Source of the DNA: Mitsuaria sp. GD03876
GTDB taxonomy: Bacteria > Pseudomonadota > Gammaproteobacteria > Burkholderiales > Burkholderiaceae_C
Length of the DNA stretch: 64,000 nt
Assembly: GCF_029840635.1 (NCBI RefSeq)
Contig: NZ_JAOCCU010000001.1
Location: 186,001 to 250,000, forward strand
Reading direction: 5' to 3'
Part shown: positions 1 to 64,000 of the stretch, piece by piece
How the letters are laid out: every line of letters begins with the position of its first letter
Numbering within the stretch: position 1 is the first letter of the stretch
The notes under the pieces: generated by a model
The model's database searches: none
The model's input: the letters and a program-made list of their open reading frames with translations, nothing else
What the model was told of the DNA's origin: nothing
Translations under genes and position numbers: made by a program

Positions 1-984
1 GGATCGCAGGCGAGCGATTCCGGCGAGGGCGAGGACGATTTCGTCTTCCACCTCAGCAAGGAGGAGTTCATGCAGGTCTTCTTCGAGGACCTGGCGCTGC
101 CCAACCTGGCGCGCACGACGCTGGCCGAGACGCCGGAGTACAAGACCGTGCGCGCCGGCTACGTCACCGACGGCACGCCGACCAACCTGCATGTGGTGCG
201 CTCGATGCGCGGCGCGCTGGGGCGGCGCATCGCGCTGGGCATGGACAAGCGGCGCGAGCTGAGCGAGCTCGAGACCCGGCTGCAGACGCTGCGCCAGGAA
301 GAGGACATCCGCCGCCCCGAGATCCAGGCGCTGATCGCCGAGACCGAGGCCCGCATCGTGCTGCTGCGCCAGCGCATCGGCGCGATCCCCTTCCTCGATC
401 CGATCGACCTGCGCTTCCGCAACCGGATCAAGGTGCCGCAGCCGACGACGCGGGCGGTGATGTTCTGCCTGATGGACGTGTCGGGCTCGATGGACGAGAG
501 CCGCAAGGACCTGGCCAAGCGCTTCTTCATCCTGCTGTACCTGTTCCTGACGCGGCACTACGAGAAGATCGAGGTCGTCTTCATCCGCCACCACACGCAG
601 GCGCAGGAGGTCGACGAGCAGAACTTCTTCCACGCGACCGAGACCGGCGGGACGGTGGTGTCGTCGGCGCTGGTGATGATGGAAGAAATCATCCGCGCGC
701 GGTATCCGGCCGGCGACTGGAACATCTACGGCGCCCAGGCCAGCGACGGCGACAACTGGCACCACGACAGCGGCCGCTGCCGCGAGCTGCTGGCCGACAA
801 GATCCTCCCGCTGTGCCGCTACTACGCCTACGTGCAGGTGGCGGAAGCCGAGCAGAACCTGTGGGAGGAGTACGCGAAGCTCGAGGAAGACGTGCGGCAC
901 TTCGCGATGCGCAAGGCCGTCGAGGTGGCGCAGATCTACCCCGTCTTCCGCGACCTGTTCAAGAAGGAAGGGGCCACCGCATGA
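1..984 (+). CDS. yeaH: YeaH/YhbH family (DUF444) protein, 5' end missing
   Basis: The reading frame is open from base 1, so the N-terminus lies outside the window; about 327 residues are visible, against roughly 420 for E. coli YeaH. The C-terminal half carries a von Willebrand A-like fold with a MIDAS-type motif (DVSGS, near base 475) followed by a conserved TGGT segment. In enterobacteria YeaH is encoded with the PrkA-type kinase YeaG and acts in stationary-phase and nitrogen stress; that role is carried over by family membership. The stop overlaps the spoVR start (ATGA), so the two are probably translated together. A PrkA/YeaG gene would be expected just upstream of the window. Confidence 0.93.
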   Translation, partial: GSQASDSGEGEDDFVFHLSKEEFMQVFFEDLALPNLARTTLAETPEYKTVRAGYVTDGTPTNLHVVRSMRGALGRRIALGMDKRRELSELETRLQTLRQEEDIRRPEIQALIAETEARIVLLRQRIGAIPFLDPIDLRFRNRIKVPQPTTRAVMFCLMDVSGSMDESRKDLAKRFFILLYLFLTRHYEKIEVVFIRHHTQAQEVDEQNFFHATETGGTVVSSALVMMEEIIRARYPAGDWNIYGAQASDGDNWHHDSGRCRELLADKILPLCRYYAYVQVAEAEQNLWEEYAKLEEDVRHFAMRKAVEVAQIYPVFRDLFKKEGATA

Positions 985-2606
985 GCGCGGGACCGGAGGA
1001 CATGACCATGAGCAGCCTGGAAAACCGTCGCAACGTGGGCATGGGCGTCGGCGCCAACGAGTACGGCGGCCGCCGCGCGCGGGCGCCGCTGACCAAGATG
1101 CGTCCGCTGGAAAAGCGGCCCGAGCGCCCGCTGGCCTCGCCCAGCGACTGGACCTTCGAACTGGTCGAGGAGTACCACGAGGTCATCCGCCAGACCGCCG
1201 AGCGCTATGGGCTGGACACCTATCCGAACCAGCTCGAGGTGATCACCGCCGAGCAGATGATGGATGCCTACGCGTCGGTCGGCATGCCGGTGAACTACCG
1301 GCACTGGAGCTACGGCAAGGAGTTCATCGCCACCGAGCGCCACTACAAGCGCGGCCAGATGGGCCTGGCCTACGAGATCGTCATCAACTCCGATCCGTGC
1401 ATCGCCTACCTGATGGAGGAGAACACGATGGCGATGCAGGCGCTGGTCATCGCGCATGCCTGCTACGGTCATAACAGCTTCTTCAAGAACAACTACCTGT
1501 TCCGGATGTGGACCGATGCGTCGTCGATCATCGATTACCTGGTCTACGCGAAGAACTACGTCGCCGACTGCGAGCAGCGCCACGGCCTGGACGCGGTGGA
1601 GTCGACGCTGGATTCTTGCCACGCGCTGATGAACCACGGGGTCGACCGCTACCGGCGCCCGGCCAAGCTGTCGCTGGCACAGGAACAGACGATGCGCAAG
1701 GACCGCGAGGCCTACGCGCAGCAGCAGGTCAACGACATGTGGCGCACGCTGCCGCGGCGTCCGGAGGACGAGGCCAAGGCGGAGGAGAAGCGCCGCTTCC
1801 CCGACGAGCCGCAGGAGAACCTGCTGTATTTCATCGAGAAGAACGCGCCGCTGCTGGAGCCGTGGCAGCGGGAGATCGTGCGCATCGTCCGCAAGATCGC
1901 GCAGTACTTCTATCCCCAGCGCCAGACGCAGGTGATGAACGAGGGCTGGGCGACGTTCTGGCATCACAAGCTGCTCAACACCATGTACGACGACGGTTAC
2001 CTGTCGGACGGGATGATGATCGAGTGGCTGAAGTCGCACACCAACGTGGTGGCGCAGCCGCCGATGGCGCAGATCAATCCGTATGCGCTGGGATTCGCGA
2101 TGTACACGGACATCAAGCGCATCTGCGAGCACCCGACCGACGAGGACCGCGAATGGTTTCCGGCGATCGCCGGCAGCGACTGGCTGCCGACGCTGGATCA
2201 CGCGATGCGCAACTTCAAGGACGAGAGCTTCATCGCGCAGTACCTGAGTCCGAAGCTGATGCGGGACTTCCGGTTGTTCTCGATCCTGGACGATGAACAC
2301 CAGGCGGAGTACGAGATCTCGGCGATCCACGACGAGCAGGGCTACCAGCATGTCCGCGAGGCCTTGTCGCGACAGTACGACCTGTCCACGCGCGAGCCCA
2401 ACATCCAGGTGTGGAACGTGAACCTGCGCGGCGACCGTTCACTGACGCTGCGCCATCAACAACACCTGGACCGTCCCTTGCATGACGACGCCCAGGAAGT
2501 GATGAAGCACGTGGCCCGCCTCTGGGGCTTCGGCGTGCAACTGGAGAGCGTGAACGCTCGCGGCGACGTCACCAAGCGCTGGAGCGTCCCTGCTCCGCAG
2601 CATTGA
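981..2606 (+). CDS. spoVR: SpoVR family protein
   Basis: 541 residues. The protein matches the SpoVR/YcgB family along its whole length, with the conserved blocks HWSYGKEF, HACYGHNSFF, EGWATFWHH and INPYALGF. The family was named for a Bacillus spore-cortex protein but is widespread in non-sporulating proteobacteria next to yeaG-yeaH, where it is linked to stress; its biochemistry is not settled. The start at 981 overlaps the yeaH stop by ATGA; ATGs at 1002 and 1011 are possible alternatives because the first residues look unconserved. It is the last gene of the operon and is followed by a long inverted repeat. Confidence 0.93.
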   Translation: MSAGPEDMTMSSLENRRNVGMGVGANEYGGRRARAPLTKMRPLEKRPERPLASPSDWTFELVEEYHEVIRQTAERYGLDTYPNQLEVITAEQMMDAYASVGMPVNYRHWSYGKEFIATERHYKRGQMGLAYEIVINSDPCIAYLMEENTMAMQALVIAHACYGHNSFFKNNYLFRMWTDASSIIDYLVYAKNYVADCEQRHGLDAVESTLDSCHALMNHGVDRYRRPAKLSLAQEQTMRKDREAYAQQQVNDMWRTLPRRPEDEAKAEEKRRFPDEPQENLLYFIEKNAPLLEPWQREIVRIVRKIAQYFYPQRQTQVMNEGWATFWHHKLLNTMYDDGYLSDGMMIEWLKSHTNVVAQPPMAQINPYALGFAMYTDIKRICEHPTDEDREWFPAIAGSDWLPTLDHAMRNFKDESFIAQYLSPKLMRDFRLFSILDDEHQAEYEISAIHDEQGYQHVREALSRQYDLSTREPNIQVWNVNLRGDRSLTLRHQQHLDRPLHDDAQEVMKHVARLWGFGVQLESVNARGDVTKRWSVPAPQH

Positions 2607-2638
2607 GTCGCACCACACGACGCAGTACCTCTCGTCGA

Positions 2639-2719
2639 GTCACCGGAAGCGGGGCCGGGGTCGACGATTTTTGGAGCCTGCGAGAAGTATGAGGAGACCC
2701 CGGCCCCGATTCTGGTGAC
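2639..2719. repeat. 81-bp element with 24-bp imperfect inverted termini
   Basis: The left arm (2639-2662) and right arm (2696-2719) are inverted copies matching at 22 of 24 positions, starting GTCACC and ending CGGGGCCGGGGTC, around a 33-base centre. It sits between the convergent spoVR and dehydrogenase genes. The long arms and wide loop, and the absence of a T-run directly after the stem, fit a REP-like or MITE-like element better than a simple terminator. It could still stop transcription from both sides. Confidence 0.6.
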
Positions 2720-2737
2720 GGGCGCAGTGCTGGCTTT

Positions 2738-4171
2738 TCAGCCGAAGATCTTCCCCGGATTCATGATGTTGTTCGGATCGAGCGCCTGCTTGAGCGCTCG
2801 CATCTGATCGATGGCGCCGTCGCCGGCTTCCTGGCGGAGGAAGTCCTGTTTGTGGAGCCCGATGCCGTGTTCTCCGGTGCAGGTGCCTTCGAGCGCGATG
2901 GCGCGGGCGACCATGCGTGCGCTGAGTTGTTCGGCGGTTTCGCGTTCCGCGGGAATGGCGGGGTCGATCAGGTAGCCCATGTGGAAGTTCCCATCGCCCA
3001 CGTGGCCGACGATGAAGTAAGGCAGTCCGCTGGCCTCGACCTCTTCCACCGACGCGTTGATGGACGCCGCGAGCTGCGAGATCGGCACGCAGGTATCGGT
3101 CGTCACCGCGCGGCACCCTGGTTTCATCTGCAACGCGGACAGGTAGGCGTGATGCCGCGCCGTCCACAGGCGGGTCCGCTCTTCCGGCGTGGTCGCCCAT
3201 TCGAAGTCGGTACCGCCGTGTTCCGCGGCGATTTCCTGCACCGTCGCTGCCTGCTCCGCGACCCCGGCGTCAGAGCCGTGGAATTCCATCAGCAGCATGG
3301 GGGCCTCGCGCAGCGTGAGCTTGTCGTGGCGATTGACCGCCCGCACCGCATGCGCGTCGAGCAGCTCGCAACGGGCGATCGGCACGCCCATCTGGATGAT
3401 GGCGATGGTGGTTTGCACGGCCGCGTCGATGGTCTCGAAGGAGCACACCGCGGCTGACACTGCTTCGGGCAGCGGGTACAGCCGCAGCGTGATCTCGCAG
3501 ATCGCGCCGAGCGTCCCTTCGCTGCCGACGTACAACCGCGTCAGGTCATAGCCGGCGCTGCTCTTGCGCGCCCTTGAGCCGGTGCGGATCAAGCGGCCGT
3601 CCGGGGTCGCGACCGTCAGGCCGAGGACGTTTTCCTTCATCGTCCCGTAGCGCACCGCGTTGGTCCCGCTGGCGCGGGTCGCCGACATCCCGCCGATCGA
3701 CGCATCCGCGCCCGGATCGATCGGGAAGAACAGCCCTTGGTGCCGGATCTCGGTATTGAGCTGGTTGCGGGTCACGCCCGCCTGCACCGTCACGGTCAGG
3801 TCCTCGGCGTTGATGCTCAGGATCCGCTTCATCCGCGACAGGTCGAGGCTGACGCCGCCCTGCACCGCCAGCAGGTGGCCTTCGAGCGACGTGCCCGCGC
3901 CGTAGGGGATCACCGGCACCCGATGCGCGTTGGCCAGCGCCAGCACCTCGGCCACCTCCTCGTTGCTCTCGGCGAACACCACCGCCTCCGGCGGCGGCAC
4001 GTCGAAGGGCGACTCGTCGCGGCCGTGCTGCTCCCGCAAGGCCATCGCGGTGCTGCAGCGCTCGCCGAAGCGCGCCTTCAGCGCCTCCAGCATCGCCGCG
4101 GGCATCGGCCGCGGCGCGTAGGCCGGCTGGTGCGTGGCCAGGGAATCACCGGGTTCTCGGGGCGCGTTCAT
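2738..4171 (-). CDS. FAD-binding D-2-hydroxyacid (D-lactate/glycolate) dehydrogenase
   Basis: 477 residues. The FAD-binding type 4 (PCMH) domain is N-terminal, with PYGAGTSLEGHLL and the GGMSATRASGTNAVRYGT block; the FAD-oxidase C-terminal domain ends in GHVGDGNFH, GEHGIG and DPNNIMNPGKI, the usual signature of GlcD/Dld-type enzymes. It probably oxidises D-lactate or glycolate and passes electrons to the respiratory chain (cytochrome or quinone type). Substrate cannot be read from sequence. An in-frame ATG lies further upstream (4294), but the ATG at 4171 has a strong AGGAGA ribosome site and gives the family length. It is monocistronic and convergent with spoVR. Confidence 0.9.
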   Translation of the reverse strand: MNAPREPGDSLATHQPAYAPRPMPAAMLEALKARFGERCSTAMALREQHGRDESPFDVPPPEAVVFAESNEEVAEVLALANAHRVPVIPYGAGTSLEGHLLAVQGGVSLDLSRMKRILSINAEDLTVTVQAGVTRNQLNTEIRHQGLFFPIDPGADASIGGMSATRASGTNAVRYGTMKENVLGLTVATPDGRLIRTGSRARKSSAGYDLTRLYVGSEGTLGAICEITLRLYPLPEAVSAAVCSFETIDAAVQTTIAIIQMGVPIARCELLDAHAVRAVNRHDKLTLREAPMLLMEFHGSDAGVAEQAATVQEIAAEHGGTDFEWATTPEERTRLWTARHHAYLSALQMKPGCRAVTTDTCVPISQLAASINASVEEVEASGLPYFIVGHVGDGNFHMGYLIDPAIPAERETAEQLSARMVARAIALEGTCTGEHGIGLHKQDFLRQEAGDGAIDQMRALKQALDPNNIMNPGKIFG

Positions 4172-4347
4172 CTCGGTCTCCTGATCCCGCGCGGTCCGCG
4201 TCGCCATCGACCCGGCCGGGGTGTCTCCGATCGATTTTAGGAAGGGCTGTCGCCGCATTCGCGGGCGTCGTCGCGCTTGCGCCGCGACCCGCACAGTGAC
4301 AGCATCGTCAGACCGCGCGCAGCGTCGCGCGACACAAGGAGGCCGTC

Positions 4348-4656
4348 ATGTCCCACCTGTGGTTATGGTCGATCTGGGCGCTGCTGCTGGCGCTGCTGGT
4401 GCTCGCGAGCCTGCGCGTCGACTGGCTCAAGGTCTGGTGGATGGACCAGCTCCGCCACCTGCCGGGCGAGTCGCCCGACGACATCGATCCCGGCCAGCCC
4501 GCCGGCACCGCTGAACCCGGCCAGCGCCGGACGGCGCCGCACATGCCGCGGCCGGTCGGCATTCCCAGACACACGGTGCACGATATCCACGGCCACGCCG
4601 CGGCGCTGACGCACCACCATCGTCCCGCCTTCCACCGCAGCGGCAGCCGCCACTGA
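4348..4656 (+). CDS. Small single-pass membrane protein, unknown function
   Basis: 102 residues. An N-terminal hydrophobic segment (about residues 4-22, rich in Leu, Ala and Trp) is followed by a hydrophilic tail with many His, Pro and Arg residues (HHH near 90). AAGGAGG lies at a good distance before the ATG, which supports a real gene. The topology suggests membrane anchoring with the tail on one side. I do not recognise a family. The His-rich end could bind metal, but that is a guess. The cobalamin adenosyltransferase follows 67 bases downstream in the same direction. Confidence 0.6.
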   Translation: MSHLWLWSIWALLLALLVLASLRVDWLKVWWMDQLRHLPGESPDDIDPGQPAGTAEPGQRRTAPHMPRPVGIPRHTVHDIHGHAAALTHHHRPAFHRSGSRH

Positions 4657-4723
4657 CGCCTCCCTTGCCGGAGTTGCGGCAAGATGCCGGGTTTGCACTT
4701 CCGCAGCCCGCGCGGCATCCGCC

Positions 4724-5350
4724 ATGGCCAATCGACTTTCCCAGATCGCGACCCGCACCGGCGACGACGGCACCACCGGCCTCGGCGACGGCAGCCGTGT
4801 CCCCAAGGACCATCTGCGCGTGCAGGCGATGGGCGACGTGGATGAATTGAATTCCCAGATCGGCGTGCTGCTCGCCGAACCGCTACCCGACGACGTCCGC
4901 GACCTGCTGGTCACGATCCAGCATGAGCTGTTCAACCTGGGCGGTGAACTCTGCATGCCGGGCTACAGCCTGCTGAAGGAGGCGGCGGTCCTGCACCTGG
5001 ACCAGGCGCTGGCCGACCACAACGCCGCCCTGCCCCGCCTGGCGGAATTCATCCTGCCCGCCGGCACCCGCAGCGCCGCGATCGCGCATGTCTGCCGCAC
5101 GATTGCGCGGCGCGCCGAACGGGCGGTCGTCACGCTGGCCGCGACCGAGACGATCAACGTGGCGCCGCGCCACTACCTGAACCGGTTGTCGGATCTTCTG
5201 TTCGTGCTGGCCCGCGTGCTCAACCGGGCCAACCTCGACGGCAAGGGCGGCGACGACGTCTATTGGAAGAGCGAACGCCTGGCCCGCTACGAGGCCGAGG
5301 ACGCCAAGGACGGCGCGGACGCCCAGGAACCGGCCGGAAACGCCTCCTGA
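4724..5350 (+). CDS. PduO-type cob(I)alamin adenosyltransferase
   Basis: 208 residues. The N-terminal RTGDDGTTGLGDGSRVPKD segment and the VQAMGDVDELNSQIG block are the ATP- and cobalamin-binding signatures of PduO/MMAB-type corrinoid adenosyltransferases; CRTIARRAERAV and LNRLSDLLFVLAR complete the four-helix bundle. It transfers the 5'-deoxyadenosyl group of ATP to Co(I), giving coenzyme B12. The C-terminal 15 residues are a loose hydrophilic extension. No cobalamin-dependent enzyme or corrin pathway gene is adjacent, so it is probably a housekeeping copy. Confidence 0.93.
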   Translation: MANRLSQIATRTGDDGTTGLGDGSRVPKDHLRVQAMGDVDELNSQIGVLLAEPLPDDVRDLLVTIQHELFNLGGELCMPGYSLLKEAAVLHLDQALADHNAALPRLAEFILPAGTRSAAIAHVCRTIARRAERAVVTLAATETINVAPRHYLNRLSDLLFVLARVLNRANLDGKGGDDVYWKSERLARYEAEDAKDGADAQEPAGNAS

Positions 5351-5393
5351 GGCCGTTTCGAAGCCAAGGTGGCCCTCCGGCCCCAGCCCGGCC

Positions 5394-6374
5394 TCAGGCC
5401 ACGGCCGCCGCGGCGCTGGTGAGCCGCCTGGCGTAGGCCTCGCGCAGCGCCGGCGGCGACACCACCTCGACCTGCCCCGCATGCCGCAGCAGGTCCATCA
5501 GCAGCTCCGTCGCGTCGACGAAGGGCAGTTCCAGCTGCCAGCGCCCGTCCGGCAGCCAGGCGCTGCGCTGCGACGGGTGCCATTCCTCGCTCGAGACCCA
5601 GGCGGCGATCTGATCGCTGAAGATCACCGTCGCCCATTGCGGATCGCCGCCGGCGAAGATCCCGTAGCCCTGGTCGAGCTCCCCTTCGAGTTCCTTCAAC
5701 GGCAGGCTGCGCGCCGACGTGCCGTCGAGCACCGCCGCATCCTCCATCGCATCGAGCGCGAACCGTCTCAGCCCGTCACTGGCATGGCACCACGCATCCA
5801 GGTACCACGTGTTCCGGTAATGCACCAGGCGCTGCGGTGAGACCTCGCGTTCGCTGACCGATCCACCGCCTGGTCCGCGCTTGCGATAGCGCAGCTTGAG
5901 CCGCTGCCGCTTCACGACGGCGCTGCCCACGGTCTCGAAGTGCTCCGACGGCACGCGTCGCCGCGCCGTCGAGATCAGCTTGATGCGGCGCGTCATCTCC
6001 TGCGCCTCCACCGCGTCGCCGCCCAGCATGCCGGTGAGCTTGTCCAGCATCGGCTGCAGGTGGCGGCTCAGCAGCCCGTTCTCGTCGAGCCCGGCCATCA
6101 TCTGATGCATGGTCAGCAGCGCGTGCAGCTCCTTCTCGCTGAACCACACGCCGGGCAGCTCGTGCCGCTGGCCGCGCCACTGCTGGCCGAAGCGATAGCC
6201 GTTCTCGGCGGCGTCGTACTCGATCGGCGCATCCATCCGCTCGCGCAGGTACTGCAGGTCGCGCTTGAGCGTCGCCGGCGACACCTCGAGCAACTCGCGC
6301 ATCTCCGCGAAGCTCACGCAGCCGCGGCTGCGGATCAGCATCTCGATCTTGTAGAAGCGCTCCGTCCGATCCAT
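5394..6374 (-). CDS. WYL-domain transcriptional regulator with HTH
   Basis: 326 residues. The N-terminus (RFYKIEMLIRSRGCVSFAEM..SPATLKRDLQYLRERM) is a DeoR/YafY-type winged helix. The rest is a WYL ligand-sensing domain, with HYRNTWYLDAWCH, FALDAM and a WCX-like C-terminal extension. These proteins are usually repressors or activators controlled by nucleotide ligands. The start at 6374 has AGGAGGG just upstream; the ATG-less extension to 6410 lacks one. It is divergent from the HNH-like gene at 6525, separated by 150 bases, so it may control that gene, though nothing in the sequence proves it. Confidence 0.88.
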   Translation of the reverse strand: MDRTERFYKIEMLIRSRGCVSFAEMRELLEVSPATLKRDLQYLRERMDAPIEYDAAENGYRFGQQWRGQRHELPGVWFSEKELHALLTMHQMMAGLDENGLLSRHLQPMLDKLTGMLGGDAVEAQEMTRRIKLISTARRRVPSEHFETVGSAVVKRQRLKLRYRKRGPGGGSVSEREVSPQRLVHYRNTWYLDAWCHASDGLRRFALDAMEDAAVLDGTSARSLPLKELEGELDQGYGIFAGGDPQWATVIFSDQIAAWVSSEEWHPSQRSAWLPDGRWQLELPFVDATELLMDLLRHAGQVEVVSPPALREAYARRLTSAAAAVA

Positions 6375-6524
6375 GGACCCTCCTGACAGATTTGGGTCGG
6401 CCGACACCATGTTTTCGTTGGCCGATCCGTGGGTGGCTCATTCTATGAGCCAGCTCGCTTGAATACTTGATCCCAAGACTGAATCACCGGTCCCCCAGGT
6501 CCTCACGTGTTCAAGGAGAACTCC

Positions 6525-7613
6525 ATGGCCGCCACGATCCACCGCCACGCCGACGACATCACCGTCCAGCAACTGTCCCTGCCGATGACCGCGGTCGAGG
6601 CCCGGGACGGCGCGACCGACGAGGCGGGCGCCTCGAGCCACGAACGCGTCGGTTTCGAACTGGGCTGGGACTACGCCCATCACGGGCTGACGCCGCCGGT
6701 GGAGCAACTCTTCCGCCAATCGCCGCTGCAACAGGGCTGGCAACTGGGCCGGTCGACCTTCGGCGCCCGCACGCTGAAGTCGCATCGTCACACGCAGCTG
6801 TGGCTGTCGCTGCGCCTGCATGCCTGGCAGCGCGGCCGCAGCTTCGAGACGCTGCTGGTCACGCCCAACTACCTGCAGCAGCTGGACACCACCCACTGCC
6901 CCATCAGCCGCCTGCACTTCAGCGACGAGCAGGACCATCCGCAGCGCCGCTCGATCGACCGTGTCCGCGACGACGCCGGTTACGCGGCGGGCAACCTGGT
7001 CCTGATGAGCCATGCCGCCAACGTCGCCAAGCTGGACCGGGGCTGGCAGCAATGCTGGGCGATGGCGCAGAGCCTGCGCCAGGGGCCGATGACGATGGCC
7101 GGCGGCCTGAACGCCGAAGGCTGGGAACGGATGGCGATCCTGGCGAGCTTCGTCACGCCGATGTCGCATGACCTGGCGGCGACGCTGCCGATGCTGGTGC
7201 TGCCGCCGAACCGGCTGCGGATGTTCAACCCGGTGCAGGCCTTGCAGGCCCTGGTCACCCGCCAGCTCGCGACGCCAGGTTGGAGCCAGCGCCTGACACG
7301 GCTCGAGGCGCTGATGGCGCCGCAACAGCGCGCGGATTTCTCGAAGTTCGTACTGGCGCTGGTCCCGCGCGTGCTGCGTTGCCAATCGCTGAGCGACCCG
7401 ATGGAGATCCGTTGGGCGCTCGAGGAAGCCTGGCGCGATCCGCTGCTGCAGAAGCGTTGGACGCACTTCGCGCAACAACTGACCCCCGAGCAGGCCGAGA
7501 CGCTGGTCCAGCGTGCCGCGAACAAGCGCTTGAGCACCGTCCGCGTGCAAAGCCACGCGGCGGCCACCGACGGGTGGGCGCTCGAGCGTCAGGGCTTTCG
7601 CACGGCGGCGTGA
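6525..7613 (+). CDS. Protein with HNH-endonuclease-like segment, unknown function
   Basis: 362 residues; start chosen because AAGGAG precedes the ATG at 6525. Residues 122-169 resemble the core of HNH nucleases: CPIS at 125, then SIDRVRDDAGY at 143-153 and GNLVLMSHAANVAK at 156-169, the SxDRIDnxxGYxxGNxxxxS pattern seen in many HNH proteins. The second zinc Cys pair is not visible, so the nuclease may be degenerate or zinc-free. The C-terminal 190 residues look helical and match nothing I recognise. It stands alone between the divergent WYL regulator and the convergent toxin-antitoxin operon. Function unknown; DNA cleavage is only a possibility. Confidence 0.6.
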   Translation: MAATIHRHADDITVQQLSLPMTAVEARDGATDEAGASSHERVGFELGWDYAHHGLTPPVEQLFRQSPLQQGWQLGRSTFGARTLKSHRHTQLWLSLRLHAWQRGRSFETLLVTPNYLQQLDTTHCPISRLHFSDEQDHPQRRSIDRVRDDAGYAAGNLVLMSHAANVAKLDRGWQQCWAMAQSLRQGPMTMAGGLNAEGWERMAILASFVTPMSHDLAATLPMLVLPPNRLRMFNPVQALQALVTRQLATPGWSQRLTRLEALMAPQQRADFSKFVLALVPRVLRCQSLSDPMEIRWALEEAWRDPLLQKRWTHFAQQLTPEQAETLVQRAANKRLSTVRVQSHAAATDGWALERQGFRTAA

Positions 7614-7622
7614 TCGACGCGA

Positions 7623-7841
7623 TCAGCCGGGCAAGCCGAGATGGAGTTTTTCAAGACCGCCGTTCTGGTCCTGGAGCGCGACGTGATAACCGCGTTCCTT
7701 GAACCAGTTCGCCCAATTGCGGGCGAGTGATTTCTCCGGCAGCCAGGGGCCGGTGCGGTCCATGTGGACACGATTGCCGCGGCGTTCGTAGAACACCACG
7801 CGCCACATGTTGGAGGGGATGCGATCGTGGAAGCTGCTCAT
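7623..7841 (-). CDS. Small conserved-looking protein downstream of PIN toxin
   Basis: 72 residues, beginning 15 bases after the PIN gene stop in the same direction. The sequence is well structured for such a short frame: basic N-terminus, VVFYERRGNRVHMDRTGPWLP, then a Trp-rich NWANWFKERGY segment. No signal or membrane segment. It may be a third member of the GNAT-antitoxin-toxin operon. The ribosome site is weak, suggesting coupling to the upstream gene. I do not recognise the family. Confidence 0.5.
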   Translation of the reverse strand: MSSFHDRIPSNMWRVVFYERRGNRVHMDRTGPWLPEKSLARNWANWFKERGYHVALQDQNGGLEKLHLGLPG

Positions 7842-7856
7842 AAGCAGCCGCGGAAT

Positions 7857-8339
7857 CTAGCAAAGCAGCGTGTCGCTTTGGGAGGGGGGCAACACCTGGA
7901 ACCAGGCCGAGATCGCACGGACCGTGCAGAGTTGCCGGGCCACCTGGCCACGACTGTTCGCAGACCATTCCGACAGGTGCTTGTCATCGCACAACAGCAG
8001 CGATGCGTGGCCCTGGATCGCGAGTTCGATCAGCGATTGCTTGTCGTCGGCCAGGCCGGCGATGCGCGTGCCGCGCACCGGTTTCACGACCTCCGCGTAC
8101 GGCAGGAAATCGGCGAGCAATTCCTGCTGCTGCGCGGTGGACAGGCCGAGCTTCGGATAGGCCAGCGCGCGCATCAGCGTCGCGGCGAGCTCGGGGCTCA
8201 CCAGCGGGGACAGCAGGTGCTGTTGCCAGGCGCGGCGCAGGCCGAGGGCCTCCCCTTCCGAGATCAGCAGCGCGCGCAGGATCCATGACGGATCGATGAC
8301 GGCGCGCAGTGGCGCCGCCGGTTTGGATCGACGCGTCAT
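7857..8339 (-). CDS. PIN-domain toxin (PIN_3 / VapC-like ribonuclease)
   Basis: 160 residues. The fold order fits the PIN family of putative toxin components: D16 in RAVIDPSW, E50 in SPELAATLMRALAYPKL, D98/D99, and D118/D119 in LLLCDDKHL supply the acidic metal site of a ribonuclease. The usual TN after the first Asp is replaced by PS. Its start overlaps the antitoxin stop by ATGA. The RNA target is unknown. It is the second gene of a compact toxin-antitoxin pair, with a GNAT gene upstream and a small gene downstream. Confidence 0.8.
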   Translation of the reverse strand: MTRRSKPAAPLRAVIDPSWILRALLISEGEALGLRRAWQQHLLSPLVSPELAATLMRALAYPKLGLSTAQQQELLADFLPYAEVVKPVRGTRIAGLADDKQSLIELAIQGHASLLLCDDKHLSEWSANSRGQVARQLCTVRAISAWFQVLPPSQSDTLLC

Positions 8340-8758
8340 GCGGCCTTTGCCGCCTTGCGCTTGCCCGCCGCGCGAACCGGCTTCGCGGCCGGCGTGGCGG
8401 CGCGCTTGGACGGCGTCTTGGCGGCGGCGGTCTTCGCCTTCACCGAGGGGCTCTTCGCCGCGGGAGGCTTCGCCCCGCGCTTGCGCGCCGGCTTCGCCGT
8501 CACCGCGGTCTTGGCGCCCTTGGCCTTCCCGGCGGGCGCGGCCTTCGACGCGAAGGCCATCGCCTGGGCCACCAGCTCATCACCGAGCTCGAGTTCCGCC
8601 AGCTTGGCCCGCACCGCGTCGCCGCGCTGGATGCGCACCGGCGTCAGCAGCACCTGGCCGGCCTGCAGCACCACCTCGAAGTACTGCACCGGACCCAGCT
8701 TGTCGGTGACGCTCTTGGGCAGGGTCAGCTGGTTCTTGGACGTCAGCTTCGCCAGCAC
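8336..8758 (-). CDS. AbrB/MazE-type antitoxin with histone H1-like tail
   Basis: 140 residues. Residues 1-50 (AKLTSKNQLTLPKSVTDKLG...) form a SpoVT/AbrB swapped-hairpin DNA-binding domain. Residues 51-72 are a short helical linker, expected to bind the PIN toxin. Residues 73-140 are almost only Ala, Lys, Pro, Arg, Thr and Ser, with KAKTAAAKTPSKR-type repeats like bacterial histone H1-like proteins. Antitoxins of this family normally end after about 80 residues, so the tail is unusual. The gene starts 3 bases after the GNAT stop and overlaps the toxin start, which fits an autoregulated operon. Confidence 0.78.
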   Translation of the reverse strand: MLAKLTSKNQLTLPKSVTDKLGPVQYFEVVLQAGQVLLTPVRIQRGDAVRAKLAELELGDELVAQAMAFASKAAPAGKAKGAKTAVTAKPARKRGAKPPAAKSPSVKAKTAAAKTPSKRAATPAAKPVRAAGKRKAAKAA

Positions 8759-8761
8759 GGA

Positions 8762-9280
8762 TCAGACCAGCGAACGTTGCAGGCGCAGCTGCTCCAGCGG
8801 CTTGCCCTCGACGTCCACCGCCTTGACGCTGTCCGACTCGGCGCGGAAGCCGGCGATCTCGAAGAAGCGCATCGCGCGCTCGTTGTTCTTGTAGGTCCAC
8901 AGCGTGACGCGGGTGCAGCCTTCTTCCTGAAGACCTTCCTGCGCCGCCTCGACCAGCGCCTGGCCGACGCCCTTGTCCCAATGCGACGGCGCGGCGTACA
9001 TGGCCCAGATCTCGCCGGTGGTCGACGGCGTGCCCTTGTCGCGGGAACGGTCGAAGCCGACGAAGCCCATCACCTCGTTGTCCAGGTGCGCGACCAGCAC
9101 CTGGGGCTCGCACATGTTGATGGCCTCGCGCCAGTAGGCCTGGCGCTGGGCGACGGACAGCCCGTTCAGGGCGGTATCGGGCCAGAACTCCCTGTACGCA
9201 TCCTGAGCGGAACTCACCTGGATCTGGGCGATGGCCTTGGCATCACGCAGCGTGGCCGGGCGAATCTGAATACTCGACAT
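8762..9280 (-). CDS. GNAT family N-acetyltransferase
   Basis: 172 residues. The fold runs from IRPATLRDAKAIAQIQV to the acetyl-CoA loop HWDKGVGQALVEAAQEG (motif A) and ends with the YKNNERAMRFFEIAGF helix typical of GNAT enzymes. Substrate unknown; the fold fits small amines or protein N-termini. It is the first gene of an operon with the AbrB-type antitoxin (3-base gap) and PIN toxin. GNAT toxins exist, but those pair with RHH antitoxins and are arranged differently, so this is more likely an ordinary acetyltransferase that shares the promoter. Confidence 0.85.
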   Translation of the reverse strand: MSSIQIRPATLRDAKAIAQIQVSSAQDAYREFWPDTALNGLSVAQRQAYWREAINMCEPQVLVAHLDNEVMGFVGFDRSRDKGTPSTTGEIWAMYAAPSHWDKGVGQALVEAAQEGLQEEGCTRVTLWTYKNNERAMRFFEIAGFRAESDSVKAVDVEGKPLEQLRLQRSLV

Positions 9281-9456
9281 ACCTTGAGAACTAACGCAAT
9301 TCGGGAAAGGGCGGGATTGTCCCAGTCAATGCGGCCAAACGGGCACCTTGACAGTAAATGTTTTGCTGACCTCCGATCGACGCGGACCGCGCCGCATCGA
9401 CGACGCCGCGAAGTTCACGCGATGCGAACTTCAGGTCGGCGCCACGGGGTGTCGGG

Positions 9457-10119
9457 TCAGACGAGGGAGTCCTGCAAGTGGCGGCGCAGGTCGCGGGCGT
9501 AACCGGTCGCCGCCTTGTGCCACTGGGGCCGCGCGACGGCTTGCAATCGCAGCAGCAGCTCGTGTTCGACGCTCAGTTCACCGAGAAATTCGCCGAGTTC
9601 AACCCCGATGTCGCGCTGCATCCGCTGCACCAGTTGCGCGGTCGTCAACGCGTCGGCGAGTGCCCGGTGCGCGCGGCCGTTGTCCGGCAGCCGGTGATAG
9701 CGGGCGAGCGTGCCGAGCTTGCAGTTCGGCGATTCCGGATAGAGGCGCCGAGCCAGTTTCACGGTACAGGCGAACTCGGGCGCGATCCGCGGCGCGGCGC
9801 CGGCGCGGTCGAGTTCATGCAGCCAGAAGCCGCGATCGAATCCCGCGTTGTGCGCGACGAAGCCGCAGCCTTCGGTGAACTCGGCGACCTCGCGCATGAC
9901 GACCGCGGCATCGGGCGCGTCCTCGAGCATCTCGTTGCTGATGCCGGTCAGGCTCTGGATCATCGGCGGGATCCACGCGCCGGTGTTCATGAGGCTCTGG
10001 TACTGGCCGACGACCTCGCCGTCGCGCAGCAGCACCGCGCCGATCTCGGTGGCGCGGCCGCCGCCCTGCGGCGAGTTGCCGGTGGTCTCGAAGTCGATGA
10101 CGGCGATGGTGCGTTTCAT
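9457..10119 (-). CDS. DEDDh 3'-5' exonuclease (DnaQ/Pol III epsilon-like)
   Basis: 220 residues. The DEDDh residues are visible: D9 and E11 in IDFETTG, D95 in AHNAGFDRGF, H151 and D156 in HRALADA. The C-terminal 60 residues carry no recognisable domain. It is shorter than a complete DnaQ with its polymerase-binding tail, so it is probably a stand-alone nuclease removing 3' nucleotides from DNA or RNA. Start chosen at the ATG overlapping the MazG stop (ATGA); the open frame continues upstream but has no family similarity. Operon with mazG suggests joint nucleotide or 3'-end quality control. Confidence 0.87.
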   Translation of the reverse strand: MKRTIAVIDFETTGNSPQGGGRATEIGAVLLRDGEVVGQYQSLMNTGAWIPPMIQSLTGISNEMLEDAPDAAVVMREVAEFTEGCGFVAHNAGFDRGFWLHELDRAGAAPRIAPEFACTVKLARRLYPESPNCKLGTLARYHRLPDNGRAHRALADALTTAQLVQRMQRDIGVELGEFLGELSVEHELLLRLQAVARPQWHKAATGYARDLRRHLQDSLV

Positions 10120-10430
10120 GCGGTCGGGGCGGGGTACTTCGTCGCGTTCATCGCGATCTTGCGCTCGACCGCCGCCGGCACGTCGACACCGGCGCGGTCC
10201 GCGATCTGCAGCAGGTACATCAGCACGTCGGCGATCTCCTCGCCGAGGTGACGGTGCTCGTCGGGCGACAGCCGCTGCGACTCCTCGGCGGTCTTCCACT
10301 GGAAGATCTCGACGAGCTCGGCCGACTCCACGACCAGCGCCATGGCCAGGTTCTTCGGCGTGAGGTACGGGTCCCAGTCGCGGGCTGCGGCGAAGTCGCG
10401 CAGCCGCCGTTGCAGGTCGGCAATGTCCAT
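10116..10430 (-). CDS. MazG-like nucleotide pyrophosphohydrolase
   Basis: 104 residues. The magnesium-binding helix pair of the MazG/dCTPase superfamily is complete: E35xxE38 in VVESAELVEIFQW and E65xxD68 in HLGEEIADVLMYLLQIAD. The size and FQW motif resemble the RS21-C6/dCTP pyrophosphatase branch, which hydrolyses (modified) dNTPs to dNMP and pyrophosphate. First gene of a two-gene operon with the DEDDh exonuclease. The upstream 386 bases contain a module with DnaA-box-like sites that is repeated upstream of queD, so regulation may be linked to replication. Confidence 0.87.
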   Translation of the reverse strand: MDIADLQRRLRDFAAARDWDPYLTPKNLAMALVVESAELVEIFQWKTAEESQRLSPDEHRHLGEEIADVLMYLLQIADRAGVDVPAAVERKIAMNATKYPAPTA

Positions 10431-10816
10431 GGGTCGGCAGTGTGCAAGTCCGTCGCCAGCGGCTCAAGCGCCGTGTGCGCTGTGAGCGCGCCACAGCAAC
10501 GCCGCAAAGAAATTTCCTGCCTCTCTTTTCAACATCAAGGTTTTATAGATCTCTCTGGTCGTCTTAGTAGAGCGGGCCGTTTTCTGTGGACAAGTCTGAA
10601 TTCTTCATGAGAACCAAGGACTTGCCTCGATCACAACCATGTGCGCGGAGGGCCTGGTTGCCGCTGCATGAACAGACAACAAGACCGTCGGGACCCGGTC
10701 GCGCTGTGGAGAACCGCCCGGTTGCGAGAAAGTTTTCCACAGCCTTGTTGGCTTTACAGCGCTGACCGGATTGCGCTAGCGCGCCGCGGGAATGGGGATA
10801 ACTTCCCCCGCGGCGT
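10431..10816. other. Non-coding region with oriC-like module A
   Basis: No gene is seen. An AT-rich stretch (10541-10550, TTTTATAGAT) runs into ATCTCTCTGGTCGT (10549-10562), then CTTAGTAG (10563-10570), a GC-rich block and TGTGGACAA (10585-10593). Further DnaA-box-like sites are TGTGGAGAA (10705-10713) and TTTTCCACA (10733-10741). A GC-rich hairpin (arms 10782-10790 and 10807-10815) just after the queE stop encloses TTATCCCCA in the loop on the minus strand. The order AT-rich / TAG-trio / GC / DnaA box is that of bacterial origin unwinding modules. The same order recurs at 12601-12824. It could instead be the mazG promoter region. Confidence 0.5.
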
Positions 10817-11464
10817 TCAATCGATCCCCACCACCTTGTGCATCTGGATCGACAGCTTCCATTGCGGATGGGCCATGCAATAGGCGATCGCCGCCTTGGT
10901 GTTCTGCTTCTGCAGCACCGAGTCCATCGGCTGGAGGAAGAAGTGGTCGAAGGCCAGGCCGGCGAAGCGCTCGGGCTGGGCCAGCGGCTGTGGATAAACC
11001 AGCTTCAACTCGTTGCCGCGGGTCAGCACGACCTCGGCGTCCGCTTTCGGGCTGACGCAGATCCAGTCCAGGCCTTCGGGCGCGGGCTGCGTGCCGTTGG
11101 TCTCGACGGCGATCTCGAAACCCAGCGCCTTCAGCGCGGTGATCAGCGGTCCGTCCAGCTGCAGCAGCGGCTCGCCGCCGGTGCACACGACGTAGGGCGT
11201 GCCGGTGCGGCGGCCCTGCTCGTCGGTCGGCCACTTCGCGGCGATCGCCTCGGCGAGCGCGTCGGCCGAGGCGAACTTGCCGCCGCCCTGCCCGTCCGTG
11301 CCGACGAAGTCGGTGTCGCAGAAGGTGCAGACGGCGCCGGCGCGGTCCTGCTCGCGGCCGCTCCACAGGTTGCAGCCGGCGAAACGGCAGAACACGGCCG
11401 CGCGGCCGGCCTGGGCGCCCTCGCCCTGCAGCGTGTAGAACATTTCCTTGACGGCGTAGGTCAT
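10817..11464 (-). CDS. queE: 7-carboxy-7-deazaguanine synthase
   Basis: 215 residues. Radical-SAM enzyme converting 6-carboxy-tetrahydropterin to 7-carboxy-7-deazaguanine in queuosine precursor synthesis. The N-terminus has TLQGEGAQAGR for substrate binding. The cluster cysteines are C31, C46 and C49 in the CX14CX2C spacing typical of the proteobacterial QueE branch, then TGGEPLLQ and ETNGTQ for SAM binding. The start overlaps the queD stop by ATGA. A perfect DnaA-box sequence TGTGGATAA (10989-10997) lies inside the coding region. The product feeds QueC, which is not in the window. Confidence 0.95.
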   Translation of the reverse strand: MTYAVKEMFYTLQGEGAQAGRAAVFCRFAGCNLWSGREQDRAGAVCTFCDTDFVGTDGQGGGKFASADALAEAIAAKWPTDEQGRRTGTPYVVCTGGEPLLQLDGPLITALKALGFEIAVETNGTQPAPEGLDWICVSPKADAEVVLTRGNELKLVYPQPLAQPERFAGLAFDHFFLQPMDSVLQKQNTKAAIAYCMAHPQWKLSIQMHKVVGID

Positions 11465-12573
11465 ACCGGGATCAGCTCCTCGAACGGACCGTGGCTGACG
11501 ATGGCGCCGCTGCCGCGGGTCTCGAACAGGTCGACGCGCTCCAGCGGCTCGAGCTTGGCCTTGGCCTCCTTCAGCACCCACGCGGCCAGGCTGGCGGTGT
11601 CCGAATCGGGCAGGCCGGCGAGTTCGTGCAGCGGGTGGTGGTCCATCGCCTTGAAGATCGGGTTGAACAGCTCCTTCACGTCGCCGAAGTCCATCGCCCA
11701 GCCGTGGACCTGGTCCAGCGGCGCGCTCAGGTGCAGGCGCAGCGTGAAGGTGTGGCCGTGGATGCCGGCCAGCGGATGGTCCGCCGGCGCGCGCTTGAGC
11801 TTGACCGCGCTGTCCAGGGTGAATTCCTTCCAGATCCGGTAGCGCTCGCCGTCGAAGTTGGCGCCGCTGGAGCCGGTCTCGTAGACGGTGACCCAGCTCA
11901 GCTCGGGCAGCTGCGGCTTGAGCCGCGCCCACAGCCAGGACGAGATCAGCTCGCTGGTCGGGTTCGACAGGCCCTCGATCTCGTTGAGGCACTGGTAGTT
12001 CAGCTGCGCGTGGAACGGCGCCCACAGCGCGTCCAGGTGGTCGTAGTCGATGCTCAGGTCGCGTTCGCCGAGGTCCTGGTTGGCGTGCAGGATCAGCTCG
12101 AAGCCGTGGCCGTGCATGCGGCCGCACTTGTGGCCCATCGGGACGTTGGGCAGTTGGTGGGCGGCCTGGAAGCGATAGCGGCGCCAGACATGCGCGTGGC
12201 CGTTGGCGTCCAGGTCGACGCCGGAATGCGTGGTGCTGTGGATGCCGACCTGGGTGATGCCGGGGACCTGGAACTCGGTCTCCAGGCGATGGCGGATCCA
12301 GCGGGCGATGTTCTCGTCGGTCGGCTGGGGGATGTGCTGGTTCAGCAGCGCATGGTCCAGCGGGGCGACGCAGCGTTCGAGGCAGTCACGCAGCGCGTGG
12401 ACCTCGCCGCCGGGGAACGGTGCCCAGCCGGCGGGCAATTCGGCGCGGACGGTGGCCAGGTAGCTGTGGCCGTGCAGGCCGCGGGCGCGATGTCCGGGGG
12501 GGAGCGCGTCGATCTGACACGCTGACTCGAAACCCGCCGAAGCGGTGAAAAGAGAGGCGGGGGAAGAAGACAT
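11461..12573 (-). CDS. queD: 6-carboxy-tetrahydropterin synthase, triple T-fold fusion
   Basis: 370 residues, about three times a normal QueD (near 120-140). Three consecutive T-fold repeats are visible at about 10-122, 130-241 and 244-358, each with an HGH motif and an E-containing strand. Only repeat 2 keeps the full zinc set and nucleophile (H139, C150, H154, H156); repeat 1 has C19 and A30, repeat 3 has V257 and L268 at those places. Conversely repeat 2 has N192-Y193 where repeats 1 and 3 keep the catalytic Asp-His pair (D73-H74, D311-H312). In PTPS-family enzymes the Cys and the Asp-His come from adjacent subunits, so one composite site per chain is plausible. Makes the QueE substrate from dihydroneopterin triphosphate. 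Confidence 0.9.
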   Translation of the reverse strand: MSSSPASLFTASAGFESACQIDALPPGHRARGLHGHSYLATVRAELPAGWAPFPGGEVHALRDCLERCVAPLDHALLNQHIPQPTDENIARWIRHRLETEFQVPGITQVGIHSTTHSGVDLDANGHAHVWRRYRFQAAHQLPNVPMGHKCGRMHGHGFELILHANQDLGERDLSIDYDHLDALWAPFHAQLNYQCLNEIEGLSNPTSELISSWLWARLKPQLPELSWVTVYETGSSGANFDGERYRIWKEFTLDSAVKLKRAPADHPLAGIHGHTFTLRLHLSAPLDQVHGWAMDFGDVKELFNPIFKAMDHHPLHELAGLPDSDTASLAAWVLKEAKAKLEPLERVDLFETRGSGAIVSHGPFEELIPV

Positions 12574-12914
12574 CCCGAGAGTGTGACACGCCGGCTTTTC
12601 TTATCCCTTTATGTTGAATATCTCTCTGGTCGTATTGGTAGGTGTTGGCGGGTTTGTGTGGACAACGACCGAATTGCTTGTCGCATCAACGACTTGCGAA
12701 CAGGGCAACGATGTGGGCGGGACCCGGGGGAACGGCGGGATGAAACGACAACAAGTTCGCCGGGACCGGTTCGGCTGTGGACAACCCGGCAGTTGTTCAG
12801 CGCGCATCCCCAGGGTTGTGCACAGCCCCGCCATCAAGACCAAATCGCCCGTGAGGGCGAAAAAATGCCCCGCATCGCGGGGCTTCGTCATTCAGTCCAG
12901 GTGAATCTGCCGGA
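12574..12914. other. Non-coding region with oriC-like module B and a terminator
   Basis: No gene is seen. 12601-12824 repeats the order of module A: AT-rich TTATCCCTTTATGTTGAATA, the identical 14-mer ATCTCTCTGGTCGT (12620-12633), TTGGTAG (12635-12641), a GC-rich block, TGTGGACAA (12657-12665), GACAACAAG (12747-12755), TGTGGACAA again (12776-12784) and TTGTGCACA (12816-12824). From the 14-mer to the second box is 156 bases in both modules. It lies upstream of queD, so a promoter role is the alternative. The right end holds the terminator of the S1/P1 nuclease gene. Confidence 0.5.
12860..12883 (-). terminator. Rho-independent terminator of S1/P1 nuclease gene
   Basis: Read on the minus strand, GCCCCGC-GAT-GCGGGGC (12883-12867) is followed by A and six Ts, about 30 bases after the nuclease stop. 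A textbook hairpin plus T-run. Confidence 0.88.
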
Positions 12915-13955
12915 TCACTTCTTGTCCGGCCAGATGCTGCGCAGCAGCTGCGCCAGGCGGGCGCCGCCCTTGATGACGTTCAGCCGCGTCTGCTCCAGGC
13001 TGCGGGCCTCGTACCCCGCCGGCGGCGTGGCCAGCCAGCGCGGGCCGCGCAGGCTCTGCTGCCGGGGACCGAAATTCATGCCGTCGAACGCGTCGCGCGC
13101 GCCCAGCAGCGATTCGCTCGCCCACAACACCGGCCAGTCGTCCGGATTGCCCGTCGCCGGCGCCACGTCCTTGGCCAACGCCGGCATCGCCCCCAGCTGC
13201 TCCGGGCTCAGGCGGCCCGGCAGGCCGTCCCAGTAGCTGTGGAGGTTGCCGCCCGGCGTGCCATCCGGCCGCGGCAGCGTGATCGCATTGGCGCCGACCG
13301 TGTGCGTCTGCGCGTCGGCGCCCTGCTTGTCCGGGTCGTACGGCTTGCCGTCCGCGTCCAGGTAGAGCGAGCCCATGTGCAGCGGCTGATGCATGTCGCC
13401 CAACGCATGCACCACCAGCGCCAGCGCGTCGCGTTCGGTGAAATCCATCGGCGGGGTCTGCTTGCCGGTGCGCAGCACCAGCACCGCGGCCTTCAGCGCC
13501 GGCACGATGTCGTGATCGCTGGTGCCGATCGCGCCCGGCACGTACCGGCCCCGCTGGATCGCGACGTTCGCGTAGTGGTACTGCTTGTTGCAGGACTCCT
13601 CGCCCGGCTTGGGCTCGCACTGCTCGAAGTTGCGCTTCACGTAATCGCGCATCCGGGCTTCTTCCTCGGCGTTGTTCTCGAACACCGCGCACTCCGGGAA
13701 CCGGCCGGTCGCCGCGTACTTGAAGTCGTTCCCGGTGTCGATGCCCTTCACGCAGTCGTCCCACACCGCGATGTCGCGCAGCGAGACCGGACCCAGGATG
13801 CGCTGGACCTCCGCCTCGGCGCGATGGCCCTTGATCAGCTGGGCGGCGATCTCGCCGACCGTGTTGTGGCCGACCGCGCCGAAGCCGAAAGCCTGGCCGC
13901 AGCACGCCGCCAGCAGCGACAACGCGGCCAGGCCGCGGGTGATGGAAACGCTCAT
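12915..13955 (-). CDS. S1/P1-family nuclease, secreted
   Basis: 346 residues with a signal peptide (residues 1-24; LSLLAACCGQAFG before the cut). The mature protein begins FGAVGH, close to the WGxxGH start whose backbone and His bind zinc in S1/P1 nucleases. Other zinc ligands are in VWDDC, YHYANV, HALGDMHQPLH and NLHSYWD. It would hydrolyse single-stranded DNA or RNA, or 3'-nucleotides, in the periplasm or outside, probably for phosphate or nucleoside scavenging. Start at 13955 chosen to give a proper signal peptide; the longer frame has none. A strong terminator follows. Confidence 0.92.
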   Translation of the reverse strand: MSVSITRGLAALSLLAACCGQAFGFGAVGHNTVGEIAAQLIKGHRAEAEVQRILGPVSLRDIAVWDDCVKGIDTGNDFKYAATGRFPECAVFENNAEEEARMRDYVKRNFEQCEPKPGEESCNKQYHYANVAIQRGRYVPGAIGTSDHDIVPALKAAVLVLRTGKQTPPMDFTERDALALVVHALGDMHQPLHMGSLYLDADGKPYDPDKQGADAQTHTVGANAITLPRPDGTPGGNLHSYWDGLPGRLSPEQLGAMPALAKDVAPATGNPDDWPVLWASESLLGARDAFDGMNFGPRQQSLRGPRWLATPPAGYEARSLEQTRLNVIKGGARLAQLLRSIWPDKK

Positions 13956-14153
13956 GTCGTCGAACCTGTCTCGAGGGATCGCGGATTGTGCATGTCGCTC
14001 GATGACAGGCCGCAACGGAGATTCCCGCGTCCGCCGGCCGGCCGGGCGCATCTCGCCATATGCGCCGGCCGCATGTGCATCGGCAAAGCGCTTCGTTCGG
14101 CAAATGAGCGCGGCTGCCTAAGCTGACCCTCACCTTTTCAGGAGCCCCACCCC

Positions 14154-14372
14154 ATGAGCATCACCGCCATCAATGTCCGCAACCAGTTCCGCGGCACCAT
14201 CAAGGAGATCGTCGAAGGCCCGGTCGTGTCGGAGGTCGACGTGCAGACCGCCGGCGGGCTGATCGTGACGTCGGTGATCACGACGCGCTCGGTGAAGGAA
14301 CTCCATCTGACCGTCGGCAAGGAAGTCGTGGCGCTGGTGAAGTCCACCGAGGTGTCGATCGCCACGCTCTGA
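14154..14372 (+). CDS. Mop-type molybdopterin/molybdate-binding protein (TOBE)
   Basis: 72 residues forming one TOBE/Mop domain: ISAxNxxxG-type opening (INVRNQFRGTIKEI), EVDVQTAGGLIVTSVITTRSVKEL and the closing GKEVVALVKSTEV. Such molbindins bind molybdate or tungstate as oligomers and buffer it in the cytoplasm. AGGAG precedes the ATG, and a TAAGCT -10-like box lies at 14119-14124. No other molybdate gene is nearby. The hydrolase at 14393 follows after 20 bases and may be co-transcribed. Confidence 0.92.
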   Translation: MSITAINVRNQFRGTIKEIVEGPVVSEVDVQTAGGLIVTSVITTRSVKELHLTVGKEVVALVKSTEVSIATL

Positions 14373-14392
14373 CCCCGAGGCAGGAGACCGCC

Positions 14393-15013
14393 ATGGCGCT
14401 CTACCCCCATCGCGCGGCGCACCGCACCGGCAGCGCCGAACCCCGCCTGCTGATCATCCCGGGCCTGCACGACAGCGGCCCGGCGCATTGGCAAAGTTGG
14501 CTGGAGCAGCAGTACCGCGACGCGCACCGGGTGCGCCAGCGCGATTTCAGCCGGCCCGAGCTCGAGCGCTGGTCCGACCGGATCCAGGCGCGGATCGAGA
14601 ACGCGGGCCCGGGCGAGTGGATCGCCGTGGCGCACAGCTTCGGCTGCCTGGCGCTGGCGCATCACCTGCAGCGGCATCCGGATTCCCCGGTGCGCGAGGC
14701 GCTGCTGGTGGCGCCGGCCGAGCCGGAAAAATTCGGCCTGGCGGAGAGCCTGCCGCACCAGCGCCTGGGTCGGCCGACGGCGCTGATCGCCAGCCAGAAC
14801 GACCCGTGGATGAGCGCCTCCAGCGCTTTGCGCTGGGCCACGAGATGGGGCAGCAGCTACAGCAACATCGGCCAGGTCGGCCACATCAACACCGAGTCCG
14901 GCTTCGGGCCGTTCCCGCTGGCCAAGCGTTGGGTCGAAGCCGCCCGCGCCCGGGCCGCGCGCGAACGCCGGCCCGACCACGCCAGCATCCTGGAGTGGTC
15001 GTTCTCGGTCTGA
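14393..15013 (+). CDS. RBBP9/YdeN-family serine hydrolase
   Basis: 206 residues. An alpha/beta hydrolase of the RBBP9 type: LLIIPGLHDSGPAHWQSWLE at the start, nucleophile S82 in AHSFGC, acid in SQNDPWM and His in VGHINTESG. The family includes small serine hydrolases of mostly unknown substrate. No signal or membrane segment, so cytoplasmic. GGAG stands before the ATG. It follows the Mop gene closely but has no functional link to it that I can see. Confidence 0.9.
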   Translation: MALYPHRAAHRTGSAEPRLLIIPGLHDSGPAHWQSWLEQQYRDAHRVRQRDFSRPELERWSDRIQARIENAGPGEWIAVAHSFGCLALAHHLQRHPDSPVREALLVAPAEPEKFGLAESLPHQRLGRPTALIASQNDPWMSASSALRWATRWGSSYSNIGQVGHINTESGFGPFPLAKRWVEAARARAARERRPDHASILEWSFSV

Positions 15014-15140
15014 CCCTCTCGACGCCCTCCTCGCCTCGGCCGCCCTTGCGGGGAATCCCTGTCAGGGGCGCGGAGTCTCGCGTCCGACACGTTCCAGGAC
15101 TATGGTGGCCCCTCGTTCCTCACGAACCAGGGAGACACCG

Positions 15141-15587
15141 ATGCCCTTCACCATCCGCCTGCACCGCGTCCTGAAAGCCCCGCCGGAACGCGTGTTCCGC
15201 GCCTTCACCGACCCCGCCGCGATGTGCAAGTGGCTGCCACCCTTCGGCTTCACCGGGACCATGCACCAGATGGACGCCCGCGCCGGCGGCACCTGGCGCA
15301 TGTCCTTCACCAACCTCTCGGCCGGCGGCTCCCACAGCTTCGGCGGGGAATACCTCGAGTTCGAACCCGGTCGCAAGCTCCGCTACACGAGCCGATTCGA
15401 CGACCCGAACCTGCCCGGCGACATGACCACCACCGTCGAGCTGACCCAGGTGTTCTGCGGGACCGAAATGCAGGTCACCCAGGAAGGCATCCCCGACGTC
15501 ATCCCGTCGCAGGCCTGCCACCTCGGATGGCAGGAATCGCTGATCCAGCTGATTCAACTCGTCGAACCCGATATTCCGAACGGCTGA
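15141..15587 (+). CDS. SRPBCC (AHSA1/START-like) domain protein
   Basis: 148 residues. FTIRLHRVLKAPPERVFRAFTDPAAMCKWLPP is the typical N-terminal strand and helix of Aha1-C/START-like proteins. The body (GTWRMSFTNLS...FGGEYLEFEPGRKLRYT) and the C-terminal helix (GWQESLIQLIQLVE) complete the helix-grip fold around a hydrophobic pocket. Ligand unknown. Start chosen at the ATG with GGGAGA upstream; an earlier ATG at 15102 lacks similarity. No clear operon partner. Confidence 0.88.
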   Translation: MPFTIRLHRVLKAPPERVFRAFTDPAAMCKWLPPFGFTGTMHQMDARAGGTWRMSFTNLSAGGSHSFGGEYLEFEPGRKLRYTSRFDDPNLPGDMTTTVELTQVFCGTEMQVTQEGIPDVIPSQACHLGWQESLIQLIQLVEPDIPNG

Positions 15588-16073
15588 TTTTTCGGCCTCT
15601 TTCGACGGCGATTTCCGGCGGCCATTTCAGGCGACTCGACCCTGGCAGGGAATGTCAGGGTCTGCGCATTTTTTCGAGCCGAAGTCGGCGAAGCGGTGGT
15701 GGGGTGCGATGCGCCTTCGCCTCCCGATTTCTGGGTCTCGATGGATTCGAGGCGATCGGCCGGTTCTGGGACCGGTTCGGAGTGTCAGCACCTGTCAGCC
15801 TCTACGCTTTTTTTTGAGGCGATTTGGGGTGTCGGGAAGCTCCCCGACTCCGATTTGCCAGGCGCGGGCTCTTCACGACGCGGGGGGCGTCCCTCCGGGA
15901 ACCCCCGCATCATTCCGGCCCCACCCACACTCGCTGACTCCCCCTTTCGCGTGAATCACGGACGGCGCGAATCACGGGAGATCACCATCCCGGTTTCTTC
16001 GAATCCTCGAAGTAAGGAAACAAGGAAGGTCGACGTCTTGTGAGGGTCTCGACCATTCCCTAGCATCGCCGCC
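15588..16073. other. 486-bp gene-free stretch upstream of dsbD
   Basis: I see no gene with family similarity, codon structure or a good ribosome site. The stretch has scattered T-runs (15670-15676, 15809-15816), short repeats of GTCAG and GAGGCGAT, and a GAATCACGG direct repeat (15953-15961 and 15969-15977). It may be the remnant of a degraded REP-like array or gene. The last 15 bases carry a -10-like TAGCAT box for dsbD. Confidence 0.4.
16061..16066 (+). promoter_or_regulatory. -10 box (TAGCAT) for a leaderless dsbD transcript
   Basis: TAGCAT preceded by CCC ends 7 bases before the dsbD ATG at 16074. No ribosome-binding sequence fits between, so transcription probably starts at or next to the A of the ATG. 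The same spacing is seen at 41310-41315 and 57898-57903. Confidence 0.45.
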
Positions 16074-18317
16074 ATGTCGCGCTCCACCCCATCCCCACGG
16101 CGATCCCCCTTCGCCAACACCCTCCTCGGCCTGGGGCTCGGTCTCGCCACGCTCATCGCTGCCACAACGGTCACCGCGACGACCGCCACCACGGCCGCTG
16201 ATGGCATCGCATCCAAGGCGGCACCCTCAGACCGCTCAGCCACCGACGAAGTCCAGGTCCGGTTGATCAGCGCCTCCTCGCGCGTCGCGCCCGGACAGAC
16301 CGTCCAGGTCGCCCTCGAACAACGCATCGCGCCGCACTGGCATACGTACTGGAAGAACCCCGGCGATTCCGGCCAGCCCACCAGCATCGAGTGGTCCCTC
16401 CCAAAAGGCGCCACCGCCAGCGAGATCCACTGGCCCGCGCCCAAACGCTTCGACGTTGGCCCCATCACCAACTACGGCTACGAAGACCAGGTCCTCCTGC
16501 TCACCGAAATCCGGCTTCCTCAAGACCTGACCCCCGGATCGACCGCCACCCTCACCGCCGAAGCCACCTGGCTCGTCTGCCGCGAGGAATGCATCCCGCA
16601 GCAAGCGACGCTCGCCCTGTCGCTCCCCGTGGCCGCTTCGCCGACGCCCTCGTCCGACGCGGCGCGGTTATCCACAGCCTTGTCCTCGTTGCCACCGAAG
16701 GCCCCGTTCGACGCGACCTCCCGCATCGATGGCAAGGACCTCGTCGTCAGCTGGCCAGCGGCCGCGACCTCGGGTGCGCGGCAGGCCCTGTTCATGCCCA
16801 ATGAGTGGGGACGCATCCAGCACGCGGCCAAGCCGGTGCTCGATCGCGACGGCGATGCCTGGCGACTCCGCATGCCCGTCGGCGAGCAGCCAGCATCGGC
16901 GGGACAAGCGCTCGAAGGCTTGCTGCTGGTCGACGGCAAGGCCTGGGAAGTCCGCATGCCGGTGGGCGGTGGCGCATCACCCGGCGATGGATCAGACCTC
17001 AGCCTGTGGACGGCGATGGGGCTCGCGCTGATCGGCGGCCTGATCCTGAATCTCATGCCGTGCGTGTTCCCGGTCCTCGCGATCAAGGCGCTCGGATTCC
17101 TGCAAGGCAGCGCGCGTGAGCACCGTCGCCAAGGCCTGGCCTACACCGCCGGCGTGCTGGCCGCCTTCGCCGCGCTCGGTGTCGTGCTGCTCGCGTTGCG
17201 CGGCGCCGGCGACAGCATCGGCTGGGGCTTCCAGTTCCATTCCTCGCTGTTCGTGCTGCTGCTCGCGTGGCTGATGTTCGTGCTCGGCCTGTCGCTGGCC
17301 GGCCAGCTGCAGATCGGCGCCGGCTTCGCCGGCATCGGGCAGGGCCTGGCGAGCAGACCCGGCCTCGCCGGCAGCTTCTTCACCGGCGTGCTCGCGACCG
17401 TCGTGGCCACGCCCTGCACCGCGCCGTTCATGGGCGCGGCGATGGCCTTCGCGCTCGCGCAACCGGCGCCGGAATTGATGGCTGTTTTCCTGTCGCTGGG
17501 ACTCGGCCTGGCGTTGCCGTATCTGGCGCTGGCCTGCTGGCCGGCGCTGCAGCGCCGCTTGCCGCGCCCAGGTCCGTGGATGGAAGTGCTCAAGCAGGCG
17601 CTCGCCTTCCCGATGTTCGCCGCGGCGATCTGGCTGGTCTGGGTGCTCGCGCAGCAGGCCGGGCCGATGGGCGTGCTGGTGGCGCTCGCGGGCATGGGGC
17701 TGGTCGCGCTGGCCGCCTGGGTCCGCGCGGTGAGCCGGCATGCCTCGCCCCGCTGGCGTTGGATCGGCGGCGGCACGGCCTTGGCGGCGGTCGTCGCCAC
17801 GGCCGCGCTGGTGCCGTCGTTGTCGGCGATCACCGACGACAGCTCGTCGGCGTCGGTCGTCGCGACGGGTCTCGACGGCGCCAGCGGCGGTGTGGTCGGC
17901 ACCGGCGGTTCCGGCAGTGCTGGCGATGTCGGTGGCGGTCGCGCGAAGCCTGTGGACAACACGCACGAGCCCTATTCCCCCGAGCGCCTCGCCCAGCTGC
18001 GCGCGCAGGGCAAGCCGGTGTTCGTGAACCTGACCGCGTCCTGGTGCATCACCTGCCTGGTGAACGAGCGCGTCGCGCTGTCCACCGACGAGGTGCGCGA
18101 GGCCTTTACCCGCCAGGGCGTGACTTACCTGAAGGGCGACTGGACGCGCCAGGACCCGCGCATCACCGCCTTGCTCAAGCAGCACGACCGCAGCGGCGTG
18201 CCGCTCTACCTGTTCTATCCCGCCGGGACCGGCAGCAGCGCGCAGGTGCTGCCGCAGCTGCTGACGCCCGGCATCGTCACTTCGGCCCTGCGGGCCGGAG
18301 CGCCCTCTGTCCCCTGA
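16074..18317 (+). CDS. dsbD: DsbD/ScsB-type thiol:disulfide interchange protein
   Basis: 747 residues in three parts. A signal peptide (about 1-43) leads to a periplasmic DsbD-alpha-like domain (about 55-180) with redox C169 and C173 in WLVCREECIPQ. A membrane domain of about eight segments (310-590) has the paired Cys of CcdA/DsbD in LNLMPCVFPV (near 331) and ATPCTAPFMG (near 446). A C-terminal thioredoxin-like domain has WCITC (657-661). It carries electrons from cytoplasmic thioredoxin to periplasmic proteins. A Gly/Ser-rich linker (590-630) joins the last two parts. The next gene, a periplasmic thioredoxin-like protein, is a likely client. Likely leaderless. Confidence 0.9.
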   Translation: MSRSTPSPRRSPFANTLLGLGLGLATLIAATTVTATTATTAADGIASKAAPSDRSATDEVQVRLISASSRVAPGQTVQVALEQRIAPHWHTYWKNPGDSGQPTSIEWSLPKGATASEIHWPAPKRFDVGPITNYGYEDQVLLLTEIRLPQDLTPGSTATLTAEATWLVCREECIPQQATLALSLPVAASPTPSSDAARLSTALSSLPPKAPFDATSRIDGKDLVVSWPAAATSGARQALFMPNEWGRIQHAAKPVLDRDGDAWRLRMPVGEQPASAGQALEGLLLVDGKAWEVRMPVGGGASPGDGSDLSLWTAMGLALIGGLILNLMPCVFPVLAIKALGFLQGSAREHRRQGLAYTAGVLAAFAALGVVLLALRGAGDSIGWGFQFHSSLFVLLLAWLMFVLGLSLAGQLQIGAGFAGIGQGLASRPGLAGSFFTGVLATVVATPCTAPFMGAAMAFALAQPAPELMAVFLSLGLGLALPYLALACWPALQRRLPRPGPWMEVLKQALAFPMFAAAIWLVWVLAQQAGPMGVLVALAGMGLVALAAWVRAVSRHASPRWRWIGGGTALAAVVATAALVPSLSAITDDSSSASVVATGLDGASGGVVGTGGSGSAGDVGGGRAKPVDNTHEPYSPERLAQLRAQGKPVFVNLTASWCITCLVNERVALSTDEVREAFTRQGVTYLKGDWTRQDPRITALLKQHDRSGVPLYLFYPAGTGSSAQVLPQLLTPGIVTSALRAGAPSVP

Positions 18318-18357
18318 GCCGCTCCCGTTCCGGAGCCCCCACCTGGAGATCACCGCC

Positions 18358-19014
18358 ATGAACGTCTCGACCACCGCTTCCTCCGTGCCGACTTCCTGGT
18401 CGCGCCGTGCCGTGCTCGCCACCGCGGCGTTCGCCGCGACGCTGTCGATGGGCGGCCTCGCGCACGCGCAGGCGCAGCTCGACCAGCCCGCGCCCGCCTT
18501 CAGCGCGGCGACGGCCGACGGCAAGACCGTGACGCTGGACAGCTACAAGGGCAAGACCGTGGTGCTGGAGTGGACCAACCACGAGTGCCCCTACGTGAAG
18601 AAGCACTATGGCAGCGGCAACATCCCGGCGCTGCAGAAGGAAGCGACCGCGCAGGGCGTGGTGTGGCTGCAGGTGATCTCGTCGGCGCCGGGCCAGCAGG
18701 GCAACGTCGACGGCCCGACCGCGATCAAGCTGAACAAGGACCGCGGCGCGGCACCGACGCAGGTGCTGCTCGACCCGAGCGGCCAGATCGGCAAGAGCTA
18801 CGGCGCGCAGACCTCGCCGCACCTGTTCATCGTCAACCCGCAAGGCGTGCTGGTCTACAAGGGCGGCATCGACAGCATCGCCACCGCGAAGGTCGACGAC
18901 ATCTCCAAGGCCGATCCCTACGTGAAGACCGCGCTGGGCGAGCTCGCGGCCGGCAAGAAGGTGACGCACGCCAGCACCAAGCCCTACGGCTGCTCGATCA
19001 AGTACGGCAGCTGA
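18358..19014 (+). CDS. Periplasmic thioredoxin-like (redoxin/TlpA-like) protein
   Basis: 218 residues. The N-terminus has a SRRAVL twin-arginine-like motif and a hydrophobic stretch ending AHAQA, so it is exported. The mature part follows the redoxin/AhpC-TSA layout: QPAPAFSAATADGKTVTLDSYKGKTVVLEW, then NHECPYVKKHY with a single Cys where TlpA-type proteins have CxxC, SPHLFIVNP for the cis-Pro loop and a GGIDS strand. A one-Cys site suggests a peroxiredoxin-like or mixed-disulfide role. It begins 40 bases after dsbD, so the pair probably forms one operon with DsbD reducing this protein. Confidence 0.88.
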   Translation: MNVSTTASSVPTSWSRRAVLATAAFAATLSMGGLAHAQAQLDQPAPAFSAATADGKTVTLDSYKGKTVVLEWTNHECPYVKKHYGSGNIPALQKEATAQGVVWLQVISSAPGQQGNVDGPTAIKLNKDRGAAPTQVLLDPSGQIGKSYGAQTSPHLFIVNPQGVLVYKGGIDSIATAKVDDISKADPYVKTALGELAAGKKVTHASTKPYGCSIKYGS

Positions 19015-19016
19015 GC

Positions 19017-19072
19017 CGTCACGGCGTCACAGCGTCACCGCGTCACGGCGTCACGGCGTCACAGCGTCGCGC
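19017..19072. repeat. 8-bp tandem repeat (CGTCACNG), seven units
   Basis: Six copies of CGTCAC followed by GG, AG or CG run head to tail from 19017 to 19064, and a seventh degenerate copy (CGTCGCGC) extends to 19072. They begin two bases after the stop of the thioredoxin-like gene. Copy number could vary between strains by slippage. Confidence 0.85.
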
Positions 19073-19224
19073 CATCGAGTCGTCGCGCGATCGAATCGTC
19101 GAATCGCGGAGCCGCCGAGCCGCCCGCGTGGACGGGGAAGCCCTCGCCCGCCCGGGTGCATCGACGCTGATCGCCCACGGGCGGAGCGAGGCTGGGGACA
19201 ATCGCGCCTTTGCGCAGTCCCCCG

Positions 19225-20469
19225 ATGAGTTCCTCCCCGCCCGCCGCCGCCACGTCCACCGCGTCCCCCAACGCCCAGCCGACCGCGCCGATGTCGCGCG
19301 CGCTCGTGCTGCTGCTGGCGGTCGGCGCCGGCCTGTCGGTCGCGCCGCTGTATTACGCGCAGCCGATGCTGGGCCTGCTGTCGACCGAGTTCGGCGCCAG
19401 CGCCTCGCAGATCGGCCTGATCCCCACGCTCACGCAACTGGGCTACGCCGCGGCGATCCTGCTGCTCGCCCCGCTGGGCGATCGCATCGAGCGCCGCCGG
19501 CTGATCGCCTTCAAGAGCGTCGCGCTGCTGCTGGCGCTGGTGATCGCCGCGGTCTCGCCCAACCTCGCCGCGCTGTGCCTGGCCAGCGTGCTGATCGGCA
19601 TCACCGCGTCCCTGGCGCAGGACCTGCTGCCCGCCGCCGCGACGCTCGCGCCCGACGCGCAGCGCGGCCAGACCGTCGGCACGGTGATGACCGGCCTGCT
19701 GCTGGGCATCCTGCTGTCGCGCGTCGTCAGCGGCACGCTGGCGCAGCAGTTCGGCTGGCGCTGGGTGTTCGGCATCGCCGCGGTCAGCGTGCTGCTGCTG
19801 GGCATCGCGTTGCAGCGCGGCCTGCCGCGGATGGCGCCCGCCAGCCCGATGCCCTATGGCGAGCTGCTGCGCTCGATGGTCACGCTGACCAAGCGCTACC
19901 CCGCGCTGCGCACCGCCGCCGCGACGCAGGCGCTGCTGGCGGTCGGCTTCAGCGCGTTCTGGTCGACGCTGGCGGTGATGCTGCATCAGGAGCTGAACCT
20001 GGGCAGCGCGGCGGCCGGTGCCTTCGGCCTGGCCGGTGCCGCGGGCGCGCTGGCGGCGCCGCTCGCCGGCCGCGTGGCCGACAAGCGCGGCCCCCGCGCC
20101 GTGATCCGGGTCGGCGCCACCCTGGTGCTGTTGTCCTTCGTCGGGATGGGCCTGCTGCCCAGCAACCTGTGGGTGCTGGTCGCGGGCACGGTGCTGTTCG
20201 ACCTCGGCGTCCAGTCCGCCCTGGTCGCGCACCAGAGCATCGTCTACGGCCTGGAGCCGCCGGCGCGCAGCCGCCTCAACGCGGTGCTGATCGGCGCGAT
20301 GTTCATCGGCATGGCCAGCGGCGCGTGGCTCGGCTCGGTGGCCTTGCAGTCGATGGGCTGGCGCGGCGTGTGCGGCCTGGCGGTGCTGACCTCGGCGGGC
20401 GCGCTCCTGCTGCGCGTGCGCGCCGACCGCGCGAGCGCGGGCTCGCCCGCCGGGACCCCGGCCCCCTGA
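19225..20469 (+). CDS. Major facilitator superfamily (DHA1/AraJ-like) transporter
   Basis: 414 residues with about twelve membrane segments. PLYYAQPMLGLLSTEFGASASQIGLIPTLTQLGYAAAILLLAPLGDRIERRRL contains segments 1-2 and the loop 2-3 motif A of MFS proteins (G-D-R-x-x-R-R). The midpoint and second half repeat this with GRVADKRGPR. It resembles the YdeA/AraJ/NepI efflux branch; substrate unknown. The ATG at 19225 is used because the TTG at 19210 adds nothing conserved; MSRALVLLLA (19291) is another option since there is no clear ribosome site. Confidence 0.9.
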   Translation: MSSSPPAAATSTASPNAQPTAPMSRALVLLLAVGAGLSVAPLYYAQPMLGLLSTEFGASASQIGLIPTLTQLGYAAAILLLAPLGDRIERRRLIAFKSVALLLALVIAAVSPNLAALCLASVLIGITASLAQDLLPAAATLAPDAQRGQTVGTVMTGLLLGILLSRVVSGTLAQQFGWRWVFGIAAVSVLLLGIALQRGLPRMAPASPMPYGELLRSMVTLTKRYPALRTAAATQALLAVGFSAFWSTLAVMLHQELNLGSAAAGAFGLAGAAGALAAPLAGRVADKRGPRAVIRVGATLVLLSFVGMGLLPSNLWVLVAGTVLFDLGVQSALVAHQSIVYGLEPPARSRLNAVLIGAMFIGMASGAWLGSVALQSMGWRGVCGLAVLTSAGALLLRVRADRASAGSPAGTPAP

Positions 20470-20673
20470 CGCGAAGGCGACGCCGGATCGCCGCCGCCCG
20501 CGGATCCGGTGTCGCTGCCACCGCCTCGGCGGTGTGCGCCGAACGCGACGAACCGGCTCGGAACTGTCGCTTTCTTCCGCTTCCTCCTGGTTTCGTCGCG
20601 CGCTTGACGCTGGCGTGACGCGGCGGTGTCGCAGCCAACCGTTACAGTCCGCGAACAACAGCGAGCGGACGGG

Positions 20674-23600
20674 ATGACGGACAGACGAGCGTGGGAGGCG
20701 GCCGACCCTGGCGCCTGGCAGGCGGAGCGGACGCTCCACCAAGGCCGCCGGAGCGAGATCGTCCAGGTCGGCGACGGCCGGGGCGGCACCGCGTTGCTCA
20801 AGCGGCTGCGCGACCCCCGCGCCGATCCCGCCGCGACCGCCCGGTTGCGCCGCGAGTTCGAGCTGGCCCAGCGCCTCGATGCCGCCTTCGTCCTGCGCCC
20901 GCGCGCGCTGGTCGAGCACGACGGCCGCCCCGCGCTGCTGCTGCCGGAACTCGGCGCCGAGACGCTGCGCCACCGCCTGCGGCGCGGCACCCTCGGCAAC
21001 GACGAACTGATCCAGCTGGCGCTCGACCTGGTCGACGGGCTGCAGCACCTGCACGGGCTGGGACTGATCCACCGCAACCTCGGTCCCGGCCAGGTGCTGC
21101 TGCTGCCCGGCGCCGGCCATGAACCGGCCCGGACGCTGATCGCCGACCTGGGCCTGGCCGCCGAGATCGAACGCGAACGCCCGCTCGTCCAGCGCGCCGA
21201 GCTGATCGAGGCCTCGCTCGCGACGCTCGCGCCGGAACTGACCGGCCGCATGAGCCGCGACGTCGACTACCGCGCCGACTTCTACAGCCTCGGCGCCACG
21301 CTGCTGGAGGCGCTGACCGGCGCGCCGCCGTTCAGCATCGAGGACCCGGCCCGCGCGGTGCACGCGCACCTGGCGCTCGCGGCGCCGATGGCCACGACCC
21401 GCAATCACCAGGTCTTCGCGCCGCTGGCGCAGGTCGTCGCGCACTGCCTGCACAAGGAACCCGAAGGCCGCTACCAGAGCCACCAGGCGCTGCGCCACGA
21501 CCTGCAGCTGTGCCAGGCCGCGCTGCGCCAGGGCCGCGCGCTGCCCGGCTTCGAAGCCGGCCACGGCGACGCCGCGGTTCGCTTCCAGCCCAGCGGCCGG
21601 CTCTACGGCCGCGAGTCGGCGCAAGCCCAGCTCGGCCAGGCCTTCGACGACGCGGCGACCGGCCATGCCGGCGGGTCCGGGCTGGTCGCCGTCGCGGGGT
21701 TCTCCGGCATCGGCAAGACGGCGCTGGTGCTGGCCGCGCAGCGCAGCCTGCTCGCGCAGCGCGGACATTTCGCCGCCGCCAAGTTCAACCAGTACGGCCA
21801 GGACCGGCCTTACGGACCGCTGCTGCACCTGCTGCAGCAGCGCGCCGCGCAGGTGCTGGCGCTGCCGGCGCCGCAACAGGCGGTCTGGCGCGAGCGCCTG
21901 GACGAGCGCCTGGGCGCGAACGCCGCGCTGCTCGCGCAGGCGCTGCCGGAGATGGCGCCGCTGCTGGCGCTCGACGCGCCATTGGTGCCGGTCGGCCCGG
22001 CCGAGGCGGAGAACCGCTTCCTGCGCAGCGTCAGCCAGGGTTTCGCCGCGCTGGCGCGCGAGGGCGAGCCGCAGACCTTGTTCCTCGACGACTGGCAATG
22101 GGCCGACCGCGCGTCGCGCCGCTTGCTGCGCGAATGCCTGAACGACGCGACGTTGCGGCACACGCTGTTCGTGCTGGCCTACCGCGACAACGAGACCCCG
22201 CCGGGCCATCCGATCGCGCAGGAGCTGTCGGAGTTGCGCCAGCAGTTGGGCGAGCGTTTCACGCCGTTGCGCATCGGCCCGCTCGGGCTGGACGACACGC
22301 GGCACCTGCTCGCCGACAGCCTGCACCGCGACCCCGCAGCGGAAGACGTCGGCCTGGACGAGCTGGCGCGGCTGTGCCAGACCCGCACCGCCGGCAACCC
22401 GTTCTTCCTGCGCCGGCTGCTGGAGGACCTGGTCCGCCGCGGTCTGATTCACTACGACGCCGCCGCGCAGCGCTGGGACCATGCGCTGGAACGCATCGCG
22501 GCGACGCGCACGGCGGACAACGTCGTGGCGCTGATGCTGCAGCAGCTCGAACGCCTGCCCGATGCGACGCGCCAGGCGCTGAGCGTGGCGGCGCTGCTGG
22601 GCGCGGGCTTCGGCCTGGACAGCCTGGCCATGGCGCTGGACGAGCCGGCCGACGCGCTCGCCACCGCGCTGCTGCCCGCGCTGCAGGCGCAGCTGCTGGT
22701 GCCCGCCAGCGCGCTGTACCGCTACGCGCCGCAGCTGCAGGGCCAGGCCAGCGAATCGGTCCGCTACGCCTTCGCGCACGACCGCGTGCAGGAAGCGGCG
22801 CTGCAGCGCATCGCCGCCGACCAGCGCCCCGCGCTGCAGCTGCGCATCGGCCGGCTGCTGCGCGACGGCCACCGCGCCGCGCAGCCGGACTTGCCGCTGC
22901 CCTACACGGTGCTGCATCACCTGAACGCCTCGCGCATGCTGCTGCGCGAGCCGCACCACGAGGCCGAGCGCCAGGCGCTGGCCGGCTACAACGCGCAGGC
23001 CTCGTTCCAGGCGATGGACGCGGCCGCCTTCGAGCCGGCGGCGGACTACGCCGAGCTCGCGCTCGAGCTGGCGCCCTGCTCGCCGCAACGCGCCGCCTGG
23101 CTGCATCACGCGGCGCGGATGGCCTACCTGGCCGGCCGGCCGTCGCGGATGGACGCGCTGCTCGAATCGGCGCTCGCCGACACGACCGACAACGCGCAGC
23201 GCGCGCGGTTGCTCGAGGTCCGCATGGAGGCCTTCTACGCGCAAGGCCGGCTGGCCGACACGGTGGACCTCGGCCTGGAGCTGTTCCTGCTGCTGGGCGC
23301 CGAGCTGCCGCGCGCCGGCGGGCCCGACGCGATGGCCAAGGTCATGCAGCTGCTGGCCGGGCTGCAGCAGGAGATCGCCGCGATCGGCCTGGACACGCTG
23401 GCCGAGCGCGCGCCGATGCGCGACGAGCAGCGCCTGCTGCTGATCTCGATCGCCGCCAAGATGACCGCCGCCGCCTACATCGTGCGGCCGGCACTGCTGC
23501 CGCTGCTGACGCTGTTCCAGGTCCGGCTGATGGTCGACCACGGGCATGTGCCGCAGGCGCTGTCGGCCTATTCGGTGCTGGGGCTGATGTGCGCCGAGTT

Positions 23601-26100
23601 CCTCGGCGACTACCGCTTCGCCCACGACCTGGGCCGCATGTCCACCGAGCTGGTCAGCCGCCACGGCTGGATGCAGGTGTTCGCGCATGCCGGGTTCTCG
23701 TTCCACGCCTTCCTCAGCCACTGGGTGCAGGGCCTGCGCGTCAGCATGGACGGCCTGATGCAGACGCATCGCAACGGGCTGGAGTTCGGCAACCTGCGGC
23801 ACGCGGGCCTGGGCCTGTACGTGCACGACGCGCATGCGTTCCTGGCCGGCACGCCGCTGCCGGCGCTCGAGGAGCAGCTGGTCACGCACGGCCGCCGCCT
23901 GCGCGCGATGCGCCAGCCGGTCGCCGCCGACTACGAGGACGCGTTGCTCGGCCTGGTGCGCACGCTGCGGCAGCCTGCCTTGCCCGAGGACGGCTTCGAC
24001 GGCCAGGAGGCGCTCGCGCGCACCTACGGCGAGCGCCAGGACCAGACCGGGCTGATGTTCCTGCACGGCTGGCAGGCGGTGCTGCATTTCGTGGCCGACC
24101 GGCCCGAGCCCGCGCTGCGCCTGGCCAAGGAGGCGCGCGCGCTGTTCGCGGCCGGGCGCGGCATGCACGCGCAGTCGCTGCTGCTGTTCATCGCGGCCTG
24201 GGCGGCGCAGCGCGTCGCCCTCGCGGGCGGGACGCGGGACCTGGCGCTCGAGGACGACGCGCTGCAGCGCCTGGAGCGCTGGCGCGATGCCGGCCCCGGC
24301 CACCTGCACGACCGCGTCGCGCTGCTGCGGGCGCAGCGCGCGATGCTCGACGGCGCGCCGGCGGCGGAGATCGACGACGGGCTCGAGCGCGCGCTGGCGG
24401 CGGCGCAAGGGCCGCTGGGCACGCCGCTCGACGCGGCCGCCGTGCTGCGCGCCCAGGCCGACTGGTGGCGCGAGCGCGCGCCGGAGCGTGCCGACGCGGC
24501 GCGCGCGGGCCTGCTCCGGGCCTGGAAGGCGTGGGGCGTGACGGCGCTGGCCGGCGAGACGCTGGGCACGCCGCTGCCGCTGGATGTCCACGGCGCGCCG
24601 GTCGGGGAGACCGGACCGGCCGGCGAGATCCGCGCCGACGCGGCCGACCTGAGCACGCTGACCAAGGCGGTGCAGGCGATCAGCAGCCAGCCGGACCTGC
24701 CGCGGCTGCTGCGCCGGCTGCTGGAGGTCGTGGCCGAGAACGCCGGCGCGCAGCGCGCCGCCATCGTGCTGGCCAACGGCGCCGCCGGCGCGACGCGCTG
24801 GGTGCTGCAAGCCGAGGCCACGTTGGGCGAGCAGCCCCGGCTGCACCTGCTCGAGCAATTGCCGCTCGAGCGTGCCGGGCAGCAGTTGCCGCTGGCGCTG
24901 ATGGGCCGCGTGCTGCGCGACGGCCGCCGCGAGCTGATCGCCGACGCGCGCGGCCTGGCGACGATGGAGGACTACTTCCAGCAGCAGTCGGCGCCGCCGC
25001 GCTCGGTGCTGGCGCTGCCGCTGCTCAAGCAGGGGCAGACGGTGGGCGCGCTGTACCTGGAGAACGCCGCCGCGGCGGGCGTGTTCACCGAGGCGCGGGT
25101 CAGCTTCCTGGAACTGCTGTGCGCCAACGTCGTCAACGCGGTGGACAACGCGCGGCTGGTGGCGGAGCTGCAGGAGCTCAACGCGAGCCTGGAACGCCGC
25201 GTGGCGCAGCGCACGCGGGAGCTGGCCGACAGCGAGGAACGCCTGCGCGCGGTGCTGGACCATGCGCCGATCCCGATGGTGGTGACGCGCGAGCATGACG
25301 CGCTGATCGTGTACGCGAACCAGCCGTCGGCCGACATCGCCGGCCGCACGCTGGACGACCTGGTCGGCAAGCCGGCGATCAGCTTCTACCGCGACCCGCA
25401 GGACCGGGACCGGATGCAGCAGAAGTTCCGCCAGGAAGGCCGGCTGCAGGGCGAGGAGCTGTGCCTGCTGGCGGCCGACGGCAGCGAGCTGTGGATCCTG
25501 CTGTCGCAGGTGCCGGTGAACTACGACGGCGCGGCGTCGGTGCTGAGCACGCTGGTGGACTTCACCGACCGCAAGCGGCTGGAGCTCGAGCTGCAGCGGC
25601 TGGCGACGACCGACGCGCTGACCGGCGCGGCCAACCGGCGCAGCTTCCTGGAGCACGCCGAGGCTGAGGTGGCGCGCAGCCGGCGCTACGGTCTGGAGAT
25701 GGCGCTGGTGATGATGGACGTCGACCACTTCAAGCGCATCAACGACACGCTGGGCCACGCGCGCGGCGACGCGGCGCTGTGCCGCCTGGTGCAGCTGTGC
25801 GCGCAGATCGTGCGCAAGCAGGACCTGCTGGGCCGGCTCGGCGGCGAGGAATTCGGCCTGCTGCTGCCGCAGACCTCGCTGGAGGACGCGTCCCACCTGG
25901 TGGAGCGGCTGCGGCATCACATCGAGACCAGCGGGCTGGAGCTGCAGCCGGGCTCGCCGCCGGCGACGCTGACCGCGAGCTTCGGCGTGACCGCGCTGCG
26001 GCCGGAGGACCTGCGCGTCGAGGAACTGCTCGGCCGCGCGGACCAGGCGCTCTATCGCGCCAAGGACGGCGGACGCAACCGGGTCGAGCGGCAGGCCTGA
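20674..26100 (+). CDS. Pseudokinase-ATPase-GAF-PAS-GGDEF signalling protein (diguanylate cyclase)
   Basis: 1808 residues. Order: Ser/Thr-kinase-like domain (about 20-285), AAA/AcyE-type ATPase with Walker A GFSGIGKT (K348) and a FLDDWQWAD Walker B, a long TPR-like helical region (about 650-1330), GAF (about 1341-1500), coiled coil, PAS (about 1525-1640) and GGDEF (1644-1808). The kinase part has HRN (133-135) and DLG (158-160) instead of HRD and DFG, so it is probably a pseudokinase. The cyclase is intact, GGEEF at 1723-1727, with a product-inhibition RKQD I-site (1714-1717). It should make c-di-GMP in response to an unknown signal. The layout copies the kinase-ATPase-histidine kinase family with GGDEF as output. 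ATG at 20674 preferred to GTG at 20626. Confidence 0.92.
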   Translation: MTDRRAWEAADPGAWQAERTLHQGRRSEIVQVGDGRGGTALLKRLRDPRADPAATARLRREFELAQRLDAAFVLRPRALVEHDGRPALLLPELGAETLRHRLRRGTLGNDELIQLALDLVDGLQHLHGLGLIHRNLGPGQVLLLPGAGHEPARTLIADLGLAAEIERERPLVQRAELIEASLATLAPELTGRMSRDVDYRADFYSLGATLLEALTGAPPFSIEDPARAVHAHLALAAPMATTRNHQVFAPLAQVVAHCLHKEPEGRYQSHQALRHDLQLCQAALRQGRALPGFEAGHGDAAVRFQPSGRLYGRESAQAQLGQAFDDAATGHAGGSGLVAVAGFSGIGKTALVLAAQRSLLAQRGHFAAAKFNQYGQDRPYGPLLHLLQQRAAQVLALPAPQQAVWRERLDERLGANAALLAQALPEMAPLLALDAPLVPVGPAEAENRFLRSVSQGFAALAREGEPQTLFLDDWQWADRASRRLLRECLNDATLRHTLFVLAYRDNETPPGHPIAQELSELRQQLGERFTPLRIGPLGLDDTRHLLADSLHRDPAAEDVGLDELARLCQTRTAGNPFFLRRLLEDLVRRGLIHYDAAAQRWDHALERIAATRTADNVVALMLQQLERLPDATRQALSVAALLGAGFGLDSLAMALDEPADALATALLPALQAQLLVPASALYRYAPQLQGQASESVRYAFAHDRVQEAALQRIAADQRPALQLRIGRLLRDGHRAAQPDLPLPYTVLHHLNASRMLLREPHHEAERQALAGYNAQASFQAMDAAAFEPAADYAELALELAPCSPQRAAWLHHAARMAYLAGRPSRMDALLESALADTTDNAQRARLLEVRMEAFYAQGRLADTVDLGLELFLLLGAELPRAGGPDAMAKVMQLLAGLQQEIAAIGLDTLAERAPMRDEQRLLLISIAAKMTAAAYIVRPALLPLLTLFQVRLMVDHGHVPQALSAYSVLGLMCAEFLGDYRFAHDLGRMSTELVSRHGWMQVFAHAGFSFHAFLSHWVQGLRVSMDGLMQTHRNGLEFGNLRHAGLGLYVHDAHAFLAGTPLPALEEQLVTHGRRLRAMRQPVAADYEDALLGLVRTLRQPALPEDGFDGQEALARTYGERQDQTGLMFLHGWQAVLHFVADRPEPALRLAKEARALFAAGRGMHAQSLLLFIAAWAAQRVALAGGTRDLALEDDALQRLERWRDAGPGHLHDRVALLRAQRAMLDGAPAAEIDDGLERALAAAQGPLGTPLDAAAVLRAQADWWRERAPERADAARAGLLRAWKAWGVTALAGETLGTPLPLDVHGAPVGETGPAGEIRADAADLSTLTKAVQAISSQPDLPRLLRRLLEVVAENAGAQRAAIVLANGAAGATRWVLQAEATLGEQPRLHLLEQLPLERAGQQLPLALMGRVLRDGRRELIADARGLATMEDYFQQQSAPPRSVLALPLLKQGQTVGALYLENAAAAGVFTEARVSFLELLCANVVNAVDNARLVAELQELNASLERRVAQRTRELADSEERLRAVLDHAPIPMVVTREHDALIVYANQPSADIAGRTLDDLVGKPAISFYRDPQDRDRMQQKFRQEGRLQGEELCLLAADGSELWILLSQVPVNYDGAASVLSTLVDFTDRKRLELELQRLATTDALTGAANRRSFLEHAEAEVARSRRYGLEMALVMMDVDHFKRINDTLGHARGDAALCRLVQLCAQIVRKQDLLGRLGGEEFGLLLPQTSLEDASHLVERLRHHIETSGLELQPGSPPATLTASFGVTALRPEDLRVEELLGRADQALYRAKDGGRNRVERQA

Positions 26101-26103
26101 CGC

Positions 26104-26155
26104 TCGGGCCGGTCAATCGGGCCGGTCAATCGGGCCAGGCGATCGGGCCAGGCGA
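26104..26155. repeat. 13-bp tandem repeat, four units
   Basis: Four copies of 13 bases start TCGGGCC; two end GGTCAA and two end AGGCGA. They begin 3 bases after the diguanylate cyclase stop, in the short gap before the convergent gene. GC-rich with weak self-pairing; no function is evident. Confidence 0.85.
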
Positions 26156-26218
26156 TCACGCCGGACGCTGCCGCGATGGCCGCAGCCAGGGGCGGCTCGC
26201 GGCGGCGGCGCGAACGCG

Positions 26219-27142
26219 TCAGGGATCGATGCGGGAGGGTTTCGCGCGTTCCCGGTAGAACGCGTCGAGCCGCGCGGCGTAGTGGGCCTGGGTCTCCGGG
26301 GTGAGCCAGTGCATCAGGCCCTCGCGCAGGTTGGCCGCGCCTTCGGGGCGACCGTAGGCCTTGTCGATGCCGCGGATCGCGGCGAGTCCCCACGGCGTGC
26401 GCGGGCAGGCGATGCCGGCCATCACCAACTCGCTGGCGCCCTGGATCGGCACGCTGACGAGGTCGGGCGGGTTGCCGGCCATCACCAGCGCCATGTCCTG
26501 GTCGACCGAGTAATCGGCCCGGTCCAGGCTGAGCATCTGCAGCACGCGGGCGCCGAAGTCGCGCGGCGAATACAGCGCCACGGCGCTGGCGGCGGGTCGG
26601 GCGGCGAGCTGCTCGTCGAGCGCCGGCCCGTAGCTCCGACCGTCGATCAGCGCGCCGCGCAGCGAGGTGTCGGCCAGCAGCTGGGCCAGCCGCACTTCGC
26701 CGGCCGCGTTGCGGGGCAGGCGCTTGAGGCGATCGCGCCGCACGATCAACTGCGGCGGCGGGGTGAGCTGGGTGTTGGTGAAGTAGGCGGACTTCTCGCG
26801 TTCCGTCGTCCGGACCAGGTTGGCGCGGCAGACCTCGTCGCCGTTCTCGATCATCTGCCAGCTGCGCTTGGCGTTGGCGAAGACGACCTCGTGCTGGACC
26901 GTCGGCCAGTGCTTGCCGAGGTAGGTGGTGACGCGGGCGGTGACGCCGCTGGCATCGGCGCCCTTCATCTGCGGCGCGTGGTCGGAGGCGAGCCAGGTGA
27001 TCTTCGTCACCGTCGGCGGGGCCGTCGACGCCGCGCCGCCGCCTTGAGCGCCCGCGACCGGGCTCGCCAGCAGGGCGGCCAGGGGCAGGAGGACGGCGAG
27101 ACGCGCGCGGAACGGGACGGGGAACTTCACGCCGGGCAGCAT
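26219..27142 (-). CDS. TIGR02285-like periplasmic solute-binding-type protein
   Basis: 307 residues with an N-terminal signal peptide (FRARLAVLLPLAALLASPVAGAQG). The mature protein resembles the TIGR02285 branch of periplasmic binding-protein-like proteins: ITWLASDHAPQM at the start, CRANLVRTTEREKSAYFTN near the hinge, then PPQLIVRRDRLKRLP and GRSYGPALD. The family has no assigned ligand; members are common in beta- and gammaproteobacteria, often near signalling genes. It is convergent with the diguanylate cyclase. Two conserved Cys (in EVCRAN and GIACPRTPWG) could form a disulfide. Start assigned by the signal peptide; no strong ribosome site. Confidence 0.75.
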   Translation of the reverse strand: MLPGVKFPVPFRARLAVLLPLAALLASPVAGAQGGGAASTAPPTVTKITWLASDHAPQMKGADASGVTARVTTYLGKHWPTVQHEVVFANAKRSWQMIENGDEVCRANLVRTTEREKSAYFTNTQLTPPPQLIVRRDRLKRLPRNAAGEVRLAQLLADTSLRGALIDGRSYGPALDEQLAARPAASAVALYSPRDFGARVLQMLSLDRADYSVDQDMALVMAGNPPDLVSVPIQGASELVMAGIACPRTPWGLAAIRGIDKAYGRPEGAANLREGLMHWLTPETQAHYAARLDAFYRERAKPSRIDP

Positions 27143-27306
27143 ACGGGGATCACCCCGGATCGATGGCGGCCTGCGCCCGACGCGGCACGGCGAGGGCGGT
27201 AGTAGGTCACTGCCTGTGAGTCGGCGACGGGGGATGGGAGGGCGCCGCCGTCGAATCGTTCTGGGTCGCTGCTCGCCGAGCGGGTGGTCATCCGATCAGC
27301 CAATTG

Positions 27307-27416
27307 GTCAGCCAAATAGTCTGCCAAAACAACCCCTATATCGGGGAAATGATTGTAAAAAAGCCAGTCATGACATAGGCTTACTGGATTGATTGGTCTG
27401 CCAATCCGTCTGCCAA
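27307..27416. repeat. GTCWGCCAA iterons upstream of fic
   Basis: GTCAGCCAA (27307-27315), GTCTGCCAA (27319-27327), GTCTGCCAA (27396-27404) and GTCTGCCAA (27408-27416) form two pairs, each with start-to-start spacing of 12 bases, 89 bases apart; a partial copy ATTGCCAAC follows at 27421. The first member of each pair is preceded by ATTG, making a palindrome-like ATTGGTCWGCCAA. The stretch is markedly AT-richer than its surroundings. Likely an operator for a DNA-binding protein, perhaps the Fic protein itself. Confidence 0.7.
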
Positions 27417-27431
27417 AAAGATTGCCAACAA

Positions 27432-28640
27432 GTGTCCGTCAAGCCGACCATCGTCACTGCGTTCGATTCCCCACATCAGTTCGAACCGCTCCTGCCCGGA
27501 GGGCGCCACCTGGGCGAATTGAAGGAACGCGGCGATCAGATCGCCAGGGCCTCGCTGCTGCTTCAAGGCGGCGCGCATCCCAGCGTGCTGGCGGTACTGC
27601 GCCAACTGGTGAGGGCGATGAACTCGTACTACTCGAATCGGATCGAGGGACAGAGCACGCATCCGCTCTACATCGCGCAAGCGCTGACCCGCAGCTTCGC
27701 CGACCAGCCCGACATCGCCGCGAGGCAGCGCCTGGCCGTCGCGCATGTCGAGGCCGAGCAAGCGTTGGAACGCCTCCTCCAGGACAACGCCGACCCGCTG
27801 GTCAGTGCCTTCACGATCCTGGCCCACCGCGAGTTGTATGAGCGCCTGCCCCCAAAAGATCGCCGGTCGGAAGAAGGCACCGTGATCGAACCCGGCGAGA
27901 TCCGGACGACCGACGTGGCGGTCCAGCGTCATCAGCCGCCGACGCATGCGTCGCTGCCAAGGTTCCTCGCCCGCTTCGACCAGGTGTTTGCCAAGCGATG
28001 GGTGATGAGCGACCTGCCTTTCGTGGTGGCTTGCGCGCACCACCGCATGGCGTGGGTGCATCCCTTCGCCGACGGCAACGGGCGGGCCACCCGCCTCCAG
28101 ACGCATGCGGCGCTGTGGACGCTGTCAGGCGGACTCTGGTCGGTGAATCGCGGCTTTGCGCGGCGTCGGGACGAGTACTACGCCCGCCTGTCCGAGGCCG
28201 ACATGGCCCGCCAGGGCGACCTCGACGGCCGCGGCAATCTCAGCGAACGCACGCTGGTGCGGTGGTGCGACTTCTTCCTGGAGACCTGCGAGGACCAGGT
28301 GGCGTTCATGGGCAAGCTGCTCGACCTGCCCCACATGCGGACGCGCCTGGCGCAGTTGGCGGCCGTCCGTCGGCAGGAGCCTGGAAAGGACCTGGTCTAC
28401 CGGCCCGGGATCGAGCTGCTGCTGTATCACCTCTTCGCCGCCGGGCCGCTCAGCCGCGGCGAGTTCCAGCAACTGACGGGACTGCCGCAGCGCACGGCGG
28501 CAAGAGTCCTGAAGGGACTGCTCGACGACGGCATCGTCAGCTCGGAAAGCCGGAACTCCGCCGTGCATTTCGCGCTGCCGCTCGATGCCCTGCCCATCCT
28601 GCTGCCCGGCCTCTACCCGGAAGCAGCGGCCCCTCTCTGA
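27432..28640 (+). CDS. Fic-domain AMP transferase with winged-helix C-terminus
   Basis: 402 residues from the GTG at 27432; a TTG at 27393 would translate the upstream iterons and is rejected. The active motif HPFADGNGR begins at H210. An N-terminal inhibitory helix motif SNRIEG (68-73) fits class II autoinhibited Fic proteins, whose Glu blocks ATP until relieved. The last 75 residues (LSRGEFQQLTGLPQRTAARVLKGLLDDGIV) are a winged helix, probably DNA-binding. Fic enzymes usually attach AMP to target proteins; the target here is unknown. It may bind its own promoter repeats. No antitoxin gene is adjacent. Confidence 0.9.
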   Translation: MSVKPTIVTAFDSPHQFEPLLPGGRHLGELKERGDQIARASLLLQGGAHPSVLAVLRQLVRAMNSYYSNRIEGQSTHPLYIAQALTRSFADQPDIAARQRLAVAHVEAEQALERLLQDNADPLVSAFTILAHRELYERLPPKDRRSEEGTVIEPGEIRTTDVAVQRHQPPTHASLPRFLARFDQVFAKRWVMSDLPFVVACAHHRMAWVHPFADGNGRATRLQTHAALWTLSGGLWSVNRGFARRRDEYYARLSEADMARQGDLDGRGNLSERTLVRWCDFFLETCEDQVAFMGKLLDLPHMRTRLAQLAAVRRQEPGKDLVYRPGIELLLYHLFAAGPLSRGEFQQLTGLPQRTAARVLKGLLDDGIVSSESRNSAVHFALPLDALPILLPGLYPEAAAPL

Positions 28641-28642
28641 AG

Positions 28643-28676
28643 AAAAAAAGCCCCGCCGGCTTGTGGCCAGCGGGGC
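28643..28676 (-). terminator. Rho-independent terminator of first sulfate-binding protein gene
   Basis: On the minus strand GCCCCGC ... GCGGGGC (28676-28650) with an inner paired TGGC/GCCG is followed by seven Ts. It lies 108 bases after the sbp stop and 3 bases past the convergent fic stop, so it may serve both. Confidence 0.85.
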
Positions 28677-28784
28677 TGCTCGCACGGAGCGAACGGTCAG
28701 GTTGCCTTTGACGCGGCTAACGCCGCGCCCGAGATCGACCGAGGAGACAAACGTTGAAAGCGTGTGGCGCGGTCCCCGCGGGAC

Positions 28785-29807
28785 TCAGCGCGCCGTGTTG
28801 ATCTGGTCGAAGACGCCGCCGTCGTCGAAGTGCGTCTTCTGCGCGTTGCGCCAGCCGCCGAAGACCTCGTCGATCGTCACCAGCTTCACCGGCGCGAACT
28901 GCTTGGCGTACTTCGCCGCCACCTTCGGATCGCGCGGCCGGTAATAGTTCTTCGCGGCGATCTCCTGCCCTTCCGGCGAATACAGGTACTCCAGGTAGGC
29001 CTGCGCCACCTTGCGCGTGCCCTTCTTGTCCACCGTCTTGTCCACCACCGACACCGGCGGCTCCGCCAGGATCGACAGGCTCGGCGTCACGATCTGCACC
29101 TTGTCCGGTCCCAGCTCCTTCACCGCCAGGTAAGCCTCGTTCTCCCAGGCGATCAGCACGTCGCCGATGCCACGCTCGACGAAGGTCGTCGTCGCGCCGC
29201 GCGCGCCCGAGTCCAGCACCTTGGTGTTGGCATAGATCCGCTTGACGAAGGCCTTGGCCGAGTCCGCGTTGCCGCCCGGCTGCTTGAGCGAATACGCCCA
29301 GGCCGCCAGGTAGTTCCAGCGCGCGCCGCCCGAGGTCTTCGGGTTCGGCGTGATCACGTCGATGCCGCTGCGCGCCAGGTCCGGCCAGTCGTTGATGTGC
29401 TTCGGATTGCCCTTGCGCACCAGGAACACGATCGTCGAGGTGTACGGCGACGCGTTGCTCGGCAGGCGCTTCTGCCAGTCCGCCGGCAACAGCTTGCCGT
29501 GGTCGTGCAGCGCGTCGATGTCGTAGGCCAGCGCCAGCGTCACCACGTCCGCGTCCAACCCGTCGATCACCGAGCGCGCCTGCTTGCCCGAGCCGCCATG
29601 CGAGTTCTTCACCGTCACCGTCTCGCCGGTCTTGGCCTTCCAGTACTTGGCGAACGCCGCGTTGAAGTCCTGGTACAGCTCGCGCGTCGGGTCGTACGAG
29701 ACATTGAGCAGCGTGACCGCGCCCTGCGCATGGGCCAGGGGCATCAGCGCCCCACCCAGCAAGGCGGCGGTGGCGAGCAGCGAGACGGAGCGGCGAATGA
29801 CGTTCAC
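28785..29807 (-). CDS. sbp: Sulfate ABC transporter substrate-binding protein (first copy)
   Basis: 340 residues. Signal peptide [27 protein letters not shown], then the Sbp/CysP pattern: [58 protein letters not shown] and [25 protein letters not shown], which line the sulfate or thiosulfate pocket. Start is GTG at 29807; no ATG in frame fits. It stands 5 kb from the permease genes and directly downstream of a TonB receptor gene, with its own promoter and terminator. It is one of two sulfate-binding proteins here, so it may prefer another sulfur oxyanion. Confidence 0.92.
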
Positions 29808-29842
29808 GGGATGGTTCTCATGACGAGGGGTTGGGGGAGCGC

Positions 29843-29897
29843 CCAATGTAGGCAAGCCCACATTGGAACGGAACCAAGAAGTTCTGCTTAGCTTTGC
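29843..29897 (-). promoter_or_regulatory. Promoter/operator region of first sbp
   Basis: A perfect inverted repeat CCAATGT-N10-ACATTGG spans 29843-29866. On the minus strand TTGGTTC (29877-29871), 18 bases, then CCTACA (29852-29847) repeats the arrangement found before the TonB receptor gene. AGCTTTGC on the plus strand (29890-29897) also recurs there. Fits activation by a LysR-type regulator such as the CysB-like proteins encoded nearby. Confidence 0.5.
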
Positions 29898-29936
29898 ACG
29901 CCGGCATCGGGATCGCGGGCCAGGGGCGAGCCGCAA

Positions 29937-29970
29937 TGAAAAGGGGCCGTTCCCTCGTGAGGAACGGCCC
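29937..29970 (-). terminator. Rho-independent terminator of TonB receptor gene
   Basis: On the minus strand GGGCCGTTCC, a 7-base loop and GGAACGGCCC (29970-29944) form a perfect 10-bp stem followed by CTTTTCATT. It lies 41 bases after the receptor stop. Confidence 0.82.
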
Positions 29971-30011
29971 AACGCCGGGGCACGGTCGCGCCGGCGGTCG
30001 GAACCCCCGGA

Positions 30012-32789
30012 TCAGCCGCCGAAGCGGTGCTCCAGCTCGATCCAGCCCTGGCGGCCATGCGGCAGGTAGTAGCCCACCGGGTAATACGGCCAGGTCGCGC
30101 TCGGGTCGCGGCGGACCTTGTCGAACACGTTGTTGACGATCACGCTGACGCGCGTGTTCTTGGCCAGCTGCCAGGCCGTGCTGGCGTTGACGTTCCAGTA
30201 CGGGCCCGCCCAGGCGCCGCGCTCCTCGCCGGGAATGCGGCCGTTGCGCTGCGTGGCGATCGTGTGCGACCAGTCGCCGATGCGCCAGTTCAGGCTGGCG
30301 TTGAGCCGGCTTGGCCAGTCGCCGAAGTCGCGCGTGCCCACGACGTTGTCGTTCGAGTCGCCCGCGAACTGCTGGTAGCGGAAGCTCTTCACCTTCGTGT
30401 ACTTCGCGTCCACGCTCCAGCGGCCCCAGCCCTCGGTCGACCAGCTGTAGCGCGTGCCGACGTCGATGCCCCAGGTCGACTCGCTGGCCGCGTTGATCGG
30501 ATTGACGCGGATCTCCGCCACCTCGCCCGGGCGCACCAGCGCGTCCAGCGGATTGCGGCGCACCCGCGCGATCGCGTCCTGGCAGGTCGGCGAGCCGATG
30601 TCCTTCGCCCCGGCGCGGCAGTCCGCCTCGGTGCGCAGCACGCCGTCGGCGCTCAGGTCGGTCACCAGGTCACGGATCGCGATCTTCCACAGGTCCACCG
30701 ACAGGTCGAACGACGCCGCCGGCTGCCACACCGCGCCCACGCCCCACGAACGGCCGCGCTCGGACTTCAGGTCCGACGAGCCGGTGCGCACGTAGTTGAA
30801 GCCAGGCGAGACGTTGGCGAAGTCGCAGCTCGACAGCGGCTGTCCCGCCTGCGCGCAACGGTAGTAGTCCGTCGACGACGAGTAATAGCCCTTGGTCTGC
30901 TGCGCGAAGATGTAATTCATGTCCGGCGCGCGGAAGCTGGTCGCGTGCTGCGCGCGCAGCAGCAGCGACGCCAGCGGCCGGAACTCCAGGCCCGCGTTGT
31001 AGGTCGTGCTGCCGTCGTGGCGGCCGGCGAAGTTGTAGCGGTCATGGCGCGCGGCCAGCGTGGCCGTCAGCTGCTTCGTGATCGGCGCGTTCAGCTCGCC
31101 GCCCAGCGCCAGCCGGTCGCGCGTGCCGCGCACCGCCGGCGAGGTGCTGGTGTTGTAGAAGACGTCGGTGCCCAGCCGCGGGTCGGCCTCGTTGCGGAAG
31201 CCCTGCGTGCCGGCTTCGGCCACCGCCGCCGCCTTCACCGGACCGCCGGGCAGCGAGAACCACTCGCCGCTGGCCGTGGCGCTCAGCTGCTGGCTCCAGC
31301 TCGCGTTGCGCGTCCAGCTGCGGCCGGTGACGCTGTCGATCTCCGCCTGGGTCAGCGGCCGGAACAGCCGCGCCGGATCGGCCGAGTAGATCGCCGTGCC
31401 GTCCGACTCGGTGCCGAGCTTGGGGCCCAGCAGCAGCTGGTCGATGCCCGACAGCAGCCGCGGCGTCGTCGTGCGGTTCAGGTAGTACGAGCTGTTGGCG
31501 GCGACCTCGTAGGTCCAGCTGCCGGCCAGCTCGCCGCGCGCGCCGACGGCGACGTTGTGCGTCGCGTCCTGCCACTTGCGGTTGAAGCGGTCGACGCCGC
31601 CCAGCTCCTCGGGCGCGAAGCGCCGCGTCCAGGTCTCGAGCAGGCCGGTGCGCGCGTTGCGGAAGTAACTCTTGCCGGTGACCTCGGAAGTCCAGCTCGG
31701 GCCGCGGGTGTTGTTCTCGGTCCGCGCCCAGCCGAACTGGCCCTCGGCGAACAGCTCCAGCCCGGGGTGGACCTGCCAGGTCAGCTGCCCCGCCGCCTGC
31801 GCGCTGCGGTTGCCGGTCTGCGTGGTCCAGAAGCTCGGCGACGCGCGGCCGCTGCCGCAGAAGGTGCCGGTCTTGCCGGTGTAGGCGCTGGTCGAGCCCT
31901 CGAAGAGCCCGGTCGCGCCGGCGCAGCCGTCGGCCGGCGTCAGGTACTTGCCGGTGGTCGCGTCGCGGCGGCCGATGACCGCCGTCGGCGCCGCGCCCTT
32001 GAGCGTGGAATCGGCCATGAAGTCGCGCTGGCGGCTCCAGATCGGCTCGCGGCCGCTCAGCTCCACGCCCCACACGCCCTGCACCGGGCCGGCGTCGAAG
32101 CCGCCGGTGATCTGCGCGCGGGCGTTCTCGCCGCCGCCGCGCTGCGTGCCGCCGGCGCGCAGGTTCACGGTGACGCCGTCGACGTGTTTCTTCAGCACGA
32201 TGTTGACCACGCCGGCGATCGCGTCCGAGCCGTAGACGGACGACGCGCCGCCGCTGAGCACCTCGATGCGGTCGATCAGCGCCGACGGGATGTTGGCGAT
32301 GTTGACGAAGTTGACCGAGCCCTCGTAGGCGGTGGGGTAGTCGGCGACGCGCCGGCCGTTGACCAGCACCAGCGTGTGGTTGGGCCCGAGCCCGCGCAGG
32401 CTGATCGCGTTGGCCGCCGGCGTGAAGGTGTTGCCGAAGTCCTCGCCCTGCGTGAAGCCGGTGTTCTCGGTCAGGTTGCTCAGCGCGTCGGAGACGTTCT
32501 TGTAGCCGAGGCGGTCCAGGTCTTCCGACTTGATCACGGTGACCGGGCTCGGCCCCTCGCTGCTGACGCGCGAGATGCGCGAGCCGGTGACCACCACCGA
32601 CGGCAGCGGCGCGTCCTTGGCCGCGGGGTCCTTGGCGGGCGCCGGCTGCTCGGCGGCGGAGGCCGCGGCCTTGGCGGGCGCGGTCTCCTGCGCGAAGGCG
32701 GCGGTGAGGGGATAAGCGGCGGCGAGCGCGGCCACCAGCGTGGCGGCCGTCCGGGTGAGGCGGACCGCGGGCGCGACGAAGGGCTTCAA
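30012..32789 (-). CDS. TonB-dependent outer-membrane receptor in sulfate region
   Basis: 925 residues. Signal peptide to about residue 31 (AAYPLTAAFAQE), then the plug: PSVVVTGSRISRV (TonB-box-like), DALSNLTENTGF, ISLRGLGPNHTLVLVNGRRV and EVLSGGASSVYGSDAIAGVVNIVLKK. The remainder is a 22-strand-type barrel ending WIELEHRFGG. The start is TTG at 32789, with AAGGAAG four bases upstream; no in-frame ATG precedes the signal peptide. Ligand unknown. Position between two sulfate-binding and CysB-type genes and a promoter layout shared with sbp suggest uptake of a sulfur compound such as a sulfate ester or sulfonate. That is inference. Confidence 0.9.
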   Translation of the reverse strand: MKPFVAPAVRLTRTAATLVAALAAAYPLTAAFAQETAPAKAAASAAEQPAPAKDPAAKDAPLPSVVVTGSRISRVSSEGPSPVTVIKSEDLDRLGYKNVSDALSNLTENTGFTQGEDFGNTFTPAANAISLRGLGPNHTLVLVNGRRVADYPTAYEGSVNFVNIANIPSALIDRIEVLSGGASSVYGSDAIAGVVNIVLKKHVDGVTVNLRAGGTQRGGGENARAQITGGFDAGPVQGVWGVELSGREPIWSRQRDFMADSTLKGAAPTAVIGRRDATTGKYLTPADGCAGATGLFEGSTSAYTGKTGTFCGSGRASPSFWTTQTGNRSAQAAGQLTWQVHPGLELFAEGQFGWARTENNTRGPSWTSEVTGKSYFRNARTGLLETWTRRFAPEELGGVDRFNRKWQDATHNVAVGARGELAGSWTYEVAANSSYYLNRTTTPRLLSGIDQLLLGPKLGTESDGTAIYSADPARLFRPLTQAEIDSVTGRSWTRNASWSQQLSATASGEWFSLPGGPVKAAAVAEAGTQGFRNEADPRLGTDVFYNTSTSPAVRGTRDRLALGGELNAPITKQLTATLAARHDRYNFAGRHDGSTTYNAGLEFRPLASLLLRAQHATSFRAPDMNYIFAQQTKGYYSSSTDYYRCAQAGQPLSSCDFANVSPGFNYVRTGSSDLKSERGRSWGVGAVWQPAASFDLSVDLWKIAIRDLVTDLSADGVLRTEADCRAGAKDIGSPTCQDAIARVRRNPLDALVRPGEVAEIRVNPINAASESTWGIDVGTRYSWSTEGWGRWSVDAKYTKVKSFRYQQFAGDSNDNVVGTRDFGDWPSRLNASLNWRIGDWSHTIATQRNGRIPGEERGAWAGPYWNVNASTAWQLAKNTRVSVIVNNVFDKVRRDPSATWPYYPVGYYLPHGRQGWIELEHRFGG

Positions 32790-32827
32790 GTGACTTCCTT
32801 GTGGGAGTGATCAGGGGAGCCCGTCAC

Positions 32828-32873
32828 TCTAGGAAGCGGCCCTCGCGGGAAGAACCAATCGATTCAGCTTTGC
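32828..32873 (-). promoter_or_regulatory. Promoter region of the TonB receptor gene
   Basis: On the minus strand TTGGTTC (32858-32852), 18 bases, then CCTAGA (32833-32828). The plus-strand 8-mer AGCTTTGC is at 32866-32873. The same two elements with the same 18-base gap occur upstream of the first sbp, which implies a common activator. Confidence 0.5.
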
Positions 32874-32958
32874 TTTGTCGTGCACCGCGAGGATGCACAT
32901 GCGGAAATTCTTTCGGCACCCCCGCGGTCGACGACGTCGTCGTCGTCGATGGCCCGAC

Positions 32959-33906
32959 TCAGTCCGAGCCGCCGGGCGCCACGCGCGCCTGCTCGACCAG
33001 GTCGCGCGTGAGCGGCGGCGCGAAGGTCTCGATGAACGCGTAGACGTAGTCGCGCAGGTAGGCGTCGCGCCGCACCGCCAGCCGCGTCAGGTTGTCGGCG
33101 AAGAGATGGCGCGCGTCGATCGCGCGCAGGTGGCGGTCGCGCTCCTCGTCGTAGGCGATCGCCGCGACGATGCCCACGCCCAGGCCCAGCTCGACGTAGG
33201 TCTTGATCACGTCCGCGTCCATCGCGACCAGCACCACGTCGAGATCCAGCCCCGCCTTGGCGAACGCGTCGTCGATGTGCGAGCGGCCGGTGTAGCCGGT
33301 CTCGTAGGTGATGACCGGGAACTGCGCCAGCCGCTCCAGCGTCAGCGGCGTGCCGGCGTTGGCCTCGGCCTCCAGCGGATGGCCAGGCGGCACCAGCACC
33401 GTGTGGGTCCAGCGGTAGCACGGCAGCGTCAGCAGCTGCGGATGCAGCGCGAGCGCCTCGGTGGCGATGCCGATGTCGGCTTCGCCGTCGATCAGCAGCC
33501 GCGCGACCTGCTGCGGCGAGCCCTGCGTGAACTGCAGGCTGACCTCGGGGTGCGAGTCGCGGAAGTCGCGCACCGCCGGCGGCAGCGCGTAGCGCGCCTG
33601 GCTGTGCGTGGCGGCGATGCGCAGGTGGCCGCTGTCGGCGCGGGCGAAGTCCTCGCCGGCGCGGCGCAGGTTCTCGGCCTCGCGCAGCAGCCGCTCGACG
33701 ATCGGCATCACGTTGCGGCCCGGCTCGGTCAGGCCGGTCAGGCGCTTGCCGGCGCGCACGAAGATGTCGATGCCGAGCTCGTCCTCGAGCTCGCGGATCT
33801 GCCGGCTCACGCCGGGCTGCGAGGTGTGCAGCGCCTGCGCCACCTCGGTCAGGTTGAAGTTGCGGCGCTGGGCCTCGCGGACGGATCGGAGCTGTTGGAA
33901 GTTCAT
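32959..33906 (-). CDS. CysB-type LysR regulator (second copy)
   Basis: 315 residues. The HTH (MNFQQLRSVREAQRRNFNLTEVAQALHTSQPGVSRQIRELEDELG) and linker are of the CysB/Cbl type. The ligand domain has IAATHSQARYALPPAV and EGYTG-like ETGYTGRSHIDDAF, plus DADVIKTYVELGLGVGIVA, all near-diagnostic of CysB homologues that sense sulfate, N-acetylserine or related signals. It is a divergent paralogue of the regulator at 34112. Context (TonB receptor, sbp, CysTWA) suggests that one controls sulfate uptake and the other, as Cbl or SsuR does, organosulfur use. Which is which cannot be decided here. Confidence 0.9.
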   Translation of the reverse strand: MNFQQLRSVREAQRRNFNLTEVAQALHTSQPGVSRQIRELEDELGIDIFVRAGKRLTGLTEPGRNVMPIVERLLREAENLRRAGEDFARADSGHLRIAATHSQARYALPPAVRDFRDSHPEVSLQFTQGSPQQVARLLIDGEADIGIATEALALHPQLLTLPCYRWTHTVLVPPGHPLEAEANAGTPLTLERLAQFPVITYETGYTGRSHIDDAFAKAGLDLDVVLVAMDADVIKTYVELGLGVGIVAAIAYDEERDRHLRAIDARHLFADNLTRLAVRRDAYLRDYVYAFIETFAPPLTRDLVEQARVAPGGSD

Positions 33907-33951
33907 CGTCGGGGGGCTGAGGCCCGCCGCGCGGCGGCGACAGGCTCATGG

Positions 33952-34019
33952 ATTTGCTTATGCGGATTGATTATTCGAATCCGCGCCCGCGATGTCCTCC
34001 AACAAATATCGATAAGCAA
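33952..34019. promoter_or_regulatory. Inverted repeats upstream of the second CysB-type gene
   Basis: GCGGATT-N9-AATCCGC (33962-33984) is nested between TTGCTTAT (33954-33961) and its inverse ATAAGCAA (34012-34019). ATTTGCTTAT (33952-33961) is repeated upstream of the second sbp at 39189-39198. The region is AT-rich and lies between the two regulator genes, as expected for LysR-type autoregulation. Confidence 0.5.
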
Positions 34020-34111
34020 TCCCGCGGCCGGCGCATGTGCAAACCACGCGCGGCGCGATGCCGCGCCGCCCTCGGCCCGCGCGCGTCGCGCGGCCGACGA
34101 GCCCTCGCCTG

Positions 34112-35035
34112 TCAGGCGTCCGGGTCCATCGCCTCGCGCACCGCGTCCTCGGTGAGCTCGGCCACGCACTCCTGCAGGAAGCGATAGGCGAAGCCCCGCA
34201 GGTAGTGGCCGCGCTTGAGCGCGATGCGCGTGGTGTTCGGCGGGAACAGGTGGCTCGCGTCGATCAGGCGCAGGCCCGCGTCGCGCGTCGGCTCGAAGGC
34301 CATCGCCGCGATCACGCCGACGCCCAGGCCCACCTGCACGTAGGTCTTGATCACGTCCGCGTCCAGCGCCGACATCACCAGGTCCGGCGCCAGTCCCGCG
34401 GCGGCGAAGCTCGCGTCGATGCGCGCTCGCCCGGTGTAGCCCTCGTGGTACGTGATCAGCGGCTGCTCGGCCAGCGCGTCCAGCGTCAGCGGCTGCGTCG
34501 TCAGCGGATGGCCCTCGGGCACGACGACGGCGTGCCGCCATTCGTAGAACGGGAAGGTGACGAAGGCGTCGTCCTTGCCGAGCGCCTCGGTGGCGATGCC
34601 GATGTCGGCCTCGCCGGACTGCAGCAGCGAGACGATCTCCGACGGGCTGCCCTGGTGCAGCACCAGGTGGACCCGCGGATAGGCCGCCTTGAAGCGCGCC
34701 ACCACCTGCGGCAGCGCGTAGCGCGCCTGCGTGTGCGTGGTCGCGATCGTCAGCTGGCCCTGGTCCGCGCTGCTGAACTGCTGCGCCAGCCGCTTGATGT
34801 TGCGCACGTCCTGCAGCATCCGGTCGACGACGACCGCCAGCTCCTTGCCCGGCTCGGTCAGCCCGAGCAGCCGCTTGCCGCGGCGCTGGAAGAGCTCGAC
34901 GCCGAGCTCGTCCTCCAGGTCCTTGATGTGCTTGCTGACACCCGACTGCGACGTGAACAGCGCCGCCGCCACCTCGGTCAGGTTGAAGTTCTGCTGCACC
35001 GCCTCCCGGACGATGCGCAACTGTTGCAGGTTCAT
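34112..35035 (-). CDS. cysB: CysB-type LysR regulator (first copy)
   Basis: 307 residues. HTH MNLQQLRIVREAVQQNFNLTEVAAALFTSQSGVSKHIKDLEDELG and ligand domain IATTHTQARYALPQVVARF, YHEGYTGRARID and DADVIKTYVQVGLGVGVIA match CysB closely. CysB activates sulfate transport and cysteine synthesis genes during sulfur limitation, with N-acetylserine as inducer in enterobacteria. It follows cysA by 85 bases in the same direction, the usual sbp-cysT-cysW-cysA-cysB order of betaproteobacteria, so it is probably cotranscribed with the transporter it controls. Confidence 0.9.
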   Translation of the reverse strand: MNLQQLRIVREAVQQNFNLTEVAAALFTSQSGVSKHIKDLEDELGVELFQRRGKRLLGLTEPGKELAVVVDRMLQDVRNIKRLAQQFSSADQGQLTIATTHTQARYALPQVVARFKAAYPRVHLVLHQGSPSEIVSLLQSGEADIGIATEALGKDDAFVTFPFYEWRHAVVVPEGHPLTTQPLTLDALAEQPLITYHEGYTGRARIDASFAAAGLAPDLVMSALDADVIKTYVQVGLGVGVIAAMAFEPTRDAGLRLIDASHLFPPNTTRIALKRGHYLRGFAYRFLQECVAELTEDAVREAMDPDA

Positions 35036-35120
35036 GTGGGCATCCCCATCGTCAATCTCCGCGCGGGGCCGCTGGGCCCGCCCCTCGAGGGGCTGGCGAA
35101 GCCGGTAGGGGTGGTTCTTG

Positions 35121-36190
<1,070 letters not shown>

Positions 36191-36194
<4 letters not shown>

Positions 36195-37081
36195 GCTTCT
36201 TCCTTCACGATGCTGCGCGTCGCTTGCCACTCGATGAACTGCTTCAGGCCGAGCGTGACCAGCGCCAGCAGCGCCAGCAGCGAGGCCACCGCGAAGGCGG
36301 CGGCGAACTGATATTCGTTGTAGAGGATCTCGACCTGCAGCGGCAGCGTGTTGGTCTGGCCGCGGATGTGACCCGAGACCACCGACACCGCGCCGAATTC
36401 GCCGAAGGCGCGCGCGTTGCACAGGATCACGCCGTAGAGCAGGCCCCACTTGATGTTGGGCAGCGTCACATGCCAGAAGGTGCGGAAGCCGCTGGCGCCG
36501 AGCACGGTGGCGGCCTCTTCCTCGTCGCGGCCTTGGGCCTGCATCAGCGGGATCAGCTCGCGCGCGACGAAGGGGAAGGTCACGAACACGGTGGCCAGCA
36601 CGATGCCGGGCACGGCGAAGATGATCTTGATGTCGTGCTCGGCCAGCCAGGGGCCGAACCAGCCCTGCGCGCCGAAGATCAGCACGTAGATCAGGCCCGC
36701 GACCACCGGCGACACCGAGAACGGCAGGTCGATCAGCGTGATCAGCAGCTGCTTGCCGCGGAAGTCGTGCTTGGTGATGGCCCAGGCGGCGCTGACGCCG
36801 AAGACGATGTTCAGCGGCACCGAGATCGCCGCGGCCAGCAGCGTCAGCTTGATCGCGGAGACGGCGTCGGGCTCGATGAGCGAGGCCAGGTAGGTGTCCC
36901 AGCCCTTGCGCAGCGCCTCGGTGAAGACCGCGGCGAGCGGCATCAGCAGGAACAGCGCGAAGAACCCGAGGCCCAGCGTCAGCAGCGTCCAGCGCACCCA
37001 GCGCTTTTCCGCGGTGGCGGGGTTGCCCTGGTAGTGGCCGGCGCCGCGGGCGCGGCCGAGGGAAGCGGCGGATCCGGCCAT
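36191..37081 (-). CDS. cysW: Sulfate ABC transporter permease CysW
   Basis: 296 residues with six predicted membrane helices. The ABC-contact EAA loop is [24 protein letters not shown]. Motifs [17 protein letters not shown] and [25 protein letters not shown] are characteristic of CysW. Forms the heterodimeric inner-membrane channel with CysT. It starts one base after the cysT stop and overlaps cysA. Confidence 0.95.
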
Positions 37082-37082
37082 C

Positions 37083-37964
37083 TCAGCGCCTCCCGTCCAG
37101 ACCGTTGCGGCGCAGGCTCCAGGCCTGCAGGCCGTTGATGCCCAGCAGCAGCAGGAACGAGAACACCAGCATCACCACCGCGATCGCGGTGGCGCCGACG
37201 TAGTCGTACTGCTCGAGCTTGGTGATGATCATCAGCGGGGTGATCTCGCTGACCATCGGCATGTTGCCGGCGATGAAGATCACCGAGCCGTACTCGCCGA
37301 CCGCGCGCGCGAAGGCCAGCGCGAAGCCGGTCAGCAGCGCCGGCGTCAGCATCGGCAGCACCACCAGGCGGAAGGCTTGCCAGCGGTGCGCGCCCAGCGA
37401 GGCGGCGGCTTCCTCCAGCTCGGTGTCCAGGTCCTCGAGCACCGGCTGCACCGTGCGCACGACGAAAGGCAGTCCGATGAAGATCAGCGCCACCAGCACG
37501 CCCAGCGGCGTGAACGCCACCTTGATGCCCAGCGGCTCCAGCCACTTGCCCATCCAGCCGTTGGGCGCGTACAGCGCGGTCAGCGCGATGCCGGCCACCG
37601 CGGTGGGCAGCGCGAAGGGCAGGTCGATCAGCGCGTCCACCAGCTTCTTGCCGAAGAAGTCGTAGCGCACCAGCGACCAGGCCAGGATGAAGCCGAAGAT
37701 CACGTTGATGAACGCGCCCAGCAGCGCCGCGCCGAAGCTCAGCCGGTACGAGGCCAGCACGCGCGGCGAGGTCGCCGCGGCCCAGAAGGCCTCGGCGCCG
37801 TGGCCGGCGGACTTCAGGAACACCGCGCACAGCGGGATCAGCACCAGCAGCGACAGGTAGAAGAGCGTGAAGCCCAGCGTCGGCGCGAAGCCGGGCAGCA
37901 CGCGGCGTCGCTTGCGGGCGGGCGCCGGGGCGGCCTGCGCGGCGGGGAGCACGGCGGTGTTCAT
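37083..37964 (-). CDS. cysT: Sulfate ABC transporter permease CysT
   Basis: 293 residues with six membrane helices. A basic cytoplasmic N-terminus (KRRRVLPGF) leads into [20 protein letters not shown]. The EAA loop is [24 protein letters not shown], and [26 protein letters not shown] is the CysT signature. Partner of CysW. It lies 81 bases downstream of the sulfate-binding protein gene; a shared transcript is likely. Confidence 0.95.
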
Positions 37965-38045
37965 TCGGGTCGGGGGGCGTGAAAGTCGGCGGGAATCGGG
38001 TCGGCGCAGCCTAGCAGCGCCGCCGGGGGCGGCGCATCGGCATCT

Positions 38046-39095
38046 TCAGCGGCGGGCGGCCATGATCTGGTCGTAGGTGCCGCCGTCGGCGAAGTGCGTC
38101 TTGCCGACCTTGGCCCAGCCGCCCAGCGTCTGGTCGACGCTGAACAGCTTGATCGGCGCGAAGCGCTTCTCGTGCTTCTTGAAGACCGCCGCGTCGCGCG
38201 GGCGGAAGTTGTTCTGGGCGATGATTTCCTGGCCTTCCGGCGTCCACAGGAAGTCCAGGTAGGCCTTGGCCAGCGCGGCCGAGCCCTTCTTGGCGACCAC
38301 CTTGTCGACCACCGCCACCGGGGCGTCGGCCTCGATGGAGATGCTGGGCGCGACGACCTCGAAGTTGCCCTTGCCGAACTCGTTCTCGATCAGCTCGGCC
38401 TCGGACTCGAAGGTCAGCAGCACGTCGCCGATGCCACGCTGGGTGAAGGTGGTGGTGGCGCCGCGGCCGCCGCCGTCCAGCACCGGCACGTTGGCCAGCA
38501 CCTTGGTGACGAAGTCCTTGGCCTGCGCGTCCGTGCCGCCCTTGGCGACGACGCTGCCCCAGGCGGCCAGGTAGCCGTAGCGGCCGTTGCCGGTGACCTT
38601 GGGGTTGGGAATGATCACCGAGACGCCGGGACGGGCCAGGTCGGCCCAGTCCTTGATGCCCTTCGGATTGCCCTTGCGGACCAGGAACAGCATCGTCGAG
38701 CTGTACGGCGCGGCGCCGTTGGGGAACTTGGTGCGCCAGTCGGCGCCGGTCAGGCCCTTCTCGGCCAGCGTGTCGACGTCGGTGGCCTGGTTCATCGTGA
38801 CCACGTCCGCCTCCAGGCCGCCGATCACCGAGCCGATCTGCTTGGACGAGCCGCCGTGCGACTGGTTCACCGTGACGGTCTGGCCGGTCTTGGCCTTGTA
38901 GGCGGCGACGAAGGCGGGGTTGACCTGCTTGTAGAGCTCGCGCGCCACGTCGTACGAGACGTTCAGCAGCGTCGCCTGCTGCGCCGAGGCCAGTACCGGC
39001 ATGCCCAGCAGCGGGACCGCGGCGGCCAGCATCAGCGCCTGGCGGCGGGAGACGGAGAACAGGGAGCGGGTCGTGGAAGCGGCGTTCTTGGACAT
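38046..39095 (-). CDS. sbp: Sulfate ABC transporter substrate-binding protein (second copy)
   Basis: 349 residues. An SRRQALML twin-arginine-like motif and hydrophobic stretch end ASAQQ, so it is exported. The mature part has LLNVSYDVARELY, NQSHGGSSKQIGSVIGGLEADVVTMN and GRGATTTFTQRGIGDVLLTFESEA, the sulfate-binding loops. As the first gene before cysTWA it is the cognate receptor of that importer. It is clearly paralogous to the protein at 28785; the long signal and RR motif differ. Confidence 0.94.
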   Translation of the reverse strand: MSKNAASTTRSLFSVSRRQALMLAAAVPLLGMPVLASAQQATLLNVSYDVARELYKQVNPAFVAAYKAKTGQTVTVNQSHGGSSKQIGSVIGGLEADVVTMNQATDVDTLAEKGLTGADWRTKFPNGAAPYSSTMLFLVRKGNPKGIKDWADLARPGVSVIIPNPKVTGNGRYGYLAAWGSVVAKGGTDAQAKDFVTKVLANVPVLDGGGRGATTTFTQRGIGDVLLTFESEAELIENEFGKGNFEVVAPSISIEADAPVAVVDKVVAKKGSAALAKAYLDFLWTPEGQEIIAQNNFRPRDAAVFKKHEKRFAPIKLFSVDQTLGGWAKVGKTHFADGGTYDQIMAARR

Positions 39096-39188
39096 GGCAG
39101 GCAGGGCAAGCAGGCGGGGGCCGGCGACGTTGGGGTCGGGCTGCGCAGCTTGCCAACAAGTCCTTATTCCAGGAACGATTGTTTGAGC

Positions 39189-39219
39189 ATTTGCTTATTT
39201 CGCATAACGCATATGCAAA
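39189..39219. promoter_or_regulatory. Operator-like repeat upstream of sbp-cysTWA
   Basis: ATTTGCTTAT (39189-39198), also found upstream of the second CysB-type gene, is followed by GCATAACGCATATGC and an inverted GCAAA (39215-39219) that pairs with TTTGC (39190-39194). The block is AT-rich and lies 94 bases before the sbp start. It fits a CysB-type activation site. Confidence 0.45.
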
Positions 39220-39333
39220 GAACGGGAACCGATGTCCGGCGCAGGACCACGCTCCCTCCGAAGGGCGGGCCGGGTGGCGAGCCGGGAGCAACTCCGCTAG
39301 GCTGCATCGGATCGAGTGGGAGGACCCGCGTCC

Positions 39334-39837
39334 ATGATGACCGCCCAGATTCCCGGGAACGAGGCTGAACGGATCCAGGCGCTGCGCGAGCTGCTGATCC
39401 TGGACACGCCGCCGGAAGAGCGCTTCGACCGCATCGTCGAGTTCGCCGCCGAGGAGTTCGGCGTGCCGATCGCCTTGATCAGCCTGGTCGACGACCACCG
39501 CCAGTGGTTCAAGGCGCGCTTCGGCCTGGCGGTCTGCGAGACCGGCCGCGACGTCAGCTTCTGCGGGCACGCGATCCACGTCTCCGAGGTGATGGTGGTG
39601 AACGACGCGACGCAGGATCCGCGCTTCGCCGACAACCCGATGGTGCTGGGGCCGCCGCACATCCGCTTCTACGCGGGCGCGCCGCTGGAGGTGCGCCCCG
39701 GCGTGCGCATCGGCACGCTGTGCCTGATCGACCGCCGCCGCCGCGCGCTGGACGACACCGACCTGGCCATCCTGATGAGCCTGCGCGACCTGGTGGTGTC
39801 GGAACTGGTGGCCGACGTCGAGGAGCCCCGCGCATGA
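39334..39837 (+). CDS. GAF-domain sensor protein
   Basis: 167 residues, almost all one GAF domain: RIQALRELLILDTPPEERFDRIVEFAAEEFGVPIALISLVDDHRQWFKARFGL, FCGHAIHVSEVMVVNDATQDPRFADNPMV and IRFYAGAPLEV..GTLCLIDRRRRAL. This subtype usually precedes GGDEF or kinase domains; here it is free-standing. GGAGG precedes the ATG, and a TAGGCT -10 box lies at 39298-39303. The stop overlaps the receiver-domain gene, so the two proteins probably work together. Ligand unknown. Confidence 0.88.
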   Translation: MMTAQIPGNEAERIQALRELLILDTPPEERFDRIVEFAAEEFGVPIALISLVDDHRQWFKARFGLAVCETGRDVSFCGHAIHVSEVMVVNDATQDPRFADNPMVLGPPHIRFYAGAPLEVRPGVRIGTLCLIDRRRRALDDTDLAILMSLRDLVVSELVADVEEPRA

Positions 39838-40232
39838 CCGCCGCGACCCACCCCCAGCTGCTGCTGGTCGATCCGCATTCGTTGTTCCGGCGCACCGTCG
39901 CGATGGTCGCGCGCCAGCTGCAGATCGCCGAGGTCCACGAGTCCAGCAGCCTCGAGGCGGCGCACCGGCTGCTCGAGCACCAGCCGATGGACGGCCTGCT
40001 GCTGGACATCGGCCAGGGGCTGGACGCGCTGGCGCTGCTGCAGAGCGTGCGCGCCGGGGCGCTGCGCTGCCCGGCCGGCACGCCGGTGGCGCTGACGGCC
40101 GAGGCCTGCGACCTGTCCACCGCGCAGCTCTACAAGGAGCTCAACGTGCGGCGGATCATGCTCAAGCCGTTCAAGGTGAAGACGGCGCTGGAAGTGATCC
40201 AGGACCTGGCGCGGCCAGGCGTGCCGCAGTAG
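39834..40232 (+). CDS. Stand-alone receiver-domain response regulator
   Basis: 132 residues containing only a receiver domain. D58 in GLLLDIG is the likely phosphorylation site, VDPH gives the acidic pocket, and Lys in IMLKPFK is the conserved switch Lys. The ALTAEA strand has the expected Thr. There is no output domain, so it should signal through protein contact. The start at ATGA overlaps the GAF gene. Its partner histidine kinase is not adjacent. Confidence 0.85.
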   Translation: MTAATHPQLLLVDPHSLFRRTVAMVARQLQIAEVHESSSLEAAHRLLEHQPMDGLLLDIGQGLDALALLQSVRAGALRCPAGTPVALTAEACDLSTAQLYKELNVRRIMLKPFKVKTALEVIQDLARPGVPQ

Positions 40233-40257
40233 CGACGACCCTCAACCCTCCGGGCCC

Positions 40258-40275
40258 GCTCCCGCAAGCGGGAGC
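40258..40275. terminator. Palindromic hairpin between convergent genes
   Basis: GCTCCCGC-AA-GCGGGAGC forms an 8-bp GC-rich stem in the 50-base gap between the convergent receiver and glycosyltransferase-like genes. There is no T-run, so bidirectional termination is possible but unproved. Confidence 0.4.
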
Positions 40276-40282
40276 AGCGGGG

Positions 40283-41095
40283 TTACTCCACCCAGTGCTG
40301 GGCGACCCAGGCGGGCGGCAGCACGAAGCTGCGCAGGTGGCGCCAGCGGTGCTTGACGCCGCCGGCGAAGGCCGCGCGGAAGTGGTCCCAGGGCTTCTCG
40401 TGCGGCGGATCCTCGGTGTTCCAGCGGCCCAGCATCACGTCGGCCGGGTTCGGGCCGCCGGGGAAGGTCACGATGCGCGCGCCGGCCGGCAGCCGGGCGG
40501 TGCGGAAGTAGCGCAGCGGGAACGGCGGCAGGCAGTGCAGCCGGAAATGGCGCGTCCACAGGTGCGGCCAGAACTTGATGCCGCCGGGCACCGACGCGGT
40601 CACCCAGTGCTGCTCGAAGCCATGCTTGTCGGCCACGGCCTGCGGGTTGGCGCGGAATTTCTCGATGATGTGCGGGTACTTGCCGACCGGGAAGCGGAAC
40701 ACCGAGGTCTGGCCCAGGCGCTGCATCGGCTTGGCCCAGTTGCGGGCCAGGATCACGTCGTCGGGGTTGCCGTAGCTGAAGTAGCCGTCGATGTTGTCGA
40801 CGATCACCGAGTCCAGGTCCACGAACAGCACCGGGCCGGACAGCCCGGTCTTCTCGCCCATGTCGGCGCTCCACATGACCAGCTTGCGCCACTTGCCCAT
40901 CGACCGCTTGGGCCATTCGCAGCCCAGCTCGGGCAGGTCGTAGGCGTCGACCTCGGGGCGCAGGCCCTCGGCGTTGTCGGTCAGGCAGACCAGGCGGAAA
41001 TCGCCGGTGATGTGCCGCCGCAGCATGCCGTACAGGCGGTTGACGTATTCAGGGCCGTAGGCGGTTCCCCACTTCACGCAGATCACTTGTTTCAT
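40283..41095 (-). CDS. Glycosyltransferase-like protein with DxD motif
   Basis: 270 residues. The N-terminal half is an alpha/beta fold with CLTDN, SMGKWRKLVMWS and VLFVDLDSVIVDNID; DLD is the metal- and sugar-nucleotide-binding DxD of GT-A transferases. NPDDVILARNWA and the GG-NPADVMLGRWNTEDPP end resemble proteins annotated as glycosyltransferases near polysaccharide loci. No signal or membrane segment. GGAG precedes the ATG. Acceptor and donor unknown, and no other cell-surface gene is beside it. Confidence 0.68.
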   Translation of the reverse strand: MKQVICVKWGTAYGPEYVNRLYGMLRRHITGDFRLVCLTDNAEGLRPEVDAYDLPELGCEWPKRSMGKWRKLVMWSADMGEKTGLSGPVLFVDLDSVIVDNIDGYFSYGNPDDVILARNWAKPMQRLGQTSVFRFPVGKYPHIIEKFRANPQAVADKHGFEQHWVTASVPGGIKFWPHLWTRHFRLHCLPPFPLRYFRTARLPAGARIVTFPGGPNPADVMLGRWNTEDPPHEKPWDHFRAAFAGGVKHRWRHLRSFVLPPAWVAQHWVE

Positions 41096-41309
41096 TGGGG
41101 CTCCCGCTCCTTATTCGTTGTCCCTGCTTCCGATAGGGAAGGGCGTCACTATACGCAGGTGTGTGTAACTGAATTGCAAACAAGGCTATCCCCTGGGTGA
41201 GGAGCGGCGCGCAAGGCCGGATGGGCGAATGGCGGATGAACGGCCGGGATATGCGGAAAGCCTGCTAGGACATGCCAGGAGCTTCGTTCCGGCCTGCCAA
41301 GCCGCTGCC

Positions 41310-41315
41310 TAGAGT
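41310..41315 (+). promoter_or_regulatory. -10 box (TAGAGT) for a leaderless tauD-type transcript
   Basis: TAGAGT preceded by TGCC ends 8 bases before the ATG at 41324, and no ribosome site lies between. The same box type and spacing stand before dsbD and the gene at 57606. Confidence 0.45.
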
Positions 41316-41323
41316 CGGCCGCC

Positions 41324-42277
41324 ATGACCACCCTCGCCGCGCCCTCCTCCGCCTCGCCGTCCGCCGCGCCCGTCGTTCCCGTCGCGTCGTTCTCGGCCGC
41401 CCTGTCCGACGACGCCCCGCCGCAGGACTTCGAGATCCGCGCCTTCGACGCGCCGCTGGGCGCCGAGGTGCTGGGCCTCGATCTCGCCCGGCCGCTGGAC
41501 GACCGGGACTTCGCCCGGCTGCACCGGGCGCACCTCGACCACCACGTGCTGGTGTTCCGCGACCAGCGCATCACCCCGGCCCAGCACATCGCGTTCAGCC
41601 GGCGCTGGGGCCCGCTGCAGATCCACGTGCTGCGCAACTTCCAGCTGCCCGGCCATCCGGAGATCCTGCAGGTCTCCAACGTTCGCGACGCCGAAGGCCG
41701 GCCGGTCGGCCTGGGCGACGCGGGCCAGTACTGGCATTCGGACCTCTCCTACAAGGAGCGCCCCAGCCTCGGCTCGCTGCTGCATGCGCAGGAGCTGCCG
41801 GCCGAGGGCGGCGACACGCTGTTCGCCAACCAACACCTGGCCTATGACGGCCTGCCGCTGGCGCTGAAGACGGCGATCGCCGGCAAGCGCGCCGAGCACA
41901 GCTACCTGGCCCGCTATGAGGAACTGCGCGCGCGCAACCCCTGGCGGCCGGCGCTGACGCCGGCGCAGATCGCCGAGGTGGCGCCGGTGTCGCAGCCGGT
42001 GGTGCGCACGCACCCGGAGACCGGGCGCCGCGCGCTGTTCGTCAGCGAGCACTTCACGACGCGCCTCCTGGACGTGCCCGAGGACGAAAGCCGCGACCTG
42101 CTCGCCCAGCTGTTCGAGCACTCGAGCCGCAAGAGCATCGTCTACCGCCACCGCTGGCTGCCGCACGACCTGGTGTTCTGGGACAACCGCTCGCTGCTGC
42201 ACCTGGCCGCCGGCTGCCCGGAGCACCTGCGCCGCCACCTCCACCGCACCACCATCGAAGGCGACGTCCCCGCATGA
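41324..42277 (+). CDS. TauD/TfdA-family Fe(II)/2-oxoglutarate dioxygenase
   Basis: 317 residues. The facial triad is visible: H138 and D140 in YWHSDLSYKE and distal H293 in WDNRSLLHLA, with an Arg farther on for 2-oxoglutarate. AEVLGLDLARPL and LHRAHLDHHVLVFRDQ are typical of the TauD N-terminus. Such enzymes hydroxylate taurine, alkyl sulfates or sulfonates to release sulfite or sulfate. The substrate-binding gene of an SsuA/TauA-type ABC transporter overlaps it by ATGA, which supports a sulfonate or sulfate-ester role. A Ser/Ala-rich N-terminal 35 residues lie outside the fold. Probably leaderless. Confidence 0.87.
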   Translation: MTTLAAPSSASPSAAPVVPVASFSAALSDDAPPQDFEIRAFDAPLGAEVLGLDLARPLDDRDFARLHRAHLDHHVLVFRDQRITPAQHIAFSRRWGPLQIHVLRNFQLPGHPEILQVSNVRDAEGRPVGLGDAGQYWHSDLSYKERPSLGSLLHAQELPAEGGDTLFANQHLAYDGLPLALKTAIAGKRAEHSYLARYEELRARNPWRPALTPAQIAEVAPVSQPVVRTHPETGRRALFVSEHFTTRLLDVPEDESRDLLAQLFEHSSRKSIVYRHRWLPHDLVFWDNRSLLHLAAGCPEHLRRHLHRTTIEGDVPA

Positions 42278-43308
42278 AGCTCCTTGCTCACCCCACCCGG
42301 CGTTCCACGATCCAGGCGCTGATGAGCGGCGCGCTGGCCGGCGCCCTGGCGCTGTCGGCGCTGCCCGCCCGCGCCGAAGGCCGGATCCGCATCGCCGAGC
42401 AATTCGGCATCGTCTACCTGCTGCTCAACGTCGCGCAGGACCAGCAGCTGATCGAGAAACACGGCAAGGCCGCCGGCGTCGACATCCAGGTCGACCGCGT
42501 GCAGCTCTCCGGCGGCCCGGCGATCAACGAGGCGCTGCTGTCCGGCAGCATCGACATCGCCGGCGCGGGCGTCGGTCCGCTGCTGACGCTGTGGGACAAG
42601 ACGCAGGGCCGCCAGAACGTGCGCGGCATCGCCTCGCTGGGCAACTTCCCCTATTACCTGACGAGCAGCAATCCGGCGGTCAAGACGATCGACGACTTCG
42701 GCGACAAGGACCGCATCGCGCTGCCGGCGGTGGGCGTGTCGGTGCAGTCGCGGATCCTGCAGCTGGCCTCGGCCAAGCGCTGGGGCGACGCGCAGTTCAA
42801 CAAGCTCGACCGCCTGCAGGTCGCCCTGCCGCATCCCGAGGCGACCGCGGCACTGATCAAGGGCGGCACCGAGATCAACGCGCACTTCGGCAATCCGCCG
42901 TTCCAGGAACAGGGGCTGGCCGCCAACCCGAACGTGCACATCGTGCTCAACAGCTACGAGGTGCTGGGCGGGCCGGCGTCGGCGACGGTGCTGTACACGA
43001 CCGAGAAGTTCCGGCGCGACAACCCGAAGACCTACCAGGCGTTCATCGGCGCGCTGGCGGAGGCGGCCGACTTCATCGCGAAGAACCCGGAGCGCGCGGC
43101 CGACATCTACATCCGCAACGAGAACTCCAAGGTGCCCAAGGAGCTGCTGCTGAAGGTGATCAGGAACCCGGAGGTGCAGTTCAAGATCACGCCGCAGAAC
43201 ACCTACGCGCTGGCGGCCTTCATGCACCGGATCGGCGCGATCAAGAACAAGCCGGCGTCGGCGCGGGATTACTTCTTCGACGACCCGCACAACGCGGGCG
43301 GGAGCTGA
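42274..43308 (+). CDS. ABC substrate-binding protein (SsuA/TauA/NitT type)
   Basis: 344 residues. Signal peptide (ALMSGALAGALALSALPARAEG), then the NMT1/SsuA-like fold with IRIAEQFGIVYLLLNVAQDQQLIEKHG, GGPAINEALLSGSIDIAGAGVGPLL and ALPAVGVSVQSRILQL. These proteins bind sulfonates, taurine, nitrate or thiamine precursors; the neighbouring dioxygenase points to an organosulfur compound. Lies between tauD-like and ATPase genes in one operon, overlapping the first by ATGA. Confidence 0.9.
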   Translation: MKLLAHPTRRSTIQALMSGALAGALALSALPARAEGRIRIAEQFGIVYLLLNVAQDQQLIEKHGKAAGVDIQVDRVQLSGGPAINEALLSGSIDIAGAGVGPLLTLWDKTQGRQNVRGIASLGNFPYYLTSSNPAVKTIDDFGDKDRIALPAVGVSVQSRILQLASAKRWGDAQFNKLDRLQVALPHPEATAALIKGGTEINAHFGNPPFQEQGLAANPNVHIVLNSYEVLGGPASATVLYTTEKFRRDNPKTYQAFIGALAEAADFIAKNPERAADIYIRNENSKVPKELLLKVIRNPEVQFKITPQNTYALAAFMHRIGAIKNKPASARDYFFDDPHNAGGS

Positions 43309-43310
43309 GC

Positions 43311-44159
43311 ATGAGCGCGGTGCTGGAGCGGCTTGACGCGCAGGACACCGTGCCGGCCGCCGAGGCCTGCCTGGCCTGCGAGGGGGTGGATGCCCGGGTC
43401 GACGCGTCGCGGGTGCGGTTGCGGGTGGACGGCGTCAGCCTCGACTACCGCGGCGAGCGCGGCATCGTGCGCGCCACCCACCGGGTCGGCTTCGACGTGC
43501 TGCCGGCCGAGCGTTTCGTGCTGCTGGGCGCGTCGGGTTGCGGCAAGTCGTCGCTGCTGAAGGCGGTGGGCGGCTTCGTCGCGCCGGCGGAGGGCCGGAT
43601 CCTCGTCGACGGCGTGCCGGTCAGCGGGCCGGGACCGGACCGCATCGCGGTGTTCCAGGAATTCGACCAGCTGCCGCCGTGGAAGACGGTGCTGGAGAAC
43701 GTGGCTTTCCCGCAGGTTGCGTCGGGCTCGGCGCCGCGCCAGGAGGCGCTGGAGCGGGCGCGCGACTGGCTGGCGCGCGTGGGCCTGGCCGACTTCGCGT
43801 CGGCGTATCCGCACCAGCTGTCGGGCGGCATGAAGCAGCGCGTGGCGGTCGCGCGGGCGCTGGCGATGAAGCCGCGGGTGCTGCTGATGGACGAGCCCTT
43901 CGCGGCGCTCGACGCGCTGACGCGCCGGCGCATGCAGGACGAGTTGCTCGCGCTGTGGGAGCAGGAGCGCTTCACGCTGCTGTTCGTGACGCATTCGATC
44001 GAGGAAGCCTTGCTGGTGGGTCACCGGGTGCTGGTGCTGTCGCCGCATCCCGGCCGGGTGCGCGCCGAGCTGAATGCGCAAGGCCTGACGGCGGCGCAGC
44101 GCGCGGCGCAGGCACAGCGAATCGAACGGTTGCTGTTCGGCGAGGAGCGTGCCGCATGA
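43311..44159 (+). CDS. ABC transporter ATP-binding protein (SsuB/TauB type)
   Basis: 282 residues. Walker A LLGASGCGKSS, Q-loop VFQEFDQLPPWKTVLENVAFP (DQLxPWxT is characteristic of SsuB/TauB/NrtD), signature LSGGMKQRVAVARALAMKP, Walker B LLMDEPFAALD and FVTHSIEEALLVGHRV. Two bases separate it from the binding-protein stop; it overlaps the permease start. The first 45 residues precede the domain and are unusual but open with a good start at 43311. Confidence 0.92.
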   Translation: MSAVLERLDAQDTVPAAEACLACEGVDARVDASRVRLRVDGVSLDYRGERGIVRATHRVGFDVLPAERFVLLGASGCGKSSLLKAVGGFVAPAEGRILVDGVPVSGPGPDRIAVFQEFDQLPPWKTVLENVAFPQVASGSAPRQEALERARDWLARVGLADFASAYPHQLSGGMKQRVAVARALAMKPRVLLMDEPFAALDALTRRRMQDELLALWEQERFTLLFVTHSIEEALLVGHRVLVLSPHPGRVRAELNAQGLTAAQRAAQAQRIERLLFGEERAA

Positions 44160-45088
44160 CCGTCACCGCGCTGCCGACGGCGCGGCCGCTGGAGCCGCCG
44201 CGGAATGGCGGTCCGTCGAGCGCCCTGCCGCTTGCCCCGCCGCCGCGTGAGGAGCGGGAGATCGCGCTCCCGGACTACGTGCCGCCCGAGGCCGCCTCGT
44301 CATCGCCGTGGCGTCGCGCGCTGGACTCGAGCGCCTGGCGCCAGGCGGCGTTGCTCGCGCTGCTGGCGGCGTCGTGGGAAACCGCCGCCCGGCTGGCTGA
44401 CAACGACCTGCTGCTGCCCACCTTCGGCGCCGCGGCGCGGGCGCTGTGGGAAGGCCTGGCGGGCGGCGAGCTGCTGCTCCGGGCCGGCCTGTCGCTGAAG
44501 CTGCTGCTGCAGGGCTACGCGCTGGGCGTCGTGCTGGCGTTGGGGCTGACGGCGCTGGCGACCTCGTCGCGCTGGGGCCGGGACCTGCTGTCGAGCCTGA
44601 CGGCGATGTTCAATCCGCTGCCGGCGATCGCGCTGCTGCCGCTGGCGCTGCTGTGGTTCGGGCTCGGCGCGGGGAGCCTGGTGTTCGTGCTCGTGCACGC
44701 GGTGCTGTGGCCGCTGGCGCTGGCGGCGTCGGCGGGCTTCGCGTCGGTGCCGGAGACGCTGCGGATGGCCGGCCGGAACTACGGCCTGACGGGACCGCGC
44801 TACGTCGCGCAGATCCTGCTGCCGGCGGCGCTGCCGTCGATCCTGTCGGGGCTGCGCGTGGGCTGGGCTTTCGCGTGGCGGACCCTGATCGCGGCGGAGC
44901 TGTTCTTCGGCGCCTCGTCGGGCCAGGGCGGGCTGGGCTGGTACATCTTCCAGAACCGCAATGAACTGCAGACCGATCGCGTCTTCGCCGGCCTGGCGCT
45001 GGTGATCCTGATCGGCTGGCTGGTCGAGCGGCTGGTCTTCAGCACCATCGAACGCGCGACGGTCAGGCGGTGGGGCATGCAGCGGTGA
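44156..45088 (+). CDS. ABC transporter permease (SsuC/TauC type)
   Basis: 310 residues. A proline-rich cytoplasmic N-terminus of about 60 residues precedes six membrane helices. The EAA loop is LRMAGRNYGLTGPRYVAQILLPAALPSILSGLR, and FNPLPAIALLPLALLWFG matches SsuC/TauC. The start overlaps the ATPase gene by ATGA. The last 26 bases overlap the convergent vapC gene. It completes a dioxygenase-binding protein-ATPase-permease operon for an organosulfur compound. Confidence 0.92.
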   Translation: MTVTALPTARPLEPPRNGGPSSALPLAPPPREEREIALPDYVPPEAASSSPWRRALDSSAWRQAALLALLAASWETAARLADNDLLLPTFGAAARALWEGLAGGELLLRAGLSLKLLLQGYALGVVLALGLTALATSSRWGRDLLSSLTAMFNPLPAIALLPLALLWFGLGAGSLVFVLVHAVLWPLALAASAGFASVPETLRMAGRNYGLTGPRYVAQILLPAALPSILSGLRVGWAFAWRTLIAAELFFGASSGQGGLGWYIFQNRNELQTDRVFAGLALVILIGWLVERLVFSTIERATVRRWGMQR

Positions 45089-45497
45089 GCGCGGCGGGCG
45101 CCGGCCGAGCCCCTCTTGGCGGTGCCTCGACATACGCGACACCGAGTCGTCCGGCCAACGCCGCCAGTCGCCTGTCGGCTGCCCAGAGTTGTGCCCCCGG
45201 GGTCTTGAGGGTCGACATCAACAGCGAGAGGTCGACCAGTCCGCAACCCTTGCCGAAGATGCGCTGCTCCTCGATCAGATCGATGACCTCATCGACGTCG
45301 ACAGGAGCGCTCAGTTCCAGATCCTCCAATGTGGCGAGCGCCGTGGCACGTGGCTCCGGCAGTGAGCCGCAGCGGAGCTCGCCAAGGATCATGGGATGAG
45401 CGAGGATCACGTCCAACTCGAGGAGCGCCAACAGCGATGGGTTGTGGCGACGGAAGTGGTCGATCCAGACGGAGGTGTCCACGACGACTTTCATCAT
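45063..45497 (-). CDS. vapC: VapC-type PIN-domain toxin
   Basis: About 144 residues. MKVVVDTSVWIDHF has D6, with E39 in LGEL, D88 in LVDLSLL and D107 in WAADRRL completing the four acids of a PIN ribonuclease, probably cutting tRNA or rRNA. The start codons at 45497 and 45494 (ATGATG) both overlap the vapB stop. The C-terminal ~20 residues (PPRGARPAPAALTAACPTA) are outside the domain and overlap the convergent permease gene by 26 bases. Distinct from the PIN toxin at 7857. Confidence 0.88.
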   Translation of the reverse strand: MMKVVVDTSVWIDHFRRHNPSLLALLELDVILAHPMILGELRCGSLPEPRATALATLEDLELSAPVDVDEVIDLIEEQRIFGKGCGLVDLSLLMSTLKTPGAQLWAADRRLAALAGRLGVAYVEAPPRGARPAPAALTAACPTA

Positions 45498-45697
45498 TGC
45501 AGCGCTTCCTCGTCCGCTGGATCTTGGCGGCGGCGCGGAATGTCCGGCAAGTGGGGCGCGATGCCGCCCATGGCCGCGAGGCGCAGCTGGGCCTGGCGGG
45601 CGATGAACCAGCGCAACGCCGTATTGATGAGTTGCTCGCGACTCATCGGCTCGTCCGCCACCTCGAGGGCGCGTTGATAGAGGGCTTCGTTGACCAT
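45494..45697 (-). CDS. vapB: VapB-type antitoxin
   Basis: 67 residues. VNEALYQRALEVADEPMSREQLINTALRWFIARQAQLRL is the ribbon-helix-helix-like start of the VapB antitoxins paired with this VapC type; the C-terminal third (GGIAPHLPDIPRRRQDP) would wrap around the toxin. The stop overlaps the vapC start by ATGA. The pair should bind its own promoter in the gap to 45846. Confidence 0.85.
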   Translation of the reverse strand: MVNEALYQRALEVADEPMSREQLINTALRWFIARQAQLRLAAMGGIAPHLPDIPRRRQDPADEEALQ

Positions 45698-46103
45698 GAC
45701 CGTCCTGTGGATGCGGTGGGAGGGGCGACAGATTGATCCTCGACACGCGGGTCGTCATTGACCCGTATCGATGCCGATCCCGTCGACGCCCACCGACTCC
45801 AGTCGTCGCGACCCCAAAAACAAACGCCCCGGCCGAAGCCGGGGCGCTGCTCGCATCGGATGACAAGGTTCAGTTCATGGCTGGGTCTTGAGGTCCCTCG
45901 TGCTAGACGACATGGACGAAGGGTAGGCCGCCCCCCGCGTCGCGGGAACGAATCGAAGCGGATAAGCTGCTGCGGCAACCGCGCTTGAGACTCTCCCTCG
46001 CCCGCCACCGCGGCGATAAGCTGCGCGGTTTGCCCGGCGCCGGCGCCATCCTTGCCGCGCCCGGGTCCGAGACCCACATCCCACCAGGATCGAAGGAGCG
46101 CGC
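45698..46103. other. 406-bp non-coding region between vapB and cystathionine beta-synthase
   Basis: No gene has family similarity. The vapBC promoter should lie between 45698 and 45820. A hairpin-terminator with a UUCG loop sits at 45825-45846 facing the minus strand, although no minus-strand gene lies to its right. The 10-mer GATAAGCTGC occurs at 45961-45970 and 46015-46024; each contains TAAGCT, a -10-like box also seen at 14119-14124, so two tandem promoters for the downstream gene are possible. A 12-codon frame (MSSSTRDLKTQP) lies on the minus strand before the hairpin. Confidence 0.5.
45825..45846 (-). terminator. Orphan UUCG-loop terminator facing vapBC
   Basis: On the minus strand CGCCCCGGC-TTCG-GCCGGGGCG is followed by TTTGTTTTTGGGG. 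A very stable hairpin with a T-rich tail. No recognisable minus-strand gene ends here, so it may terminate a small RNA or attenuate read-through into vapBC. Confidence 0.8.
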
Positions 46104-47528
46104 ATGAGTGCCACGGAGACGACTTCCACCGCCACCACCGCCGTCAACACCCCCCCGCGGTGGCCCGACCGCCCCGCCGTGCTGGACCTCATCGGCAACA
46201 CGCCGCTGGTCCCCGTCAACCGGCTCGACACCGGCCCCTGCCAGCTGTTCCTCAAGCTCGAGTCGCAGAACCCCGGCGGCTCGATCAAGGACCGCATCGG
46301 CCTGTCGATGATCGAGGCCGCCGAACGCGACGGCCTGCTGCCGCCCGGCGGCACCGTCGTCGAGGCCACCGCCGGCAACACCGGCCTGGGCCTGGCGCTC
46401 GTCGCGCGCGCCAAGGGCTACCGCGTCGTGCTCGTCGTGCCCGACAAGATGTCCGCCGAGAAGGTGCTGCAGCTCAAGGCGCTCGGCGCCGAGGTGCACA
46501 TCACCCGCTCCGACGTCGGCAAGGGCCATCCCGACTACTACCAGGACCGCGCCGCGCGCCTGGTGCAGGACCTGCCCGGCGCCTGGTACGCCGACCAGTT
46601 CAACAACCCCAACAACCCGCTCGCCCACGAGACCACCACCGGCCCCGAGATCTGGCAGCAGGTCGGCCACCGCGTCGACGCGCTGGTCTGCGGCGTCGGC
46701 TCCGGCGGCACGCTGACCGGGCTGTCGCGCTTCTTCGCCAAGGTGCGCCCGGGCCTGGACCTGGTGCTCGCCGATCCGGCCGGCTCCATCCTCAAGGACT
46801 TCGTCGAGAAGGGCAGCTACGGCGAGGCCGGCTCCTGGGCCGTCGAGGGCATCGGCGAGGACTTCGTGCCGCCGATCGCCGACCTCAGTGGCGTGCGCCA
46901 CGCCTACGCGATCACCGACGAGGAAAGCTTCTCCACCGCCCGCGACCTCTACCGCGCCGAAGGCATCCTGGCGGGCTCGTCCACCGGCACGCTGCTGGCC
47001 GCGGCGCTGAAGTACTGCCGCGCGCAGACCACGCCCAAGCGCGTCGTCACCTTCGTCTGCGACACCGGCACCCGCTACCTGTCCAAGGTCTACAACGACC
47101 CGTGGATGTTCGACCAGGGCCTGCTCAAGCGCGCCACCAAGGGCGACCTGCGCGACCTGATCGCGCGCCGCGCCGAGGACGGCGCCGTCATCAGCGTCAG
47201 CCCCGACGACACGCTCGCCACCGCCTTCTCCCGCATGCGCCAGGCCGAGGTCTCGCAGCTGCCGGTGCTCAAGGACGGCAAGCTCGCCGGGCTGCTGGAC
47301 GAGTCCGACCTGCTGGCCCAGATGCACATGGACGCGCGCCACTTCAAGGACAGCGTGGACAGCGCGATGAGTCATGATGTGCAGACCCTGCCTCCGGGCG
47401 CGCCGCTGTCCGAGCTGATCGCGCAGCTGCGCAAGGGCCTGGTGGCCGTGATCGCCGACGATCGCGGCTTCTACGGCCTCGTCACCCGATTCGACCTGTT
47501 GAACCACTTGCGAAAGGGCTTGTCATGA
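46104..47528 (+). CDS. Cystathionine beta-synthase with CBS domain pair
   Basis: 474 residues. PLP-dependent fold-type II enzyme: LIGNTPLVPVNRL, then K62 in NPGGSIKDR forms the Schiff base, EATAGNTGLGLA and GSGGTLTGLSRFF bind phosphate. Residues about 350-474 hold two CBS modules (VSPDDTLATAFSRMRQAEVSQLPVLKDG and MSHDVQTLPPGAPLSELIAQL), probably for adenosyl-ligand control. It condenses serine with homocysteine. AAGGAG precedes the ATG. Overlap with the next gene by ATGA makes a reverse transsulfuration operon. Confidence 0.93.
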   Translation: MSATETTSTATTAVNTPPRWPDRPAVLDLIGNTPLVPVNRLDTGPCQLFLKLESQNPGGSIKDRIGLSMIEAAERDGLLPPGGTVVEATAGNTGLGLALVARAKGYRVVLVVPDKMSAEKVLQLKALGAEVHITRSDVGKGHPDYYQDRAARLVQDLPGAWYADQFNNPNNPLAHETTTGPEIWQQVGHRVDALVCGVGSGGTLTGLSRFFAKVRPGLDLVLADPAGSILKDFVEKGSYGEAGSWAVEGIGEDFVPPIADLSGVRHAYAITDEESFSTARDLYRAEGILAGSSTGTLLAAALKYCRAQTTPKRVVTFVCDTGTRYLSKVYNDPWMFDQGLLKRATKGDLRDLIARRAEDGAVISVSPDDTLATAFSRMRQAEVSQLPVLKDGKLAGLLDESDLLAQMHMDARHFKDSVDSAMSHDVQTLPPGAPLSELIAQLRKGLVAVIADDRGFYGLVTRFDLLNHLRKGLS

Positions 47529-48727
47529 GCCAGTCCCCGAACAACGACAACCACCCCGACGACGCCGACCTGCGCTTCGACACGCGCGCGATCCACGGCG
47601 GCCAGCATCCCGACCCGCTGACCGGCGCGGTGATGCCGCCGATCTACGCGACCTCGACCTACCGCCAGCAGAGCCCCGGCGTGCACCAGGGCTACGAGTA
47701 CGGCCGCACCCACAACCCGACGCGCCAGGCCTATGAGCGCGCGATCGCCAGCCTGGAAGGCGGCGTGCAGGGCTACGCCTTCTCGTCGGGCCTGGCCGCG
47801 ATGGCCACGGTGCTGGACACGCTGGACGCGGGCTCGCACATCGTCGCGGGCGACGACCTCTACGGCGGCAGCTACCGGCTGTTCGAGCGCGTGCGCAAGC
47901 GCAGCGCCAACCTGCAGGTCACCTACGTCGACAGCAGCGACGCCGAGAACGTCCGCGCCGCGCTGCGTCCCGAGACCAAGATGATCTGGATCGAGACGCC
48001 CAGCAACCCGCTGCTGAAGCTGACCGACCTGGCCGCCGTCGCCAAGATCGCGCGCGAGCACGGCGCGCTCGCCATCGCCGACAACACCTTCGCCAGCCCG
48101 TGGTCGCAACGGCCGCTGGAACTGGGCTTCGACGCGGTGATGCATTCGGCCACCAAGTACCTGAACGGCCACAGCGACGTGATCTCGGGCGTGGTCGTCG
48201 TCGGCGGCGAGCCGCGCCAGGCGGCGCTGCGCGAGCAGCTCGAGTTCCTGCACAACGCCGTCGGCTCGATCGCCGGGCCCTTCGACAGCTTCCTCGCGCT
48301 GCGCGGCCTGAAGACGCTGGCGCTGCGCATGGCGCGCCACAACGAGAGCGCGCTGGAACTGGCCCGCTGGCTCGAGGCGCAGCCCAAGGTGCGCCGCGTC
48401 CACTACCCGGGCCTGGAAAGCCATCCGCAGCTCGCGCTGGCCCAGCGCCAGATGCGCGGCGGCGGCGGAATGATCAGCGTGCAGCTCGACACCGACCTGG
48501 CCGGCGCGCGCCGCTTCCTGGAACGCGTGAAGATCTTCTCGCTGGCCGAGAGCCTGGGCGGCGTCGAGAGCCTGATCTCGCTGCCCGCGCTGATGACGCA
48601 TGCGTCGATCCCGGTGGAGACGCGGGCGCGGCTGGGCATCACCGATTCGCTGGTCCGGATCTCGGCCGGCATCGAGGACGTCGAGGACCTGCGCGACGAC
48701 CTGAAGGCGGGCCTGGCCGCGATCTGA
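47525..48727 (+). CDS. Cystathionine gamma-lyase/synthase family PLP enzyme
   Basis: 400 residues of the Cys/Met metabolism fold type I family. YATSTYRQQSPGVHQGYEYGRTHNPTR binds PLP and substrate, K211 in HSATKYLNGHSDVISG is the PLP Lys, and the C-terminus has SLGGVESLISLPALMTHASIP. Operonic coupling to cystathionine beta-synthase argues for gamma-lyase, giving cysteine, 2-oxobutyrate and ammonia; gamma-synthase cannot be excluded. Together they would let the cell make cysteine from methionine-derived homocysteine. Confidence 0.92.
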   Translation: MSQSPNNDNHPDDADLRFDTRAIHGGQHPDPLTGAVMPPIYATSTYRQQSPGVHQGYEYGRTHNPTRQAYERAIASLEGGVQGYAFSSGLAAMATVLDTLDAGSHIVAGDDLYGGSYRLFERVRKRSANLQVTYVDSSDAENVRAALRPETKMIWIETPSNPLLKLTDLAAVAKIAREHGALAIADNTFASPWSQRPLELGFDAVMHSATKYLNGHSDVISGVVVVGGEPRQAALREQLEFLHNAVGSIAGPFDSFLALRGLKTLALRMARHNESALELARWLEAQPKVRRVHYPGLESHPQLALAQRQMRGGGGMISVQLDTDLAGARRFLERVKIFSLAESLGGVESLISLPALMTHASIPVETRARLGITDSLVRISAGIEDVEDLRDDLKAGLAAI

Positions 48728-48764
48728 TCCGACCCGCCGGACGAACCGGAGTCGCTCCGGATCG

Positions 48765-48805
48765 AACGCGCCGCGACCGGGAGGTCGGCGGCGCGTTCTG
48801 CTTTT
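48765..48805 (+). terminator. Terminator of the transsulfuration operon
   Basis: AACGCGCCGC and its inverse GCGGCGCGTT (48765-48774, 48788-48797) with an inner GACC/GGTC pairing form a long stem followed by CTGCTTTTCC. It lies 38 bases after the gamma-lyase stop. Confidence 0.75.
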
Positions 48806-49016
48806 CCGAACCGCTTTCCGCACAAGAAACGAAGTGACTCGTGAAGAATGCGTGAAGATGTGCGCGCCAAACGCGCGGCGAACCGAACCGGCAGGGGCAT
48901 GGACTGCACCCGGACCGGTCGACTCGCTGTCGAAAAAACCTTCGCTGGGACGTCGTTAACTTCCGTTTAAGCGAAGCTGGTTATCATCCCGGTTCGTCTT
49001 TTTCGGAGGCCCTGCC

Positions 49017-49955
49017 ATGTCCGCCCTCAATTACCGTCATCTGCATTACTTCTGGGTCGTCGCCAAGGAGGGCGGCTTCGCCCGGGCGGCGGACCGGCTG
49101 GGCATGGCCGTGCAGACGATCAGCGCGCAGGTGCGGGAGCTGGAGCGCTCGCTGGGTCACCAGCTGCTCAAGCCCGAGGGCCGCGGCCTGGTGCTGACCG
49201 AAGCCGGCCAGGCCGCCTTCGCCCGCGCCGAGGAGATCTTCCAGATCGGCCAGATGGTGCCGCACGAGGTCCACGAGGCCGCCACGCAGCGCGTGCAGCG
49301 GCTGTCGGTGGGGCTGTCGGACGGCCTGTCGAAGCTGGCCGCGCACGCGCTGCTGGCGCCGGTGCTGGACACCCCGCAGCTGCGCCTGGTGTGCCATGAG
49401 GGCGAGGTCGACCAGTTGATCGGCGAGCTCGCGCTGCATCACCTGGACCTGGTGCTGACCGACCAGCCGGCGCCGGTCAACCCGACGCTGCGCATCACCA
49501 GCCAGCTGCTGGCCAGCACGACCGTCGACTGGTACGGCCCGGCCGAGCTGATCGAACGCGCCCGGCGCGCGCCGAACAAGGGCTTCCCGTACGTGCTGGA
49601 GACGCTGCCGGTGCTGCTGCCCACGCGCCACGCCTCGCTGCGCGCGAGCCTGGAGCGCTGGTTCGAGCAGCACCACATCCGGCCGCAGATCGTCGGCGAG
49701 TTCGAGGACAGCGCGCTGATGAGCGTCTTCGCGGCCCGCGGGCTGGGCGTGTTCCCGGTCAGCCGCCTGGGCGCCGACGACCTGTCGGTGATGTCGGGCC
49801 TGCACCTGCTGGGCCAGACCGAGGTGGTGGAGGACGTGCACGCGATCTTCTCGCGCCGCGGCCAGAACCATCCCCTCGTCGCCAAGCTGCTGCAGCGACG
49901 CGGCATGCAAGTTCAGGGGATTGACAGCGAATCGGAAATTGCTTCAGCAGAATGA
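49017..49955 (+). CDS. nhaR: NhaR-type LysR transcriptional activator
   Basis: 312 residues. MSALNYRHLHYFWVVAKEGGFARAADRLGMAVQTISAQVRELERSLG and GRGLVLTEAG match NhaR, including the HLHYFW opening shared by NhaR proteins. In E. coli NhaR activates the Na+/H+ antiporter gene nhaA in response to Na+; no antiporter gene is adjacent here, so its targets are unknown. GGAGG stands about 10 bases before the ATG. The gap upstream to the transsulfuration operon holds its promoter but no other feature. Confidence 0.88.
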   Translation: MSALNYRHLHYFWVVAKEGGFARAADRLGMAVQTISAQVRELERSLGHQLLKPEGRGLVLTEAGQAAFARAEEIFQIGQMVPHEVHEAATQRVQRLSVGLSDGLSKLAAHALLAPVLDTPQLRLVCHEGEVDQLIGELALHHLDLVLTDQPAPVNPTLRITSQLLASTTVDWYGPAELIERARRAPNKGFPYVLETLPVLLPTRHASLRASLERWFEQHHIRPQIVGEFEDSALMSVFAARGLGVFPVSRLGADDLSVMSGLHLLGQTEVVEDVHAIFSRRGQNHPLVAKLLQRRGMQVQGIDSESEIASAE

Positions 49956-50063
49956 GCAAGAACCAGGTTTCTACGAAGTCAAAGCGGCGTTAAGGTCGAC
50001 GCCTCGTGCGCGCGCGAGCGCGCTTGCCGTCCAACGGCTCACACGGATCCAGGAGCACCTCTC

Positions 50064-50774
50064 ATGAGCGACACCCAACGACAAGCCACGTCCACGGCGT
50101 GGACGCCCGCCACCGGCCACGGCGGCGATTCGGTCTTCACCCAGCGCGCCGACGTGGCGCGCGTGCTGCGCAACACCTACGCGCTGCTGTCGATGACGCT
50201 GCTGTTCAGCGGCGCCGTCGCGGCGGCCGCGGTGGCGTACAACCTGCCCGGCCCGGGCATGATCCTGACGCTGATCGGCTACTTCGGCCTGCTGTTCGCG
50301 ATCCACAAGACGCAGAACTCCGCGGCCTCGGTGCCGCTGGTGTTCGCGCTGACCGGCTTCATGGGCTACACGCTGGGCCCCTTGCTGAGCGCCATCCTGA
50401 CGCTGCCCGGCGGCGGCACGACGATCGCCATGGCGCTGGGCACCACCGGCGCGACCTTCCTGGTGCTGTCGGCCTACGTGCTGGCCACGAAGAAGGACTT
50501 CAGCTTCATGGGCGGCTTCCTGTTCGCCGGCATGATCATCGCGATCCTGGCGTCGCTGGCCAACTTGTTCTTCCAACTGCCGATGCTGGCGATGGTGGTC
50601 TCGGGCGTCGTGGCGCTGCTGTCGGTGGGCATGATCCTGTTCCACACCAGCATGATCGTGAACGGCGGCGAGCGGAACTACGTGATGGCCACCGTCAGCC
50701 TGTTCGTCTCGCTGTTCAACCTGTTCACCAGCCTGCTGAGCATCTTCGGCTTCGCCGGCTCCAGCGACGACTGA
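50064..50774 (+). CDS. Bax inhibitor-1/YccA family membrane protein
   Basis: 236 residues with seven membrane helices after a hydrophilic N-terminus of about 30. VLRNTYALLSMTLLFSGAVAAAAVAYNLP and FMGYTLGPLLSAIL are typical of YccA, and the C-terminal SLFNLFTSLLSIFG closes the BI-1 fold. E. coli YccA interacts with the FtsH protease and slows its degradation of membrane proteins; in some members the fold conducts Ca2+. The next gene follows after 27 bases and may be cotranscribed. Confidence 0.92.
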   Translation: MSDTQRQATSTAWTPATGHGGDSVFTQRADVARVLRNTYALLSMTLLFSGAVAAAAVAYNLPGPGMILTLIGYFGLLFAIHKTQNSAASVPLVFALTGFMGYTLGPLLSAILTLPGGGTTIAMALGTTGATFLVLSAYVLATKKDFSFMGGFLFAGMIIAILASLANLFFQLPMLAMVVSGVVALLSVGMILFHTSMIVNGGERNYVMATVSLFVSLFNLFTSLLSIFGFAGSSDD

Positions 50775-50801
50775 CGGTCGCCGGAACAAGAAGGACACGC
50801 G

Positions 50802-51203
50802 ATGAAGACCTTCCTGTGGTCGGTGACCGGGTTCCTGGCGCTGATCTGGAGCGGGTTGGCCTGGGCCGCCGCCGGCCTGGTGCGCTGGACGGTGGAGGCC
50901 CTCTCCACCGGCCGCGCCGCCGAGCTCGGCAAGACGGCGGTCGAGTTCAAGTTCCCCGCCTGGCTCGAGCCCTTCCTCGACACCGGCCTGCTGGAGGCGG
51001 CGCAAGCCGTCGTCCAGTGGCTGCTGGAGATGGCGGGCACCGGCGCGCCGATGGCGGGCACCGCGATCGGCTGGCTGGTGCCGCTGGTGTGGATCGGCTG
51101 GGCCCTCGGGCTGACGGTGCTGGTCGTGATCGCGCTGGTGCTGCACCAGCTGATCAAGCGGCTGCCGGGCACCGGCGGGCCGGTCGCGCCGGCCTTGCGC
51201 TGA
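50802..51203 (+). CDS. Two-pass membrane protein, unknown function
   Basis: 133 residues. Helix 1 at about 5-27 and helix 2 at about 90-115, joined by an amphipathic stretch rich in Trp, Glu and Ala (WLEPFLDTGLLEAAQAVVQWLLEM). It starts 27 bases after the YccA-like gene, so they probably form an operon. I do not recognise a family. Confidence 0.7.
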   Translation: MKTFLWSVTGFLALIWSGLAWAAAGLVRWTVEALSTGRAAELGKTAVEFKFPAWLEPFLDTGLLEAAQAVVQWLLEMAGTGAPMAGTAIGWLVPLVWIGWALGLTVLVVIALVLHQLIKRLPGTGGPVAPALR

Positions 51204-51210
51204 GCGCGGC

Positions 51211-51852
51211 TCAGCCCCCGCAGGGCTGGACGATGCCGTCGCCGTGAGGCGCGGCGCGGAACTCGGGCAGCTGCTCGACCTCGGTCGCATAGGCGATGAG
51301 CGTCTGCAGCTGCTCCGCCGGCGGCAGCAGCTCCGGCGTCATCTCCCGCACGAATTCCCACATCACCCCGATCGTGACGCCGGCCAGCCCGATCGCGTCG
51401 CGCTCCGCGGACAGCGGCGCCTTGCGCATCTCCGCGTCGAGCTCCAGCAGCGCCGCGCGCACCTGGCCGCCGACGCGGTCCAGCCACGGCGCATGCTGCT
51501 TGTCGTCGGGGCGCAGCTGCTGCTCGTAGACGGCCTGCACGCTCTTGTCGGTCGCGGCCAGCGCCAGCCCGGTCAGCCGCAGCGCGCGCTTGAGCGCCGG
51601 ATCGCTGGGCGGCAGCAGCGCCCGGCCCGGCGACAGCGATTGCGCGTACTGCAGGATCAGCGTCGAGTCCATCAGCACCGTGCCGTCGTCGCAGACGAAG
51701 GTCGGCGCCTTGACGACCGGGTTGATGCGGCTGAACTCGTCGAAGGTGCGGAACACCGACAGCGAGCGGTGCTCGAAGCGCAGCCCGAGCAGCAGCATCG
51801 CGATCGCCGAGCGGCGGACGTAGGGGGAGTCGAGCATGCCGATGAGCTGCAT
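51211..51852 (-). CDS. Glutathione S-transferase family protein
   Basis: 213 residues. N-terminal thioredoxin-like part MQLIGMLDSPYVRRSAIAMLLLGLRFEHRSLSVFRTFDEFSRINPVVKAPTFVCDDGTVLMDSTLILQYAQ has the SPYVRR site and the cis-Pro AP; the rest is the all-helical domain. Catalytic Ser in DSPYVRRSA suggests the theta/beta-like Ser branch. Conjugates glutathione to electrophiles or has a reductase role; substrate unknown. Start at 51852 with AAGGAA upstream. Convergent with the membrane protein gene. Confidence 0.9.
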   Translation of the reverse strand: MQLIGMLDSPYVRRSAIAMLLLGLRFEHRSLSVFRTFDEFSRINPVVKAPTFVCDDGTVLMDSTLILQYAQSLSPGRALLPPSDPALKRALRLTGLALAATDKSVQAVYEQQLRPDDKQHAPWLDRVGGQVRAALLELDAEMRKAPLSAERDAIGLAGVTIGVMWEFVREMTPELLPPAEQLQTLIAYATEVEQLPEFRAAPHGDGIVQPCGG

Positions 51853-51883
51853 GGCGGTTCCTTCGGTCAAGGGGACGTGGGGG

Positions 51884-52444
51884 TCAGGCGCCGGGCGGCA
51901 GCGCCACGGTGAAGCGGTAGAGGCAGCACTCGTCGCCGTGCAGCGTGCGGACCTCGCGGATGATCTCGCCGGCGGCGCGGCCGCGGATCACGCCGGGCCA
52001 GAACTGCGCGGCCGGCGTGTTGGCCATCAGGTGGTAGACCTCCCAGCGGCCGGGGAAACGCGCCAGCACCTCGCCGGCGGCGCGCGCCGCCAGGCCGTGT
52101 CCGCGGTAGCCGCGCGCCAGGAAGAAGTAGCCCATGTTGTGGTCGGCGTCCGGCGTCTCCCGGTCGCCGTCGACGACGGCGAAACCCGCCAGTTCCTCGC
52201 CGACCCAGATCACGAACGGATGCACGTCGGGCTGCGCCCAGTACGGCGCCTTGGGCCGCAGCTGGTAACGACCCTCCGGCGCGAACGCGACCGGCGTCCA
52301 CTCGCTGAGGTCGTAGTTGTAGAACTGCATGAGGTTCTCGATGCGCGGCAGGTCGTCGGGCGCGGCGCGCTCGATCCGCAGCGGCGGGCTGTCGGGCAGC
52401 GGCACCGGGATCGATTCGGTGAAGTCGGCGGGTCGTGTCTCCAT
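51884..52444 (-). CDS. GNAT family N-acetyltransferase
   Basis: 186 residues. LRIERAAPDDLPRIENLMQFYNYDLSEW, FVIWVGEELAGFAVVDG, and acetyl-CoA loop FLARGYRGHGLAARAAGEVLARF mark a GNAT enzyme of the type annotated as predicted acetyltransferase. Substrate unknown. It lies 13 bases downstream of the oxidoreductase gene and 31 bases upstream of the GST gene, all on the minus strand, so a three-gene operon is likely. Confidence 0.87.
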   Translation of the reverse strand: METRPADFTESIPVPLPDSPPLRIERAAPDDLPRIENLMQFYNYDLSEWTPVAFAPEGRYQLRPKAPYWAQPDVHPFVIWVGEELAGFAVVDGDRETPDADHNMGYFFLARGYRGHGLAARAAGEVLARFPGRWEVYHLMANTPAAQFWPGVIRGRAAGEIIREVRTLHGDECCLYRFTVALPPGA

Positions 52445-52457
52445 CGGGGGCTCTTTT

Positions 52458-53501
52458 CTAGTCGTTGCCGAACGCGTCGTCGAAGGGGTACCGCACGCCG
52501 GCCAGCGCGCGGATGCGGTCCATCCAGCCCAGCACCGCCAGCGTCTCCGCGTGCGACACCACCGGGCTCTCGATCTCGCCGGCGCGCGCGCACCGCATCG
52601 TCTCGCGGATCTCGTTCTCGAAGCCGTTGATCTCGAACGGGCGCTCGATCGTCTCGGGCGTGCCGCGCGCGGGCAGCCACTGCGCGCGGGTCGCTTCCCA
52701 GAAGGTCTCGGGCAGCACGATCGCGCCGGTCTCGCCGAGGATGTGCATCGTGTTGGGCGCGAAGGTGTCGATCGCGCACTGGAACTGCGAGACCAGCCCG
52801 TCGCCGAAGTCCAGCGTCACCGCCAGGCCGGCGTCGACGCCGGTCGGCGCGAGCCGCGCCTTCACCTGCAGGTCCGCCAGCGGCGGCACCTTGCCCAGCG
52901 CATGCTGCAGCACCCAGCGCGTGGCGGTCAGGTTGTAGATGCCGACGTCGAGCAGCGCGCCGCCGGCCAGCGCGGGATTGAAGATGCGGCCGTCGGGGTC
53001 GTAGGGCGCAGGGAAGCAGAAGCTCGACTGCATCCCGCGCAGCGCGCCGATGCGCCCGGCGCGCAGCCAGGCGGCCAGGTCCTGGTACAGCGGCAGGAAA
53101 CGTGTCCAGACCGCCTCCATCAGGAAGGCGCGGTGCGTGCGCGCGGCCTCGACCAGCACGCGGCCCATCGCCTGGTTGGGCACCAGCGACTTCTCGCACA
53201 GCACCGCCTTGCCGGCCCGCAGCGCGGCGAGGACGTAATCGAAATGCTGGCCGTGCGGCGTCGCGACGTAGACGCCGTGGACGGCCGGGTCGTTCATCAC
53301 CGCCGCGGGATCGGTGTGGGCGAGCACGGCGGGCTCGCCGGGCCGCGACCAGCGCTGCGCGAACTGCTGCGCGCGGTGGACGTCGCGGCCGCAGACCGCG
53401 TGCAGGCGACAGCCGTCCAGGCGCGCGACGGCGTCGGCGAAGCGGTGCGCGATCGAGCCGGGGCCGATCAGGGCCCAGTGGAAGGTGGTGGTGTCGGACA
53501 T
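52458..53501 (-). CDS. Gfo/Idh/MocA family oxidoreductase
   Basis: 347 residues. FHWALIGPGSIAHRFADAV is the NAD(P)-binding motif, ATPHGQHFDYVLAALRAGKAVLCEKSLVPN the conserved EKP-like loop (here EKS in place of EKP), and DVGIYNL the catalytic DxxxY-type segment. Family members oxidise or reduce sugars, inositol derivatives or dihydrodiols; the DVGIYNLTATRWVL block resembles the trans-dihydrodiol/xylose dehydrogenase branch. First gene of an operon with GNAT and GST genes. Confidence 0.9.
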   Translation of the reverse strand: MSDTTTFHWALIGPGSIAHRFADAVARLDGCRLHAVCGRDVHRAQQFAQRWSRPGEPAVLAHTDPAAVMNDPAVHGVYVATPHGQHFDYVLAALRAGKAVLCEKSLVPNQAMGRVLVEAARTHRAFLMEAVWTRFLPLYQDLAAWLRAGRIGALRGMQSSFCFPAPYDPDGRIFNPALAGGALLDVGIYNLTATRWVLQHALGKVPPLADLQVKARLAPTGVDAGLAVTLDFGDGLVSQFQCAIDTFAPNTMHILGETGAIVLPETFWEATRAQWLPARGTPETIERPFEINGFENEIRETMRCARAGEIESPVVSHAETLAVLGWMDRIRALAGVRYPFDDAFGND

Positions 53502-53667
53502 GGGGGAGGAAGGATCGGCGACGGCCGGCCGCCCCGCCCTCAGGGTTGTCCCGCATCGGGTTCCCCACAGGGGCGGACGGCGCCCGTGGCGACCGGCTTT
53601 CGGGGGCGCATCGGCTAAGGTGACGGCCTTGCACAACATGAGGCCCGTCCCAGGCGGGCTGTCTCCC

Positions 53668-55887
53668 ATGAGGATTCCCTTCGTCCTGGCCGCCACCGTG
53701 GCCTTCGCCGCGCCGGCACTGGCCCAGACGGCCGCGCCCGCCGCCGCTCCCCTCGCTTCGGCCGCCCAGGCCGCCGAGCCCTCCGCCGTCAACCTGCTGC
53801 TCGCGCCCAGCACGCTGCCGCTGCAGTACCCGCCCTTCGACCGGATCCGCGATGCCGACATCGGTCCCGCGATCGACCAGGGCATGACCGAGCAGCTGGC
53901 CGAGGTCGCCGCGATCGTCGGCAACACGGCGGCGCCGAGCTTCGACAACACCATCGTGGCGCTGGAGCGCAGCGGCCGCACGCTGGGCCGCGCGACGACG
54001 CTGCTGATGAGCCTGACCGGCGCCGACGCCAATCCCGCGCGGCTGAAGCTGCAGGCCGACTACGCGACCCGGCTGGCCGCGCACCGCGACGCGATCCAGC
54101 TCGATCCGGCGCTGTTCGCGCGCATCGAGTCGCTGTACCAGCGCCGCGCGTCGCTGGGACTGGGCGCGCAGGAGCAGCGCCTGGTCGAGCGCCAGTACAA
54201 CCAGTTCCTGCGCGCCGGCGCGAAGCTGGACGAGGCCGGCAAGGCCCGTATGAAGGCGATCAACGCCGAGCTCGCGCAACTGGGCGCGCGCTTCAACCAG
54301 AACGTGCTGGCGGAGGTGAACGACTCGGCGGTGGTCGTCGACAGCGCCGACGAGCTCAAGGGCCTGGGCGACGAGCAGATCGCCGCCGCCGCGGCCGCCG
54401 CGAAGGAGCGGGGCCAGGACGGCAAGTACCTGATCGCGTTGCTGAACACGACCGGCCAGCCGGTGCTGTCGCAGCTGGAGAACCGGGCGCTGAGACAGCG
54501 GATCTACGAAGCCTCGGTGGCGCGCGGCTCGCGCGGCAACGCCTACGACAACACCGCGCTGGTCTCGCGCGTGGTCACGCTGCGCGCCGAGCGCGCGGCG
54601 CTGCTGGGCTTCGCCACGCATGCGGACTTCGTGCTCAAGGACGAGACGGCCAAGAACCAGCAGGCCGTCAACGGCATGCTGCGCCAGCTGGCGCCGGCGG
54701 CGGTCGGCGCGGCGCGTCGCGAGGGCGCGGAGCTGCAGGCGATCGTCGATCGGGAGCAGGCGGCCCGGCACCAGCCGGCGTTCAAGCTGGCGGCCTGGGA
54801 CTGGAGCTTCTACAGCGAGAAGCTGCGGGCCGAGAAGTACGGCTTCGACGAGTCGCAGCTCAAGCCCTACCTCGAGATGAAGAACGTGCTGGAGAACGGC
54901 GTGTTCTACGCGGCGGGCCAGCTGTACGGGCTGAAGTTCAAGCAGCGCCGCGACCTGCCGGTCTACCAGCCCGACGTGCTGGTCTACGACGTGTTCAATG
55001 CCGACGGCTCGCAGCTGGCGATCTTCATCGCCGACATGTACGCGCGGCCGTCCAAGCGCGGCGGCGCGTGGATGAACGCCTACGTCGACCAGAGCGGGCT
55101 GCTGAACCAGAAGCCGGTGGTGGCCAATCACCTGAACATCCCCAAGCCGGCGCAGGGCAAGCCGACGCTGCTGACCTGGGACGAGGTGACGACGATGTTC
55201 CATGAGTTCGGGCATGCGCTGCACGGCATGTTCTCGAACGTGAAGTACCCGAGCATGGCCGGCACGAAGGTGCCGCGCGACTTCGTCGAGTACCCGTCGC
55301 AGGTCAACGAGATGTGGGCGGACTGGCCGAGCGTGCTGGCGAACTACGCGAAGCACTACAAGACCGGCGAGCCGATGCCGCGCGCGTTGCTGGACAAGGT
55401 GCTGGCGGCCAAGCAGTTCAACCAGGGCTTCGCGACGACCGAGTACCTGAGCGCCGCGAGCCTGGACCAGCGCTGGCACCAGCTGCCGCTGGCGCAGATC
55501 CCGGACGCGGACGGCGTGATGGCCTTCGAGGCCAAGGCGCTGCGCGAGGAGGGCTACGACTACGACGCGGTGCCGCCGCGGTACCGCACGCCCTACTTCA
55601 GCCACATCATGGGCGGCTACGCGGCGGGGTACTACGCGTACGTGTGGTCGGAGGTGCTGGACGCCAACACGGTGCAGTGGTTCCGGGCCAACGGCGGCCT
55701 CAAGCGCGAGCTGGGCGACGCGTTCCGCGCGAAGCTGCTGTCGCAGGGCGGGAGCCAGGACGCGCTGACGCTGTTCCGCGGCGTGGTCGGCCACGAGCCG
55801 CAGATCCAGCCGCTGCTGGAACGCCGCGGGCTGGCGATCGACAAGACCCGCACCGCGGCGAAGCCGCAGGGGGAGACGTCGCAGTGA
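53668..55887 (+). CDS. dcp: M3-family metallopeptidase (peptidyl-dipeptidase Dcp-like)
   Basis: 739 residues. Signal peptide RIPFVLAATVAFAAPALAQ, so periplasmic, unlike the mostly cytoplasmic enterobacterial Dcp. The zinc motif MFHEFGHALHGMFS starts at H512; the third ligand lies in the downstream FVEYPSQVNEMW segment. The length and the C-terminal PPRYRTPYFSHIMGGYAAGYYAYVWSEVLDANTVQWF block fit peptidyl-dipeptidases, which remove C-terminal dipeptides. ATG at 53668 chosen for the signal peptide; an ATG at 53638 is possible. Two hairpins follow the stop. Confidence 0.92.
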   Translation: MRIPFVLAATVAFAAPALAQTAAPAAAPLASAAQAAEPSAVNLLLAPSTLPLQYPPFDRIRDADIGPAIDQGMTEQLAEVAAIVGNTAAPSFDNTIVALERSGRTLGRATTLLMSLTGADANPARLKLQADYATRLAAHRDAIQLDPALFARIESLYQRRASLGLGAQEQRLVERQYNQFLRAGAKLDEAGKARMKAINAELAQLGARFNQNVLAEVNDSAVVVDSADELKGLGDEQIAAAAAAAKERGQDGKYLIALLNTTGQPVLSQLENRALRQRIYEASVARGSRGNAYDNTALVSRVVTLRAERAALLGFATHADFVLKDETAKNQQAVNGMLRQLAPAAVGAARREGAELQAIVDREQAARHQPAFKLAAWDWSFYSEKLRAEKYGFDESQLKPYLEMKNVLENGVFYAAGQLYGLKFKQRRDLPVYQPDVLVYDVFNADGSQLAIFIADMYARPSKRGGAWMNAYVDQSGLLNQKPVVANHLNIPKPAQGKPTLLTWDEVTTMFHEFGHALHGMFSNVKYPSMAGTKVPRDFVEYPSQVNEMWADWPSVLANYAKHYKTGEPMPRALLDKVLAAKQFNQGFATTEYLSAASLDQRWHQLPLAQIPDADGVMAFEAKALREEGYDYDAVPPRYRTPYFSHIMGGYAAGYYAYVWSEVLDANTVQWFRANGGLKRELGDAFRAKLLSQGGSQDALTLFRGVVGHEPQIQPLLERRGLAIDKTRTAAKPQGETSQ

Positions 55888-55896
55888 TCGCGGCGT

Positions 55897-55968
55897 AACC
55901 CACCCTTCGGTGGGTTGTCGGTTGTAGTTCGTCAAAGGGCGCCCATCGAGGCGCCCTCTTTCGTTTTT
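55897..55968 (+). terminator. Double hairpin terminator of the M3 peptidase gene
   Basis: AACCCACC/GGTGGGTT (55897-55916) is followed by AGGGCGCC/GGCGCCCT (55936-55957) and a T-rich TCTTTCGTTTTT tail. The second stem is the stronger terminator. Confidence 0.82.
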
Positions 55969-56025
55969 GGGAGGAACCCGCGGCACCAGACTTTCCGCCT
56001 CGTTGTCGAGGTGGAGCAGTACCGC

Positions 56026-56676
56026 ATGGATGAGATCACGAGGAAGTGGTTCGATGCATCGACGGTCCAGGTGCGTCGCGCGCCGGAGTTGCACGGCTGG
56101 TATTCGGATGAGGAGTTGATCCGCTTGTCCGGTGCGCCGATAGGAAGCCGATTGGATGTGGAGCCGTCTCCTGACGGAGCGATTGATCTACGTGTCGTCA
56201 ACCAGGACTTGCTTTGCGAACCTTTGGTCCGACGGATCAGCCAGGACGAGAGCGGCGACTATGTCTTCGAAATCCACAATGCGGCCTTTGTTCTCCGACC
56301 GCAGTTCCGTCGGCAGGGCATAGGGACACGAAGCGTGGCCATCGAGTTGCATGAGGCCCTGCGGCTTGGGCATTTCTCCAAGGTGACAACGAGCGCGGTC
56401 GGAGACTGGAGCAGCAGGAGTGGGCCGCTCGCCATGGTTGGCTACTTTGCCTGGGCCCGAATGGGATTTAATGCTCGCTTGCCCGCCGATGTGCGGCAAC
56501 ACAACGAACTCCCGGCAAGCTGTCGCATGTGCGAAGACCTGATTTCACTGTTGGCTTCCCGAGAAGGCGAAGCGTTCTGGTTGCGCCATGGTCATTCTCT
56601 CGACATGGAGTTCCACGTGGTTGAACCATCTTCCAGCTGGGAGCACTTTCGTCGCTACGCAGGACCGGAACATTGA
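56026..56676 (+). CDS. GNAT-like protein in a lower-GC cassette
   Basis: 216 residues from the ATG at 56026. FEIHNAAFVLRPQFRRQGIGTRSVAIELHEALRLGHF resembles GNAT motif A (RRQGIGTR), and the flanking strands fit the fold, but the N-terminal third (WFDASTVQVRRAPELHGWYSDEELIRLSGAP) is not recognised. Codon use and base composition are clearly less GC-rich than all neighbours, and the gene follows the peptidase terminator directly. It is co-oriented with a 60-residue gene. Acquired by transfer is likely; acetyltransferase activity is only possible. Confidence 0.65.
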   Translation: MDEITRKWFDASTVQVRRAPELHGWYSDEELIRLSGAPIGSRLDVEPSPDGAIDLRVVNQDLLCEPLVRRISQDESGDYVFEIHNAAFVLRPQFRRQGIGTRSVAIELHEALRLGHFSKVTTSAVGDWSSRSGPLAMVGYFAWARMGFNARLPADVRQHNELPASCRMCEDLISLLASREGEAFWLRHGHSLDMEFHVVEPSSSWEHFRRYAGPEH

Positions 56677-56685
56677 GGTGACCCC

Positions 56686-56868
56686 ATGAACCCTCGGGAA
56701 ATTGCCGCGCGGATTTGTCGTCCGATGTCTACCGAAGAAGCCGTCAGGCTGACCAGGGAGCGGTACGGCGTCAGTGAGTTTCCAGACATCGATCCATTGA
56801 TCGAGGCTCAGGTCCGCTCGCTGACGGAAAAGATTCAGCGCGAGGAGGCGGTACTGAAGGCGAAGTAG
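56686..56868 (+). CDS. 60-residue protein of unknown function
   Basis: MNPREIAARICRPMSTEEAVRLTRERYG... with a charged, helical C-terminus (LIEAQVRSLTEKIQREEAVLKAK). It starts 9 bases after the GNAT-like gene in the same lower-GC cassette, with GAGGTGACC before the ATG. Small size and tight coupling suggest a partner of the upstream gene. No family recognised. Confidence 0.6.
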   Translation: MNPREIAARICRPMSTEEAVRLTRERYGVSEFPDIDPLIEAQVRSLTEKIQREEAVLKAK

Positions 56869-56877
56869 CGGACGCGA

Positions 56878-57507
56878 TCACCCGCCGGTCTTGTCCTCGG
56901 CCGGCGATTCCACGGCGCCCTGATCCTTCAGCAGGCGCTGCATCAGCGCGAAGAACCGGTCGTAGAACTGCCCGGCCGGGATGGTCTCCGAGGCGATCTT
57001 CACCAGCGATTCCGACGTCGACGACAGCGGCACCGAGATCGAGCCGATCGCGCTCACGCCCAGGCTGGTCGAGTTGGCGCTGCGCTTGACGTTGTAGCGG
57101 TCCTGCAGCGCCGACACATACGCCGTCGCCACGCGCCCGCTGCCGCCCTCGGGCACGCACACCACCGTGAAGCTGATCTCCACGTGCTCCTCGCCGCCGG
57201 GCTGGAAACGCTTGGCGCCGGTGATCGAGTCCGGCATCGCCGTGTTGATCACGTAACCCTGGCTCAGCAGCGCGCGCCGCGCCGCCTCGCAGGTGTCCTG
57301 CACGCTCGCGTCGAACAGCCGCGAGAAAGTCTCGTCCGCCGCGAAGCGTTCGTTCTGGTAGACGGAGTTCTTGCGCGCGGCACTGGACCCGAAGGTGCCG
57401 CAGCCGGCCATCAGGGCCGTGGCGGCGGCGATCGCCAGGATCGCGGCCAGGCGCGCGCGGGGGAATTCGGAGAGGGCGGGAGTGGGGCGTCGGATCATCG
57501 TCGTCAT
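56878..57507 (-). CDS. DUF2242-family lipoprotein
   Basis: 209 residues. N-terminal hydrophobic stretch ending in the lipobox LMAGC (Cys about 36), so a lipoprotein. The body RFAADETFSRLFDASVQDTCEAARRALLSQGYVI...HVEISFTVVCVPEG matches DUF2242, a family found in betaproteobacteria with no known function. Faces away from the lower-GC cassette across a 9-base gap; no operon partner. Envelope localisation is the only firm statement. Confidence 0.85.
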   Translation of the reverse strand: MTTMIRRPTPALSEFPRARLAAILAIAAATALMAGCGTFGSSAARKNSVYQNERFAADETFSRLFDASVQDTCEAARRALLSQGYVINTAMPDSITGAKRFQPGGEEHVEISFTVVCVPEGGSGRVATAYVSALQDRYNVKRSANSTSLGVSAIGSISVPLSSTSESLVKIASETIPAGQFYDRFFALMQRLLKDQGAVESPAEDKTGG

Positions 57508-57605
57508 CGGGCCGTGTCGGCCAGCGACGGATTATCCGCGCCCGCTCCTGGAGGACGTTGAGGCTTGCGTTAAGCCGAAGGTCGCGGAAGCGGTCAGCGC
57601 CCCGC

Positions 57606-57890
57606 TCAGAGCGTCGATTGCGCGGTCAGCAGCGTGCGCCACTCGCCGTCGATGCAGATCTCCAGCGCGCGCGCGCAGCCGGGGCAGCGATGCCAGTGCT
57701 CGCTCGCCGCGGCCATCAGCGCCGGCCAGGACGGGCGGTCGCCGACGCAGCGGCTGCGCGGGATCACCAGCGCGAGTTCTTCCTCCCGCGCGGTGCCGTC
57801 GGCATCGACGAAATCCAGGCGCCCCCGCACGACCACCGTCAGCGGCGTCGACAGCAGGAGCTCGGCATTGACTCGTTCCAGCGTTTCCAT
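57606..57890 (-). CDS. Small protein with CPGC motif, unknown function
   Basis: 94 residues. METLERVNAELLLSTPLTVVVRGRLDFVDADG opens with strand-like pattern; HWHRCPGCARALEICIDGEW near the end could bind zinc (H, C, C). There is no ribosome site, but a TAGGAT -10 box (57903-57898) ends 7 bases before the ATG, so the transcript may be leaderless. No family recognised. Divergent from the small gene at 58092. Confidence 0.6.
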   Translation of the reverse strand: METLERVNAELLLSTPLTVVVRGRLDFVDADGTAREEELALVIPRSRCVGDRPSWPALMAAASEHWHRCPGCARALEICIDGEWRTLLTAQSTL

Positions 57891-57947
57891 GGCCGGCATC
57901 CTAGGCAGGCCTCGTGCCCGGCGATGTCGGGAGGCCCCGCCACCCCG

Positions 57948-58002
57948 TGTAGGACAACGCCCCATGCGACCCCCCCGGATCGCCATCTCCGCTTGTCCTA
58001 CA
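57948..58002. promoter_or_regulatory. TGTAGGACAA inverted repeat in divergent promoter region
   Basis: TGTAGGACAA (57948-57957) and its exact inverse TTGTCCTACA (57993-58002) flank 35 bases between the divergent genes at 57890 and 58092. A TAGAGT -10 box for the rightward genes follows at 58038-58043. A dimeric regulator or DNA loop is plausible. Confidence 0.5.
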
Positions 58003-58091
58003 ACACGTCGCGGACGCGGACGACAGGGCCCCCTGTTCGGCATGCGTAGAGTCAATTCCAGCGCGCCACGGGGCGCACAAGGAGCCGACAG

Positions 58092-58286
58092 ATGGGTATC
58101 GCCGACCACCATTCCCTCGCCCTTCACGTGCATGAGATCGCCTGCCAGGTCCAGTGGACCGCGGTCGGCGACCATGAATCGGTGCTGGGATGCGAAGCGG
58201 CGCTGCCCTATCTGCTGGACCACGCCCCCGCGACGTTCGCCGAGCCGGCCCCTGCCGTCGTGTCGACAGACCGCCACGCCGCGTGA
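58092..58286 (+). CDS. 64-residue hypothetical protein before a BON lipoprotein
   Basis: MGIADHHSLALHVHEIACQVQWTAVGDHESV... No signal, membrane segment or known domain. AAGGAG at a good distance and a -10 box upstream support translation. It precedes the BON lipoprotein by 34 bases in one likely transcript. Confidence 0.55.
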   Translation: MGIADHHSLALHVHEIACQVQWTAVGDHESVLGCEAALPYLLDHAPATFAEPAPAVVSTDRHAA

Positions 58287-58320
58287 GTCCGAGCCCTGTC
58301 ATCAATCCAAGGAGATCAAC

Positions 58321-58638
58321 ATGATGATTCGAGCCACCGTTCTCGCCCTGGCCACCGCTGTGGGCGCCATCACGATGCTGCCGGGTTGCGCGGTCACGCG
58401 CGGCCAGTCCTCGGTCGGCGAGTACGTCGACGACGCGGCCGTCACCACCGCGGTGAAGTCCAAGTTCGTCGAGGCCAAGAGCGTCGACGCCAGCTCCATC
58501 CACGTCGAGACGCTGCAGGGCGAGGTGATGCTGTCGGGCTTCGCCAAGAGCGCCACCGAGAAGGCCGATGCCGAGCGCCTGGCCCGCGAGGTCAAGGGCG
58601 TGAAGCGCGTGAAGAACGAGATCGCGATCCGCAACTGA
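58321..58638 (+). CDS. BON-domain lipoprotein
   Basis: 105 residues. Signal peptide with lipobox ITMLPGCAV, then one BON domain: VGEYVDDAAVTTAVKSKFVEAKSVDASSIHVETLQGEVMLSGFAKSATEKADAERLAREVKGVKRVKNEIAIR. BON lipoproteins (OsmY-like) bind membranes or envelope surfaces and are often stress-induced. AAGGAG stands before ATGATG. It is paralogous to the BON lipoprotein at 61511. Confidence 0.9.
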   Translation: MMIRATVLALATAVGAITMLPGCAVTRGQSSVGEYVDDAAVTTAVKSKFVEAKSVDASSIHVETLQGEVMLSGFAKSATEKADAERLAREVKGVKRVKNEIAIRN

Positions 58639-58778
58639 CGCGCTTTCCCGATCCGCGCCCGCCGGCGGCTTGACCGACCGCCCCAGGGCGCCCCGCGCGA
58701 ACGGACGGCGTGCGCACGCATCCCGTCCGTTCGCGCGCACCCGCCTGTGGTTTCGTTTCGAGCAGTACGCGAGCCCCC

Positions 58779-59195
58779 ATGGACGCCCATCCCGCCAGCG
58801 CCGCCCTCACCTGCTTCCTCGTCGAGGACAACGCCGTCATCCGGGAGAACCTGGTGGCGACGCTCGAGGAGATGGTGGACCTGCGGGTGCTGGGCCACGC
58901 GGTCGACGAGCCCGGCGCGCTGCGCTGGCTCTCGGGCGAGCACCCGGGCTGCGACCTGGTGATCATCGACATCTTCCTGGCGCAGGGCACCGGGCTGAAC
59001 GTGCTGCGCGCGGCCCAGGAGCGGCTGCCCGGCGCGCGCCGCGTCGTGCTCAGCAACTACGCCACGCCCGACATGCGCCAGCGCTGCCTGGCGCTGGGGG
59101 CGGACAAGGTGTTCGACAAGTCGGCCGAGCTCGAGGACCTGCTGGCCTACTGCGGCGGACTGGCCGATGCGGCTACTCGATCAGCCCGTTCTTGA
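58779..59195 (+). CDS. Stand-alone receiver-domain response regulator
   Basis: 138 residues, receiver domain only. D64 in DLVIIDIFL is the phospho-acceptor; VEDN supplies the acidic pair and Lys in VFDKSAE the switch. No output domain, so it probably acts by protein contact or competes for phosphate. Its last 23 bases overlap the convergent NarL-type gene, which encodes the likely partner system. Start ATG at 58779; weak ribosome site. Confidence 0.85.
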   Translation: MDAHPASAALTCFLVEDNAVIRENLVATLEEMVDLRVLGHAVDEPGALRWLSGEHPGCDLVIIDIFLAQGTGLNVLRAAQERLPGARRVVLSNYATPDMRQRCLALGADKVFDKSAELEDLLAYCGGLADAATRSARS

Positions 59196-59805
59196 GGGCG
59201 TAATACGTCAGCTCGCTGTTGGTGTTCAACGCGAGCTTCTCCAGCACGCGCGACCGGTACGTGGACACGGTCTTGACGCTCAGCGACATGCCGTCGGCGA
59301 TGTGGCCGACCGTCTCGCCGCGCGCCAGGCGCAGGAAGACCTGCAACTCGCGCTCGGACAGCGTGTCGTGCGGGGCCTGGTCGGCCGGGGCGCCCAGGCC
59401 CTCGGCCAGCAGCTCGGCCACGGCGGGGGTGATGTACTTGCGGCCGCGGAACACGGTCCGGATCGCCGTGGCGATCTCCTCGGGGTCGCATTCCTTGTTC
59501 AGGTAGCCGCTGGCGCCCTGGCGCAGCAGCGTGGTCGCGTAGTGGGTCTCGGGGAAGCCGCTGAGGATCAGCACCGGCAGTTCGGGCTTGCGGGCCTTGA
59601 TGGCGGCCAGCGTCTCCACGCCGCTCTGGTCGGGCAGCGAGAGGTCCATCAGCATCACGTCGAGCTCGCCGGCGCGGACCAGGTCCAGCGCCTCGCGGCC
59701 GGAGCTGGCCTCGCCGGTGACGCGCAGGTCGACTTGTTCGGAGAGGAATTGCCGCAGCCCGGCGCGGACAATCGCGTGGTCGTCGACGATGGCGATTCGG
59801 ATCAT
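59173..59805 (-). CDS. NarL/FixJ-family response regulator
   Basis: 210 residues. Receiver domain with D54 in VMLMDLSLPDQSGVE and Lys in GYLNKECDP; C-terminal LuxR-type HTH (LSERELQVFLRLARGETVGHIADGMSLSVKTVSTYRSRVLEKL). A DNA-binding two-component regulator. It is divergent from the CHASE3 histidine kinase gene, separated by 45 bases, and the two almost certainly form a pair. ATG at 59805 used; the upstream TTG at 59820 is less likely. Confidence 0.93.
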   Translation of the reverse strand: MIRIAIVDDHAIVRAGLRQFLSEQVDLRVTGEASSGREALDLVRAGELDVMLMDLSLPDQSGVETLAAIKARKPELPVLILSGFPETHYATTLLRQGASGYLNKECDPEEIATAIRTVFRGRKYITPAVAELLAEGLGAPADQAPHDTLSERELQVFLRLARGETVGHIADGMSLSVKTVSTYRSRVLEKLALNTNSELTYYALKNGLIE

Positions 59806-59850
59806 GGTGGCGATGGTCAAGTGAGCGAAATCGCTCGGGGAGTGTAGAGG

Positions 59851-61347
59851 ATGAGCCTGAAGGACACCGTCACGAACCTGGGTCGCAAGACCTGGGCGAT
59901 GCCGCTGGGTGTGTTCGTGGCCCTGTTGATGATCCTGATCAGCGAGCTGGCCTACTTCGGCGCCGTCTCGCAGATGGACCGCCTGGACACGCTGGGCCGG
60001 GCCCGGATGGAACTGCTCCGGCTGATGGCCCGCGTGACCGACGCGGAGTCAGGGCAACGGGGATACCTGATCACCCGCCGCCCCGAGTACCTGGACCCCT
60101 ACCGCTTCGCCGCCGAGGACGCCTCCCAGGGCCTGAGCGCGCTGCAGCGCATGTACGCGCAGGTCGGCGCCGCGGACGCCGAGCACCGCAGCCAGGAGAT
60201 CGCCGGCGCCGTCGGCGCCAAGCTCAGCGAGCTGCAGGAGGTGCTCAAGCTCTACGAGAACGGCCGCGAGTCCGCCGGCCGCGAGCTGATGATGACCGAC
60301 ATCGGCCGCGACCAGATGGAGCAGATCCGGCGCCGCTCGGCCGAGCTGCTGGCCGATGAGAACCGCCGCATCGCGCTGGGCACCGGCCAGGTCTATGACA
60401 CGCTGATGCTCAGCCGCATCGGCGTGGCCGGCATGACGCTGCTGAGCCTGATCGTGTTCGTGCTGTTCGTGCGCAAGAGCCGCGCGCTGGACGAGCAGCG
60501 CGCCGAGCAGGCCCAGGAGGTGCGCGCCGAGCGCGACCGGCTCGAGGTCGAGGTCGCGCGCCGCACGGCCGAGCTGACGCAGCTCGCCCGCCACCTGCAG
60601 ACCGCGCGCGAGGACGAGCGCGCGCGCCTGGCCCGCGACCTGCACGACGAGCTCGGCGCGCTGCTGACCGCGGCCAAGCTCGACGTCGCGCGGCTGCGGC
60701 CCAAGCTGCAGGCCGGGGCGCCCGAGCTGATGCAGCGCCTGACCCACCTGACCGAGACCCTCAACAGCGGCATCGCGCTCAAGCGCCGGATCATCGAGGA
60801 CCTGCGGCCGTCCACGCTCGACCAGCTCGGCCTGGTGCCGGCGCTGGAGATCCTGTGCCGCGAGACGGCCGAGCGCCTGGGCGTGCCGATCCACCTGGCG
60901 CTGGACCCGGCGGTGGCGCTGCCGCCCAGCGCGCAGCTGACCGCCTTCCGCCTGGTGCAGGAGGCGCTGACCAACATGGCCAAGTACGCGCAGGCGACCG
61001 AGGCCACCGTGTCGCTGCAGCGCGAGTACGCGCAGGCGATGGTCACCGTGACCGACAACGGCTGCGGCTTCGATCCGGAGCGGCTCTCGCTGGGCTCGCA
61101 CGGGCTGCTGGGCATGCGTTTCCGCGTCGAGGCCGAGCGCGGCCAGCTGCGGCTGCGCAGCGCGCCGGGGCAGGGCACCGAGGTGCGCGCCTGGCTGCCG
61201 CTGCAGCGCGACGAGCCGGAGATCCCGCGCATCGACTTCCCGATCCCCGGCATGCCGGGCACGGGCCAGCCGGGGGCGGGCGGCCCCGCGCCTTCGCCCT
61301 CGCCGGCGGAAGGCGGCGGCACGCCACCGGCCGGCGGCGGGCTGTAG
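59851..61347 (+). CDS. CHASE3 sensor histidine kinase (HisKA_3/NarX type)
   Basis: 498 residues. Two membrane helices (about 16-40 and 187-208) flank a periplasmic CHASE3 domain (RVTDAESGQRGYLITRRPEYLDPY is its signature). A coiled coil leads to HisKA_3 with H265 in LARDLHDELGALL, then HATPase with NxxxxA-type LTNMAKYAQ and TDNGCGFDP. The C-terminal 45 residues are Pro/Gly-rich and disordered. It should phosphorylate the divergent NarL-type regulator. Signal unknown; CHASE3 domains sense extracellular cues. Confidence 0.93.
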   Translation: MSLKDTVTNLGRKTWAMPLGVFVALLMILISELAYFGAVSQMDRLDTLGRARMELLRLMARVTDAESGQRGYLITRRPEYLDPYRFAAEDASQGLSALQRMYAQVGAADAEHRSQEIAGAVGAKLSELQEVLKLYENGRESAGRELMMTDIGRDQMEQIRRRSAELLADENRRIALGTGQVYDTLMLSRIGVAGMTLLSLIVFVLFVRKSRALDEQRAEQAQEVRAERDRLEVEVARRTAELTQLARHLQTAREDERARLARDLHDELGALLTAAKLDVARLRPKLQAGAPELMQRLTHLTETLNSGIALKRRIIEDLRPSTLDQLGLVPALEILCRETAERLGVPIHLALDPAVALPPSAQLTAFRLVQEALTNMAKYAQATEATVSLQREYAQAMVTVTDNGCGFDPERLSLGSHGLLGMRFRVEAERGQLRLRSAPGQGTEVRAWLPLQRDEPEIPRIDFPIPGMPGTGQPGAGGPAPSPSPAEGGGTPPAGGGL

Positions 61348-61510
61348 GCCCGTTCCTACGCCGGGCCGGGACGGCGGGCGACCGGCGCTTCCGGCGGCCA
61401 CCGACCCGCGGCGAGCGAGGCGCTGCCTAGAGTGGTTGTCATGGTCCGCGGCCCACCCGCGGAATTCCGCGACACCCGCGCATCTCGCGAACCCGCGAAA
61501 GGAGCTCGTC

Positions 61511-61957
61511 ATGAAGCACGCTTCCCGCCCCACTTCCCTGGTCCTGATCCTGCCGGCCGTGGTCGCCGCCGTCGCGCTGGCCGCCTGCGGCCGCGAGGAC
61601 GATGACCGCACCGCCGGCCAGCGCCTGGACGACGGCATCTCCAAGATGGAGCAGAAGTCCGACCAGGCCCGCCAGGACACGCGCCAGGCCGTGGACAACA
61701 TGGGCAACAAGATGGAACGCACCGCCGACAAGGTGGGCGCGGCCGTCGACGACGCCCAGATCACCACCTCGATCAAGACCGCGCTGGCGGGCGACCCCAA
61801 GCTCAGCGCGCTGGACGTGAAGGTCGAGACCGAACACGGCCACGTGACGCTGGACGGCACGGCGCCGGACCTGGCGGCGCGCGACCGCGCCGGCTCGATG
61901 GCGCTGGCCGCCAAGGGTGTCCAGTCGGTCAACAACCGCATCAAGGTCAACGGCTGA
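61511..61957 (+). CDS. BON-domain lipoprotein with coiled-coil linker
   Basis: 148 residues. Signal peptide with lipobox AVALAAC, then a charged helical stretch (DDGISKMEQKSDQARQDTRQAVDNMGNKMERTADKV) and one BON domain (DAQITTSIKTALAGDPKLSALDVKVETEHGHVTLDGTAPDL...GVQSVNNRIKV). Longer than the paralogue at 58321. A TAGAGT box (61428-61433) and AAAGGAG before the ATG support start and promoter. Likely periplasmic envelope-stress protein. Confidence 0.9.
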   Translation: MKHASRPTSLVLILPAVVAAVALAACGREDDDRTAGQRLDDGISKMEQKSDQARQDTRQAVDNMGNKMERTADKVGAAVDDAQITTSIKTALAGDPKLSALDVKVETEHGHVTLDGTAPDLAARDRAGSMALAAKGVQSVNNRIKVNG

Positions 61958-62018
61958 CCGACCTTGTCGGCTGATCAAGGTCGGCGGCTGATCTCCTCCT
62001 CTGCAGCCGGCCGACCGA

Positions 62019-62056
62019 GCCCCGGCCCGCGTTCGACGCGGTGCCGGGGCTTTCTT
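62019..62056 (+). terminator. Terminator of the BON lipoprotein gene
   Basis: GCCCCGGC ... GCCGGGGC (62019-62026, 62043-62050) with an inner CCGCGT/ACGCGG pairing makes a long stem followed by TTTCTTC, 62 bases after the BON stop. Confidence 0.85.
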
Positions 62057-62209
62057 CATCCCGGTCTTGTCATGTCCGTGTCGCTTTCTTGCCGATGCGT
62101 GAACGGTCTTCACGCCGTTGTCACGCCCGCTGCCTAGCGTGCCGCCCTGTTCCGCCGCGGGGCTCGCGGGAAGCGCCGGGCGGAACGATCCGAGACCAGA
62201 AAGATCGAC

Positions 62210-64000
62210 ATGACGCACACGACCGTCCGTTCCGCCACCGGCCTGCGCCGCCTGGGCCTGTTCCTGATGACCGCCACCGCGATCGCGGCGCTGAGCGCCT
62301 GCGGCAGCGACGACGACACGCCCGCGGCGCCGACGATCCAGTCGCGCCTGGTGGACGCGCCGGTGGAAGGCGTCAGCTACGCGCTCGCGCCCAGCGGCCA
62401 GTCCGGCAAGACCGGCGCCAACGGCGCGTTCCCCTGCGTCACCGGCGACACGGTGACCTTCACCGTCGGCGGCGTGACCGTGGGCGCGGCCAAGTGCGGC
62501 GAGACCATCTCCGTCGGCGACCTGGCCGGCACCGCGACGCTGACCGACGACAAGCTGCAGAACCGCCTGGTGTTCCTGCAGGCGCTGGACGAGGACGACG
62601 ATCCCACCAACGGCATCAAGATCGCAGCCGGCGTGCACGACGCGTTCGCCGGCAAGACGCTGGACTTCGCCGCCGTCGCCGCCGAGTTCGACAAGGCCTT
62701 CGCCGCGCTGCTGCCGGCCGGCCAGACCGACGTCTACGGCCAGCCCTACGCGGGCCGCGCGATGAGCGCCGGCCGCCGCCACGCCGCCGTCGACCACTAC
62801 GAATCGACGCTGTCCACGCTGCTGGGCAAGAGCGAGACGAGCAGCTCGACGCAGGCCACCGCCGGCGGCGCCGTCGCGATCACCAAGTTCCAGGTCAAGG
62901 CCGCGGACAACCAGTTCGTCCCCTACGAGGGCAGCAACGCCGACGCCAAGAAGGACTTCCCCAAGGGCTTCTATCCGGCGGTCGGCTCGGGCCTGGCCTA
63001 CAAGGGCAAGAACGCCGCGGGCGCGCTGGAGTTCTGGGGCATCACCGACCGCGGTCCCAACGGCGACAGCCCGAACGCGCCGCGTCCGGACAACGGCGCG
63101 ATCGTCACCACCAAGATGTTCCCGGCGCCGAGCTTCTCGCCGTCCATCGGCGTGATCACGCTGGGCAAGGACGGCGCGGTCATCTCCGCGCTGAACCCGC
63201 TGAAGAACGCCGACGGCTCCGCCGTCACCGGCCGCCCGCTGCCCTTCGGCGCGGTCGGCAACAGCGCCGAGGTGCCGCTGTCCGACACGCTGAAGTACGA
63301 CGCCGCCAAGGGCGCCTTCGACGCCAACGGCCTGGACAGCGAGACGCTGATCTACGACGAGGCCAACAAGGCGTTCTGGACCTCGGACGAATACGGCCCG
63401 TTCATCGTGAAGATCGACGCCGCCACCTTCAAGGTCATCAAGCGCTATGCGCCGGGCACCGCCGCGGGCAGCCTGCCCGACGTGCTGAAGAACCGCCGTC
63501 CGAACCGCGGCATGGAAGGCCTGGCGCTGGACACCGCCGCGGGCAAGCTGCACGGCTTCCTGCAAAGCCCGATCGATCCGGTCGACGGCGCCGGCAAGAG
63601 CGTCGAGGTCGTCGACACCAGCGACCTGGACCAGGACGGCAAGACCAACGACAAGGTCAAGGTGCGCGACTTCGCCCAGTTCGCCCGCTGGATCGAGTTC
63701 GATCCGAAGACCGAGACCTCCAAGCTGTACGCCTATCCGCTGAGCTACCCGCTGGCCGCCAAGAACGAGAAGTGGGACCGCAACCGCACCGGCAGCGCCA
63801 AGCTGGGCGACCTGGTGGCGCTGGGCAACGGCAAGTTCATCGTGATCGAGCAGGGCGCGGACGGCGCCGGCGTGGTCCGCAACTTCCTGATGCTGGTGGA
63901 GCTGCCGGCCGGCGCCACCGACATCGCGGGCATCGGCATCGAGCTGGAGAAGAACAGCATCGACGGCGTGACCGCGTCGTCGGTGAGCTGGGCCAACGTG
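62210..64000 (+). CDS. Esterase-like phytase family lipoprotein, 3' end missing
   Basis: 597 codons are visible and the frame is open to the window end. Signal peptide with a lipobox-like AALSAC (Cys about 28), so a lipoprotein. After a threonine/glycine-rich early region comes the esterase-like phytase pattern: GLAYKGKNAAGALEFWGITDRGPNGDSPN, GLDSETLIYDEANKAFWTSDEYGPFIVKID and RPNRGMEGLALDTAAGKLHGFLQSP. The family is thought to hydrolyse phosphate esters; activity is mostly predicted. A TAGCGT -10 box stands at 62134-62139. Confidence 0.88.
   Translation, partial: MTHTTVRSATGLRRLGLFLMTATAIAALSACGSDDDTPAAPTIQSRLVDAPVEGVSYALAPSGQSGKTGANGAFPCVTGDTVTFTVGGVTVGAAKCGETISVGDLAGTATLTDDKLQNRLVFLQALDEDDDPTNGIKIAAGVHDAFAGKTLDFAAVAAEFDKAFAALLPAGQTDVYGQPYAGRAMSAGRRHAAVDHYESTLSTLLGKSETSSSTQATAGGAVAITKFQVKAADNQFVPYEGSNADAKKDFPKGFYPAVGSGLAYKGKNAAGALEFWGITDRGPNGDSPNAPRPDNGAIVTTKMFPAPSFSPSIGVITLGKDGAVISALNPLKNADGSAVTGRPLPFGAVGNSAEVPLSDTLKYDAAKGAFDANGLDSETLIYDEANKAFWTSDEYGPFIVKIDAATFKVIKRYAPGTAAGSLPDVLKNRRPNRGMEGLALDTAAGKLHGFLQSPIDPVDGAGKSVEVVDTSDLDQDGKTNDKVKVRDFAQFARWIEFDPKTETSKLYAYPLSYPLAAKNEKWDRNRTGSAKLGDLVALGNGKFIVIEQGADGAGVVRNFLMLVELPAGATDIAGIGIELEKNSIDGVTASSVSWANV

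Follow-up and report, generated by a model that had tools for sequence, protein, structure and literature searches.

The locus lies in a window of 64,000 nucleotides (the whole stretch of DNA analysed) from Mitsuaria sp. GD03876 and comprises two overlapping genes on the reverse strand, to which all coordinates below refer. An open reading frame of 370 aa, running from ATG to TGA, occupies 11461..12573 and is followed by queE (10817..11464), which is recognized by TIGR04508 with 365.5 bits against a cut-off of 240; with the start codon of queE at 11464-11462 and the stop codon of the 370-aa frame at 11463-11461, the two genes overlap by 4 nt. No riboswitch or other Rfam RNA was matched up to an E-value of 0.1 between positions 10000 and 14500.

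Three stretches of the 370-aa product match the Pfam family PTPS (PF01242; E 5e-55). PTPS families are the only ones matching at E ≤1, and the protein is not a member of the QueF family. The NCBIfam QueD equivalog TIGR03367 likewise matches in three stretches that together score 144 bits, above its cut-off of 89.25, with no single repeat reaching the cut-off among the domain-by-domain matches listed. These matches bear out the original prediction, made from the sequence alone, of three QueD-like repeats in one chain, and alignment to Escherichia coli QueD places every residue that it named—C19, A30, D73-H74, H139, C150, H154, H156, N192-Y193, V257, L268 and D311-H312—as it had stated. A single-chain AlphaFold2 model packs the chain confidently (pLDDT 94.3, pTM 0.91).

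Repeat 2 (residues 127-244; 11842..12195) is the closest to E. coli QueD (49/115 identical residues, against 37/116 for repeat 3 and 29/110 for repeat 1). It has the zinc triad H139 (12157..12159), H154 and H156 (H154-G155-H156, 12106..12114), the catalytic Cys C150 (12124..12126), the PTSE motif at 205-208 and the pterin-anchoring Glu E232 (11878..11880); in the alignment H139, C150, H154, H156 and E232 correspond to H16, C27, H31, H33 and E110 of the E. coli enzyme. The Asp-His pair of that enzyme, D70-H71, aligns with D73-H74 in repeat 1 (12352..12357), N192-Y193 in repeat 2 (11995..12000) and D311-H312 in repeat 3 (11638..11643), and is thus absent from repeat 2 and present in the other two, as predicted. 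Repeat 1 (residues 8-126; 12196..12552) keeps H34-G35-H36 (12466-12474) and is without the first zinc His (C19), the Cys (A30) and the pterin Glu (S113); repeat 3 (residues 245-362; 11488..11841) keeps H272/H274 and E351 and is without the first zinc His (V257) and the Cys (L268). The CxxxHGH signature of QueD (PMC5041015, in excerpt) accordingly reads C150-GRM-HGH in repeat 2, AxxxHGH in repeat 1 and LxxxHGH in repeat 3. The prediction that repeats 1 and 3 had lost their zinc His residues and Cys holds for the first His and the Cys, but both repeats retain the HGH. The chain as a whole has every catalytic element, from zinc triad and Cys to Asp-His and the pterin Glu, but divided among its repeats, and none of the three domains has the complete set found within each one-domain QueD.

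The assembly (6.36 Mb in 94 contigs, 100% estimated completeness) was searched in full with PF01242, accepting E-values as high as 10, and no PTPS gene was found other than the three repeats of this reading frame; the second QueD that the original prediction had named as evidence against itself did not appear. QueC and Tgt are each encoded once. Because it is the product of the only PTPS gene found, overlaps queE and is accompanied by QueC and Tgt, the triple-domain protein is very probably the cell's QueD. The neighbourhood recurs among relatives: within the best 80 of 565 matches, queE is next to the triple gene at 70 loci (downstream in 69, upstream in 1), with the 4-nt overlap in 23 as judged by extrapolated starts; eight loci gave no queE match although 700 bases or more follow the triple gene, and in two the DNA is too short to judge. 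PTPS matches per genome were checked for 80 of the 95 triple-bearing genomes, and 77 of these, including the present one, have three or fewer. Genomes G160 and G299 have six matches each, corresponding to two different triple QueD genes apiece, and G214 has four, from one triple and one single-domain gene, the latter being the only PTPS match outside a triple among those listed.

Within the family, a full-length triple was counted in 36 of 200 sampled genomes, this one included. Across the order, matches with E no higher than 1e-30 occur in 65 of 399 sampled genomes; 60 of them cover most of the chain, and the remaining five come from single domains, fragments or split genes. At a limit of 1e-40 the phylum sample gives 14 of 398. 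Among the best 80 of 565 matches are Roseateles, Paucibacter, Pelomonas, Inhella, Ideonella and Ramlibacter as well as Thiocapsa, Marichromatium, Thiorhodococcus, Imhoffiella and a Thiothrix MAG; of the named relatives among them, Mitsuaria sp. PDC51 and a Rubrivivax MAG come closest, at 92% identity. A triple from a MAG named Nitrospinaceae, of another phylum, groups with Chromatiaceae-like sequences, reflecting either gene transfer or a misbinned contig. One locus has two adjacent open frames covering residues 9-166 and 222-362, which may reflect a genuine split, a disrupted gene or an error in sequencing. A plasmid-borne triple was sought and rejected, since none of the 169 plasmid records matched covers 80% of the query.

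In a tree of 21 triples cut into their repeats together with 20 single-domain sequences, each repeat occupies one side of a branch (support 100/100, 91/84 and 100/99, from only 119 columns). This topology agrees with the gene triplication originally proposed, and fits one triplication followed by parallel descent of the repeats.

We gathered 180 triples, which reduce to a non-redundant set of 156 at <95% identity; the protein's own copy and nine loci with fragments, split genes, single domains or wrong frames were left out, three further loci gave no match, and 77 of the 80 named loci entered the alignment, the other three being omitted for length. The zinc triad, Cys and pterin Glu of repeat 2 are present in 156/156, as is PTSE at every position, and so is the Asp-His pair of repeat 3. 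A full zinc triad occurs in repeat 1 or repeat 3 in none of the 156, so that the sole triad is always that of repeat 2, and the Cys nucleophile is found in repeat 1 in seven and in repeat 3 in none. The pterin Glu is replaced in repeat 1 throughout (156/156) and kept in repeat 3 in 125. Asp-His is found in repeat 1 in 39 of the 156, position 74 being Tyr in 113 and Leu in four, and in repeat 2 in 30; in 90 triples the sole pair is that of repeat 3. Elsewhere in repeat 1, HGH is invariant, the Asp of the pair is kept in 132, D86 is conserved at 97%, and position 19 holds Arg in 88 and Cys in 56. Sequence patterns within repeat 2 served to find the 80 named loci, which biases these counts toward conservation of that repeat; when the 65 of the 156 found in this way are excluded, both half-sites are still present in all 91 others.

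Mapped on a tree of 95 triples, the Asp-His pair of repeat 2 occurs in 22 and requires 12 changes, eight or more of which are imposed by well-supported branches; His74 occurs in 14 and requires four, three or more of them imposed in this way. From these changes and the counts in 156 proteins, the Asp-His pairs of repeats 1 and 2 drift, whereas that of repeat 3 does not. In a control of single-domain PTPS/QueD proteins of the same order, for which 18 of 22 loci tried yielded a usable segment, Asp-His lies within the domain in 18/18, the first zinc His is present in 17/18 and the Cys in 17/18. Repeat 2 is the least changed overall, with a mean top-residue frequency of 0.72 compared with 0.60 and 0.66 for the other two. 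Mutual information between columns was dominated by the split of the two main clades and was set aside. Among the 156, the first His of the repeat 3 HGH is gone in 25; within a group of 25 divergent triples, mainly from three families, it is gone in 24 with Asp-His invariant, and the decay of the dead site of repeat 3 is, judging by these residues, further advanced there.

The complementary losses that the original prediction had read as a site divided between repeats are thus invariant across the family in the form of a repeat 2/repeat 3 split; of its two candidate donors of Asp-His, repeat 3 is upheld and repeat 1 is not. Since the zinc ligands, Cys and Glu of repeat 2 and the Asp-His of repeat 3 never vary and the other pairs drift, repeats 2 and 3 must together form the site if the enzyme is active. 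With repeat 3 rather than repeat 1 as the donor, one working site per chain, and two per dimer, would be expected.

We therefore favor, with a probability of roughly 0.8, the following reading as a whole. The gene product would be the cell's only QueD, the 6-carboxytetrahydropterin synthase that performs step 2 of preQ0/queuosine synthesis. Its three T-fold domains, normally separate subunits, would be joined by tight beta hairpins such that one chain stands in for a trimer, and two chains, probably stacked head to head, would replace the usual hexamer. Of the three sites in each ring one would survive, giving two per dimer, with repeat 2 supplying the zinc ligands H139, H154 and H156, the nucleophile C150 and the pterin-binding PTSE and E232, and repeat 3 supplying D311-H312 to complete the Cys-Asp-His triad. 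Repeat 1, its own site presumably dead, would serve as a structural spacer or dimer-contact domain. Several features sit uneasily with this reading: a pure spacer role does not explain the conservation of HGH and D86 in repeat 1, D73-H74 is still present in this protein, and eight of the 80 loci have no queE match. The Cys of bimodular QueF lies in the C-terminal module (PMC5372742, in excerpt), the reverse of a Cys in repeat 2 with its partner in repeat 3, so that this precedent does not fix the direction of pairing.

Several alternatives bear on where the missing half of the site comes from, or on whether it is needed. Repeat 2 might take its Asp-His from repeat 1, using D73-H74 here and Asp-Tyr in most relatives, with the repeat 3 pair kept for another reason such as pairing with the HGH of repeat 1. 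The pair in this protein, the widely kept Asp and the invariant HGH all speak for such a donor, as does the partner helix motif of bimodular QueF, which excerpts of PMC5372742 suggest to be in the preceding domain; yet 117 of the 156 enzymes would then have no Asp-His at their only zinc site, given the Tyr or Leu at position 74, while the repeat 3 pair never varies, and we regard this as quite improbable. A shade less probable again is that repeat 2 works without any Asp-His and repeat 3 is conserved for folding only. Repeat 3 does have 23 other positions conserved at 95% or more, but a structural role leaves unexplained why its catalytic pair is invariant when those of the other two repeats drift, and the single-domain control retains Asp-His in every case. 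That the triple chain has no activity and a different QueD serves the cell has hardly any likelihood left: two of the three sites are clearly degenerate, but the catalytic residues of repeats 2 and 3 are invariant, the triple is also the sole PTPS gene in most sampled relatives, and the genome search described above refutes a second QueD for this assembly, barring a gene in a gap or of an unrelated family.

A further possibility, unlikely but less remote than these, is that repeat 1 (or repeat 3) is a second, altered site, in which a Cys/His/His or Arg/His/His pocket would bind a metal or a regulatory pterin. The invariant HGH of repeat 1 with Cys or Arg at position 19 invites this suggestion, as does the frequent retention of Glu in repeat 3, and single-domain relatives with Arg at that place otherwise look complete. 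Seven such QueD-like proteins, all belonging to a single other family of the order, carry Arg where the first zinc His would be and keep Cys, HGH, Asp-His, PTSE and Glu; in four of the seven genomes the Arg-type protein is the only TIGR03367 match, and in six of the seven there is no match to this type of queE within about 2 kb of its gene. They are possibly a zinc-site variant of QueD, and because they are the sole QueD match in four genomes, a missing first zinc His does not by itself show a site to be dead. Repeats 1 and 3 are, however, also without the Cys (in 149/156 for repeat 1), repeat 1 without the Glu in every triple, and repeat 3 in some without even its first HGH His. An altered pocket could in any case coexist with a site formed by repeats 2 and 3.

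PTPS is a dimer of trimers in which each site lies between three monomers (PMC7546909, in excerpt), and the title of Burgisser 1995 names zinc and an intersubunit catalytic triad. Two arrangements would fit a pairing of repeats 2 and 3: repeat 3 either follows repeat 2 within the ring of its own chain or is contributed by the partner chain across the ring-ring contact. The 1994 work of Nar is reported to have placed Cys42 and Glu133 on subunit A and His89 on subunit B; if subunit B is taken as belonging to the opposite trimer, sites would form in trans. A two-fold axis through the repeat 1 pair would generate the trans pairings 1-1', 2-3' and 3-2', of which only 2-3' keeps both halves. On this assignment of His89 we tentatively suggest, at somewhat less than even odds, an obligate homodimer with both sites in trans, repeat 2 meeting the repeat 3 of its partner, in which the facing dead sites of repeat 1 (invariant HGH, Arg/Cys19 and Asp73) would form the dimer contact.

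Single-domain QueD/PTPS-I (E. coli, PDB 4ntk, 4ntm and 4ntn; Pseudomonas aeruginosa, 2oba) shares the fold, the catalytic residues, the CxxxHGH of repeat 2 and the linkage to queE, but has one domain per chain with all catalytic residues inside it, whereas the triple has three domains and residues split over repeats 2 and 3. Eukaryotic 6-pyruvoyltetrahydropterin synthase (rat 1gtq, human 3i2b) shares the zinc and the intersubunit triad, with a site between monomers (PMC7546909, in excerpt); unlike the triple QueD it is a homohexamer of one-domain subunits with six sites and a different product. Uricase and GTP cyclohydrolase IB are tandem T-fold enzymes with two domains, other chemistry and about 3-9% sequence identity to the triple QueD; the uricase match in a fold search is best over repeats 1-2, so that it barely tests the place of repeat 3 in the ring. 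The closest precedent is bimodular QueF (Vibrio cholerae, E. coli), which acts in the same pathway two steps later and separates its functional elements in two T-fold domains, forming a homodimer with two sites (PMC5372742, in excerpt); it differs in enzyme, domain number and order of parts. No description of a tandem or triple QueD was found in the open-licence literature, which does not include the main structural papers; this is weak evidence of absence.

The curated QueD model labels this protein simply 'QueD', which hides its architecture and is a warning for annotation. The triple QueD would offer a direct test of the source of Asp-His in PTPS-family sites, since one chain carries each half once and mutants would be clean. 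It would be a natural case in which an oligomeric enzyme became a single chain and three sites per ring were then reduced to one, with each half of the site tied to its own repeat in a broad array of Beta- and Gammaproteobacteria. Given its parallel with bimodular QueF, the queuosine pathway would have undergone such a change twice.
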